A stretch of 42,037 nucleotides of DNA from Chloroflexota bacterium (GTDB lineage: Bacteria > Chloroflexota > Anaerolineae > Anaerolineales > E44-bin32), in assembly GCA_024277995.1 (NCBI GenBank), contig JAJRUD010000207.1, positions 1 through 42,037 of the forward strand, written 5' to 3'. The translations under genes were made by a program, and so were the position numbers. Position 1 is the stretch's first letter; each line of letters starts with the position of its first letter. Of this stretch, positions 1-42,037 are shown piece by piece. The notes below the pieces were generated by a model. That model searched no databases. It worked only from the letters and a program-made list of their open reading frames with translations, and had not been told where the DNA came from.

Positions 1-1
1 C

Positions 2-1225
2 AAGCCGCGCGGCGTCGGCGAAACGGAGATCATGGTCGGCGAGGACGGGACCTTCCAGACCCAGATGTACATCCCCGACGTCACCGTCCCATCGCTGGCC
101 GAAGGGCCGCAGATCCACGATCTGATCGTCCTCCAGCGCGGACAGGAGAAGTTCACCGGCAAGCTGAGCCGCGAGATGAAACTGGCGCTGCAGGGCATGC
201 TGGAGACGATCATGATGGGCCTGATGGCCACCTTTGCCGGCATCGTCATCAGTGTGCCTTTCTCCTTCATGGCGGCGCGCAACTTGATGTCTTCCATCCG
301 ATCCTCGCTGCTCGGCTTCGTGGGAGGCATTTTCGGCCTGGTGCTGGGCGGTTGGTTTGGGCTGTACCTGGCAGGTCTCCTATCGGCCCGCTTCGGCGGT
401 CTGGAGGGGGCACCCGTCCTGACCGCGCTGACACATCTGGTGCTCATCATAGGTGGGGCCGTATTCCTCTTCCAATTGCTGGGCAACCTGCTGCACAAGC
501 TGACGGAGTTCCTGCCCCCCATCGCGGCGCGGCTCGTGAGCACTATCGGGCTGGCCATCATCGGGGCAGCGGTCGGTTACGGGCTCGGCCTGGGCTACGC
601 CTACGGCATTCTGGGCGTCACCCGGGGCTCGGAATTCGCCGCCCAGGTGGCCTCGCGCACCGGCCTGATTGGGGCCGCCCTCCTGCTGGTGGGTTTCGCC
701 GTCCTGGCCAACCGCATCGGGCCGGCAGGTGAAGTCACAACAGGGCGCCTGATCTACGCCGCAGTCCGCACGGCCCTCAACATCGTGCGCTCCATCGAAC
801 CTTTGATCTGGGCCATCATCGGCATCATTTGGGTCGGCCCCGGGCCCTTCGCCGGCATCATCGCCCTCACCATCCACTCGGTGGCCGCTCTCGGCAAGCT
901 GTATTCCGAAGCCATCGAGAGCATCAACCCGGGACCGATCGAAGCGGTGCAGGCCACGGGCGCCAACCGGCTGCAGACCATCGTCTACGCCGTCGTGCCT
1001 CAGGTGCTGCCCCCCTTCATCGCCTTCACCATCTACCGCTGGGACATCAACGTGCGCATGTCCACCGTGATCGGCCTCGTAGGCGGCGGCGGCATCGGTT
1101 TCCTGCTCATCCAATGGATCCGACAGTTCCAGTATGAGCCGGCGGGCATCGCCGTCTGGCTGATCACCATCACCGTCGCAGCGCTGGACTTCGTGAGTTC
1201 GGAGATCCGCCAACGCTTCGTCTAG
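2..1225 (+). CDS. phnE: PhnE-like phosphonate ABC transporter permease (5'-truncated)
   Basis: Membrane subunit of an ABC importer of the phosphonate (PhnCDE) type. The frame is open from base 2, before the first ATG at 32, so the true start lies outside the window. Seen: the family's first membrane segment with SVPFSFMAARN, and a C-terminal half with the EAA-type loop (EAVQATGANRLQTIVYAVVP) that contacts the ATPase, then a glycine-rich GLVGGGGIGF stretch. Odd: about 150 residues holding roughly four further hydrophobic segments lie between the first segment and ALNIVRSIEPLIWA; ordinary PhnE proteins are near 270 residues and go almost directly from one to the other. The visible part is 407 residues. 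The binding protein and ATPase should be upstream. The family call is firm; phosphonate as the actual ligand is inferred. Confidence 0.88.
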   Translation, partial: KPRGVGETEIMVGEDGTFQTQMYIPDVTVPSLAEGPQIHDLIVLQRGQEKFTGKLSREMKLALQGMLETIMMGLMATFAGIVISVPFSFMAARNLMSSIRSSLLGFVGGIFGLVLGGWFGLYLAGLLSARFGGLEGAPVLTALTHLVLIIGGAVFLFQLLGNLLHKLTEFLPPIAARLVSTIGLAIIGAAVGYGLGLGYAYGILGVTRGSEFAAQVASRTGLIGAALLLVGFAVLANRIGPAGEVTTGRLIYAAVRTALNIVRSIEPLIWAIIGIIWVGPGPFAGIIALTIHSVAALGKLYSEAIESINPGPIEAVQATGANRLQTIVYAVVPQVLPPFIAFTIYRWDINVRMSTVIGLVGGGGIGFLLIQWIRQFQYEPAGIAVWLITITVAALDFVSSEIRQRFV

Positions 1226-1249
1226 CCGAAGCTCCTTTGCCACACAACC

Positions 1250-1296
1250 GCGGGCCGGCTTCTTGAGGAAGCCGGCCCGCACTGCTTTTCGCTTTT
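1250..1296 (+). terminator. Rho-independent terminator after the PhnE-like gene
   Basis: Perfect 13-bp inverted repeat: left arm 1250-1262, 5-base loop, right arm 1268-1280, very GC-rich, followed by a T-rich run ending near 1296. It starts 24 bases after the phnE stop codon. Confidence 0.9.
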
Positions 1297-1500
1297 CCGC
1301 CCTGCATTGGAGGTGCCGCGCCAGGGAGGGCGGCGCAGCGACCTGTGGAACCTGGAGCCTCATGGCCGGTCTCCAACTTGAGACGAAGGACGGCCATCGA
1401 GACACGAATTCACGCTGCCCACAACCTGATTGCTGCCACGCACCTGGCCTTCGGCCATGCCGACTGGCGCAAGGTCGAACGCCGCTTGCAGCCCCAGATG
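1297..1500. other. Gap without a recognisable gene
   Basis: The stretch between the phnE terminator and the HNH promoter holds only short open frames with no family features and no good ribosome-binding sites. No RNA gene was recognised. Confidence 0.6.
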
Positions 1501-1506
1501 GCCACA

Positions 1507-1534
1507 TTGCATGATGCATGCGATTTGTTATAAT
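1507..1534 (+). promoter_or_regulatory. Promoter of the HNH endonuclease gene
   Basis: TTGCAT at 1507-1512, 16-base spacer, perfect TATAAT at 1529-1534. Transcription would start near 1541. That excludes the upstream in-frame ATG at 1518 and supports translation from 1557. Confidence 0.75.
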
Positions 1535-1556
1535 GCGCGGAGTTGAGGCGGCTTCT

Positions 1557-2060
1557 ATGAATGATCCGGTGCTCGTCCTGAATGCCAACTTCGAGCCACT
1601 GAACGTCTGCACGACGCGCCGGGCATTGGGCCTGCTCATGACCGGGAAGGCCGAGATGCTGCTCAACGGCCGGGGCTACGTGCGAACGGTGCGCCTGACC
1701 ATCCCCCGTCCTTCAGTCATCCGCCTGGGTTATATGATCAACCGTCCCAGACCTCGCGTCCGCCTCAGCAAGCGCGAGATCTTCCGCCGCGATGATTACA
1801 CCTGTCAGTACTGCGGTCGCCGCGGTGGATGCCTGACGCTGGACCACGTGGTGCCGCGCCACCGCGGCGGCACCCATTCCTGGGAAAACCTGGTGACGGC
1901 CTGCCCGGCCTGCAATCTGAAGAAGGGCGGGCGCACCTTGCAGGAGGCGCGCATGCGCCTGCTGAAGCGCCCCATGGAACCGCGCCCCTCTCCCCTGTAC
2001 CTCTACGGCACGCACTTGGGGGACAATCAGGATTGGCGCCCCTTCCTCGAGGGCTGGTGA
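1557..2060 (+). CDS. HNH endonuclease family protein
   Basis: 167 residues from the ATG at 1557; an ATG at 1518 is in frame but lies upstream of the predicted transcription start. The N-terminus (VLVLNANFEPLNVC) is typical of a widespread group of small stand-alone HNH proteins. The nuclease core follows: a CQYCG knuckle, then LDHVVPRHRGG with the catalytic DH pair, an Asn in SWENLVTACPAC, and the second CxxC, so one zinc site has four cysteines. It is expected to cut or nick DNA with a divalent metal; the cellular role of this group is not established. It is monocistronic with its own promoter. Its last 34 bases overlap the 3' end of the minus-strand gene 2027-3169. No restriction or phage genes adjoin it, so a housekeeping or repair role is as likely as defence. 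Confidence 0.88.
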   Translation: MNDPVLVLNANFEPLNVCTTRRALGLLMTGKAEMLLNGRGYVRTVRLTIPRPSVIRLGYMINRPRPRVRLSKREIFRRDDYTCQYCGRRGGCLTLDHVVPRHRGGTHSWENLVTACPACNLKKGGRTLQEARMRLLKRPMEPRPSPLYLYGTHLGDNQDWRPFLEGW

Positions 2061-3169
2061 TCTGAGCCCAGGCTCTCCAGCAGCGCCAGCAAGCCACCCG
2101 AGACGACTCCATGCCCCCCAAGAAGGATCGGCATGGGAGCGCTTGCCACAGCCTCCACCAATGCCCTGAGCCCATCGTCCGACACCTGATCGCCCCATCC
2201 CAGGTCAGCGGCATACCGTTCGCAGGCCGGTGGCCAGGAACCCCTGTGCGCGAGCCAGACGCGCGTGTCCCACAAGACCGCGTCGGCCAGCTCGGGCAGG
2301 TACGCTACAAAGGCCCGCGGCCCCATCTCCTCCACGATGCGCCCGATAAGCGAGCGTACATCGCCGGCGGCAAGCCGCCCACTGGCACCCATGCCGCGTT
2401 CCTCGACGAACAAACGCACCCAGCACTGGGTCTTCTCTTCGAGCAGGCGCCAGACGTGTGAAGAACTGCGGCCGATCACCGCCAGACGCCCTCCCGGTCT
2501 CTCCATCACCCTGCGCAGCGCCCGCACCCTCTCGAGAGCCACCTGCGGCGCACCCTGCAGAGTGCGCCGCAGCTCAGGCCCAAGATCGGGGTGGTCAATC
2601 ATCATGAGCATCTCGGCCGGTGTATCGATGTCGGCGCGCGTGGCTGCACAAGGCGAAAGCGCCGCCACGGAGGTGCCGGTGCGCTCCTGAAGCACCCATC
2701 CCAACGGGTTGTCCTTGGGCAGGCCCTCTGCGATCTCCTGCAGGCCCCCCACCTCGCTCAGGAGCGCCCAATCGGTGGAATGCAGGTTGTTGACCACCGC
2801 CGCGGGCTGCGGCATCTCTGCGAGCCGATGCAGAGCCTGGGAAAGACGCTCGCTGGTCGCCAGAGGCGCACTGCCTCCGCCGAAGTATGCAACCTGACGC
2901 CAGCCGCGTTCGGCCACGTATCGGGCGAGAGCGCGCCCGAAATGGAAGCCATCCTGCGGGCTGGCCGTCACCCTCAGCTTTGATTCGGCCAGGATGGACC
3001 GGTCCTCCTCTTCGGCCTCCAGAACTTCGATCGGCCGGAAAGCGGGGAGCCTTCGCAGACGCTCGATCAGGTCGCAGGCTGCCGCCCGACGGCCCGCAGC
3101 GACGAAGCGCTCCGCCTCGCTCACACCGGCCGGGGGCAGCATGATCAGAACCGGGATCTCTCTCGCCAT
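2027..3169 (-). CDS. Protein of unknown function, possible nucleotidyltransferase-like N-terminal domain
   Basis: 380 residues, soluble, no signal peptide or membrane segment. I do not recognise the family with certainty. The first 190 residues look like an alpha/beta sugar-nucleotidyltransferase fold: YFGGGSAPL at 95-103, VVNNLHSTDW at 125-134, and ADIDTPAEM at 179-187, which resembles the DIDTP signature of MobA/CofC-type enzymes. The usual N-terminal G-x-G-x-R/K nucleotide loop is not evident, so activity is doubtful. The C-terminal half (about 225-370) includes QCWVRLFVEERG and AFVAYLPELADAVLWDTRVW, which I cannot place. The ATG at 3169 has no Shine-Dalgarno site: the sequence just upstream is the T-run of the hpf terminator. 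Expression therefore needs read-through or an unseen promoter. An ATG at codon 10 is an alternative start. Confidence 0.7.
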   Translation of the reverse strand: MAREIPVLIMLPPAGVSEAERFVAAGRRAAACDLIERLRRLPAFRPIEVLEAEEEDRSILAESKLRVTASPQDGFHFGRALARYVAERGWRQVAYFGGGSAPLATSERLSQALHRLAEMPQPAAVVNNLHSTDWALLSEVGGLQEIAEGLPKDNPLGWVLQERTGTSVAALSPCAATRADIDTPAEMLMMIDHPDLGPELRRTLQGAPQVALERVRALRRVMERPGGRLAVIGRSSSHVWRLLEEKTQCWVRLFVEERGMGASGRLAAGDVRSLIGRIVEEMGPRAFVAYLPELADAVLWDTRVWLAHRGSWPPACERYAADLGWGDQVSDDGLRALVEAVASAPMPILLGGHGVVSGGLLALLESLGSDHQPSRKGRQS

Positions 3170-3170
3170 G

Positions 3171-3210
3171 AGAAAAGGAAATTCGCCGGCGGGGCCAGCC
3201 GCCGGCGAAT
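3171..3210 (-). terminator. Rho-independent terminator after hpf
   Basis: On the minus strand, a perfect 12-bp stem (3199-3210 with 3181-3192, 6-base loop 3193-3198) is followed by a T-rich run over 3180-3171. It starts 5 bases after the hpf stop codon and ends just before the next gene's ATG. Confidence 0.85.
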
Positions 3211-3214
3211 GGAT

Positions 3215-3781
3215 CTATGCGATCTCGGTCTCGATCAGGCCGAGGGTGCCGTCCCGCCTTCGATAGAGCACGTTGACGTGATTCGTCTCCGCGTTGAGAA
3301 ACACGAAGAAGTCCTCGTGCCCCAACAGCTGCATTTGCTCAACGGCCTCTTGCTCGTCCATGGGCGTCAACAAGAAGCGCTTCCTGCGCACAATCTGCAA
3401 TTCGGGCTCGCTTTCTTCCGTCGGCCGAGAAAGGTCTTGAGCGAAATCCGCGGCCGAACGGCCATCGCCGCGGTTGCGCCAGTGGCGTCCCTTGTAGCGT
3501 TCGATCTGACGGTAGATCTTGTCCAGTACGGCGTCGACCGAGGCGAAAATGTCGTCCGTCCGCTCCTCCGCACGCAGCAAAACGCCCTTGCCCCGAATGG
3601 TCAACTGGGCGACCTGACGATCGTTGGCGTTGCGGGCCGATTTAGCATAAGAAAGATCTACCTTGGCCTCCTCGAGAATATCCAGATAACGATCCATCTT
3701 GGTGACCTTCTTCGTCACATAATCCCGCAGCCTGTCGCTCAATTCCAGATTTCGGGTGTTGATCTCAACCTTGACGGTCAT
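3215..3781 (-). CDS. hpf: Ribosome hibernation promoting factor, long form
   Basis: 188 residues. The start is the ATG at 3781, preceded by a GGGAGAGG ribosome-binding site; the longer open frame to 3850 overlaps the comF end and is not needed. The N-terminal domain (about 1-100, VKVEINTRNLELSDRLRDYV onward) is the S30AE/RaiA fold that binds the decoding region of the small subunit. A charged linker (about 100-130) leads to the C-terminal dimerisation domain (VRRKRFLLTPMDEQEAVEQM and DFFVFLNAETN). Long HPF alone drives 100S ribosome dimers in bacteria lacking RMF. It lies 38 bases after comF and is likely co-transcribed with it and the Tad genes, then ended by a strong terminator. Identification is firm. 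Confidence 0.95.
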   Translation of the reverse strand: MTVKVEINTRNLELSDRLRDYVTKKVTKMDRYLDILEEAKVDLSYAKSARNANDRQVAQLTIRGKGVLLRAEERTDDIFASVDAVLDKIYRQIERYKGRHWRNRGDGRSAADFAQDLSRPTEESEPELQIVRRKRFLLTPMDEQEAVEQMQLLGHEDFFVFLNAETNHVNVLYRRRDGTLGLIETEIA

Positions 3782-3819
3782 TTCCCTCTCCCTTGAAAGT
3801 GATCCTGCGCGCTGTTCGC

Positions 3820-4539
3820 CTATTGCGCCTGGGCGACGGCCACACCCCACACTTCGCTAACGCCCGCTGCGCGAAGGGCGTCGGCGCACGCCGACAGAGT
3901 GGCTCCTGTAGTCAAGAGATCGTCTACCAGGAGGATGTGTCGCCCCTGGACAGATTCCTCCATCGCTGAAAAGGCACCCGCCACATTATGCCAGCGGGCT
4001 TCGTGATCCAGGCCGACCTGGGTACCCGTTTCATGCCGGCGGGACAAGGCACCCTCATCCCAGGGCACTCCAAGGCGCCCGGCGAGAGATCGGGCGATCA
4101 GCGCGGCCTGATTATACCCGCGATGGCGCATGCGATGAGGGGATAAAGGCACTGGGACGACCAGGCTGGGTGTCCACCTCTGGCGTGTCACGAGCTCGGA
4201 AAGCCAGCCGCCAAGCATGTCCGCGAGGGGCCGATGCGGCCTGTATTTGAGCGACACCAGCGCCCGCGCCAGGGGGCCTTGATAGAGGGCGTACGCGCGC
4301 GCCCGCAGCCTTAACGGATGCTCCCGGCAATGTCGGCATAATCGCCGCTTGGGCTGTGGCCTCCCGCAGGACGGGCAGCGCGGTCCAGAAAGAAGCACGA
4401 CCTGTGCGTCACACGCGGCGCACCAGAATGCCCCTGCCCGACCGCAGCCCAGGCAGCGAGGGGGGAAAAGCAAGCCGAGCCCAGCCTCAAGCCAAGGCCA
4501 GGCACGGCTGATGATGTTTTCCCTTGGGGACCGGGTCAC
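3820..4539 (-). CDS. comF: ComF family phosphoribosyltransferase-like protein
   Basis: 239 residues from a GTG start at 4539, supported by a GGGGAGGG site about 9 bases upstream. Two N-terminal zinc-knuckle modules are visible: Cys29, 32, 40, 43 and Cys55, 58, 68, 71. The type I phosphoribosyltransferase domain follows, with RGYNQA at 140-145 and the PRPP loop ILLVDDLLTTGAT at 202-214. ComF is needed late in natural transformation, for passing imported single-stranded DNA into the cytoplasm; many non-competent bacteria keep it too. It begins 49 bases after tadC and continues into hpf, so it appears to belong to the same transcript as the pilus genes. No comEA or comEC is in the window. Confidence 0.93.
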   Translation of the reverse strand: MTRSPRENIISRAWPWLEAGLGLLFPPRCLGCGRAGAFWCAACDAQVVLLSGPRCPSCGRPQPKRRLCRHCREHPLRLRARAYALYQGPLARALVSLKYRPHRPLADMLGGWLSELVTRQRWTPSLVVPVPLSPHRMRHRGYNQAALIARSLAGRLGVPWDEGALSRRHETGTQVGLDHEARWHNVAGAFSAMEESVQGRHILLVDDLLTTGATLSACADALRAAGVSEVWGVAVAQAQ

Positions 4540-4588
4540 GGACGCAACCCTCCCCGCTCACGATTCGAGGTCTCGGGCAGCCTTTCTG

Positions 4589-5536
4589 CTACCGCAAGAT
4601 GCCCCCCATCGGCGAGCGCAGCAGCAACATGGCCGCCGGACCGAGCAAGATGATCAGAATAGAGGGGAAGATGAGCAGCCCGATGGGAAAGATCATCTTG
4701 ATCGGCGCGCGATGCGCTTCCTCTTCCGCCATCTGTCGCCGTCGAATGCGCATCTGATCGGATTGCACGCGCAGCACCTTGGCCATGCTCACGCCCAATT
4801 GCTCGGATTGGACGACGGCCGCCACGAAACTGGTCATCTCTGCCACGCCCAGCCGTTCGGCCATGTCGCGCAGCGCATCGCGACGCAGCTTGCCCAGGCG
4901 AATTTCCTGGATCACGCGGCCAAACTCCAGCGCCAGGTCGTTGTCCCATTTTTCGTGGACTTTGGACATGGCGGCGTCAAAGCCCAGGCCTGCTTCCACG
5001 CAGATGGTCAGCAGATCCAGCGCGTCAGGCATCGCCCGGAAAATGGCCTTTTGGCGGGCCTTGATGCGCCCCGTCAGCCACAGATCCGGAAAAGCGAAAC
5101 CGATCAACAGGAACAGCGCCGAAAGGGCCAGACCCTGCACCCAGTTCCGTCGCGTCAGTGCATAAACGAGGAAGACGAGCCCGCCGAAGGTGATCGCCAG
5201 CACAAAGCGCATCACCAGGAAGAAGGCGGGGTCCATCTGCATCGGGTTCCCGGCCATCTCGAGCTTGCGCCGCGTGGTCTCCAAGGTGGCTTGCGGTGTG
5301 AATCGCGACGCGATCTCGCCAACGCGATTGAAAATGGGTAGGATGATGCGCTCGTAGAAGTGTTGCGAGAGCTCGATCTCTTCCAGCGTAATCGGCTCGT
5401 CGCGGACACTGAGTTCCGCCAGTCGCTCCTGGATCGGGTCCTTGGCCTCTGGCGCGTTCATACCGACGACGACCAGGATGATGGCGACGATCAGCGCCGC
5501 GCCCAGGACGATCGCTATCCAAACCACTGTCGGCAT
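4589..5536 (-). CDS. tadC: Tad pilus assembly platform protein TadC
   Basis: 315 residues, type II secretion system F family. One N-terminal membrane segment (about 5-26), a cytoplasmic stretch, a pair of hydrophobic segments near 110-150, the GspF-type cytoplasmic domain (about 165-270, including AMPDALDLLTICVEAGLGFD), and a C-terminal segment near 280-305. With TadB it forms the inner-membrane platform on which the CpaF ATPase acts to extrude Flp pilin. GGAGG precedes the ATG. It follows tadB by 50 bases in the cpaB-to-tadC operon. Confidence 0.93.
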   Translation of the reverse strand: MPTVVWIAIVLGAALIVAIILVVVGMNAPEAKDPIQERLAELSVRDEPITLEEIELSQHFYERIILPIFNRVGEIASRFTPQATLETTRRKLEMAGNPMQMDPAFFLVMRFVLAITFGGLVFLVYALTRRNWVQGLALSALFLLIGFAFPDLWLTGRIKARQKAIFRAMPDALDLLTICVEAGLGFDAAMSKVHEKWDNDLALEFGRVIQEIRLGKLRRDALRDMAERLGVAEMTSFVAAVVQSEQLGVSMAKVLRVQSDQMRIRRRQMAEEEAHRAPIKMIFPIGLLIFPSILIILLGPAAMLLLRSPMGGILR

Positions 5537-5586
5537 GATTCAAACCTCCGCCACCGGATGGCAGCCGGGCGCAGGTGCGCCAAACA

Positions 5587-6576
5587 CTAGATGTCGATGT
5601 CGACGATCTTCATCACGAGCATGAAACCGGAGACCACCATCGAAGCCGCCAGGATCAGCAAGGGTATGCCGCACCCGCGCGTCTCAGGGTTGACGAATTG
5701 CATCACGTAGGGGCGGTTGAGCAGGAACAGCAGCAAGACCAGGGCGATGGGCAGACTGGAGATCACCCATGCTGTCGCCCGCCCCTGAGCCGTGAGCGAC
5801 TGGATCTCGCCTTTGATGCGCACGCGCTCGCGAATGGTGTAGGAGATCACGTCCAGGATTTGCGCCAGGTTGCCGCCCACCTCGCGCTGCACGTTGATGG
5901 CAGTGATAACCATGTCCAGGTCATCACTGTTGATCCGTCGCAGCAGGTGGTCGAGAGCATCCTCCATGGCGATGCCCAGCTGCATCTCCTGCACGACCCT
6001 GCGAAACTCGTCGCATATGGGCGACGGAAGTTCGCGGCTGACCGCCTCCATGGCCTGCAGCGTGGAGTAGCCAGCGCGCAAGCCGTTCACCATCAGGCTC
6101 AACATGTCGCCCAACTGGTTGTCAAACTTGCGCAGGCGCTGCTTCTGGGCGCGCTTGACGTACATCCTGGGCAGGAAAGCGCCGACGATGCCGGCAACCA
6201 CCCCGAAGAAGATGGAGCCCTGACTGATGATGATCCCGATCACCGCAGCGACGATGGCTGAGATCACCATCAGCGCGAGGAACTCCGCCGGGCGGAACTT
6301 CAGATCGGCGCGGGCCAGATCGCGCGAGATGGCATCGTAGAGATCGGTCCCCTCGCCGATGCGGTTGAAGAACTCCGTCAGGCGGCTGGCAATGGGGCCT
6401 TCGGCTTCCTCCGCCTCTGCGTGACCGGCGACGACGCCGCCGCTCTCCGCGTAACGACCAAGCCGCTCCTCGACGACGGATTGCCCCCCCAGCAGGGAGA
6501 TCGCCACGCCGACGACGAGCAGCAATAGACCTAGCCCCCCGCCAATCATCAGGACGAGGTTCGGATCTACATTCAT
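5587..6576 (-). CDS. tadB: Tad pilus assembly platform protein TadB
   Basis: 329 residues, type II secretion system F family, homologous to TadC. N-terminal membrane segment (about 8-30), two segments near 100-140 around AVIGIIISQGSIFFG, the F domain with NGLRAGYSTLQAMEAVSREL, and a C-terminal hairpin (SSLPIALVLLLFLL and a final segment). It pairs with TadC as the platform of the pilus machine. Only 3 bases separate its ATG from the cpaF stop codon and its own ribosome-binding site is weak, so translation is probably coupled to cpaF. Confidence 0.93.
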   Translation of the reverse strand: MNVDPNLVLMIGGGLGLLLLVVGVAISLLGGQSVVEERLGRYAESGGVVAGHAEAEEAEGPIASRLTEFFNRIGEGTDLYDAISRDLARADLKFRPAEFLALMVISAIVAAVIGIIISQGSIFFGVVAGIVGAFLPRMYVKRAQKQRLRKFDNQLGDMLSLMVNGLRAGYSTLQAMEAVSRELPSPICDEFRRVVQEMQLGIAMEDALDHLLRRINSDDLDMVITAINVQREVGGNLAQILDVISYTIRERVRIKGEIQSLTAQGRATAWVISSLPIALVLLLFLLNRPYVMQFVNPETRGCGIPLLILAASMVVSGFMLVMKIVDIDI

Positions 6577-6579
6577 CGC

Positions 6580-8001
6580 TCAGTACCGCCTTCGCTCTCC
6601 GACACCGAAGATGGAGGGTGGGAGATTGATGCCAGATGCTTCGATCTTGTCCATGAACTTCGGGCGCAGGCCAGTGGGGCGCAGGCGCCCGATGACGCGC
6701 CCGTTCTCGAACCCCGTCTGCTCGAAGACGAAGAGGTCCGTCATGGTGATGACGTCCCCCTCCATACCCTGAATCTCCGAGACGTGCGTGACCTTCCTGG
6801 ATCCGTCCCTCAGGCGCTCGAGGTGAACGACCAGGTCCAGCGCCGACGAGATCTGCTCTCGGATGGCCCGCACCGGGAGCTCTGTGCCCGCCATCAGGGT
6901 CATGGTCTCAATGCGCGCCAGCGTATCGCGCGGGCTGTTCGAGTGGGCGGTGGTCATCGATCCGTCGTGACCGGTGTTCATGGCCTGGAGCATGTCCAGC
7001 GCAGCCGAATCGCGGATCTCCCCGACGATGATTCTGTCAGGGCGCATTCGCAAGGAGTTCACCACCAGGTTCTGAATGGTGACCTCGCCGCGGCCCTCGA
7101 TGTTGGGCGGGCGCTTCTCCAGGGAGACCACATGCTCCTGGCGCAACTGCAGCTCGGCGGCGTCCTCGATGGTGACGATGCGCTCATCGGCCGGAATGTA
7201 CTGCGAAAGCACGTTCAGCAGCGTGGTTTTGCCGGAACCGGTACCGCCGGAGATGATCATGTTGATCTTCGAGATCACGCATGCCTTGAGGAACTCGATG
7301 GCCTCCGGTGTGATGGTTCCGTACTCGATCAGCTGCTCAACGGTGATCGGGTTTCTGGCGAATTTTCGGATGGTGAGGACCGGCCCCACCAGGGATATCG
7401 GCGGGATGACGGCGTTCACGCGCGAGCCGTCCGGCAGGCGCGCGTCCACATACGGACTGGACTCGTCGATGCGGCGACCGAGCGGGGCCACGATGCGATC
7501 GATGATGCGCATCAGGTGATCGTCGCTCTCGAACGACGCCGGTTCGCGGTAGAGCTTACCGCTGCGCTCGATGTAGATATTCTTGGCGCCGTTGACCATG
7601 ATCTCAGTGATCGTGTCGTCCGCCAGCAGCGGCTCCAGGGGGCCCAGCCCCAGGATCTCGGCGACGATCTGCTCGAAGAGACGGCGACGTTCTGGTCGCG
7701 ACAGCACGATCTTCTCTTCGGCCAATATGTTCTCGAAGAGCTCCTCGATGGTGCGGCGCACTTCGGCCGTCTGGCTCACATCCATGGAGGGGTCAAGTTC
7801 CGCCAGCAACTTGTTCTGGACGCGGGTTTTCAGGTCGCGATAGGTATCGCGCTGCGCCGTACCGGGCGGCGCCACACGCCGCGCGTTCAGCCCGCTCAGC
7901 CTTGAGGTTCCGCTGCCGCCAGCCCCTGCGGAAGAACTCCGCTGAGGGGACTGGTTGTCCTGTTGGGCTTGTCCCTGCTCAATACGCTTCAATAACGACA
8001 C
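6580..8001 (-). CDS. cpaF: Tad pilus assembly ATPase CpaF/TadA
   Basis: 473 residues from a GTG at 8001 with an AGGGAGG site. The Gln/Ser-rich first 45 residues look disordered. The N-terminal helical domain is followed by the secretion-ATPase core: Walker A GGTGSGKTT at 252-260, Asp box VTIEDAAELQL at 276-286, Walker B region IIVGEIRD at 324-331, and His box GSMTTAHSNSP near 347-357. All key residues are present. It is a hexameric cytoplasmic ATPase that powers Flp pilus extension, and in some clades also retraction. It lies between cpaE and tadB, the usual tad gene order. Confidence 0.96.
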   Translation of the reverse strand: MSLLKRIEQGQAQQDNQSPQRSSSAGAGGSGTSRLSGLNARRVAPPGTAQRDTYRDLKTRVQNKLLAELDPSMDVSQTAEVRRTIEELFENILAEEKIVLSRPERRRLFEQIVAEILGLGPLEPLLADDTITEIMVNGAKNIYIERSGKLYREPASFESDDHLMRIIDRIVAPLGRRIDESSPYVDARLPDGSRVNAVIPPISLVGPVLTIRKFARNPITVEQLIEYGTITPEAIEFLKACVISKINMIISGGTGSGKTTLLNVLSQYIPADERIVTIEDAAELQLRQEHVVSLEKRPPNIEGRGEVTIQNLVVNSLRMRPDRIIVGEIRDSAALDMLQAMNTGHDGSMTTAHSNSPRDTLARIETMTLMAGTELPVRAIREQISSALDLVVHLERLRDGSRKVTHVSEIQGMEGDVITMTDLFVFEQTGFENGRVIGRLRPTGLRPKFMDKIEASGINLPPSIFGVGERRRY

Positions 8002-8041
8002 GGTCCCGACCTCCCTTCACCGCCGCCATGGGCGAGCAACC

Positions 8042-9301
8042 CTAGCCTCGGCCAAAGAGGCGTGGTCGTCCATCTTCCACCGCTTCCATCTCCGCCTTGG
8101 TCACGAGCCTCTGCTTGATGCTGCCGATCAGATCCAGTATGTGCTTGGCCGGAGGCCGCCCTTTGTCCCCCATGAGCAGCGGCACGCCACGATTGATGGA
8201 AGCAGCCACCACGCGCTCGTCTGCCGGGATCTCGCCTTCAACTGGACGCTTCAGGTTCTCCGAAACCGCCTCCGCTGTTATGCCCGATCGCCGATCCATC
8301 TTATTGAGCACGAAGAATAGTCGCTCCATAGGAAATTCTAGCACGGCCAGCAAGTCGAAAAGCAACCTGGCGTCCTTGATGGACGGGATGTCAGGCGTCG
8401 CGACGGTGATCAGCAGATCCGAGAGATCCAACGCCGCCAGGGCGACATCGTCCATGGTGCTCCCGGTGTCCACAACCACGTAGGCGAAGCGATGCTTGAG
8501 CTCTTCAAGCACCCGGCGCACCTGCTCAGCCCGCACCTCTTCGGCCATCTCCGGGCGCGGCGGCGCCGCCAACACCCTGATGCCGCTCTCGTGGGTCATG
8601 AGCACTTCTTCAATGACCTCGTCATCGAGCTCCTCCGCTCTGGCCGCCAAGTCCACGATGCTGTATTTGACCTGCAGGTTCAAGAAGACCGACACGTCGC
8701 CGAACTGCAGGTTCGTGTCCACCAGGACGGTGGGCGTGTTGTCGGTGTTCAGGCCGATGGCCAGGTTGGTCGCCAGGGTGGTACAGCCCACGCCTCCCTT
8801 TGCGCTGTACACGGTGAGCAGCTTGCCTTCCGGGCGCAAGGGGGCCGTGGCGCCTCCCGGCCCCTGGACGATCATCTGCTGCATGGGAGCGGAGAGCTTC
8901 TCACGCTGCTCCCGCGCCCGCACGGATACCAGGCGGATGGTGGAGATCAATTCGTCGCCCGAGGGGGGCTTGGCGATGAAATCGCGCGCTCCGGCCAGCA
9001 TCGCCCGGCGCATGTAGTCGGCATCGTTCTGCACCGACAGCATGACCACCTGGGCCCAGGGGATGTCCTCCAGCAAGGCTTCCGTCGCGGTGATGCCGTC
9101 CATGTCGGGCATGTTGATGTCCATCAGGACCACATCCGGCCGCGTCTCGCGCGCCATCTGGATGGCTTCTTCGCCCGTGCGGGCTGCACCGACTACTTCA
9201 ATGTCCGCCTCAAACTGCAGGAGCTTGCGAATGTTCTCCCGAGTTTCTGCGATGTCATCGACGATCATCACGCGGATGGATTCTTCCGCGTTCTCGGTCA
9301 T
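8042..9301 (-). CDS. cpaE: CpaE/TadZ-type pilus localisation ATPase with an N-terminal receiver domain
   Basis: 419 residues. Residues 8-125 form a response-regulator receiver domain with a complete phosphorylation site: Asp15/Asp16, Asp61 (LMDINMPDMDG), Ser89, Lys111. Residues 160-400 form a MinD/ParA-like domain starting at YSAKGGVGCTTLATN. The deviant Walker motif keeps the signature Lys168, but the P-loop lysine is Cys173; loss of that lysine is common in TadZ proteins and suggests weak or no ATP hydrolysis. TadZ proteins localise the Tad machine, often at a pole. Because the receiver domain is intact, it could respond to a kinase, and the HK at 10938 is the nearest candidate. It is in the operon between cpaB and cpaF. 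Confidence 0.93.
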   Translation of the reverse strand: MTENAEESIRVMIVDDIAETRENIRKLLQFEADIEVVGAARTGEEAIQMARETRPDVVLMDINMPDMDGITATEALLEDIPWAQVVMLSVQNDADYMRRAMLAGARDFIAKPPSGDELISTIRLVSVRAREQREKLSAPMQQMIVQGPGGATAPLRPEGKLLTVYSAKGGVGCTTLATNLAIGLNTDNTPTVLVDTNLQFGDVSVFLNLQVKYSIVDLAARAEELDDEVIEEVLMTHESGIRVLAAPPRPEMAEEVRAEQVRRVLEELKHRFAYVVVDTGSTMDDVALAALDLSDLLITVATPDIPSIKDARLLFDLLAVLEFPMERLFFVLNKMDRRSGITAEAVSENLKRPVEGEIPADERVVAASINRGVPLLMGDKGRPPAKHILDLIGSIKQRLVTKAEMEAVEDGRPRLFGRG

Positions 9302-9330
9302 GCGCGTCTCCGTCTCATGCGGCCAAGGCG

Positions 9331-10452
9331 CTACGGTGTGGTTGCGGGCTCGACGTCGTTGGGCAGTACCGGCTGAACGGGTGCATCGATTCTGGGTTCG
9401 ATCCCGTACGGCAGCTTGCTGGGTACGGCGATGCCATAGTTCTCTACCAGGTACTGCAAGGTCACGCTGGTCGTCTCGGTGGTCGTACCGTCATCCGGGC
9501 CGCGCAAGGTGAGGATGAGATCCGCCCCGGCCTTCATCGCCCAGTTCAGCGCCAACGCGTCCTGCGGGGAGACGATAAGGGTCACGACGTCAGGCTTTGG
9601 CGGCTCGGGGGGGGCAGCCTGCTGCCCTTCCGGCGGCGGGGCGCCCACGCCCTGCTCCGGCACGGGCACGACCTCGCCCGCCAGTTCTTCCTCCGGCAGG
9701 GGGAAAGTACCCACGTGCAGCACCGTCGCGTTCTCGATCAGGCGCTGTGTGACCAGGCGCGGCCGCTGGCGTTCGGAGGGGACGACGTAGATCAGCTGCT
9801 CGGTCTCCTCGTCGACGATCACCCGCCCCAGGGTATCCACGTCTCCCACATCCACGGGTGAGGTGATGGTGGGCGCGGGGAATTCCTCCGTGCCCCCGGC
9901 ACCCATGATGATCCCCGTTTCGTTGGGCAGGATCGTCTGGAAATCGGGGTCCAGGTCCACCAGGGTCATGGCGATGATCACGTCAACCTGGTCTCCATCG
10001 CGCAGGGCGAAGGCCACTCCCGAGAGCCGCGTCATGGGGATCGAAATGGCGGTGTATCCGGACGGGATGGCGATCGCGGCATCCGATCCGGTCCCGAGCA
10101 GATCTCCGGCCTCTTCGGTGATCATGCCCGTCGTGATAGGGACACCGCGCGCGATGTCCATCCTCGCCCGGCGCCCGATCACCTGTTCCAGATCGGTGAC
10201 CATGGTTTCGACGACGAAATCGGCCGGGAAGGGCGAGAGGATCACGCCGTCAGACGGGATCTCGGCGCCGCGCGAGATGTCCTGCGCGGCGATCACTATC
10301 TGCGCTTCTCCACCCGGGAAAGGCGCGGGCGTTCCCTCTGCTTCCGGCTCCGCTGGCGCGCCTCCCCCAAGACCGCGCAGGAGCAGAAACAGAGCCAGCG
10401 CACCCAGGAGCAGGATGAACGCGAGCAAGATGAGAATGCGGCCGCGGCGCAT
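9331..10452 (-). CDS. cpaB: Flp pilus assembly protein CpaB (RcpC-like)
   Basis: 373 residues. One N-terminal membrane anchor (about 5-26), a Pro/Glu-rich linker, then a SAF domain beginning VIAAQDISRGAEI at about 52-64 and an RcpC/CpaB domain containing VTLIVSPQDALALNWAMKAG. A Pro/Gly/Gln-rich loop lies around 275-305. CpaB-family proteins are extracytoplasmic parts of the Tad machine; in Gram-negatives they work with the secretin. No secretin gene is here, consistent with a single-membrane envelope, so it may contact the cell wall instead. AAGGAGG stands 6 bases before the ATG. First gene after the promoter at 10505-10532. Confidence 0.9.
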   Translation of the reverse strand: MRRGRILILLAFILLLGALALFLLLRGLGGGAPAEPEAEGTPAPFPGGEAQIVIAAQDISRGAEIPSDGVILSPFPADFVVETMVTDLEQVIGRRARMDIARGVPITTGMITEEAGDLLGTGSDAAIAIPSGYTAISIPMTRLSGVAFALRDGDQVDVIIAMTLVDLDPDFQTILPNETGIIMGAGGTEEFPAPTITSPVDVGDVDTLGRVIVDEETEQLIYVVPSERQRPRLVTQRLIENATVLHVGTFPLPEEELAGEVVPVPEQGVGAPPPEGQQAAPPEPPKPDVVTLIVSPQDALALNWAMKAGADLILTLRGPDDGTTTETTSVTLQYLVENYGIAVPSKLPYGIEPRIDAPVQPVLPNDVEPATTP

Positions 10453-10504
10453 ATTGCCTCCTTGTACAGGCCTGTTGAAGCCTATTTTAAGAAACGGTGT
10501 GGCA

Positions 10505-10532
10505 ATGATACCGGTATCAAATCAAATGTCAA
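10505..10532 (-). promoter_or_regulatory. Promoter of the cpaB-tadC operon with an embedded palindrome
   Basis: On the minus strand, a perfect TTGACA at 10532-10527, 16-base spacer, and TATCAT at 10510-10505. A 14-bp perfect palindrome, TGATACCGGTATCA, covers 10506-10519, so it overlaps the -10 box and half the spacer. A protein bound there would block RNA polymerase. The central CG dyad and arm layout resemble LacI-family operators, which is only a resemblance. Predicted transcription start about 10498, 46 bases before the cpaB start. Confidence 0.72.
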
Positions 10533-10575
10533 GCAGGCCCCCAGAGGGCCCTGATTGTCTCGATCTTTCACGCAA

Positions 10576-10604
10576 GGAGCCCTATCTCAGCGCGATAGGG
10601 CTCC
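10576..10604 (-). terminator. Hairpin between flp and cpaB (weak terminator or processing site)
   Basis: Perfect 11-bp inverted repeat, arms 10594-10604 and 10576-10586 with a 7-base loop, 54 bases after the flp stop codon on the minus strand. The bases after it are not a T-run, so it may be a partial terminator or an mRNA-stabilising stem that lets flp be expressed above cpaB and the machine genes. Confidence 0.55.
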
Positions 10605-10657
10605 CGGGTGGTCGGCAGGAGATCAGATCGTGTCGATCGGATCCTGCCACGGCAAGG

Positions 10658-10804
10658 CTAGATGTTGGAGACGATGTTGCTGAACACGTTGCCGATGGCC
10701 GGGCCGAGCAGAGCGAGGATAACGATCACGACGACCGCAACCAAAACAAGGATTAGCGCGTACTCGACCAAACCCTGACCACGTTCCTTCGGTGCGAAGA
10801 GCAT
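10658..10804 (-). CDS. flp: Flp/Tad major pilin, 48 residues
   Basis: Small gene read directly from the sequence: MLFAPKERGQGLVEYALILV (1-20), then a continuous hydrophobic stretch to about residue 40, ending NVFSNIVSNI and TAG. It has the class IVb pilin layout: short basic leader, Gly before the mature end, Glu five residues into the mature form and the adjacent Tyr (the Glu-Tyr motif), then the hydrophobic helix. Cleavage is expected after Gly9, between Gly9 and Gln10, by a CpaA/TadV prepilin peptidase that is not in this window. AAAGGAGGTG at 10811-10820 is a near-perfect ribosome-binding site, fitting an abundant structural protein. It lies upstream of cpaB in the same direction and has its own promoter. 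Confidence 0.92.
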   Translation of the reverse strand: MLFAPKERGQGLVEYALILVLVAVVVIVILALLGPAIGNVFSNIVSNI

Positions 10805-10860
10805 TCGTCTCACCTCCTTTCCTGTGATAGATTCACCTAGCTTGATGCCAGGCTGTATTC

Positions 10861-10890
10861 ATTATAGGCGCTGGTCAGCGCGGGGCACAA
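10861..10890 (-). promoter_or_regulatory. Promoter of flp
   Basis: Minus strand: perfect TATAAT at 10866-10861, 18-base spacer, weak -35 TTGTGC at 10890-10885. The spacer contains the inverted repeat GCGCTG-2-CAGCGC (10868-10881). A weak -35 beside a perfect -10 suggests an activated promoter; two copies of ATTAAGTAC lie just upstream (separate entry). Confidence 0.6.
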
Positions 10891-10908
10891 TAGGACCTCT
10901 TTCCGATA

Positions 10909-10942
10909 GTACTTAATAGCTATCTGCCCCTTGGTACTTAAT
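10909..10942 (-). promoter_or_regulatory. Pair of 9-bp direct repeats upstream of the flp promoter
   Basis: GTACTTAAT occurs at 10909-10917 and 10934-10942 (ATTAAGTAC on the minus strand), 25 bp apart. The palindrome ATAGCTAT (10916-10923) lies next to the inner copy. The outer copy includes the stop codon of the histidine kinase gene. Their place about 20-50 bp upstream of the flp -35 suits an activator site, possibly for the regulator encoded at 12012-12704. That link is inferred. Confidence 0.4.
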
Positions 10943-11999
10943 CGCCGCTGGGGATGGCAAAGGCGATGCGGGTCCCACCTTCCTCCTGGCTGTCGATCTC
11001 CAGCTCCCCGCCCATCTTGGCTATGCGATCCTGCAATATGATCAGGCCACGCCCCGGCGGCGGGTCCGACTTGAGGATGGCCGGGTCAAAGCCGCGGCCG
11101 TTATCCTCGACGACGACGCGCACCTGGTGCTCGTCCATGTCCAGCATGACCTTGGCCTGCGTGGCCTGGGCATGATCGCGCACGTTCCCCAACAACTCCT
11201 GAATGGCCCGGAAGACCATCACCTCACGGTGGGCCTCCAGCCTGCGTTCGCTACCCGTGGCCACCAGGCTCACATCGAGACCCGTCTTGTCTTTGAAGGC
11301 CTCGGTGTACCGGCGCACAGTGGGCACCAAGCCCAGATCGTCTAGCATCATTGGGCGCAGGTCAAAGATGAAGTCACGGACCTGGGAAAAGGTTGAGGCC
11401 GCAGCTTCTTTCAGGTTCGCCAGCTCTTCACGGGCCCGCTCGGGGTCGGTGTCGAACAATCGCATGGCGATCTCCGCCTGGAGGATGAAGTTCGATAATG
11501 CCTGTGCGGGGCCATCGTGGATCTGGCGCGAGATTTTCCGCCGTTCCTCCTCCTGCGCCTCGATCACGTCCTCGATCCCCGTCTCGATGAACCTCTCATC
11601 CTCCTCATCTGCAATTTCCAGCGAAGGCCCCCCCTCCAGCAATTGCAGCGTGCGCCGGATGAAGCTCGCATGGCGTTCCAGATTCGCCTTGTCGCTCTCC
11701 AGCTTTTCCAGTTGGCCACGCATGGTGAAAAGCCGCTGCTGCGCGTCCTGCGCGGCCTCATACGTGGCGCGGATGTCTTCACGCGGCACCGTGTCAAAGT
11801 TGGCCTGCAGCTGATGCAGTTCCACCGTGATGGCCGCGTTGCGCTGCGTGAGCTTGTCGACCTCCCCCTGGCTTTGCTCCACGAGCATGGTGATCTCATT
11901 CAGTTTGCGCTGGACCTCTTCGAGCTCCTCGCGCGCGGCCCGCACAAAGGCTTCCAGAGGACTGAGCACCGGTTCCTGGGGGATTTCCACCTCTGTCAT
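10938..11999 (-). CDS. Cytosolic DegS-like sensor histidine kinase
   Basis: 353 residues without membrane segments. Residues about 20-122 are a long coiled coil (heptad Leu/Ala/Gln-rich), as in DegS. The HisKA_3 dimerisation domain has the H-box EEERRKISRQIHDGPAQALS with His161; the ATPase domain has QELLGNVRDHA at 267-277, DNGRGF at 299-304, and PGRGLIILQDRI. It should autophosphorylate at His161 and transfer to the regulator encoded 12 bases upstream. The signal is unknown and must be cytoplasmic or delivered by a partner. GAGAGGTG precedes the ATG. The gene ends 133 bases before flp, with no terminator seen. Confidence 0.92.
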   Translation of the reverse strand: MTEVEIPQEPVLSPLEAFVRAAREELEEVQRKLNEITMLVEQSQGEVDKLTQRNAAITVELHQLQANFDTVPREDIRATYEAAQDAQQRLFTMRGQLEKLESDKANLERHASFIRRTLQLLEGGPSLEIADEEDERFIETGIEDVIEAQEEERRKISRQIHDGPAQALSNFILQAEIAMRLFDTDPERAREELANLKEAAASTFSQVRDFIFDLRPMMLDDLGLVPTVRRYTEAFKDKTGLDVSLVATGSERRLEAHREVMVFRAIQELLGNVRDHAQATQAKVMLDMDEHQVRVVVEDNGRGFDPAILKSDPPPGRGLIILQDRIAKMGGELEIDSQEEGGTRIAFAIPSGD

Positions 12000-12011
12000 C
12001 GCACCTCTCCG

Positions 12012-12704
12012 CTATTTCCGCGTATCTTGGAGACGAACCCAGCCATGGCGCAGGGCGTAGACCGCGGCCTGGGTGCGATCTTCAACGTCCAGCTTATGCA
12101 GAATGGATGTCATGTGGTTCTTTACAGTCTGATGGCTGATGCCAAGGCGCGAGGCGATCTCCTTGTTGCTCATGCCGCGCGTCACGTACTGCAGGATCTC
12201 CATCTCGCGCGGCGAAAGGGGCGTATAGGCCTCCACGTCACCATCCAGGTGCGGCCGGCGTACCGTCTCTACACCTCGCTCCAGCCATTCGTCCAGGCCA
12301 TCGCGGTCGAAGACTTGATCGCCCACCACATAGAAGCCGCGCGCAACGTGGCGGATAACGTCCACCAGCTTGCCCGGCTCGACGTCCTTGGAGCAATAGG
12401 CCGAAGCCCCTGCGCGGAACGCGTGCAGCACCTGCTCGACGTCGTCGTAGGCCGTGAGCAACACCACGCCCGTCCCGAGCCGTTCGCCGATCAGGCGCCG
12501 CGTGACCTGCATGCCGTTCAGTCCAGGCAAATTGATGTCGATCAGCGCCACTTTCGGCCGATGTTCGCGCACCAGGCTCAAGACCTGCTCACCGCTTGTG
12601 GCCTCCGCGAGCACCTGGATGTCCTGCTCGCCGTCGAGCACATTGCGCACGCCCTCGCGGAAGAGTGGATGGTCGTCAACGATGATCACACCAATAGTTT
12701 CCAT
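12012..12704 (-). CDS. LuxR/NarL-family response regulator
   Basis: 230 residues from the ATG at 12704 (METIGVIIVDDHPLF) with GGGGGAA upstream. The open frame extends to 12770 but crosses its own promoter, so the longer start is rejected. The receiver domain is complete: Asp10, Asp11, phospho-acceptor Asp56 in LIDINLPG, Thr84, Lys106. The C-terminal LuxR helix-turn-helix is at about 160-225 (LSPREMEILQYVTRG, NKEIASRLGISHQTVKNHM). Cognate partner of the adjacent kinase. The position directly upstream of flp and the Tad operon makes these genes its likely targets. Confidence 0.93.
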   Translation of the reverse strand: METIGVIIVDDHPLFREGVRNVLDGEQDIQVLAEATSGEQVLSLVREHRPKVALIDINLPGLNGMQVTRRLIGERLGTGVVLLTAYDDVEQVLHAFRAGASAYCSKDVEPGKLVDVIRHVARGFYVVGDQVFDRDGLDEWLERGVETVRRPHLDGDVEAYTPLSPREMEILQYVTRGMSNKEIASRLGISHQTVKNHMTSILHKLDVEDRTQAAVYALRHGWVRLQDTRK

Positions 12705-12734
12705 TAATTCCCCCGCCAGACCACAATCGGCGCG

Positions 12735-12762
12735 AGTATAGCACAGAGCCATTTCAGGGCAA
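12735..12762 (-). promoter_or_regulatory. Promoter of the response regulator/kinase pair
   Basis: Minus strand: TTGCCC at 12762-12757, 16-base spacer, TATACT at 12740-12735 with an upstream TG (extended -10, TGCTATACT). Predicted start near 12728, leader about 24 bases. The -35 lies 5 bases past the stop codon of the preceding glycosyltransferase gene, so there is no room for a terminator between them. Confidence 0.65.
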
Positions 12763-12766
12763 ACAC

Positions 12767-14248
12767 TCACCGCCAGCGGTAGACCACCATGTTCTCACCG
12801 CCCGCTCGCGGGCTGAATTCGCCCCCGGTCGTGTAGAGCAACCGCCCGCGGCGAACGAGCTGCGGGTACCATCCCGGGAAGGTTACCAGGAAATCGGCAC
12901 CTTGTGTATCCAAATACACCTCCAACGCCTTTTCGTCTCGCAAGAAGGGGATTACCTCCACCGAAATCAACCCCGCCAGATCCAGCAACCGCCGATCCGA
13001 ATAGTAGCCCAGGGCCCCGATGTCGTGCGCGGCGACCAACGAATCCGGCGGTGTGTTTTCGGCGACCCAGCGCGCCGTGCGCACCATTTCGGTCTCGATG
13101 ATCGCCACATCCCTGGCATACGCCCCCGCCCCCAACCCCAGGAAGGCCACCCCCACTACGCCGACTGTGATCAGCCAGGCGCGCGAGAGGACGCGGCGCA
13201 GTGTGGCGCGATGACCGGGTCGAACCCATCCGGCCAACCCTTCCCATCCCAGAACCAGCAGCACGGGGATCGTGGGCATGGCATAGCGGCCGTGTTGGTA
13301 CGTCACCGGCAGACGAGCGGCATAGAGCACCAAGTAGGCCAGCACCCAAATGAGAGGAGCCAGACGGGCCCATTCCCGGCGACGAACCGTGCGGGCGACG
13401 CTCAGCAGAACACCGGGAAGCAGCACCGCGCCGACTCCCACCAAGGGCAGTTTCAATTGATCCAGCAGGCGACCGGCGATGGGAAGCGATCGCAGGATGG
13501 CGTACTCCGCCTGCTTCGCGTAGAAGGTGCTCGGCCACCAGGCGCCGGCGAAGTTCTCGTTGAAAGCCAGATAGAGCGCGGTGGGAACGAGGAGCCCCAG
13601 GGACAGGCTCAATGCATCGCGCCTGATGGAAGCCCACTTCCCCCGCGCCGACCATCCCATGACCCAACACACCGGGAGCAGCAAGGTCAGAGCGTCCGGC
13701 CGCAGCCAGCTCCCGAGACCGATGACCAGTCCGAACCGGGTCCAGGCTCTGCGGTTGGCGCCGTCCAACCATAAGAATACCAGGACGGGCAGCACGGAGA
13801 TGGCCATCGTCTCCATGCCGGAAAGGGCAGCCCAGAGCATGTGCCACTCCGTCACCACCAGGACGCCCGCCCAGAGGGCCCAGGATCCCGCCTGCGGATT
13901 GCGCTCGCGGAACCAGCGGCAAGCCAGCCAGCCGCCCGCGGCCAAAAAGAGGAGCCCGAGGCCGAAGGCCCAGGCGAGTGGGCCAATCCGCAGTGCGTAG
14001 CCGAGGGCCAGCAGTCCCGACCAGAGCGGGGCCGTGGAGCCGCCGCTGGGCTCGCCGGGAATGAAAGCCCATTCACCGCTCAGGGCCAGGTTCCGGGCAT
14101 AGGTTTGGTGTATCCACGCGTCGTCGAGGGGAAAGCCCAACCCATAGGTCCTGGCGCTGAGCAGGAAGTACGCGCTCGCGCCGATGATGGCCAGGGCCAT
14201 GAAGATGAACAGCTCTCCCGGCCGCGACCATCGCGCTGCTTGCCTCAT
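12767..14248 (-). CDS. GT-C-type membrane glycosyltransferase (protein A of the cluster)
   Basis: 493 residues, about 10-12 membrane segments. The first extracytoplasmic loop has FPLDDAWIHQTYARNLA with an acidic pair of the kind that acts as catalytic base in GT-C enzymes, followed by PGEPSGGSTAPLWSG. A soluble C-terminal tail carries HDIGALGYYSDRRLLDLAGL. The same pattern (DDAxIxxxYARNL, PGE, TxPLxS, DVGALGYF) occurs in the plus-strand protein at 26302-27849, so the two are paralogues. Predicted to transfer a sugar from a polyprenyl-phosphate donor outside the membrane; donor and acceptor unknown. Its ATG overlaps the stop of the preceding gene as ATGA. Last gene of the cluster. Confidence 0.85.
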   Translation of the reverse strand: MRQAARWSRPGELFIFMALAIIGASAYFLLSARTYGLGFPLDDAWIHQTYARNLALSGEWAFIPGEPSGGSTAPLWSGLLALGYALRIGPLAWAFGLGLLFLAAGGWLACRWFRERNPQAGSWALWAGVLVVTEWHMLWAALSGMETMAISVLPVLVFLWLDGANRRAWTRFGLVIGLGSWLRPDALTLLLPVCWVMGWSARGKWASIRRDALSLSLGLLVPTALYLAFNENFAGAWWPSTFYAKQAEYAILRSLPIAGRLLDQLKLPLVGVGAVLLPGVLLSVARTVRRREWARLAPLIWVLAYLVLYAARLPVTYQHGRYAMPTIPVLLVLGWEGLAGWVRPGHRATLRRVLSRAWLITVGVVGVAFLGLGAGAYARDVAIIETEMVRTARWVAENTPPDSLVAAHDIGALGYYSDRRLLDLAGLISVEVIPFLRDEKALEVYLDTQGADFLVTFPGWYPQLVRRGRLLYTTGGEFSPRAGGENMVVYRWR

Positions 14249-15819
14249 GGCCCGGCCTCGGAGGTCACCCGCAACAGGTAGATCGGCGCCCCATCAGCAG
14301 CCTCCACCTGGGCGACCAGCGTCAGCCAGGGTGTTCCCTGCGGGTCCTGATAGAGGCCATCCAGGCCCTGCGGGTGGTTGCGTTCCAGGACCACCCAGCG
14401 CACTCCGTAGCGCTGGACGACGCTGTGCAGCGCCTCCTGGCCACCTTGCGGGATGACCACAGCGCCGATCGAGGCGGCGGCGTAGAAGCCCGGCGGGTTG
14501 TTGATGGCGACGATGCCCACCTGCGGGGCCAGGGCACGCAGCCGCTCGCCCACCTCCCGATACGTGCGAAAGCTCGCCGTCCAGGCCGGGCGCATGCCGT
14601 CATGGCCCACAACCTTCGACCAGAAGAGTCCCACTGTCAGGATCAAGGTCAACGCCAGCGCTCCGGCCTGAAGGACGCGTGCGGCTTGCGGCAACCGCCA
14701 CCCGCGCTGTTTTGCCGCCCAGTGGATGGCATCGTCCAGCCCCAGGGCTGCCAACGCCCACAACGCCGGCATCAGCGCCGCGCCGGAATGGAAGAATCCG
14801 CCGCGGGCGCCGGGATAGGGGAAGAACATGGTCATCACGATGAGCAGCAGGGCAAGATACAGCATCGTCAGGCGCGTCGCATGATGAGACCGCCTGCGCC
14901 AAGCAGCCATAGCCATGAGCGGTGCCAGGAAGACCAGGCCGTTCACGGCCAGCAAGGTGCTGAAGTTGCTGCGCAGGGCCATGAGCCAGGCACGCGACCA
15001 GGCCTGCGGACCGGCTGCCAACCAGCGGCCCATGCTCAGGCGATCCGCCGGGTAGGTGAACAGATCATCGTATGCCAGCAGCCACAGGGTGCGGCTTCCC
15101 GCCGTTGGAAGAGGGGCCCCAGTCAGGGCCAGGTTGCGCACCGCCCATGGAAGCATGACCGCCGCGTAGCCCAAGACCAGCCCGCCCAGGCTTGAGAGGA
15201 TCCGCTCCCTCCCAACGCCAGCCACCACCAGCAGCAACGGCACGAGCAGCAGGATCCCGTCTGCCCGCGTGAGATGGGCCAGCCCCACCAGGGCCCCCGC
15301 GGCGGCCAGGCGCGATGGCGTCGGCGCATCCTGCGCGCGCAGCGCCAGCAAGAGGGCAATGCTCCCCAAGAACGCGAACGGTGTGAAGGTCTCTGTCGTC
15401 AGGAAAAAGGCGAGATAGAAACCGGGGAAAGTGGCCAGGAAAGCCGCCCGCAGTGTCTGCCCCCGTGATGCGCCCAGGCGCCGTGCCCAGGCGCCGGCCA
15501 GCAGGGGAAGCCCGGCCGCCATCAAGACGAAGGGAAGTTGGGCCTGCCGGAAGCCCGTGCCGGCAAGCTTCATGGGCAGCGCCGCGATCAAGCTGGTCAG
15601 CGGCATCCAGTAGAGATGCGAAGGATGCGGCAACCCTTCGGGGTCATCGAGGTAATTCCACAGGTACGGCTCCTGGAACCCGCGCCCCTCCGCCAGCTCC
15701 ACCGCGGTGGTGAAGTAGTACTCGGCGTCCATATAGCCGGGAACGGACACCAGCGACGCGGCCAGAGTCATCGGGATGAGGCCCAGCAGGTACAGGACGA
15801 TCCAGTCTCGTCGACGCAC
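14245..15819 (-). CDS. GT-C-type membrane glycosyltransferase-like protein (B)
   Basis: 524 residues from a GTG at 15819 that shares a base with the previous gene's TAG (TAGTG); AGGGTG lies upstream. The open frame to 15903 lies inside the upstream gene and is not used. The N-terminal membrane segment is followed by an outside loop with GYMDAEYYFTTAVELAEGRG, carrying an acidic pair in the GT-C position, then about ten hydrophobic segments and a soluble C-terminal domain (from about 440: VVIPQGGQEALHSVVQRYG). Similar in build to family-39-like transferases. Translational coupling with its neighbours suggests a shared pathway. Specific sugar unknown. Confidence 0.82.
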   Translation of the reverse strand: MRRRDWIVLYLLGLIPMTLAASLVSVPGYMDAEYYFTTAVELAEGRGFQEPYLWNYLDDPEGLPHPSHLYWMPLTSLIAALPMKLAGTGFRQAQLPFVLMAAGLPLLAGAWARRLGASRGQTLRAAFLATFPGFYLAFFLTTETFTPFAFLGSIALLLALRAQDAPTPSRLAAAGALVGLAHLTRADGILLLVPLLLVVAGVGRERILSSLGGLVLGYAAVMLPWAVRNLALTGAPLPTAGSRTLWLLAYDDLFTYPADRLSMGRWLAAGPQAWSRAWLMALRSNFSTLLAVNGLVFLAPLMAMAAWRRRSHHATRLTMLYLALLLIVMTMFFPYPGARGGFFHSGAALMPALWALAALGLDDAIHWAAKQRGWRLPQAARVLQAGALALTLILTVGLFWSKVVGHDGMRPAWTASFRTYREVGERLRALAPQVGIVAINNPPGFYAAASIGAVVIPQGGQEALHSVVQRYGVRWVVLERNHPQGLDGLYQDPQGTPWLTLVAQVEAADGAPIYLLRVTSEAGP

Positions 15820-17774
15820 TACGGCACCCTGAAAAGGACATACGCGTCGCCCACGGAGGCGATGGGCTCCAAGGAAGCTTCCAGATGCGACAGCGCCGCC
15901 CAATCACTCTCAGTGAAGCGTGCATCATCTTGCTGGACAAAGCGCTCTCCGGCCGCGTTGAGCAGCACGTGCGTGATGCCCAGCTCTTTCCAGGAATCGA
16001 GGATCCGAGCCGGCTCCCCCAGCCTGCGCCGCGAGGCGTACCAGCGATCGATCCAATAATCCGGGATGCACACAGGCTGGCAGTAATAGCCCCTGGGCTC
16101 CCACAGGTTCAGGACCCTGGACCCCTCGGGCAGATCGCGGACCTGGGCCATCGCGATCTCATAGGCGCCCAGCCGTGTGAGGCGATACTCTGAGGCAGGG
16201 ATGAGCCGCAAAGCTCCTGCGATCGTCCTGCCGCCGATTGCATCCAACGCGACCGAGATCGTGGTCAGCGTCAGCGAAAAGGCGACCAGGGCGGCGATCA
16301 GCCTGCCAAGCCTGATGCGTCCCAGGCGCAGGCGATTGAATCCCTCGAATCCCAGCGCAGCCAATGCCGCCCAGGCAGGGAAAAGCGCGAAATACAGCCG
16401 CGATTGCACCAGCAGCGGTGACAGTCGACTGGCCACCGCCCATACCAGCCAGCCGGCGAGCACGAAGCGCGCCAGCCACAGAGTCTCCTTCCGCCGCGCG
16501 CGCGACAGATAGAACCATCCAACCAGTAGGCCAACCATCCACGGTCCCAGGCTGGCGGAGAACCCAGGCCCTCCCTCGATGCCTTTGAGTGTGGCCGCCA
16601 GGGGGATCAGCAGCGAATCCAGCAGTGGGGTCGCGCTCGCTTCGCCCCGAAAGAAGGCCCTGCTTTCGGGCGATATCCACGCCGTCTGGCCCGTCATCGG
16701 ATAGAGCACTGCCCCTGCTCCGATCGCGTTCTTCACCAACCATGGCGCCACTGCCAGCGCGGCTGCTGCCAGAAAAATGAACGTCTCGCGCCAGCGCTTC
16801 AGGCCGCGAGCATCAAGAAGCAGCGCCGCCATGCCAGCCACCAGCACGACTCCCGCTGTATATTTCACCCCGATGGCGAGCCCTGCCATAAACCCCGCTA
16901 TCGCCGTGCTGCGCCAACCCCCTTCCGCCCGCCATCGGCTCAAGGCGATCAGCAGAGCCACCCCCTGCAGCGCAGCCATCCAGTCCGAATACGCCCACCC
17001 CGGGGACGAGGCCAAAGTCTTGCCGCTGAGCAAGACGGCCACCGCGATCCAGGCTGCCGTCGTGCCGTATGCCAGCGCGAAGCCCAGCGTGCCGAGCAGC
17101 GCCAGCAAGCCCATGCTCCAGCCGAGCACAGCAGCCGCCTGTTCACCTCCCAGGATCATCCCCCAGGTGTAGAGCAGTTCGGTCGACAGCGGGAACCCCC
17201 AGTAGGGACTCTCAGGGACGAATACGAGCCCACCCTGGCGGACGAAGGTTTGCGGCAGTGCGAGGTGGTAGACCAGCGCGTCGAAATGGACGGGAGGGGC
17301 CAGCGCCTCCGCAAGAGCCAGCAGCAGGATGGAGAGCGTCAGCGCCGCCAATGCCCTGGACAACCGCCCGTCAAGCGTCTCCCGGATCCCCCGCCAGCCT
17401 TTCAGCCACGCCCAGCTCTCGCCGCGAAATGCCACGAGCAAGACGGCCAGCAGCAACAGGCCGGCCCACGCCTCGAAAAGACCCACCGCGCCCAAGAGCA
17501 GCATCATGAGCGAAGCGACACCCAGGCCCAGCGCAGCCTGCATGGCGAGACCGGCCAGCGACGTGCCGCCGTCTTTGCCCAGCAGCCAGCGGCCGAAACC
17601 GCCGCAGGCCGTCACGATCGCGCCAGTCAGCATCACACTCTGCGCTGCCCTGGCCGCCGCCGCCGCAAAGGCCGGCCCAAAGGGCTTGTGCAGCACATAG
17701 TAGATGAGGAAAACCAGGATCACCGCCAGCAGCGCGAGACCGGCGCCGGCTCGCTTTCCTATCCCCTCCTTCAT
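15819..17774 (-). CDS. Large GT-C-type membrane protein (C), paralogue of 36281-38395
   Basis: 651 residues with about a dozen membrane segments. An N-terminal block of about five segments precedes the core loop ALAPPVHFDALVYHL, with Asp165 and His170. The C-terminal extracytoplasmic domain has the unusual cysteine motif GYYCQPVCIPD. The protein at 36281 repeats both features (ALAPPWDYDGLMYHL and SYYCYPRCIPD), which shows a conserved subfamily here, 20 kb apart. It probably belongs to the GT-C superfamily; the catalytic residue is likely Asp165 by position. The start ATG at 17774 lies 9 bases after the upstream stop. Substrate unknown. Confidence 0.8.
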   Translation of the reverse strand: MKEGIGKRAGAGLALLAVILVFLIYYVLHKPFGPAFAAAAARAAQSVMLTGAIVTACGGFGRWLLGKDGGTSLAGLAMQAALGLGVASLMMLLLGAVGLFEAWAGLLLLAVLLVAFRGESWAWLKGWRGIRETLDGRLSRALAALTLSILLLALAEALAPPVHFDALVYHLALPQTFVRQGGLVFVPESPYWGFPLSTELLYTWGMILGGEQAAAVLGWSMGLLALLGTLGFALAYGTTAAWIAVAVLLSGKTLASSPGWAYSDWMAALQGVALLIALSRWRAEGGWRSTAIAGFMAGLAIGVKYTAGVVLVAGMAALLLDARGLKRWRETFIFLAAAALAVAPWLVKNAIGAGAVLYPMTGQTAWISPESRAFFRGEASATPLLDSLLIPLAATLKGIEGGPGFSASLGPWMVGLLVGWFYLSRARRKETLWLARFVLAGWLVWAVASRLSPLLVQSRLYFALFPAWAALAALGFEGFNRLRLGRIRLGRLIAALVAFSLTLTTISVALDAIGGRTIAGALRLIPASEYRLTRLGAYEIAMAQVRDLPEGSRVLNLWEPRGYYCQPVCIPDYWIDRWYASRRRLGEPARILDSWKELGITHVLLNAAGERFVQQDDARFTESDWAALSHLEASLEPIASVGDAYVLFRVP

Positions 17775-17783
17775 CGAGCAACC

Positions 17784-19322
17784 CTAGCGCACATATTTGG
17801 TCAACCGCAGTTCGTCGAAGGCCCAGGACCCCACCGGGATGAATTCCGCATCCAGCCATGCCCTGGCCGGATGCTCTCCCAGCCCCAGGCGTCGATACTC
17901 CTCGACCTCACGCGGGAATTGGATGAACCAGACGACCGACGAACCAGCCACGGCCTCCGGCGCGCTCTCGTCGGCCATGAACCCCAGCACCTGCTGCGTG
18001 ACCGGGGCCAGCGTGTCGGACCCGCTTCCTGCCGGATCCGCCAAATAGCGCTGTGGCAGATGCGGTCCGTAGTACGTCGCGGGCAACGCGGTCAATTTAT
18101 TGCTGTGCAGGATCACATCTCCCTGCCTGACCCGTGCGCGCAGGAAGGAATCGAGAGCTTGGTAGGGCGCATACGGAAAACCGCGATAGCCGTAAAAACC
18201 GACCAGGCCCAGGATAAAGGCCAGACCCAGCGCCAGACGCCCCGTCCAGAGCATGAGCTGCGAGACCGGGGCGGGCCGCTCACTGAAGGCCCAGGCCACC
18301 GCGAGCAGAAAGGCCGCTCCAGCCGGCAGCATCGCCCGGTCGAGGTAAACGGGCTGAAGCTGCGAGACGAGGAACATCAGCGCCACGGGGCTGGCGGCGA
18401 GATACAGCAGCCAGCCAGCCCGCCGGGCTCCCTCGCGGCCCATTCGCAGCCCCTGCCAGATTGCCAGCAGGGCGATGACGGTCGCCAGCAATGCTGCGAA
18501 CAGCTCTGCAGGCAGCGCCCAGCGGGGCACCGGCAGGCCGCTCACGAACACCAGCAAGGTGCGCACCAGCTCCACCAGCCCCGGTTTGCCGATCCAGTAG
18601 GAGCGACGGATCATGGCCCACTGGGCGCCCACGTGCGCCAGCCATGGGGCGTAAAGCAGCAGCGCCGCCGCCCCGGCCAACAATACTCGCCGGAAGGCCC
18701 GCCAGCGGCCCATCAGCAGCGGCGTCAGACCCAGCGGCAGCAGGAAGAGAGCCGCCAGGTTGTGGGTATACTGCGCCGCCGCGCCGAGCAGGGCAAAGCC
18801 CACCCAGAAGCGCCAGCCCTTCTCGTGCAGCGCCTCCCAAAGGGCCCAGGCGGCCGCCAGCAGCAGGAAGGCCAACAGGCTGTACATGCGCGCCTCTTGC
18901 GCGTAGTGCACCTGGAAGGGCGACAGCGCCAGGGCCAACCCGGCCGCCATTCCCCCTCGGGGTCCGAACATCCTGCGCCCCATGCCATAGCCCAGCGCCA
19001 CCAATCCCAGACCGAAGAAGAGCGACAGCGAACGCACGGCGGCGGGAGCGGCGCCAAACCAGCTCTGCCACCAACCAAGCAGGAGGTAATATAGCAGCGG
19101 ATGGACCTCCCCCGCCCCTCCGACCGTGGCCTTCAGCATGGCGGGCAAGCCCCTGGAGGCGAAGATGGCCGAAAAGGCCTCGTCGTACCAGAGGGGCCGT
19201 CCCCCAAGGCCTGGAAGCCGGGCGATGAGAGCCACCGCCATGAGGGACGCCGCTGCGACAGCGCTCCCCGCCCTTCCAGGACCGGTCATCACGCTCGAAA
19301 GCCTCTCGCCAGCTCGCCCCAA
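17784..19322 (-). CDS. PMT/family 39-type membrane glycosyltransferase (D)
   Basis: 512 residues. Classic GT39-like motifs: RPLWYDEAFSAIFAS with the acidic DE pair in the first outside loop, VHPLLYYLLLGWW, and HYAQEARMYSLLAFL. These match the dolichol/polyprenol-phosphate-mannose type proteins and their bacterial relatives. About ten membrane segments, then a soluble C-terminal domain of some 130 residues. Start is uncertain: TTG at 19322 has GAGGG 6 bases upstream and follows the preceding stop by 10 bases; ATG at 19289 lacks a well-spaced site. A lipid-phosphate sugar donor is expected; acceptor unknown. Confidence 0.85.
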   Translation of the reverse strand: MGRAGERLSSVMTGPGRAGSAVAAASLMAVALIARLPGLGGRPLWYDEAFSAIFASRGLPAMLKATVGGAGEVHPLLYYLLLGWWQSWFGAAPAAVRSLSLFFGLGLVALGYGMGRRMFGPRGGMAAGLALALSPFQVHYAQEARMYSLLAFLLLAAAWALWEALHEKGWRFWVGFALLGAAAQYTHNLAALFLLPLGLTPLLMGRWRAFRRVLLAGAAALLLYAPWLAHVGAQWAMIRRSYWIGKPGLVELVRTLLVFVSGLPVPRWALPAELFAALLATVIALLAIWQGLRMGREGARRAGWLLYLAASPVALMFLVSQLQPVYLDRAMLPAGAAFLLAVAWAFSERPAPVSQLMLWTGRLALGLAFILGLVGFYGYRGFPYAPYQALDSFLRARVRQGDVILHSNKLTALPATYYGPHLPQRYLADPAGSGSDTLAPVTQQVLGFMADESAPEAVAGSSVVWFIQFPREVEEYRRLGLGEHPARAWLDAEFIPVGSWAFDELRLTKYVR

Positions 19323-19332
19323 TTGTGTCCCT

Positions 19333-20553
19333 CTAGATTGGCAGTCGTTCGCTTCTTACGATGTACCAGCGCACCCACCACAATCCCGCCATGGCGAACG
19401 CCGGCAGGGGAATGTACATCCACGGGCTTTCCGCATTGCCGCGGACCGTCGTCAGGAACAGCCACCACAGACCAAGACCCAGCACGACCAGCGCCATGAC
19501 CACCGCCATGTCGCCCGCCTTGCCCCACCTCCGGCTCCAGACGGCGAAGACCAGGTAGAGCGCAGGGAGCATGACCACGTAGTTGGTGGTGGCCGTTCGG
19601 AACGCGACCCAGTTCGTGATCACGATCGTCATGGCTGCCGTCCACTGGAACCAGGCATCCTCCTTTTCCCACGCCAGACGCCACTCCCAGAGCATGTACA
19701 GCAACATCAGCGTCGTCAGCGCGCGTGTGAACCAGGGCTCCAGGCCCGGGAAGACACCGGCGAGGATGGAAATCGGCGAGCCCAATTCCGTGTAGCGCGG
19801 ATACTCGAATACCTGCTGCAGCCACCTCATCGGCCAATCGGGCATCATCGCCAGCGATCCGCCCATCAGGACGGCGAAGGTGGCCAGGGAGGAGAGGATC
19901 AAAAGCCAACGGCGGCGCGAGAAGGCCCACAGCAATATGAAGGGGATGAGCAGGAAAGGCATCTGCGGCTTGGCGATGGAAAGCCCCAGGAGCACACCGG
20001 CCCAGGCATCCTGCTCGCGCTGGATGGCGAGCAGGGCGCCCAACATCAGCAGCGCCTCGATCACGGCGAATTGACCGACGATCACGGACCGCAGACCGTG
20101 ATACCAGAGCACGGAGAACAATACGAGCAAGGTCAGGAGCCATGGTCGCGGACGCCAGCGGGCGATCAGGATGCCTACCAGCGCCAGGGCTGGAAGTGCC
20201 AGTTCAAGCAGAGTCATCCACAGGGCTCGCGCCACGGGAAAGGAAAAGAGGCCGAAGGGCACGAAGAAGAGCATCGCCGGCAAAGGATAGACGAAATGCG
20301 CCAGGTCCTCACCAGCCTCGAGGTCGGCCGGTCGCCCGTAGATCATGGTCTGGGCGGCCACGCTGACCTCGCGATCGTAGGGGTTCCCTCCCTCCACCAC
20401 CCAGACCCGCGCGCCGAGCCAACGCGGCAGAAAATCGTTACCACCCGGGGCCTGCAGCACAAAACGGTAATTCGCGTACCCCAGCGCCACCACCATGCCG
20501 ACTATCAACGGGATCAACAGGGCTTTGAGCCAGGAGGGTGCAGTAAACCTCAC
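19333..20553 (-). CDS. GT87-like (DUF2029) membrane glycosyltransferase (E)
   Basis: 406 residues from a GTG at 20553 that overlaps the previous stop as GTGA, with GAGGTGG upstream; the longer frame to 20655 is inside the upstream gene. The first outside loop GNDFLPRWLGARVWVVEGGN followed by PYD is the hallmark of the DUF2029/GT87 family, which includes mycobacterial polyprenyl-phosphate-mannose alpha-mannosyltransferases. IAKPQMPFLLIPF in the middle is also typical. About ten membrane segments, almost no soluble tail. Function by family: sugar transfer from a lipid carrier outside the membrane. Confidence 0.83.
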   Translation of the reverse strand: MRFTAPSWLKALLIPLIVGMVVALGYANYRFVLQAPGGNDFLPRWLGARVWVVEGGNPYDREVSVAAQTMIYGRPADLEAGEDLAHFVYPLPAMLFFVPFGLFSFPVARALWMTLLELALPALALVGILIARWRPRPWLLTLLVLFSVLWYHGLRSVIVGQFAVIEALLMLGALLAIQREQDAWAGVLLGLSIAKPQMPFLLIPFILLWAFSRRRWLLILSSLATFAVLMGGSLAMMPDWPMRWLQQVFEYPRYTELGSPISILAGVFPGLEPWFTRALTTLMLLYMLWEWRLAWEKEDAWFQWTAAMTIVITNWVAFRTATTNYVVMLPALYLVFAVWSRRWGKAGDMAVVMALVVLGLGLWWLFLTTVRGNAESPWMYIPLPAFAMAGLWWVRWYIVRSERLPI

Positions 20554-21740
20554 AAACCACCTCGCGCTTCCGCAAGCGGCCGCCTGCGGGTTATCTGGGC
20601 TGTGGAAAGGGCGACGAGGACGATCGTCACCGTGCGTAAGGCAACCGGGACCCACAGCAGATCAAAACGGCCGCGCGACAACAAGATAGGCCATTCCAGC
20701 AAAGAGAGCAACACGAGATCCAGGACCAACATCACTCCCCGCCGGCCAGGCATGGCCAAGAGCAGGACCGGGATCCAATACAAGACCCACTGCGGGCTCC
20801 AACCGGGAGACCATAGGGAATAGATGGACCACGTAAGCCCCAGGAAGGCCAACGCAGCCCGATCGGATCGGTTTCTCACCGTCAGAAAGGCCCAACCCCC
20901 GAGGGACAGCGCGATGGCCAGGGTGATCAACGGCGAGACCACGGCAGGCGCGCCGCGCGGGACAGCAGCCAAGGCCGGATCCAGCCGCTCCAACTCAGGT
21001 CCGAAGTTGCCCGTCCCCAGGTTTCCGTCGAGCAGGGCCCAGACTGTCTCCCAGGAACCCTTGCTGGGCTGAGAAGCCAGCGAAGCCAGGGTATAGTCCG
21101 GCGAGGCGGCGTAAAGCATCGCCCACACTCCTGCCGTCAGAGCCAGCGCGATTGCCGTCGCCTGGAAGGCTTCCCGCCGCGGCCGGAAACGCCAGGCCAG
21201 CGGCAGTGCGAGGAGCGGGAACCACTTTGTGAGCGCACCCAGCCCTAACGCCAGCCCCGCCGTGCGCGGACGCCCCTGGAGCAGCGCCCATACGCCGGCC
21301 ATCAACGCCAGATTGGCCAGGGGATCGAAGTACCACCACCCGTAGCCCAGCGGCAGCAGCAACGCGGCGTAGAAAAGACCCAGCTTGCGCGCCTTATCCG
21401 TCCCCCACAAGCGATCGACCATCTGCGAGAAGATGAACAGCGTCCCCGCCTGAGCAATGCTGAACACGATATAGAGCAGATAATCGTAAGCATGTTCGCG
21501 GCCGGAAACGGCCAGGTACAGCACCCTGGAGAGCAGAGGGAAAAGCGGCGGGAACTCCACCCAATAGTCCAGAAAGGGCCGCCCGAGTTCGGCGAGCCGA
21601 TAGAAGTGCACCAGGTCGCCGTAACCCTGGAGCCCCTGCACGGGGAGCGTGAGCGCCATGACCAGGCGGCCGAGCAGGAAGATGGCCGCCAGATTGAGCG
21701 CCTCCCCCATCCTCGTGGGACTCGCTTTCGCCGTCACCAT
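20550..21740 (-). CDS. GT87-like membrane glycosyltransferase (F)
   Basis: 396 residues, about 10 membrane segments. The first outside loop QGYGDLVHFYRLAELGRPFL then DYWVEFPPLFPLL has the Asp and the E-x-PP arrangement seen in GT87/PIG-M-like enzymes; ALTKWFPLLALPLAW matches the LTKxxPLxxLP motif of that family. ATG at 21740 lies 4 bases after the previous stop, with a GTGGTGAG site. GTGA overlap with protein E downstream. Donor and acceptor cannot be read from the sequence. Confidence 0.82.
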   Translation of the reverse strand: MVTAKASPTRMGEALNLAAIFLLGRLVMALTLPVQGLQGYGDLVHFYRLAELGRPFLDYWVEFPPLFPLLSRVLYLAVSGREHAYDYLLYIVFSIAQAGTLFIFSQMVDRLWGTDKARKLGLFYAALLLPLGYGWWYFDPLANLALMAGVWALLQGRPRTAGLALGLGALTKWFPLLALPLAWRFRPRREAFQATAIALALTAGVWAMLYAASPDYTLASLASQPSKGSWETVWALLDGNLGTGNFGPELERLDPALAAVPRGAPAVVSPLITLAIALSLGGWAFLTVRNRSDRAALAFLGLTWSIYSLWSPGWSPQWVLYWIPVLLLAMPGRRGVMLVLDLVLLSLLEWPILLSRGRFDLLWVPVALRTVTIVLVALSTAQITRRRPLAEARGGL

Positions 21741-21744
21741 GCGC

Positions 21745-22824
21745 TCACCACATGAACCCGGGGAGGATCACACCGATCAAGAAAGACGGCCCCCAGAGAG
21801 CCGCACAATACGGGAGCAGCCTGGGCTTTACGACCGCGAGCCACAGCGGCAAAGCCAGCAAGTACCCCAGGCCGAGGCGGAGCACGGCGATGGGGTCCTC
21901 CCAACTGGCAGCCGGAATCACCGCCAGCAAGGCCACGTTGACCAGGATGAGCAGCCCCTCCAATCCGACTCCCCGCCCTCGGTCACGCCACCATGTCCAG
22001 GCGATCGCCAGCGCTGCCGCCGCCGCTGGTCCCACAGCCCACACCAGCACCATCACTCTGGATTCAAGCCCCTCCAGATTGGAGAGCCCGATAAAGGGTA
22101 TCGGTATCGGTTGGATAGTCGGCGAGGCGAAGGGCGATGTGCCGAGCCATTGGGTGATCCACCACGCCCAGATCAGATAGGCACCCAGGGGGATTCCAGC
22201 CAACAGGGTCGCCGACCGCCATCGTCCTCGCAGGAGTTCCCACAGGCCAACGCCCAGGGGGAAAGCCAGCGCGACGTCCTTGGTCAGCCCAGCGGAAAGG
22301 AAGGCCCCCGCCGCCAGGGCAAACCGCCCCCGCTCGAAAAACACCAGGCCCGTCAATGCCAGGGCAAAGGCTAGCGGCTCAGTGAGATCCATGCGCAAGC
22401 CAAGCAAATAGGGGAACGAGAGCACCGGCACGAGAGCCCACCATGCCTTCACCCCCCGCCGCTCCAGCAACCAGCCCAGCAACCAGGCTGTGAGGCCGGC
22501 GGCGAAAAGGTTCAGCACGAGCATCGACCAGGGGATCCAATCCGTCCTGCCCAGGGCCAACACCCGGGCCACCAGCGGATAGACGATCCGCATGTAGCGA
22601 TGGGCTGGCTTGTCCAACACCGCACTGGCCCCGGCCGGGTCGAGCGCCAGGGCGTAATAGGCCTGCCCATCGTAGCCGATCCCCCAGGTCTGCGACCGCG
22701 GCACGTCCGTCGGTCGCTCCAGGATGAAGGTACGCGGGTTCCATTCGTGGCCCATCAATACCAGGATCGCGAACAGGACCACGGCCAGAAACGCACTGAG
22801 ACCAACCTTGTTTGCTGCTTTCAA
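21745..22824 (-). CDS. Polytopic membrane protein, GT-C-like (G)
   Basis: 359 residues from a TTG at 22824 that overlaps the upstream TGA as TTGA, with GGGGGATGG 5 bases upstream. The frame is open to 22986, but that part lies within the preceding gene and has no hydrophobic character. After one membrane segment comes the outside loop YDGQAYYALALDP with an acidic residue in the GT-C position, then HRYMRIVYPLVARVLALG. Seven to nine membrane segments, no large soluble tail. The pattern YDGQ-YY...R-YPLL occurs in an uncharacterised membrane family common in Actinobacteria and Chloroflexota. GT-C function is likely but unproven. Confidence 0.75.
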   Translation of the reverse strand: MKAANKVGLSAFLAVVLFAILVLMGHEWNPRTFILERPTDVPRSQTWGIGYDGQAYYALALDPAGASAVLDKPAHRYMRIVYPLVARVLALGRTDWIPWSMLVLNLFAAGLTAWLLGWLLERRGVKAWWALVPVLSFPYLLGLRMDLTEPLAFALALTGLVFFERGRFALAAGAFLSAGLTKDVALAFPLGVGLWELLRGRWRSATLLAGIPLGAYLIWAWWITQWLGTSPFASPTIQPIPIPFIGLSNLEGLESRVMVLVWAVGPAAAAALAIAWTWWRDRGRGVGLEGLLILVNVALLAVIPAASWEDPIAVLRLGLGYLLALPLWLAVVKPRLLPYCAALWGPSFLIGVILPGFMW

Positions 22825-24293
22825 AATCCATCCCCCACGGAAAGCACCACGGCCTGCGAGTCCTCGTAGAGGACCACCCAGCCGCTTTGTCGAAGCGGCC
22901 CCACCAGGGGAGCGTCTCGCTCCAGCAGCACCGTACGGATGCCCCACTTGCGCAGCGTCTCCTGCCAGCCCTGTGCCGCACGCCATGTATCCAGGTATTC
23001 GGTCAGGATCTGATCGTCAAAGAGATCGGTACGCCCATCGACAAAGCTGAAGTACTCGGGATACAGGGCCCACAATACGTAGCCCCCCCAATTGTAGGAA
23101 TTGAATAGAGGAGCGGGCGGCCGACGCGCGCGTATATAGTCCACTGCGCCCACCGGAACCTGCTCCCGAATGGCCGCCTTGTTCACGCTCCGGCTCAGAG
23201 GTGGCGATATCTTTAGAAGGGCTGCCAACGCAAACAGGAAGAACAAACCCATATTGATGCGCCGCCGCCAGGCGAGCGGAAGCTCTCGCCCGCGGCTGCG
23301 GCCCGTCAGCATCGGCTCCAGCGCCAGCCCCCCATGCCGTGCGAGAGATACCGCTCCCACCAGGGAGAACAAGGCGATGTTGCGACCCGCCAGCAGCGCC
23401 ATATATGCAAACCCACTGACCAGGACCAGCTCCGCGGGCCGGGGACGCCGGGGCGACGCGGCGAAGGCCACCAGCAGCAGGAGCAGCATCCACAGGAAAG
23501 GCTGGACCTCGAGGCGATGGAAGTTCGGGGATTGCCACTCCTGGATGTAGTCCTGGAGCACCCCGATAGAGACGGTCTGCAGGGGATAGGCCAGCATGCG
23601 AAAGCCGTGAGGGTTCAGGCCCAATGCCGCGACGCACCCCGCGGTCACGGAGCCCAGGGCCACCAATCGATCGCGCTGCCGGCCGATCTGGTCTCGAAGG
23701 CTGCCCGAGCGCCGCAGGGCATGGCTCACCAATTCGATCAACTCTCCGCCGAGGTAGCCGCCCAGGATGAGGAAGCCGACGATGAAGCCCCCGTGCAGGT
23801 TGACCCACAACGCCATGAGGAGCGGAAGCAACGCCAGCCGCCTGCGGTCGCCTGTCAGGCCGCTTTCCAGGAGTACCAAGAATACGGCCGCCAGGGTCAG
23901 CGTGAAGATCTGCGGACGTGCCGACCAATACACGCCGGAGGCTGTCGCCGCCAGAAGCGTGACCGCCGCCCGCAGGAGCAGCGGCCCTTCCAGGATCGAC
24001 CAGATCACGCCGAAGGCCATCGTGACCATGAGCGCCGTGAGCAGATTCAACCCCGCGTAACCCAGCGCGGCATAGACGCCGTACAGGATGAGCTGCGCCA
24101 GCCACCCCGGATAGATCCAGGGCTGGCCCTGCCGGGTGAGCGAAAAGGGATCCGTCCGCAGGAGCTGTTGGTGTTCGACCATCCATGCGCCGGCTCGCAA
24201 GTGCCACCATGTGTCCGTGTCCACCGAGACACGCACGGCCATGGTGAAGACGGCCAGCAGCACGAAGGCCGAAACCAACCGCCGGAAACTCAC
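22821..24293 (-). CDS. Polytopic membrane protein with DTDTWWHL motif (H)
   Basis: 490 residues. The GTG at 24293 is chosen because GGAGAAGG lies just upstream; a GTG at 24326 in the same frame has no such site. The first outside loop DTDTWWHLRAGAWMVEHQQL then LRTDPFSLT carries the acidic/aromatic motif of a GT-C-like family; YPGWLAQLILYGVY and LWVNLHGGF follow. The soluble C-terminal domain has FNSYNWGGYVLWALYPEYFS and FVDGRTDLF, which recur in this family. About ten membrane segments. Enzymatic function is inferred. First gene after the possible promoter at 24348-24377. Confidence 0.78.
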   Translation of the reverse strand: MSFRRLVSAFVLLAVFTMAVRVSVDTDTWWHLRAGAWMVEHQQLLRTDPFSLTRQGQPWIYPGWLAQLILYGVYAALGYAGLNLLTALMVTMAFGVIWSILEGPLLLRAAVTLLAATASGVYWSARPQIFTLTLAAVFLVLLESGLTGDRRRLALLPLLMALWVNLHGGFIVGFLILGGYLGGELIELVSHALRRSGSLRDQIGRQRDRLVALGSVTAGCVAALGLNPHGFRMLAYPLQTVSIGVLQDYIQEWQSPNFHRLEVQPFLWMLLLLLVAFAASPRRPRPAELVLVSGFAYMALLAGRNIALFSLVGAVSLARHGGLALEPMLTGRSRGRELPLAWRRRINMGLFFLFALAALLKISPPLSRSVNKAAIREQVPVGAVDYIRARRPPAPLFNSYNWGGYVLWALYPEYFSFVDGRTDLFDDQILTEYLDTWRAAQGWQETLRKWGIRTVLLERDAPLVGPLRQSGWVVLYEDSQAVVLSVGDGF

Positions 24294-24347
24294 GTGAACC
24301 TTCTCCTCTTTTCGATCATGCACCACGCCTCGTTGCCCCGGTGGCGC

Positions 24348-24377
24348 ATCCTATCACCAAGGTGTGAGCGGCCACAA
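24348..24377 (-). promoter_or_regulatory. Possible promoter for the downstream part of the GT-C cluster
   Basis: Minus strand: TTGTGG at 24377-24372, 18-base spacer, TAGGAT at 24353-24348 with an adjacent TG. It is the only promoter-like pair in the 126-base gap 24294-24419 between the small ORF and protein H. Moderate match only. Confidence 0.35.
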
Positions 24378-24419
24378 GTGCGCTCTTTCCCAGGCGCCTC
24401 ACGGCTGAGCACGATCCCA

Positions 24420-24671
24420 CTACGGTGCATGAACAGGGCCAGCGGACCTGGTCACCCCTGGCCACATTTGCGCGCATCCTACCACCCAAACCCAGCCCCA
24501 AAGGATCCAATGTCTCCGCCCGTTCACCATACCCAGGCCAGACGGCAGCAGGAGGGCACCTAGCAGTATGAATCCCGGATTGAGCCAGTCAGGGCGCGGG
24601 GGCAGCTCTCGCCAGCGGCGATAGGCAGCCTGCAGGCTGTCCCGCAGCAGCTCAATCGGTGATCCACCCAT
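24420..24671 (-). CDS. Possible small membrane protein (I)
   Basis: 83 residues. Its ATG at 24671 lies inside the last codons of the upstream gene (20-base overlap), with GAGG 6 bases before it, the arrangement of a translationally coupled gene. A charged N-terminus (about 1-28) leads to PGFILLGALLLPSGLGMV and then HWILWGWVWVVGCAQMW, two hydrophobic stretches that could form a hairpin. No family recognised. It fills the gap between J and H in the cluster. The alternative is a chance open frame at the end of an operon segment. Confidence 0.42.
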   Translation of the reverse strand: MGGSPIELLRDSLQAAYRRWRELPPRPDWLNPGFILLGALLLPSGLGMVNGRRHWILWGWVWVVGCAQMWPGVTRSAGPVHAP

Positions 24672-26244
24672 CGATGACCTCTCGCGGCCTCAGAACGCGC
24701 GACAGCCCATAGAACACACGATAGTTGCCGATCCGAGTTTCTTTCCAGGAGATGCCAAGGGCACGAAATGTCCTGCGCAGGGCCTCATCCAGTTGCGGGT
24801 GGTTCGTGGTGATGTAGGCAACCTTGTCGCTCTCTTCCACCAGCCGGTCGTAGGGCGCATAGCGATCGTCCCGGGCCGTATAGCGAAAGTCCAGGTGATA
24901 GGGAAGACGAGGTGCATAGATGAGTTCCTCGTCGGACAGGAATGCCAGCGGGTAGGCCACCCAGTAGTTGGTGTAGCCGCGGGTCTCGCCCTGTTCCTGC
25001 AAGAAGGACACCAGAGCTTCATCGTAGCTGTGATCGATCCAGGTCACCGGGTCGAACTGGGTAGTGATGCCCGGCGGCTGGCGTCGCGCGGCTTCGACCG
25101 TTCCCCAAAGGTGAAAGAGGAGGATGCCCAGCAAACCGGCCAGGGCCAGCGGCCGCCGCCCCCGTCTCCCCAAATCAGCTACGAATGCTCCACCGACGAC
25201 CGCGAGTGGGATCCACAAGGGCAGGAAGTAGCGCCCGGAGGGATCGGCCCCAAAGGGTGTCAGAACGAAGCCGATCAGCAGCGTGGCGACCATGCCCAGC
25301 ATCAACCGCCACGCGACCCGCGCCTGCCCCGAGCGAGGCAACCATGATCGCATGCCGGCCAGCGCCGCGAGCCAAAAGAGCACAGCCAGCGGGAGCAAGA
25401 CCGCAGCCAGCGGGCGCACCGCCCACGGAGGCCGCAGCCCAAAGGTCACTGTGATGCCGAACAGCAGCAGGTTGATGATGTGCGAAAAGACAGCCCGCAG
25501 CGGTTCTCCCGGCGTTGCGCCGGCGATGGCAGAACCCAGCAGTTCGGCCATCAGCGGGCCCACCCCACGCCCCCAGGCCCAGATCAGCCACGGCGCACCG
25601 CCCACCAGGGCCGCTGCCGCCGCCAGCGCAAGGTTGCGTGGTATTCGCCCCTCTACTCGCCGCTGCCAGGCCCTCCCGGCCAGCAACAACCCCGTCGGGA
25701 TGATGTAGATCAGGGTCAAGCCGAAGGCCCAGAAGCCGAGCCCCGCCAGCAGGCCCCACAGCTCCCAGGGCCAGGCCTGCGCCCCCTCGTCTTCGGCTAT
25801 GCGCAGGGCGAGCAGGAACAACAGATTTCCGATCAGCAGCGCCTCCCCATACCCCCCCAGGGAAGCCGTGGTGTACAGCGTCACGTTCAGCGTGGGGACG
25901 GCCATCAACAGCCCCGTCGCCAGCGCCGCGCCCTGCGAACCGCTCACGCGGCGGGCCAACATCATGGTCGTCAGCACCGTGCCGAGGTACAGCGCGATCT
26001 GCACCAGCCGGATGCCCGTCACCGACGGGCCCAGCAGCGCAAAAACCCCCGCCACCAGGGTGGCATCCAGGCTGCCCATATAGGCCTGGCCGTAGAAGAA
26101 GGTCGGCCATCGACCTGCCAGGATGTGCCGCGCCATCAGGCCGACGACGGCCTCGTCGGCGTTGAAGGGCACGGCGCCAACGATCAGCAACCAGATCTTC
26201 AGACCGATGGCGACCGCCAACACCCCACACCAGGCAAGAGCCAT
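24652..26244 (-). CDS. Family 39-like membrane glycosyltransferase (J)
   Basis: 530 residues from the ATG at 26244 (MALAWCGVLAVAIG), with AGGAG 7 bases upstream. The open frame continues to 27408, but that extension is Gln/Gly/Arg-rich and antisense to the plus-strand gene, so it is rejected. The first outside loop FNADEAVVGLMARHILAGRW with PTFFYGQAYMGSLDA has the acidic DE pair of GT39-type enzymes. About eleven membrane segments follow, then a soluble C-terminal domain (HSYDEALVSFLQEQGETRGY, NYWVAYPLAFLSDEELIYAP). First gene of the 21-gene minus-strand run, divergent from 26302. Substrate unknown. Confidence 0.83.
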   Translation of the reverse strand: MALAWCGVLAVAIGLKIWLLIVGAVPFNADEAVVGLMARHILAGRWPTFFYGQAYMGSLDATLVAGVFALLGPSVTGIRLVQIALYLGTVLTTMMLARRVSGSQGAALATGLLMAVPTLNVTLYTTASLGGYGEALLIGNLLFLLALRIAEDEGAQAWPWELWGLLAGLGFWAFGLTLIYIIPTGLLLAGRAWQRRVEGRIPRNLALAAAAALVGGAPWLIWAWGRGVGPLMAELLGSAIAGATPGEPLRAVFSHIINLLLFGITVTFGLRPPWAVRPLAAVLLPLAVLFWLAALAGMRSWLPRSGQARVAWRLMLGMVATLLIGFVLTPFGADPSGRYFLPLWIPLAVVGGAFVADLGRRGRRPLALAGLLGILLFHLWGTVEAARRQPPGITTQFDPVTWIDHSYDEALVSFLQEQGETRGYTNYWVAYPLAFLSDEELIYAPRLPYHLDFRYTARDDRYAPYDRLVEESDKVAYITTNHPQLDEALRRTFRALGISWKETRIGNYRVFYGLSRVLRPREVIDGWITD

Positions 26245-26289
26245 CGTTGGCTCCTGGTTGCGGGGCCTTTCGCCTTCCGCCCTGCTGGC

Positions 26290-26295
26290 TATAAT
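26290..26295 (+). promoter_or_regulatory. TATAAT -10 box just before the ATG of gene K
   Basis: A perfect TATAAT ends 6 bases before the ATG at 26302, so transcription would start at or within 1-2 bases of the start codon and the mRNA would be leaderless. No good -35 is visible at the expected place, and there is no Shine-Dalgarno site. The intergenic space to the divergent gene J is only 57 bases. Confidence 0.5.
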
Positions 26296-26301
26296 GCCCA
26301 C

Positions 26302-27849
26302 ATGCCCCTCCGGAAGCTGGCGCGAGCGCAGATCCTGATCCCCCTGCTGGCCATCGCGGCCCACCTGATCCCCGGGCCGCGCACCATCGACGACGCGTAC
26401 ATCACCTTCCGTTACGCCCGCAACCTGATCAGCGGCACGGGCCTGGTCTTCAATCCCGGCGAGCATGTGCTCGGCACCACGACGCCGCTCTACAGCCTGC
26501 TGATGGCCGGCCTGGCGCTGGTGACGGGCGGCGCGCAGGCCCCCTTCCCCATCCTGGCCTGGGCGCTGAACGCCCTGGCCGCAGCCGCCGGCGCCTACCT
26601 GCTGATCCTCCTGGGGGCGTCGCTGGGCAGCCGCCGCGCCGGCCTGGCGGCCGCCGCCGTTTGGGCCGTGGCGCCCATGTCTGTAACCTTCGCCATTGGG
26701 GGCATGGAGACCAGCCTCTTCATCGCCCTCATGCTTGCGACATTGTACCTGCATCTGTCCGAGCGGCCAGTGGCCGCCGCCGCCTTCGCCGCCCTCAGCC
26801 TGCTCACCCGCCCGGATGCCCTGCTCTTCCTGCTCCCTCTGGCTCTCGAACGCCTGCGTCGCAGCCTGCCCGCCGGTCGCCTGAATCCCGCTCCGCTGCG
26901 GATCACCGCCCGGGAGGCAACTGCCTTTCTCATCCCGGTGGGAACATGGGCGGTCTTCGCCACGCTCTACTACGGCAACCCCATCCCGCATTCCATCCTG
27001 GCCAAAACCCAGGCCTATCTGCTGCCGCAGGAGGCCGGCCTGGTCCGCCTGCTGCAGCACTACGCCACACCTTTCCTGGGTCACCTGCTCTTCGGCGTGC
27101 CCTGGATCGGCGTGGGGTTGGTCGCGTATCCGATCCTCTACGGGCTGGGCGCGCTGCGGGCGCTGCGCGCCCGTCCGGATAGCTGGGCGGTGCTGGCCTT
27201 CCCCTGGGTCTACCTGGCAGCCTTCGCCATCGCCAACCCGCTCATCTTCCGCTGGTACCTGGCGCCGCCGCTGCCGCTCTACTTCCTGGGGATCTTTCTG
27301 GGGGCGGAACGGCTGGGCAGTGACCTCCGGCGGCCGGCCTTGATCGTCGGGCTGGCCTCTGCTGCGTTCGTCATGACGCTCAACGGCTGGACGCTGTCGC
27401 CCGACCACGGCCCCTCGCGCCCCGCGCCCGAGATGGCATACATCAAGCTCGAGCTGCTCTACGAACAGGTGGCCCGGGACCTGAAGGACAGCCTGCTCCC
27501 CGGCCAGGTCCTGGCCGCCGGCGACGTGGGCGCGCTGGGCTACTTCACCCAGGCGCGCATCCTCGACACGGTCGGCTTGATCTCCCCGCAGTCCCTCGCT
27601 TACTACCCTCAGCCTCGCGCGGCCTATGTCATCAATTACGCCATCCCCGCGGCTCTGGTGCTCGACCAGCAGCCGGACTATCTGGTGATCCTGGAGGTCT
27701 ACGGTCGCAACACCCTGCTGCAGGACCGCGCCTTCCGGGCCGCCTATACCCTGACGCGCACTCTCGACACCGACATCTACGGCTCACAGGGCATGCTCGT
27801 GTTCCGCAGAAGCCCGCCGCGCGCCCTGAACGCGCCGGCCCACCGCTGA
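26302..27849 (+). CDS. GT-C-type membrane glycosyltransferase (K), divergent from the cluster
   Basis: 515 residues from the ATG at 26302. Open frame exists upstream to 25480, but it is antisense to gene J and is rejected. The first outside loop RTIDDAYITFRYARNLISGT with GLVFNPGEHVLGTTTPLYS carries an acidic DD pair and the PGE...TTPLYS pattern of arabinofuranosyltransferase-like GT-C proteins. GGMETSLFIALML and LTRPDALLFLLPLAL are further shared motifs. The C-terminal soluble part has LAAGDVGALGYFTQ, also found in protein A (12767-14248), so the two are paralogues. Ten or eleven membrane segments. Probably part of the same pathway although transcribed in the opposite direction. Confidence 0.84.
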   Translation: MPLRKLARAQILIPLLAIAAHLIPGPRTIDDAYITFRYARNLISGTGLVFNPGEHVLGTTTPLYSLLMAGLALVTGGAQAPFPILAWALNALAAAAGAYLLILLGASLGSRRAGLAAAAVWAVAPMSVTFAIGGMETSLFIALMLATLYLHLSERPVAAAAFAALSLLTRPDALLFLLPLALERLRRSLPAGRLNPAPLRITAREATAFLIPVGTWAVFATLYYGNPIPHSILAKTQAYLLPQEAGLVRLLQHYATPFLGHLLFGVPWIGVGLVAYPILYGLGALRALRARPDSWAVLAFPWVYLAAFAIANPLIFRWYLAPPLPLYFLGIFLGAERLGSDLRRPALIVGLASAAFVMTLNGWTLSPDHGPSRPAPEMAYIKLELLYEQVARDLKDSLLPGQVLAAGDVGALGYFTQARILDTVGLISPQSLAYYPQPRAAYVINYAIPAALVLDQQPDYLVILEVYGRNTLLQDRAFRAAYTLTRTLDTDIYGSQGMLVFRRSPPRALNAPAHR

Positions 27850-28015
27850 GGGCAGCAACCGCCAGGGGCCTCAAAGCAGCTCGCACCCCGAGGTCGTATT
27901 CCATGCTGCGTCACCGCACACCGCTGCGCACCCGGAGAGGCATGCCACATACTAGCCCCCCCGGGAACCTTGGCAGGGTCCTGCCCATTGGCCCCTGGTC
28001 GCATATCACAACCAG
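27850..28015. other. Gap without a recognisable gene
   Basis: Between gene K and the terminator at 28016 only short chance frames are seen. No RNA gene recognised. Confidence 0.55.
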
Positions 28016-28042
28016 AATGGCGGCCCGCAGGCCGCCATTTTT
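28016..28042 (+). terminator. Rho-independent terminator downstream of gene K
   Basis: Perfect 10-bp stem (28016-28025 with 28030-28039, loop CGCA) followed on the plus strand by TTT and a T/C-rich stretch. It lies 166 bases after the gene K stop codon and 89 bases before the 3' end of the convergent sigma factor gene. The stem may also act on the minus strand, though no T-run follows there. Further imperfect hairpins lie at 28056-28074 and 28076-28097. Confidence 0.75.
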
Positions 28043-28130
28043 CGCTTCATTCATGTCCCGGCCATTCGCCGGGAGGGTCCCTCAAGGCCTCAGGGACGGA
28101 CTCATGCTTGCTCAACTTCCAGGGAGCACA

Positions 28131-29381
28131 TCAGCGATACAGATAGTCCACCAGCTTGCGGCGGTGGTTGGGATGGCGCAGCCTGCTTAAGGCCTGGGCT
28201 TCGATCTGGCGCACGCGCTCGCGCGTTACACCCATCTTGCGCCCCACCTCTTCCAGCGTGTAGCTCTGACCATCCAACAGGCCATAGCGCAATTGCAGGA
28301 TGCGCACCTCACGCGGCGGCAGTTCTCCCAGAACCTCACGCAACTGCTCCTTGAGCAGATCGCGGGTGGTGATGTCCTCCGGAGCGGGCGAATCCGAGTC
28401 CTCTACGAAATCGCCCAGCATGGAATCCTCTTCATCATCGGTGGGCGCTTCCAGTGAAAGAGGTCGGCGCGCCACCTGGATCATGGTCTCGACCTTCTTG
28501 GGGCTCACGTCCATGGCAGCGGCCAGCTCCTCCGTCGTCGGATCGCGGCCCAGGTGCTGCGTGAGTCGATGCGAGGTGCGCAGGAGCTTGTTGATCTGGT
28601 CCCCCATGTGAACCGGAACCCGGATCGTCCGCCCCTGGTCGGCGATGGCACGCGTGATGGCCTGGCGGATCCACCAGGTGGCATAGGTGGAGAACTTGTG
28701 TCCGCGGCGGTAGTCGAATTTCTTGGTGGCGCGCATGAGGCCGATGTTGCCCTCCTGGATGAGGTCCAGGAAGGGCACACCGCGGCCGATGTACTTCTTG
28801 GCCACGCTGATGACCAGTCGCGAGTTGGCGGTGATGAGGTGCTCCCGCGCCGCCCAGCCATCGCGGATCAGGCGCTGGAGCTCATTCCGCCTGGTGTCCG
28901 AGACCGGACCGGCAGCCAGCTCCTCGCGCGCCTTCCGCCCGCGTTCAATGCGCTTGGCCAGCAGGACCTCTTCCTCCGCGGTGAGCAACGGGATGCGCCC
29001 CACTTCGCGCAGGTAGAGGCCGACGCTGTCGTCCGTGTCCACGCCGTCCAGGCTGGCATCCTGCGGTGCCTCTTCCTCCTGCTCCGCGGGCTCAGCGCTG
29101 GCACCATCCACAGGAGGCTCTTCCAGGTACGGAATGCCGGCCGCCATCAGGGCTGCGTAGGCATCCTCCAGCTGCTCGAGATCCCGCTCGGCGTCCGGAA
29201 AGACAGCCAGGATGTCGTCTGTGGTGATGTAGCCCTGCTCGCGCCCCTGCTCGAGCAGTCGTTCCAGCGCCGCCTCCTCGTCGTGATGTGTGGCGGACGC
29301 GGGCGCGTCCTCACTGCGGGCACGCCCTCCTTGCACCCGCACAAGCTTCCCCTTCAGGTCTTTCCGCTCCCTTGTTCCCAT
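28131..29381 (-). CDS. rpoD: Primary RNA polymerase sigma factor RpoD/SigA
   Basis: 416 residues from the ATG at 29381 ([13 protein letters not shown]), with GAAGGTG just upstream; the frame is open to 29420 with further ATGs. Region 1.1 (about 33-65) is followed by a short acidic linker, region 1.2 ([21 protein letters not shown]), regions 2.1-2.4 ([54 protein letters not shown]), region 3, and region 4.2 with [20 protein letters not shown]. All promoter-recognition segments are intact, so this is a sigma-70 housekeeping-type factor; additional RpoD paralogues are common in Chloroflexota, so it may not be the only one. Monocistronic by position: DUF4340 lies upstream in the same direction, 132 bases away. 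Confidence 0.95.
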
Positions 29382-29391
29382 GAGCACCTTC

Positions 29392-29420
29392 AGCATACAG
29401 CGAAACGCGAGGCGTTTCAA
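29392..29420 (-). promoter_or_regulatory. Promoter of rpoD
   Basis: Minus strand: TTGAAA at 29420-29415, 17-base spacer, TATGCT at 29397-29392 with an upstream TG (CTGTATGCT). Predicted start near 29385 would leave only 3-4 bases before the ATG at 29381, giving a nearly leaderless mRNA; either that is real or a second promoter lies upstream. Confidence 0.5.
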
Positions 29421-29513
29421 TTCCCCTCGCTCGCCGCCTCACTTAAAATCCTCAGCGACGCGAATGGTGAACACAGGCCTGCAACTATGCCCTTGGCCTC
29501 TTCGTCCTGACCT

Positions 29514-30125
29514 TCAGGGGGCTGGCGTCCCGCCTGCACTGCTCGGTTCTGGCGTCTTCGAAGATTCAGGGATATCCGTCGGTTCCGCAGCCGCCAGCGG
29601 GATCGGATCCACCAACCCGATCACGTCGGCTATGCCGAAGCTGGACACGGTCATCACGCCGGAGATCTCCGGAACCCGGATGTAGCGCATGGAACCCGTG
29701 GGCGACTCGCGCCCCACCTCGATCGTCTGCGCACGTCCATCGCGCAGGTAGACTGTGATGCGATAGGCGGGCGGCGAAAAGCCGAAGGCTGACGGGTCCT
29801 CTACATCGCGGATCACTGCGAGCGGCTGCGGCGCCCGCGCCCAACTTGCGGCGATCTCCGCTCGAGTGGCATCGGCCGGCCCCTCCTGCGGGATCACCAA
29901 GCGCCAGCCGAATTCCTGATCCCGCCGCAGTTCCACCACCTGGCCGTTCGCCACATCTTCAACCCGCAGCCCCTCGACGTCTTTGACGCCTACCTCCCAA
30001 AGCGGCCGGGGGGTGGGCGTCACATCCACGTTCTCTCCCACCGGACGGCTCCGCGTCCACCAGAGCGCGCCCGCCAGGAGCACTGCAAAGATCCCTATGG
30101 TGATCCATGTGCTGCGCCGGATCAT
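29514..30125 (-). CDS. DUF4340 domain membrane-anchored protein
   Basis: 203 residues from the ATG at 30125, with GAGGG overlapping the preceding stop; the frame to 30158 is open but would overlap gldG. One N-terminal membrane anchor (about 5-25), then an extracytoplasmic DUF4340 domain: WRLVIPQEGPADATRAEIAA, FGFSPPAYRITVYLRDG, and TGSMRYIRVPEISGVMTVSS. The tail (from about 180) is Pro/Ser/Thr-rich. DUF4340 proteins regularly accompany GldG-like proteins in many phyla; their role is unknown. Last gene of the gldA-F-G operon. Confidence 0.86.
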   Translation of the reverse strand: MIRRSTWITIGIFAVLLAGALWWTRSRPVGENVDVTPTPRPLWEVGVKDVEGLRVEDVANGQVVELRRDQEFGWRLVIPQEGPADATRAEIAASWARAPQPLAVIRDVEDPSAFGFSPPAYRITVYLRDGRAQTIEVGRESPTGSMRYIRVPEISGVMTVSSFGIADVIGLVDPIPLAAAEPTDIPESSKTPEPSSAGGTPAP

Positions 30126-30133
30126 GGCTACCC

Positions 30134-31690
30134 TCACAGACGACGGCGACGGCGCCACCAGACAGAAACGCCAGAGGCCACCACGCCGCCGGGGATCAGG
30201 ATCACCACACTCAGGAATATCAGCCCCAATGTCCTTATCGAGGGCGGGACCACGAAGCGCTGTGTCTGAGGCTTCGGCGTCAGGTCGATCAGCTTCTCCT
30301 GCCTGGCTGCCCAGTCGACGCTGTTCACGAACAGATCACCATTGCCCAGGTTGAAGTAGTCGCCGTTGGCCGCGAAATCCGAATCTCCGATCACCACCAG
30401 GCGCGCTCCGCTGTCCTGGTCCTGTGCGGCTGCGGCCAGCACCAGCGGAGCCTGCGTGTCCTGCTCCGGGTCGTATTCCAATCGGCTCTCCTCTGAAAAA
30501 CCCTTCAGATCGCGCTCGCCCCAGGCGTTGTCGCCCGTGCGCACGAGGCCCACCTGCGAGAGGTTCGCGCCCTCCACCGGAATGACTTCGATGCTGCGCG
30601 CAGATGGGAAATAGGCGGTCAGATTGCCCATACGCTCCGTGATGGGATGGCTGGCGTACTGCATGCCGATGCCCGCCAGCGGCAGGCTCGAATTCAGGTC
30701 AACGACCAGATCGTCGTTCAGCCGCAGCCCCCACCTCTGCTCGAGGTAAGTCGCCAGAGGGTCCTCGGCGTCGCCGTAACGCGTGGCTAGCGTGGGCTCT
30801 TCGAGCACGACGAGCGACCCGCCGCCACTTAGATAGCGGTCCAGCGCATCGACTTCCTCCTGCCCGAGCGGCACCAGCGGGCCGGCGATGATCACGGCCA
30901 GCGCGTCCTGCGGCACCTCCGCCTGCGCGATCAGGTTCAGCGTCTCCACGGAATAGCTCTTGGCCTGCAGTGCGTCGCTCACCTGGCTGTAGCCGGCTTC
31001 TCCATTCTCGTTGATATCCCGCTCGCCATGGCCTACGAGGAAATACACCTTGCGCTCACCGGGATTGGCCAGGCGCACCAGGGCCGAGGTGATATCCCGT
31101 TCATTCGGGAAGGAGAGCACCTCCGAGGATTCGCCGGCCACCACAACCAGCGTGCCATCGCGCGTCACACCGTATTGGTCGGCTGCGATGGGGTTCTCGA
31201 GTGGATCGATGAACTCGTAATCCACCAATCCATCGCTCTCGATGCGATACTGGTCCAGCAGGGGACGCACGTTGTCGCGTGCCCCGGCCATGTTGGGGGT
31301 GAAAAAGCCCTTGATGGTCACCGGCTGCTGCAGTTGCGACAGGATGAGCTTGGTCTCCGGCGCCAGGGAGTACTGCTGGTCCTCAGTCAGGTCCCAGCGC
31401 GCCGGGTCGGCATAGACGATGTAATTGACCACCACCAGGATGCCGACAAAGGCCGCGGTCATGAGCAGCATGTTGCTCCCATAGCGCGTCTGACGGGTGC
31501 GCAGGGCCCGGCGCACCCGTGCTGGATCCAGAGCGATGGCCCCGATAAAGGCCACCAGCGCCAGCGCAATCCCGATCTGCAGATACACGTCGATGCTGCG
31601 CTGGACCACGTACCAGGCAGCGCTGGCCAGGAGAGATACGACGGCGACCCAATAGGCCGCGGGTACCCAACGACGAAGATCGCCGTTCAT
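30134..31690 (-). CDS. gldG: GldG-like ABC transporter auxiliary protein
   Basis: 518 residues from the ATG at 31690, which overlaps the permease stop as ATGA with GGAGGTG upstream; a GTG two codons earlier is possible. Three N-terminal membrane segments (about 10-105), then a large extracytoplasmic region of the GldG/DUF7088-type fold: DLTEDQQYSLAPETKLILSQ, VYFLVGHGERDINE, LVVLEEPT, and RLVVIGDSDFAANGDYFNLG. A C-terminal membrane anchor ends in WWRRRRRL. The GldAFG transporter is known from gliding Bacteroidetes, but homologues occur in many non-gliding bacteria; the substrate is not established. Confidence 0.88.
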   Translation of the reverse strand: MNGDLRRWVPAAYWVAVVSLLASAAWYVVQRSIDVYLQIGIALALVAFIGAIALDPARVRRALRTRQTRYGSNMLLMTAAFVGILVVVNYIVYADPARWDLTEDQQYSLAPETKLILSQLQQPVTIKGFFTPNMAGARDNVRPLLDQYRIESDGLVDYEFIDPLENPIAADQYGVTRDGTLVVVAGESSEVLSFPNERDITSALVRLANPGERKVYFLVGHGERDINENGEAGYSQVSDALQAKSYSVETLNLIAQAEVPQDALAVIIAGPLVPLGQEEVDALDRYLSGGGSLVVLEEPTLATRYGDAEDPLATYLEQRWGLRLNDDLVVDLNSSLPLAGIGMQYASHPITERMGNLTAYFPSARSIEVIPVEGANLSQVGLVRTGDNAWGERDLKGFSEESRLEYDPEQDTQAPLVLAAAAQDQDSGARLVVIGDSDFAANGDYFNLGNGDLFVNSVDWAARQEKLIDLTPKPQTQRFVVPPSIRTLGLIFLSVVILIPGGVVASGVSVWWRRRRRL

Positions 31691-32418
31691 CGCCACCTCC
31701 GCGATTCCACCGCTTGTGTCCCGAGGAAAAGCGCCAGGGAGGTAAGGCTCAAGAAGTAGACCACATCCGGCAGGTTGATGATCCCGCGGTAGAGGTAGTC
31801 ATAGTAGTGATCCACGATACCCAGGTAGCGGATGATCTCGCTCGCTGTGCCGGCGCCGCTGCCAAGCCCGCTGATCACCCACAGGCCGAGCAGGATGGCG
31901 AGTGTGGTGAAAAAGGCCGCCATGGGATTGTCGAAGAGGGAAGAGACGAAGACTCCCACGGCGAGCATCGAGCCGACCAGCAGCACCAACCCCAGATAGG
32001 CGGTGATGAGCACACCCTGATCGATCCCGGGGTTGGTCATGCGGTGCAGAATCAAGGGGTAGATCCACGTGACGGCGATCACCCCTACCATGAAGCCGAA
32101 GACGCCCAGCCACTTCCCCACGACGAGTTCCCAATCGCGCACGGGGGCCGTGAGCAACAGCTCCAGGGTGCCCATGCGGGCCTCGTCCGCGATGAGACGC
32201 ATGGTGAGCGCCGGCGCCACAAAGAGCAGGATGGTCACCATCGGCCCCATCACCATGCGGCCATCGGGGTTGATCTGTCCCGTCTGCAGGCCGAAGTAGA
32301 TGTTGATGAAGAAAATCACACCCAGGATCAGGTAGAGCATGGCCGCCACCGCGTAAGCGACGGGGGATACAAAGTAGCGGCGCAACTCCCGCCCGGCGAT
32401 GATCCAGATGTTTCGCAT
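31687..32418 (-). CDS. gldF: GldF-like ABC-2 permease
   Basis: 243 residues, six membrane segments, ABC-2 type. RELRRYFVSPVAYAVAAML at the N-terminus and ADEARMGTLELLLTAPVRDW are typical of the GldF/ABC-2 family. Forms the membrane channel with the GldA ATPase encoded 3 bases upstream; its stop overlaps gldG. Tight spacing indicates one operon. Confidence 0.9.
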   Translation of the reverse strand: MRNIWIIAGRELRRYFVSPVAYAVAAMLYLILGVIFFINIYFGLQTGQINPDGRMVMGPMVTILLFVAPALTMRLIADEARMGTLELLLTAPVRDWELVVGKWLGVFGFMVGVIAVTWIYPLILHRMTNPGIDQGVLITAYLGLVLLVGSMLAVGVFVSSLFDNPMAAFFTTLAILLGLWVISGLGSGAGTASEIIRYLGIVDHYYDYLYRGIINLPDVVYFLSLTSLALFLGTQAVESRRWR

Positions 32419-32421
32419 ACG

Positions 32422-33366
32422 CTATCCTTCCGCCCTCGCTTCCGTTCCAGCGTCTTCGCGCGTCAATTGCAGGAAGACCTCTTCCAGGCTGAGCCCGGCA
32501 GAGCGCAGTTCGAGCAGGTCCAGATCAGCTTCCACCACCGCCCTGGCCACCAGTGGGCGAACGTCCTGGCCGGGCGCACTGCGCACCTCGACTTCGCCTT
32601 CATGCTCGGTGGGCTTCACTTCCACCACCCCATTGACGGCCCGCAGCAGGGGCACCAGGTCTCGCGCTTCGGCGGCGGCTCGGACCAGAATCTGCTCCGC
32701 ACCGGCCAGCTGCGCCTGCAGGTTGGCCGGGGTGTCCTCGGCGACGATGCGCCCTCTATTGATGATCATCACCCGATCGCATACCTGCTGCGCCTCAGAG
32801 AGGATGTGCGTCGAGAGCATAACTGTGTGGTCCGCACCCAGATCCTGAATCAGGTTGCGAACCTCGATGATCTGCGCCGGGTCGAGGCCGATGGTCGGCT
32901 CATCGAGGATGAGCACCTCCGGGTCGTGCAGCAGCGCCTGACCCAGGCCCACACGCTGCCGCAGTCCCTTGGAGAGGCTCCCGATGTAGCTCTCCGCGCG
33001 CTCCAGCATGTCGACCCGCTCCAGCACTTCCTCGATGCGCGTTTCCAGCTCCGGCACCCGACGCAGGGAACCCATGAACTCCAGGTACTCGACGACGGTC
33101 ATCTCCGGATACAGTGGCACCGTTTCCGGCAGGTAGCCGACGCGCTTGCGCACCTCCAGGGACTCCTCCAGCACATCGAATCCGGCGACCCTGGCCGTCC
33201 CGCTCGTCGGCGGCATGTAGCCAGTCAGGATGCGCATGGTGGTGGTCTTGCCGGCACCATTCGGTCCCAGGAAACCCACGATCTCGCCCGTCTCGGCGCG
33301 GAAGGTCAGGTCCTGGATCGCGGGGTGCAAGCCGTAATACTTGGTCAGCCCTTCGACTTCGATCAT
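32422..33366 (-). CDS. gldA: GldA-like ABC transporter ATPase
   Basis: 314 residues. Walker A GPNGAGKTT at 34-42, Q-loop region VGYLPETVPLYPEMTV, signature LSKGLRQRVGLGQALLHDP, Walker B VLILDEPTIGLDP, and the switch His in LSTHILSEAQ. The C-terminal extension (about 215-314) is usual for ABC-2 exporter ATPases of this type. AGAGGAAAAAGG precedes the ATG. First full-length gene of the gldA-F-G-DUF4340 operon, behind a strong promoter and a 33-codon upstream open frame that ends on its ATG. Confidence 0.93.
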   Translation of the reverse strand: MIEVEGLTKYYGLHPAIQDLTFRAETGEIVGFLGPNGAGKTTTMRILTGYMPPTSGTARVAGFDVLEESLEVRKRVGYLPETVPLYPEMTVVEYLEFMGSLRRVPELETRIEEVLERVDMLERAESYIGSLSKGLRQRVGLGQALLHDPEVLILDEPTIGLDPAQIIEVRNLIQDLGADHTVMLSTHILSEAQQVCDRVMIINRGRIVAEDTPANLQAQLAGAEQILVRAAAEARDLVPLLRAVNGVVEVKPTEHEGEVEVRSAPGQDVRPLVARAVVEADLDLLELRSAGLSLEEVFLQLTREDAGTEARAEG

Positions 33367-33464
33367 CCTTTTTCCTCTGGCAGGGGCGATAGGCGCGTCA
33401 GGATTTCAGGGGCCGTCTGAGCGGAACCCAGAACCTGTGCGCACCGCTGGGGGGAGTTCCTCAT
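33363..33464 (-). CDS. Possible 33-codon leader ORF overlapping the gldA start
   Basis: ATG at 33464 to TGA at 33363; the TGA overlaps the gldA start as ATGA. It lies wholly within the predicted gldA leader (transcription start near 33490). The encoded peptide begins MRNSPQRCAQVLGSAQTAPE and has no recognised family. The ribosome-binding site is weak. It may couple translation into gldA, or be chance. Confidence 0.3.
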   Translation of the reverse strand: MRNSPQRCAQVLGSAQTAPEILTRLSPLPEEKG

Positions 33465-33496
33465 GCTGGCTATCCACGCGAGGGGACCCGGAGACC

Positions 33497-33526
33497 ACTA
33501 TACAGAAGTTGCTGGAGGCGAGTCAA
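33497..33526 (-). promoter_or_regulatory. Promoter of the gldA-F-G operon
   Basis: Minus strand: TTGACT at 33526-33521, 18-base spacer, TATAGT at 33502-33497. Predicted transcription start near 33490, leader about 124 bases. Confidence 0.72.
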
Positions 33527-33754
33527 GGCACGCACCGAACTCTCATCAAACACTAATCTCGGGCGCCGGATGCTCGGGAGCGCTCGCCGGTCGCCGTACG
33601 TGCCGCCGGCCTGCGAGGCGGCCGCGGCAGTGCGGCGGTCGCCTTCGCTCCTGGCGATGGACCGGCAGGCGCCCGGCCTTTCGAGATCCCGCCCGCAAAC
33701 GCCACCTGAGGCGATAATCCTCGCCCGGCGCATGTCACCCTGTGAGAGCGCTGC
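33527..33754. other. Gap between divergent promoters
   Basis: GC-rich stretch between the gldA promoter and the hppA promoter. Only short frames rich in Arg/Ala/Pro are open, with no ribosome-binding sites of note and no recognisable RNA gene. Confidence 0.55.
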
Positions 33755-33783
33755 TTGACACCAAATGTGCGCCCCAGTACAAT
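33755..33783 (+). promoter_or_regulatory. Promoter of hppA
   Basis: Perfect TTGACA at 33755-33760, 17-base spacer, TACAAT at 33778-33783: the best promoter match in the window. Predicted start near 33790. AGGAGG follows at 33813-33818, 11 bases before the ATG. Confidence 0.85.
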
Positions 33784-33829
33784 CTCTCCGTTTCCCACCC
33801 CGTCATTTTCTTAGGAGGCAAGAAGCTCA

Positions 33830-36187
33830 ATGTACTCAATGGAAGGATTGACCCCCTTCGAGGCAGCTGCCATTTGGAGCGTACTCGGGGTGGCGATTCT
33901 GGGCCTTTTGTATGCCATCCTCCTGCGCGTGCAGATCCTGCGCGAGGACAAAGGGACGCCGGGCATGCAGGAAGTCTGGAACGCCATTCGTGAAGGCGCC
34001 GAAGCCTACCTCGGGCAACAATCGCGCAGCATCCTGCCGCTCATCGGCATCCTCACCCTGGCGTTGTTCCTTTCGGTCTACATCGTGCCCCCCACGCCGG
34101 AAGCGCTGGACCGTTTCGCCGGCCTGAGCGAAGACAGCGTGCGCCTGATCATTGGCTTCGGCCGCGCGCTGGCCTTCGTCATGGGCGCTGGCTTCAGCCT
34201 GGCCGTGGGCCAGATCGGCATGCGCATGGCCGTCCAGGCCAACGTGCGCGTGGCTGCTGCGGCGCGCTATTCCTTCGGTGAGGCCCTGCGCATCGCTTAC
34301 CGCGCCGGCACGATCACCGGCATGCTCACAGACGGCCTGGGGCTGTTCGGCGGCACCATCATCTTCATCTTCTTCGGCATCGCCGCGCCCGACGCACTGC
34401 TCGGTTTCGGCTTCGGCGGCACGCTGCTGGCGCTCTTCATGCGCGTCGGCGGCGGCATCTACACCAAGGCCGCCGACGTGGGCGCCGACCTGGTAGGTAA
34501 GGTCGAGGCCGGCATCCCCGAGGACGACCCGCGCAACCCGGCGGTGGTGGCCGACCTGGTGGGCGACAACGTCGGCGACTGCGCAGGCATGGCCGCTGAC
34601 ATCTTCGAGTCCTACGAGGTGACCATCGTTTCCGCACTGATCCTGGCCCTGGCCCTCTGGCACATCACCGGCCATCTGGAATGGATCATCTATCCGCTGC
34701 TCGTGCGCGGCATCGGCGTGCTGTCCTCCATCATCGGCACCTACCAGGTGAAAGGTGGCGACGCAGAGGGCGGCGATGCGATGAAGGCCATCTTCCGCGG
34801 CTTCCTCTCCTCGGCCGCCATCTCGGTCTTCTTCTTCGGCCTGGTGGCCATTTTCTACATGCCCGAGGTCCCCGGCGGCTGGTGGCGGCCCTTCGCCGCA
34901 ACGACCGTCGGCGTGCTGCTGGCCATCGCCATCGACCGCCTGACGGACTACTTCACCGGCAGCCACAGCCAGCCCGTGAAAGATATCAAGAAGTCCACCG
35001 ACACCGGCGCCGCCACGACCATCCTGACCGGCATCGCCGTGGGCTACGAATCCAGCGTGTGGTCGATCCTGGTCATCGCCATCACCATCTTCACCTCCAT
35101 CCTGATCTTCGGCACCATTCCCGGCCTGAGCGGAACCGAACAGGTGACCTTCGTGCTCTACGGCGTAGCCATGAGCGGCATCGGCATGCTCACGCTGACG
35201 GGCAACAACGTGGCCATGGACTCCTATGGCCCCATCGCCGATAACGCCAACGGCATCGCCGAGATGTCCTGGCAGGATGACGATAGCGAGGACGTCCTGC
35301 GCGCCAAGCGCATCCTGGCCGACCTGGACGCCGTGGGCAACACCACCAAGGCCATCACTAAAGGCATCGCCATCGGCTCGGCCGTGATCGCGGCCGTGGC
35401 CCTCTTCGGCTCATTCCTGGTGGACGTCAGCCGGGCCCAAGCGACGCTCGGCATCCCGCTCGAACAACAGATCCAGAGCCTGGGGATCAGGGTGGACGTC
35501 CCGCAGGTATTCGTGGGCATGCTCATCGGCGGCGCGCTGCCATGGCTGTTCTCGGCCTTCGCCATCAACGCCGTGAGCCGCGCGGCCGCTCTGATCGTCG
35601 AGGAAGTGCGGCGCCAGTTCAAGCTGGGCGTGCTGGAGGGCAAGGTCAAGCCCGACTACACGCAGGCGGTGAGCATCTCCACCAATGCCGCCCAGAAAGA
35701 GCTGGTCTCGCTCGCCCTGCTGGGCGTGGTGACGCCCATCCTGGTCGGTCTGGTGCTCCAGGTGGAGGCGCTGGGCGGCTTCCTGGCTGGCATCATCCTC
35801 TCGGGCCAGCTGCTGGCCGTGTTCATGAACAACGCCGGCGGCGCGTGGGACAACGCCAAGAAGACCATCGAGGACGAACCACGCGACCCGGCCGCCAACC
35901 TGGGCAAGGGCTCGGAGCGGCACAAGGCGAGCGTGGTGGGCGACACTGTCGGCGACCCCATGAAAGACACCGCCGGCCCGGCGCTCAACCCCATGATCAA
36001 GGTGGTCAACCTGGTCTCGGTGATCATCGCCCCCATCGTCGTCCAGTACGATACCCTGGGCATCGTCGGCTGGACCTCGGTCGTGCTGCTTACCGGCATC
36101 CTGGTCCTGGCCATTCGTCACAGCAAGCGCCCTGCGCCGAAGCTGATCGCCATACCAGAGCAGGAGCCCCAACCGGTGGGCGATTGA
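33830..36187 (+). CDS. hppA: Membrane-bound H+-translocating pyrophosphatase, K+-independent type
   Basis: 785 residues with about 16 membrane segments. It hydrolyses pyrophosphate and pumps protons out of the cytoplasm. The substrate-binding block begins DVGADLVGKVEAGIPEDDPR at residue 216 and continues with VVADLVGDNVGDCAGMAADI; the C-terminal block has NNAGGAWDNAKKTIE and KASVVGDTVGDPMKDTAGPA. In GNTTKAITKG the Lys is residue 507 and the Thr is 510; Lys and Thr at these places mark the K+-independent class (K+-dependent enzymes have Ala and usually Gly or Ala). Na+ pumping is known only in the K+-dependent class, so H+ is expected. Strong promoter, monocistronic by the hairpin that follows. 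Confidence 0.97.
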   Translation: MYSMEGLTPFEAAAIWSVLGVAILGLLYAILLRVQILREDKGTPGMQEVWNAIREGAEAYLGQQSRSILPLIGILTLALFLSVYIVPPTPEALDRFAGLSEDSVRLIIGFGRALAFVMGAGFSLAVGQIGMRMAVQANVRVAAAARYSFGEALRIAYRAGTITGMLTDGLGLFGGTIIFIFFGIAAPDALLGFGFGGTLLALFMRVGGGIYTKAADVGADLVGKVEAGIPEDDPRNPAVVADLVGDNVGDCAGMAADIFESYEVTIVSALILALALWHITGHLEWIIYPLLVRGIGVLSSIIGTYQVKGGDAEGGDAMKAIFRGFLSSAAISVFFFGLVAIFYMPEVPGGWWRPFAATTVGVLLAIAIDRLTDYFTGSHSQPVKDIKKSTDTGAATTILTGIAVGYESSVWSILVIAITIFTSILIFGTIPGLSGTEQVTFVLYGVAMSGIGMLTLTGNNVAMDSYGPIADNANGIAEMSWQDDDSEDVLRAKRILADLDAVGNTTKAITKGIAIGSAVIAAVALFGSFLVDVSRAQATLGIPLEQQIQSLGIRVDVPQVFVGMLIGGALPWLFSAFAINAVSRAAALIVEEVRRQFKLGVLEGKVKPDYTQAVSISTNAAQKELVSLALLGVVTPILVGLVLQVEALGGFLAGIILSGQLLAVFMNNAGGAWDNAKKTIEDEPRDPAANLGKGSERHKASVVGDTVGDPMKDTAGPALNPMIKVVNLVSVIIAPIVVQYDTLGIVGWTSVVLLTGILVLAIRHSKRPAPKLIAIPEQEPQPVGD

Positions 36188-36205
36188 GTCTCCTCTGACC
36201 GCAAG

Positions 36206-36246
36206 AGAGCACACGGGCGCGGGCATCTGCCGGGCCCGTGTGCTCT
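36206..36246 (+). terminator. Strong hairpin after hppA, probable terminator without a T-run
   Basis: Perfect 13-bp inverted repeat (36206-36218 with 36234-36246), 18 bases after the hppA stop codon. No T-run follows, so termination may be partial or Rho-assisted. Confidence 0.55.
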
Positions 36247-36280
36247 CCAGGCAAGGCTCTACCGCCCGGATTGGCAGAGG

Positions 36281-38395
36281 ATGCGCGCCCGACCCTTGTA
36301 TTCCCAAAGGACGGCCCGCCGGCTCCTCTGGAGCCTATTCCCTGCGCTGGCACTTCTGCTCCGCTGGCTCCTCCCGCAACGCCCTGCTGGCGAGGTAGGC
36401 CCGCGAGCGCTGGTTGACGCCGGGCTCAGCCTGATGCTGACCGCCAGCGTCCTTACGGCGGCGTTCCTCCTCGGCCGCAGGGCGTTGCGGGCCTTCCACA
36501 TGCAAGACACCACACCGTTGGAGCACGGCCTGCTAGCCGCCACTCTCGGCCTCGGCGCACTGGCCTACGCCGCGACCGGGCTTGGCCTGGCGGGCTGGCT
36601 GAACCAGGCCACCCTGGCCGCCACGCTCCTGGCCGCCGCCTGGATTGGCGCGACCCAGCCTCCCACACTGCCGCCCGACTTTGCCTCCCAGCTTCGCAAG
36701 AGCTGGCGTGGCCTGGGTTGGCTGCAGCGGGCGATCGCCTTTCAGGGAGGCTTGATCGCGCTGCTGGCCCTCATCTACGCCCTGGCCCCACCCTGGGACT
36801 ACGACGGCCTGATGTACCACTTGGTGGGTCCTCGCATCTTCCTCGAGGCTGGGCGCATCTTCCCTTACCCGGATATCTGGTACCTGAACGGCCCCTTTTC
36901 TGTGGAAATGCTCTTCGCCTTCGGCATGGCCCTGGGCGATGACATTTTCCCCAAGCTCATCCATTACGCGTTCGGCGCGCTCCTGCTGCTATCCACAGGC
37001 ACTCTCGCCCGCCGCTGGCTCGGCCCCAGGGGTGCCTGGCTGGCCGTGGCCACCTTGCTCACCATCCCTACCCTCCCCCTCCTGGCCGCCTTGGCCTACA
37101 TCGATCTCGCCTGGGCTACCTATGAGTTCCTGGCACTGGTTCTCGTGGTATGGTGGGCGGAGACGCAAGAAGAAGCCCTGCTCCTGCTGGCTGGGGTCTT
37201 CCTCGGCCTGGCCTTGGGGACGAAATACCTGGCGCTTTTCGGCCTGCTTGTACTGGCCGCCCTGGTGTGGACGCGGGTCTGGCGCCGGCCTTTGGGCATT
37301 CAGGCGCGCGCGCTGCTGTACCTCCTTGGCCCGGCCTTGGTCCTCGCCGCCCCCTGGTACTTGAGGAACGCCCTCTGGTTCGGCAACCCTGTCTATCCTC
37401 TGCTCTTCGGCGGGCCCGGCTGGGATGCCGAAAGCCTGGGTCTCACACAGGCCTACATCCAGAGCTTCGGTACCGGACGCCGCTGGTCAGACTGGTTGCT
37501 ATTGCCCTGGAACATCTACCGTCACCGCCAGGCCTTTGGCGCCGTCATGAACGCCATCGACATCCCGAGCGTCCTCTTTCCCCTCCTGGTCCTGCTGCCG
37601 CTGCGCAAGGTGCCCCGGCCCATACCCATGCTGGTGACGGCCTCAGCCGCTCGCTTCCTGCTCTGGGCGCTGGGGTCCCAGCAAGTGCGCTTCCTGCTTC
37701 CCATCTATCCTGCGCTCGCCCTGGGCGTTGCTGCCCTGCTGCCCAGGCTGCTGCGCCGCGAGCGGGTCCGCCCAGCCTGGGTAAGCCTGTTCCCCATGCT
37801 AGCAGTCGGCCTGATCTTCGTGACCCTCTTCTACCAGGTTCGCCTGCTCACCCAGAACGCCCCTTATCGTCCGGTTCTGGGCCTCGAGAGCCGTAAGGCC
37901 TTCCTCAACAGGACGGTCTCCGACTATTCAGCGCTGCAATGGGCCGAGGGCATGCTTGGCCCCGATGAAAAGGTGCTGCTCTTGGGTGATGGCCGCAGCT
38001 ACTACTGTTACCCGCGCTGTATCCCAGACCCATCCCATTTCCGCTGGGCGGCGGCCATCCGGGAGTTGCCAGACCCCGCTGCCCTCGTGCTCTGGATGGA
38101 AGATCGTGGGGCCCGATTCCTTTTGATCAACTGGGAAGACTTAGAATTCCTGCTGCAGCACGATCCGAAGAACGTCTTGCGGTCGGCGCTTGTGCGGCTC
38201 ATCGCCTGGCGAGAGCAAGGTTGCCTGCGCCAGGTCTATGCAGACGACAAGACGGAGATCTACCTTCCTGGCTGTCAGGGCCAGGGGGACGCGGATGCCC
38301 GCTATCGGCTTGGCATAAACCTGGCAACGCCCACCGCCGCGTTCTCCATGCCCCGTGACTCCCGAACAGGAGCGCCCCGTGGACCCGCCAGCTGA
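36281..38395 (+). CDS. Large GT-C-type membrane protein (L), paralogue of 15819-17774
   Basis: 704 residues, about 12-14 membrane segments. An N-terminal block of about five segments precedes ALAPPWDYDGLMYHL with Asp175 and His180, matching Asp165 and His170 in protein C; VEMLFAFGMALGDD matches its TELLYTWGMILGGE. The C-terminal domain has SYYCYPRCIPD where protein C has GYYCQPVCIPD. The shared two-cysteine motif may form a disulfide outside the membrane. Probably a glycosyltransferase of the GT-C superfamily with unknown sugar. AGAGG abuts the ATG, which is unusually close. The last 17 bases overlap the next gene, suggesting coupling. Confidence 0.8.
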   Translation: MRARPLYSQRTARRLLWSLFPALALLLRWLLPQRPAGEVGPRALVDAGLSLMLTASVLTAAFLLGRRALRAFHMQDTTPLEHGLLAATLGLGALAYAATGLGLAGWLNQATLAATLLAAAWIGATQPPTLPPDFASQLRKSWRGLGWLQRAIAFQGGLIALLALIYALAPPWDYDGLMYHLVGPRIFLEAGRIFPYPDIWYLNGPFSVEMLFAFGMALGDDIFPKLIHYAFGALLLLSTGTLARRWLGPRGAWLAVATLLTIPTLPLLAALAYIDLAWATYEFLALVLVVWWAETQEEALLLLAGVFLGLALGTKYLALFGLLVLAALVWTRVWRRPLGIQARALLYLLGPALVLAAPWYLRNALWFGNPVYPLLFGGPGWDAESLGLTQAYIQSFGTGRRWSDWLLLPWNIYRHRQAFGAVMNAIDIPSVLFPLLVLLPLRKVPRPIPMLVTASAARFLLWALGSQQVRFLLPIYPALALGVAALLPRLLRRERVRPAWVSLFPMLAVGLIFVTLFYQVRLLTQNAPYRPVLGLESRKAFLNRTVSDYSALQWAEGMLGPDEKVLLLGDGRSYYCYPRCIPDPSHFRWAAAIRELPDPAALVLWMEDRGARFLLINWEDLEFLLQHDPKNVLRSALVRLIAWREQGCLRQVYADDKTEIYLPGCQGQGDADARYRLGINLATPTAAFSMPRDSRTGAPRGPAS

Positions 38396-39419
38396 GACCA
38401 CCCCAGATCAACGCGTCGCCCTCTGCCTGATCTCCAGCCCCGAGCATGTCTGGCCTGGCCACCCCGAGCAGCCGGAACGCCTCGAACAGCTGGCCTGCGC
38501 GCTGGAGACCTTTCCTGGCCTATGGCTTGAATCCGCCGAAGTACCGGACGCCGTTCTGGAAGCTGTCCACCAACCTTCCTACCTCGAACATCTACAGCGC
38601 GCCGCCGAGACCGCCCCGGGCTTCCTCGACCCCGACACCTATATCACTCAGGATTCCTTCCAGGCCGCGCTGGCGGCCGTGGGCGGCTGCTTGGCCGTAT
38701 TGCAGGCAGTGCTGCAGGGCAGGACGCCCCACGGCTTCGCCCTCATCCGGCCCCCGGGTCACCACGCGAGCGCCGCACGCGCCATGGGTTTCTGCCTGCT
38801 CAACAATGTCGCCATCGCCGCGCGACGGTGCCAGCAGATGGGCCGTGAGCGGATCATGATCGTGGACTTCGACGTGCACCATGGCAACGGCACCCAGGAG
38901 ATCTTCGAAGACGATCCCTCCGTGCTGTACCTGTCAACACACCAGAGAGGCATCTATCCGGGAACGGGTGCAGCCGAAGAGCGGGGCCGCGGGGCCGGCC
39001 AGGGAACGACCGTCAACATCCCCCTCCCGGCCGGCGCGGGGGACGGGGCTTTCCGGCAAGTCGCACAGGCGATCATCAGGCCCATCGCCGAGCGATTCCG
39101 GCCAGAGATGCTCATGGTCTCTGCCGGGTTCGACGCCCACTGGCGCGATCCGCTGGCTGGTCTGCAGCTGACCTGCACGGGATACTACCAACTGGCGAGT
39201 TCGCTCATCGCGCTCGCTGACGAGCACTGCGGGGGGCAGATCCTCTTCGTGCTGGAAGGGGGATACGATCCGGAAGTGCTCAGCGCAAGCGTCCTGGCCA
39301 CCCTGCACGCCATGCTGGGCGAGGGCCCGCCCCCAGACACCATCGGCCCCGCGCCGCGCCCGGAACCGGACATCACTTCCGTGTTGACCCTGGCAGCCAG
39401 GCGCCACAGCCTCTCCTGA
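38379..39419 (+). CDS. Histone deacetylase family protein (AcuC/class II-like)
   Basis: 346 residues from a GTG at 38379, 6 bases after CAGGAG; a GTG at 38355 in frame lacks such a site. All catalytic residues of the zinc-dependent arginase/deacetylase fold are present: RPPGHHA (His128, His129), DFDVHHGNG (zinc ligands Asp165 and His167), STHQRGIYPGTG, SAGFDAH (zinc ligand Asp252), and LEGGYD (Tyr296). The LEGGY motif points to the class II/bacterial group whose members deacetylate polyamines, acetyl-lysine or other small amides; the substrate here is unknown. It overlaps the end of the upstream membrane protein by 17 bases, so the two are probably expressed together. Confidence 0.93.
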   Translation: MDPPAETTPDQRVALCLISSPEHVWPGHPEQPERLEQLACALETFPGLWLESAEVPDAVLEAVHQPSYLEHLQRAAETAPGFLDPDTYITQDSFQAALAAVGGCLAVLQAVLQGRTPHGFALIRPPGHHASAARAMGFCLLNNVAIAARRCQQMGRERIMIVDFDVHHGNGTQEIFEDDPSVLYLSTHQRGIYPGTGAAEERGRGAGQGTTVNIPLPAGAGDGAFRQVAQAIIRPIAERFRPEMLMVSAGFDAHWRDPLAGLQLTCTGYYQLASSLIALADEHCGGQILFVLEGGYDPEVLSASVLATLHAMLGEGPPPDTIGPAPRPEPDITSVLTLAARRHSLS

Positions 39420-39587
39420 TCGACGGCCGTGTTGCTCAAGCGAATCACTTCCTGCTATCGAGGAGGGAGGCCATGGGCTCCCTCGCATAGGGGATGGACA
39501 CCGGACAGGAAAGCACTCGTGCCCCTTATGGCAGACTTGCAAGGGCCGCGCTGCCGCCGGGAATGCGACCGCCGCGCTAGAGGGCGC

Positions 39588-39616
39588 TTGCAGAAAATGA
39601 CCATCTGCGGCATACT
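39588..39616 (+). promoter_or_regulatory. Possible promoter of the TPR gene
   Basis: TTGCAG at 39588-39593, 17-base spacer, CATACT at 39611-39616. AAGGGAG at 39626-39632 is the ribosome-binding site. The 217-base gap 39420-39636 also holds an imperfect inverted repeat around 39454-39492; no other gene is seen. Confidence 0.4.
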
Positions 39617-39636
39617 TTTTAATATAAGGGAGCCCA

Positions 39637-42037
39637 ATGGCTGAGATAAACCTGCGAACCTACACACGGGAGATCGACGACCTCATCGAGCATGAACAGC
39701 TCGACGAGGCTATCGCCCATTGCAGGCACATCCTGCAAACCTATCCCAAGCATCTGGCCACCTACCGCCTGCTCGGCAAGGCCTATCTCGAAGCACAACG
39801 CTACGGGGACGCGGCCGACATTTTTCAGCGTGTGCTTTCGGCGATACCCGATGATTTCGTTTCGCATATCGGCATGTCCATCATCCGCGAGGACGAGGGC
39901 AACCTGGACGCCGCCATCTGGCATATGGAGCGCGCCTACGAGACCAATCCCGCCAACCCCGCCATTCGACAGGAACTCACCCGCCTGATCGGGCGCCGGG
40001 ACGGCATCGAGCCGCACAAGATCCGCCTGACGCGCGGCGCGCTGGCCCGAATGTACGCACACGGTGAACTCTATTCCCAGGCCATCGCAGAGCTGCGAGC
40101 CGCCCTCCAGGAGGACCCCGATCGCCCCGACCTGCAGGTGTTGCTGGCCGAGATGTATTGGAGAACTGACCAGCGACCTGAGGCCACCGATGTCTGCAAG
40201 CGCATTCTCGCCAACCTGCCCTACTGCCTGCAGGCCAACCGCATCATGGCCGCCACTTTGCAGGCCAGCGGGAAATCGGAAGAGGCTGCCGTCCACCATC
40301 GCAAGGTCGCCGCGCTGGATCCCTATGCAGCCTACCTCGAGACGGCAATGGCCGATCCGCTCACCGTGGACGCCGGCTCCATTCGCATCGAGAAATTGGA
40401 ATGGTCCCCCGGACAACCTTTGCCTGCCGCCGCTCCCGGACAGCCGGATTGGGCGGCTTCGCTCGGCGTCGAACTGCAGGAAGAAGCAGCACAGGAATCG
40501 CCCGCCGCGGCGCCTCCTCCATCCTGGCTGGATGGATTGCAGGCCGAAAGCCCTCCCACCGCGGCAGAGCCAGCCGCGCAAGAGGCCCCGACAGCAGCCG
40601 AAGAGGGCGAAGAGGCCGAGATACCCGAATGGATGCGCGAAGCCGGCTGGCAGGAAGCAGCCGGCGAGGTGCAGGAGCAGCCCGTCAGCTTCACCGAAGA
40701 AGAGTTGGCCCGGCTGGAAGCCGGAATGCCCCCAGGGGAAGAACCGGACGAGGGCGAACTCGTCCCCGCCGACATCCCCGATTGGCTCCAGGAAGTCGCG
40801 CCCAAGGAAGCGGAGGCACCCGCCGAAGAGGCTGATTCCGAGCCTGTTGGCGCGGATCTACCAGACTGGCTGCATGACATCGCCGCCGACGCGGGTCAGG
40901 TGATGCCAGAACCGGAGCCGGAGCAGGCCGTTCCCGAAGCGGAACCGCCTGCAACCGCTCCTGAACCGACGCCTGAAGCGACACCCGAAGCGACACCCGA
41001 AGCAACAGCCAAGTCCGAAGCGGAGGGAGAGGTTCCGGCGTGGCTGGACGCGGGCGAGCCCGGAGCGACGTCCACCATTGTGACGTGGCTCGGCGAGAAA
41101 CAACCAGAAGCTCCAGCTCCGGCCGAGGAAGCACCTGCTGAACCAGGCGAAGAAGCCATGCCGGAATGGATTCCGGACGCGGCAAGCATCGCGGCCGCAG
41201 AAGAACAAGCACAGCCAGAGTCAGAGTCCACAGAACCCGAACCACCGGCGTGGCTATCAGGTGTCGCGGCAGCCGCTTCCCAGGACGAGGGGCTGTCGCC
41301 CGACGAAGCCGCGCGTCTGAGAGAGCAAGCCGCAACAGCCGGGATCTCGGAGCCCGGAGAGCCCAGGCAGGAAGCCGCCGTCCCTGACTGGCTCCGGCAA
41401 ATCGCCCAGGGGGAAGGACCGCAACCGGCGCAGCCACAGGCAGACCTGGAACCCAGTGCCGCAGGCGAACCGGAGCCCGAGGCCGAAGCCGCACCCGCAG
41501 CCGAGCCCGCCGCCGAGACACCCGACTGGATCCAGGGCCTGGCTGAAGGTGAGTCAGAGGGCGAAGCCGCCCCCGAAGCGGAACCTGCCGCCGAGACACC
41601 CGACTGGATCCAGGACCTGGCCGCAGGTGAACAGGAGCCCGAGGCCGAAGCCGCACCCGCAGCGGAACCCGCCGCCGAGACACCCGACTGGATCCATGAC
41701 CTGGCCGCAGGTGAACCGGAGCCCGAGGCCGAAGCCGCACCCGCAGCCGAGCCCGCCGCCGAGACACCCGACTGGATCCAGGGCCTGGCCGCAGGTGAAC
41801 CGGAGCCCGAGGCCGAAGCCGCACCCGCAGCCGAGCCCGCCGCCGAGACACCCGACTGGATCCAGGGCCTGGCTGAAGGTGAGCCAGAGGGCGAAGCCGC
41901 CCCAGAAGCGGAACCTGCCGCCGAAGCCCCTGATTGGCTCCAGGGCCTGGTCGAAGGTGAGCCAGAGGGCGAAGCCGCCCCCGAAGCGGAACCTGCCGCC
42001 GAAGCCCCCGATTGGCTCCAGGGCCTGGCTGAAGGTG
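39637..42037 (+). CDS. TPR protein with a long acidic tail of Pro-Asp-Trp repeats (3'-truncated)
   Basis: Open from the ATG at 39637 (AGGGAG upstream) to the window end, 800 codons visible, no stop. Residues 1-about 240 are tetratricopeptide-type helical repeats (EHEQLDEAIAHCRHILQTYP, AYLEAQRYGDAADIFQRVLS, ELYSQAIAELRAALQEDPDR), a protein-interaction scaffold. From about 265 on the chain is Glu/Ala/Pro-rich, very acidic and presumably disordered, and carries a P-x-W motif followed mostly by Leu or Ile at least 16 times: nine scattered variants (PDWA, PSWL, PEWM, PDWL, PAWL, PEWI and others) and seven regular copies in a tandem array at the end. No signal peptide, so cytoplasmic. Function unknown; a hub with many copies of one docking motif is the natural reading. 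Confidence 0.85.
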   Translation, partial: MAEINLRTYTREIDDLIEHEQLDEAIAHCRHILQTYPKHLATYRLLGKAYLEAQRYGDAADIFQRVLSAIPDDFVSHIGMSIIREDEGNLDAAIWHMERAYETNPANPAIRQELTRLIGRRDGIEPHKIRLTRGALARMYAHGELYSQAIAELRAALQEDPDRPDLQVLLAEMYWRTDQRPEATDVCKRILANLPYCLQANRIMAATLQASGKSEEAAVHHRKVAALDPYAAYLETAMADPLTVDAGSIRIEKLEWSPGQPLPAAAPGQPDWAASLGVELQEEAAQESPAAAPPPSWLDGLQAESPPTAAEPAAQEAPTAAEEGEEAEIPEWMREAGWQEAAGEVQEQPVSFTEEELARLEAGMPPGEEPDEGELVPADIPDWLQEVAPKEAEAPAEEADSEPVGADLPDWLHDIAADAGQVMPEPEPEQAVPEAEPPATAPEPTPEATPEATPEATAKSEAEGEVPAWLDAGEPGATSTIVTWLGEKQPEAPAPAEEAPAEPGEEAMPEWIPDAASIAAAEEQAQPESESTEPEPPAWLSGVAAAASQDEGLSPDEAARLREQAATAGISEPGEPRQEAAVPDWLRQIAQGEGPQPAQPQADLEPSAAGEPEPEAEAAPAAEPAAETPDWIQGLAEGESEGEAAPEAEPAAETPDWIQDLAAGEQEPEAEAAPAAEPAAETPDWIHDLAAGEPEPEAEAAPAAEPAAETPDWIQGLAAGEPEPEAEAAPAAEPAAETPDWIQGLAEGEPEGEAAPEAEPAAEAPDWLQGLVEGEPEGEAAPEAEPAAEAPDWLQGLAEG
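41461..42037 (+). repeat. In-frame tandem repeat array, 78/84-bp units
   Basis: Each unit encodes a Pro-Asp-Trp-Ile/Leu motif, usually then Gln-Gly-Leu, and an acidic Glu/Ala/Pro spacer. The Pro codons stand at 41521, 41599, 41683, 41767, 41851, 41929 and 42007, giving spacings of 78, 84, 84, 84, 78 and 78 bases. All are multiples of three, so 26- or 28-residue units. Near-identity at DNA level between the 84-base units points to recent duplication. The array continues past the window end. Confidence 0.95.

Follow-up and report, generated by a model that had tools for sequence, protein, structure and literature searches.

A P-x-W-L motif repeated in the disordered tail of a Chloroflexota TPR protein and in an unrelated membrane protein suggests a multivalent docking system

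Background

Why would a bacterial protein repeat one tryptophan-centred motif many times along a single disordered tail? The question is raised by an open reading frame at the end of the window, by which we mean the whole 42,037-nucleotide stretch of DNA analysed here. The frame (39637..42036, plus strand) starts with an ATG, covers 800 amino acids within the window and is still open at the contig end. The original prediction described an N-terminal TPR domain and an acidic tail with at least 16 P-x-W motifs, scattered at first and then in seven regular in-frame copies, and supposed from the sequence that each motif might serve one partner and that the protein might be a multivalent hub or a condensate scaffold. 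The features of the locus, all on the plus strand, are as follows.

38355..39419, plus: histone-deacetylase-family gene directly upstream (PF00850, E 5e-95)
39637..42037, plus: open reading frame of the TPR / P-x-W-L protein, continuing on another contig of the same genome (G000:C46:1-1716, locus L004)
39637..40341, plus: N-terminal TPR domain, aa 1-235 (Pfam matches; relatives)
40372..42036, plus: acidic tail, predicted disordered, aa 246-800 (composition; low pLDDT in the linker of orthologue L074)
40444..40455, plus: PDWA, the first motif, in the conserved element LEWxPGQPxP...QPDWAASLG (family alignment)
40519..40530, plus: PSWL motif (motif count, family alignment)
40624..40635, plus: PEWM motif in the conserved element IPxWMREAGWxExxGE (family alignment)
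40681..40725, plus: PVSFTEEELARLEAG element, resembling by eye the PFSLEELGLSPEEIAQLE unit amplified in distant homologues
40777..40788, plus: PDWL motif in the conserved element ELxPADIPDWLQxIAP (family alignment)
40861..40872, plus: PDWL motif (motif count, family alignment)
41035..41094, plus: PAWL motif, then the conserved element PGATSTIVTWLG (family alignment)
41161..41172, plus: PEWI motif (motif count)
41245..41256, plus: PAWL motif (motif count)
41383..41394, plus: PDWL motif (motif count)
41458..42037, plus: young in-frame tandem array of 78/84-bp units, continuing on C46

Results and discussion

An end of the gene near the end of the window was ruled out, the rest of it being found on C46. 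The window's final 133 bases are identical to the first 133 of that contig, as expected for an assembly break inside a repeat. The joined protein has 20 motifs, a C-terminal TPR pair and about 1327 amino acids, a length that depends on the uncertain copy number of the array at the break. Alanine, glutamate and proline make up some 59% of the joined tail, and the net charge of the joined protein is about -228. TPR_19, TPR_14, TPR_16 and TPR_2 all score above the Pfam cut-off, the first two over aa 16-173 with E-values of 1.5e-18 and 2.3e-15. The named TPR equivalogs of NCBIfam (MamA, PrsT, PilW and others) are alike in having TPR repeats, but all matches to them fall far under the curated cut-offs, including the best one (MamA, 63.7 bits against 200) and PrsT (57 against 312), and we know of no NCBIfam-named TPR protein with a motif tail. 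In an AlphaFold model of the orthologue L074 (864 aa, 24 sequences), helical repeats occupy both ends, with a pLDDT of about 97 for the N-terminal and about 96 for the C-terminal TPR, and the linker between them lies mostly below 50; short helices begin at several motif copies of this linker, at a low model confidence (pLDDT mostly 35-75). In one relative, G015, the neighbour of the full-length gene encodes another copy of the TPR domain without a tail (L051:12719-13498, 260 aa).

The tail within the window (aa 246-800) contains 19 tryptophans, 16 of them within P-x-W-[LIMVAF], compared with 0.99 such motifs expected under residue shuffling; the largest shuffle gave 7 and none of 5000 reached 16. 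The predicted domain and motif content is borne out. The DNA pattern CCNGANTGGHT matches the window 14 times, with 1.4 matches expected, and 12 of these lie inside the TPR gene. The two kinds of spacing are also as described. Seven motifs (41521, 41599, 41683, 41767, 41851, 41929, 42007) belong to the tandem array that fills the last 580 bases (41458-42037; TRF score 697-798), and their regularity is no sign of selection because the array is young and arose at the DNA level. In the older, non-tandem part (aa 246-607) there are 9 motifs against 0.61 expected (0/5000 shuffles), and it is these scattered copies that, as judged from the sequence, are evidence of selection.

The N-terminal TPR domain is found in 54 of 61 relatives (E<=1e-20); phylum-wide, 92 of 251 genomes have it (E<=1e-25), Anaerolinea, Bellilinea, Longilinea and Thermanaerothrix among them. 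Full-length orthologues in Anaerolineales measure about 800-1700 amino acids and conserve the order of TPR, tail and TPR. Each of those examined has several copies of the motif (5-27, median 13), and one truncated frame, L193, has a single copy. When 18 orthologues of the same family were aligned with the window's own protein as the reference, ten tail Trp columns were 95% identical to it and the Pro at -2 86%, as against 41% for other tail prolines and 36% for the spacer columns outside the core, a difference that is inflated by aligners matching Trp with Trp first and by the conservation of Trp itself, which in any protein exceeds that of all other residues. None of 20000 random column sets matched the Trp-column value. 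Since the Trp and Pro columns are far more conserved than the spacers, the motif is, on this alignment evidence, under selection, as had been proposed for the older part of the tail; its repetition above chance and its conservation relative to the spacers are the marks of a multivalent scaffold of short linear motifs.

Across 877 distinct Trp contexts, the preferred residues are [ED] at -4 (54%), L/I/V at -3 (44%), P at -2 (68%), D/E at -1 (59%), L/M at +1 (75%) and L/A/I at +4 (49%), giving the consensus [ED]-[LIV]-P-[DEAS]-W-[LM]-x-x-[LIA]. Several copies sit in individually conserved elements that follow one another in a fixed order (QPDWAASLG; IPxWMREAGWxExxGE; ELxPADIPDWLQxIAP; PTWLxxxxPGATxTIVTWLG), indicating that these copies are not interchangeable spacers.

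The neighbourhood of the gene is conserved on one side. On C46 the next genes are ndk and a sir2-family gene. The TPR gene is immediately followed by ndk in 59 of 63 complete Anaerolineales cases and, among the distant homologues, in 13 of the 18 whose downstream sequence could be read, a linkage that supports orthology beyond TPR similarity. Linkage to the upstream histone-deacetylase-family gene was observed in the family to which the window belongs and in a few more, but not in most Anaerolineales. In the genome under study the TPR gene and ndk are thus flanked by genes of two unrelated deacylase families, the histone-deacetylase family (38355-39419) and the Sir2 family (L004:2276-2986). 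Elsewhere in the window, an ABC-type cluster (30134-33366, minus strand) encodes an ATPase, an ABC-2 membrane protein and a GldG-like PF09822 protein and adjoins a membrane H+-pyrophosphatase (33830-36187), a synteny repeated in several relatives.

The motif is not private to the TPR protein. A DNA search for paired motifs recovered one further cluster in the same genome (contig C168), present also in several relatives, and this corresponds to an unrelated protein (L075:2932-5163; further loci L110-L115, L215-L223 and L230-L233) in which a zinc ribbon is followed by an acidic linker, a transmembrane segment, a Rossmann-like domain and a second transmembrane segment. The linker, which the N-terminal zinc ribbon suggests to be cytoplasmic, carries between 7 and about 20 motifs, whose position preferences match those of the TPR tail; short forms of the membrane protein without a linker occur in family f29. 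Apart from a weak zinc-ribbon match this second carrier has no Pfam domain, and it has no match in the PDB by sequence and none by fold at E<=1e-3, the only fold matches being weak Rossmann-like ones. The paired-motif search recovered no third motif-rich protein in this genome and 14 relatives, with a pattern that matches only leucines encoded by CTN and overlooks proteins in which the motif is sparse. Separate lineages have their own tandem arrays, in which each unit holds one motif while the spacers differ between lineages; by a strict P-x-W count the motif is present in 7 of 24 arrays of the TPR family and in 13 of 16 of the membrane-protein family, several of the remaining arrays being plain proline-rich repeats close to the C-terminus.

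The gene for the second carrier is part of a five-gene cluster conserved across the phylum, which encodes a DUF6754 membrane protein, a membrane protein, the motif protein, another membrane protein and a MutL/GlmL-type ATPase. The ATPase resembles the GlmL/MutL family in its match to PF13941 (E 4e-57) but scores 83 bits against a GlmL equivalog cut-off of 475, so that it is not GlmL and is probably another ATPase of the same superfamily.

The search for motif tails across Chloroflexota had a divided outcome. Anaerolineales orthologues have them, whereas four TPR homologues examined from families f33, f43, f68 and f71, which are probably Chloroflexales, have acidic tails that are just as long (about 850-1530 amino acids) without P-x-W-L, built instead on PFSLEELGLSPEEIAQLE, with 11-31 copies of PF[ST][LFW] (for example LTPFSLEELGLSPEEIAQLE); the arrays of such Chloroflexales-like TPR proteins likewise consist of PFSL and not of P-x-W. 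Tails of the same composition that lack the motif therefore do exist in this distant block, and within the window's own family the Trp is conserved. In the distant TPR homologues L195, L196, L197 and L205, PFSLEELGLSPEEIAQLE (PFSLEELGL motif) is amplified up to about 30 times. The Anaerolineales tail retains a single element, PVSFTEEELARLEAG, that is similar by eye. The swap of one motif for another implies that the architecture of the scaffold predates its motif. In the genomes of the same four families the membrane protein keeps the motif (23-49 copies), and a TPR tail devoid of the motif alongside a membrane protein full of it shows that the two carriers are separable. Across 19 genomes, how often a Trp has Pro at -2 in one carrier is not significantly correlated with how often it does in the other (rho 0.33, p 0.17); both are Pro-poor in G281, and both lack the motif in G185 and G073.

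Such fluidity would be expected if the Trp and Leu residues were low-specificity stickers in an acidic bristle or spacer, providing weak self-cohesion or solubility control without a dedicated reader, the second protein having converged on them through amino-acid bias. The tails are biased in composition and span a threefold range of length, their arrays expand and contract freely, and the motif has been replaced wholesale in the distant homologues. However, the two unrelated carriers have position preferences in common (P at -2 in 64-85%, L at +1 in 66-90% and an acid at -4 in about half), and several copies in the window's family keep a fixed order and individual flanks. Both observations argue against this explanation, which we regard as unlikely.

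If the motif has a dedicated reader, the protein's own TPR groove might be considered, as TPRs bind peptides and an acidic ligand would suit a basic groove. Motifs read in cis or between molecules would then build a self-associating network open to the membrane protein. At the predicted groove positions, basic residues vary hardly at all in Anaerolineales (R44 in 46/47, K48 in 45/47, R84 in 42/47, R138 in 41/47), but L199, L203 and L209 carry 6-9 motifs and yet resemble the motif-free homologues, having E or Q at position 48 and either Y or S at position 84, and R138 is retained with or without motifs. Groove charge as a correlate of the motif, which fits Anaerolineales and fails in other homologues, was rejected. 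Moreover, G106 has a motif-bearing membrane protein and no detected TPR protein. Self-recognition by the groove appears to us very unlikely.

A different candidate is suggested by the FtsZ C-termini of the same genomes, NDLDIPAFLRRR, in which D-[IV]-P-x-F-L-R shares its register with [ED]-[LIV]-P-x-W-L-[RKQ]. SepF is one known reader of the FtsZ peptide; it was found in 0 of 251 Chloroflexota genomes, with control genomes matched, and is ruled out as the reader of the motif. FtsA is present in 248 of the 251, and its profile is uninformative because it is near-universal in the phylum and the motif is not. The SepF-FtsZ structure paper reports that D, P and F are strictly conserved in the FtsZ peptide at the same spacings (DDLDVPSFLQ in C. 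glutamicum) and that the peptide is helical in complex with FtsA (PMC7118173). The two carriers might accordingly mimic this peptide, being recruited by, or competing for, an actin-fold receptor (FtsA or the MutL/GlmL-like ATPase encoded in the membrane cluster) and so linked to the division site. The motif does have the D-Phi-P-x-aromatic-L pattern, but not the C-terminal position or the basic residues after the core: its many copies are internal, with Trp in place of Phe and mixed residues at +2 and +3, often E or D. A sequence search of the PDB gave no relative of the MutL-like protein, and a resemblance over five positions may be due to chance. We consider such mimicry distinctly unlikely, and the likeness to FtsZ is a lead only. 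In most of 31 relatives the FtsZ C-terminal domain model has two matches, one strong and one weaker, which suggests two FtsZ-like proteins per genome.

Conclusions

We give about an even chance to the reading, drawn from sequence comparison, that the TPR protein is a multivalent docking hub whose putative partner also binds the membrane protein. The TPR protein would be a soluble, two-ended scaffold, with a TPR domain and a TPR pair joined by a long acidic disordered linker. The consensus would act as a short linear motif for docking that is disordered in the unbound state; from the modelled helices we infer that it may become helical upon binding, Pro and Asp capping a short amphipathic helix whose Trp, Leu and +4 hydrophobic residue would be buried in the partner. 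Many copies would confer avidity. Because the motif is present also on the predicted cytoplasmic linker of the membrane protein, one common reader seems most likely; it would bind both carriers, tie the soluble scaffold to the membrane complex and perhaps cluster it at the membrane. In its many aromatic motifs, disordered tail and folded domain the system is like the multivalent scaffolds of endocytic adaptors (DPW/NPF-type), a likeness drawn with no claim of homology, but it is bacterial, uses P-x-W-L rather than D-P-W or N-P-F, and has TPRs at both ends. A bolder version, to which we attach little probability, would see in [ED]-Phi-P-x-W-L an undescribed cytoplasmic docking code of the Chloroflexota, carried both by the TPR scaffold and by a membrane complex that includes an actin-fold ATPase, derived from or converging on the FtsZ C-terminal peptide and organising a phylum-specific division- or envelope-associated assembly.

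Literature searches turned up no description of PDWL as a motif, the three hits for it being unrelated, and none of DUF6754 or of a comparable TPR protein from Chloroflexi. No described role was found for either carrier, as the original prediction had stated for the TPR protein. The motif system is real, conserved and undescribed, new as a family and known as a kind, that of multivalent linear-motif scaffolds. A motif common to two unrelated core proteins is a cheap entry point into a phylum for which little cell biology exists, and the five conserved genes of the membrane cluster offer a second handle on the system.
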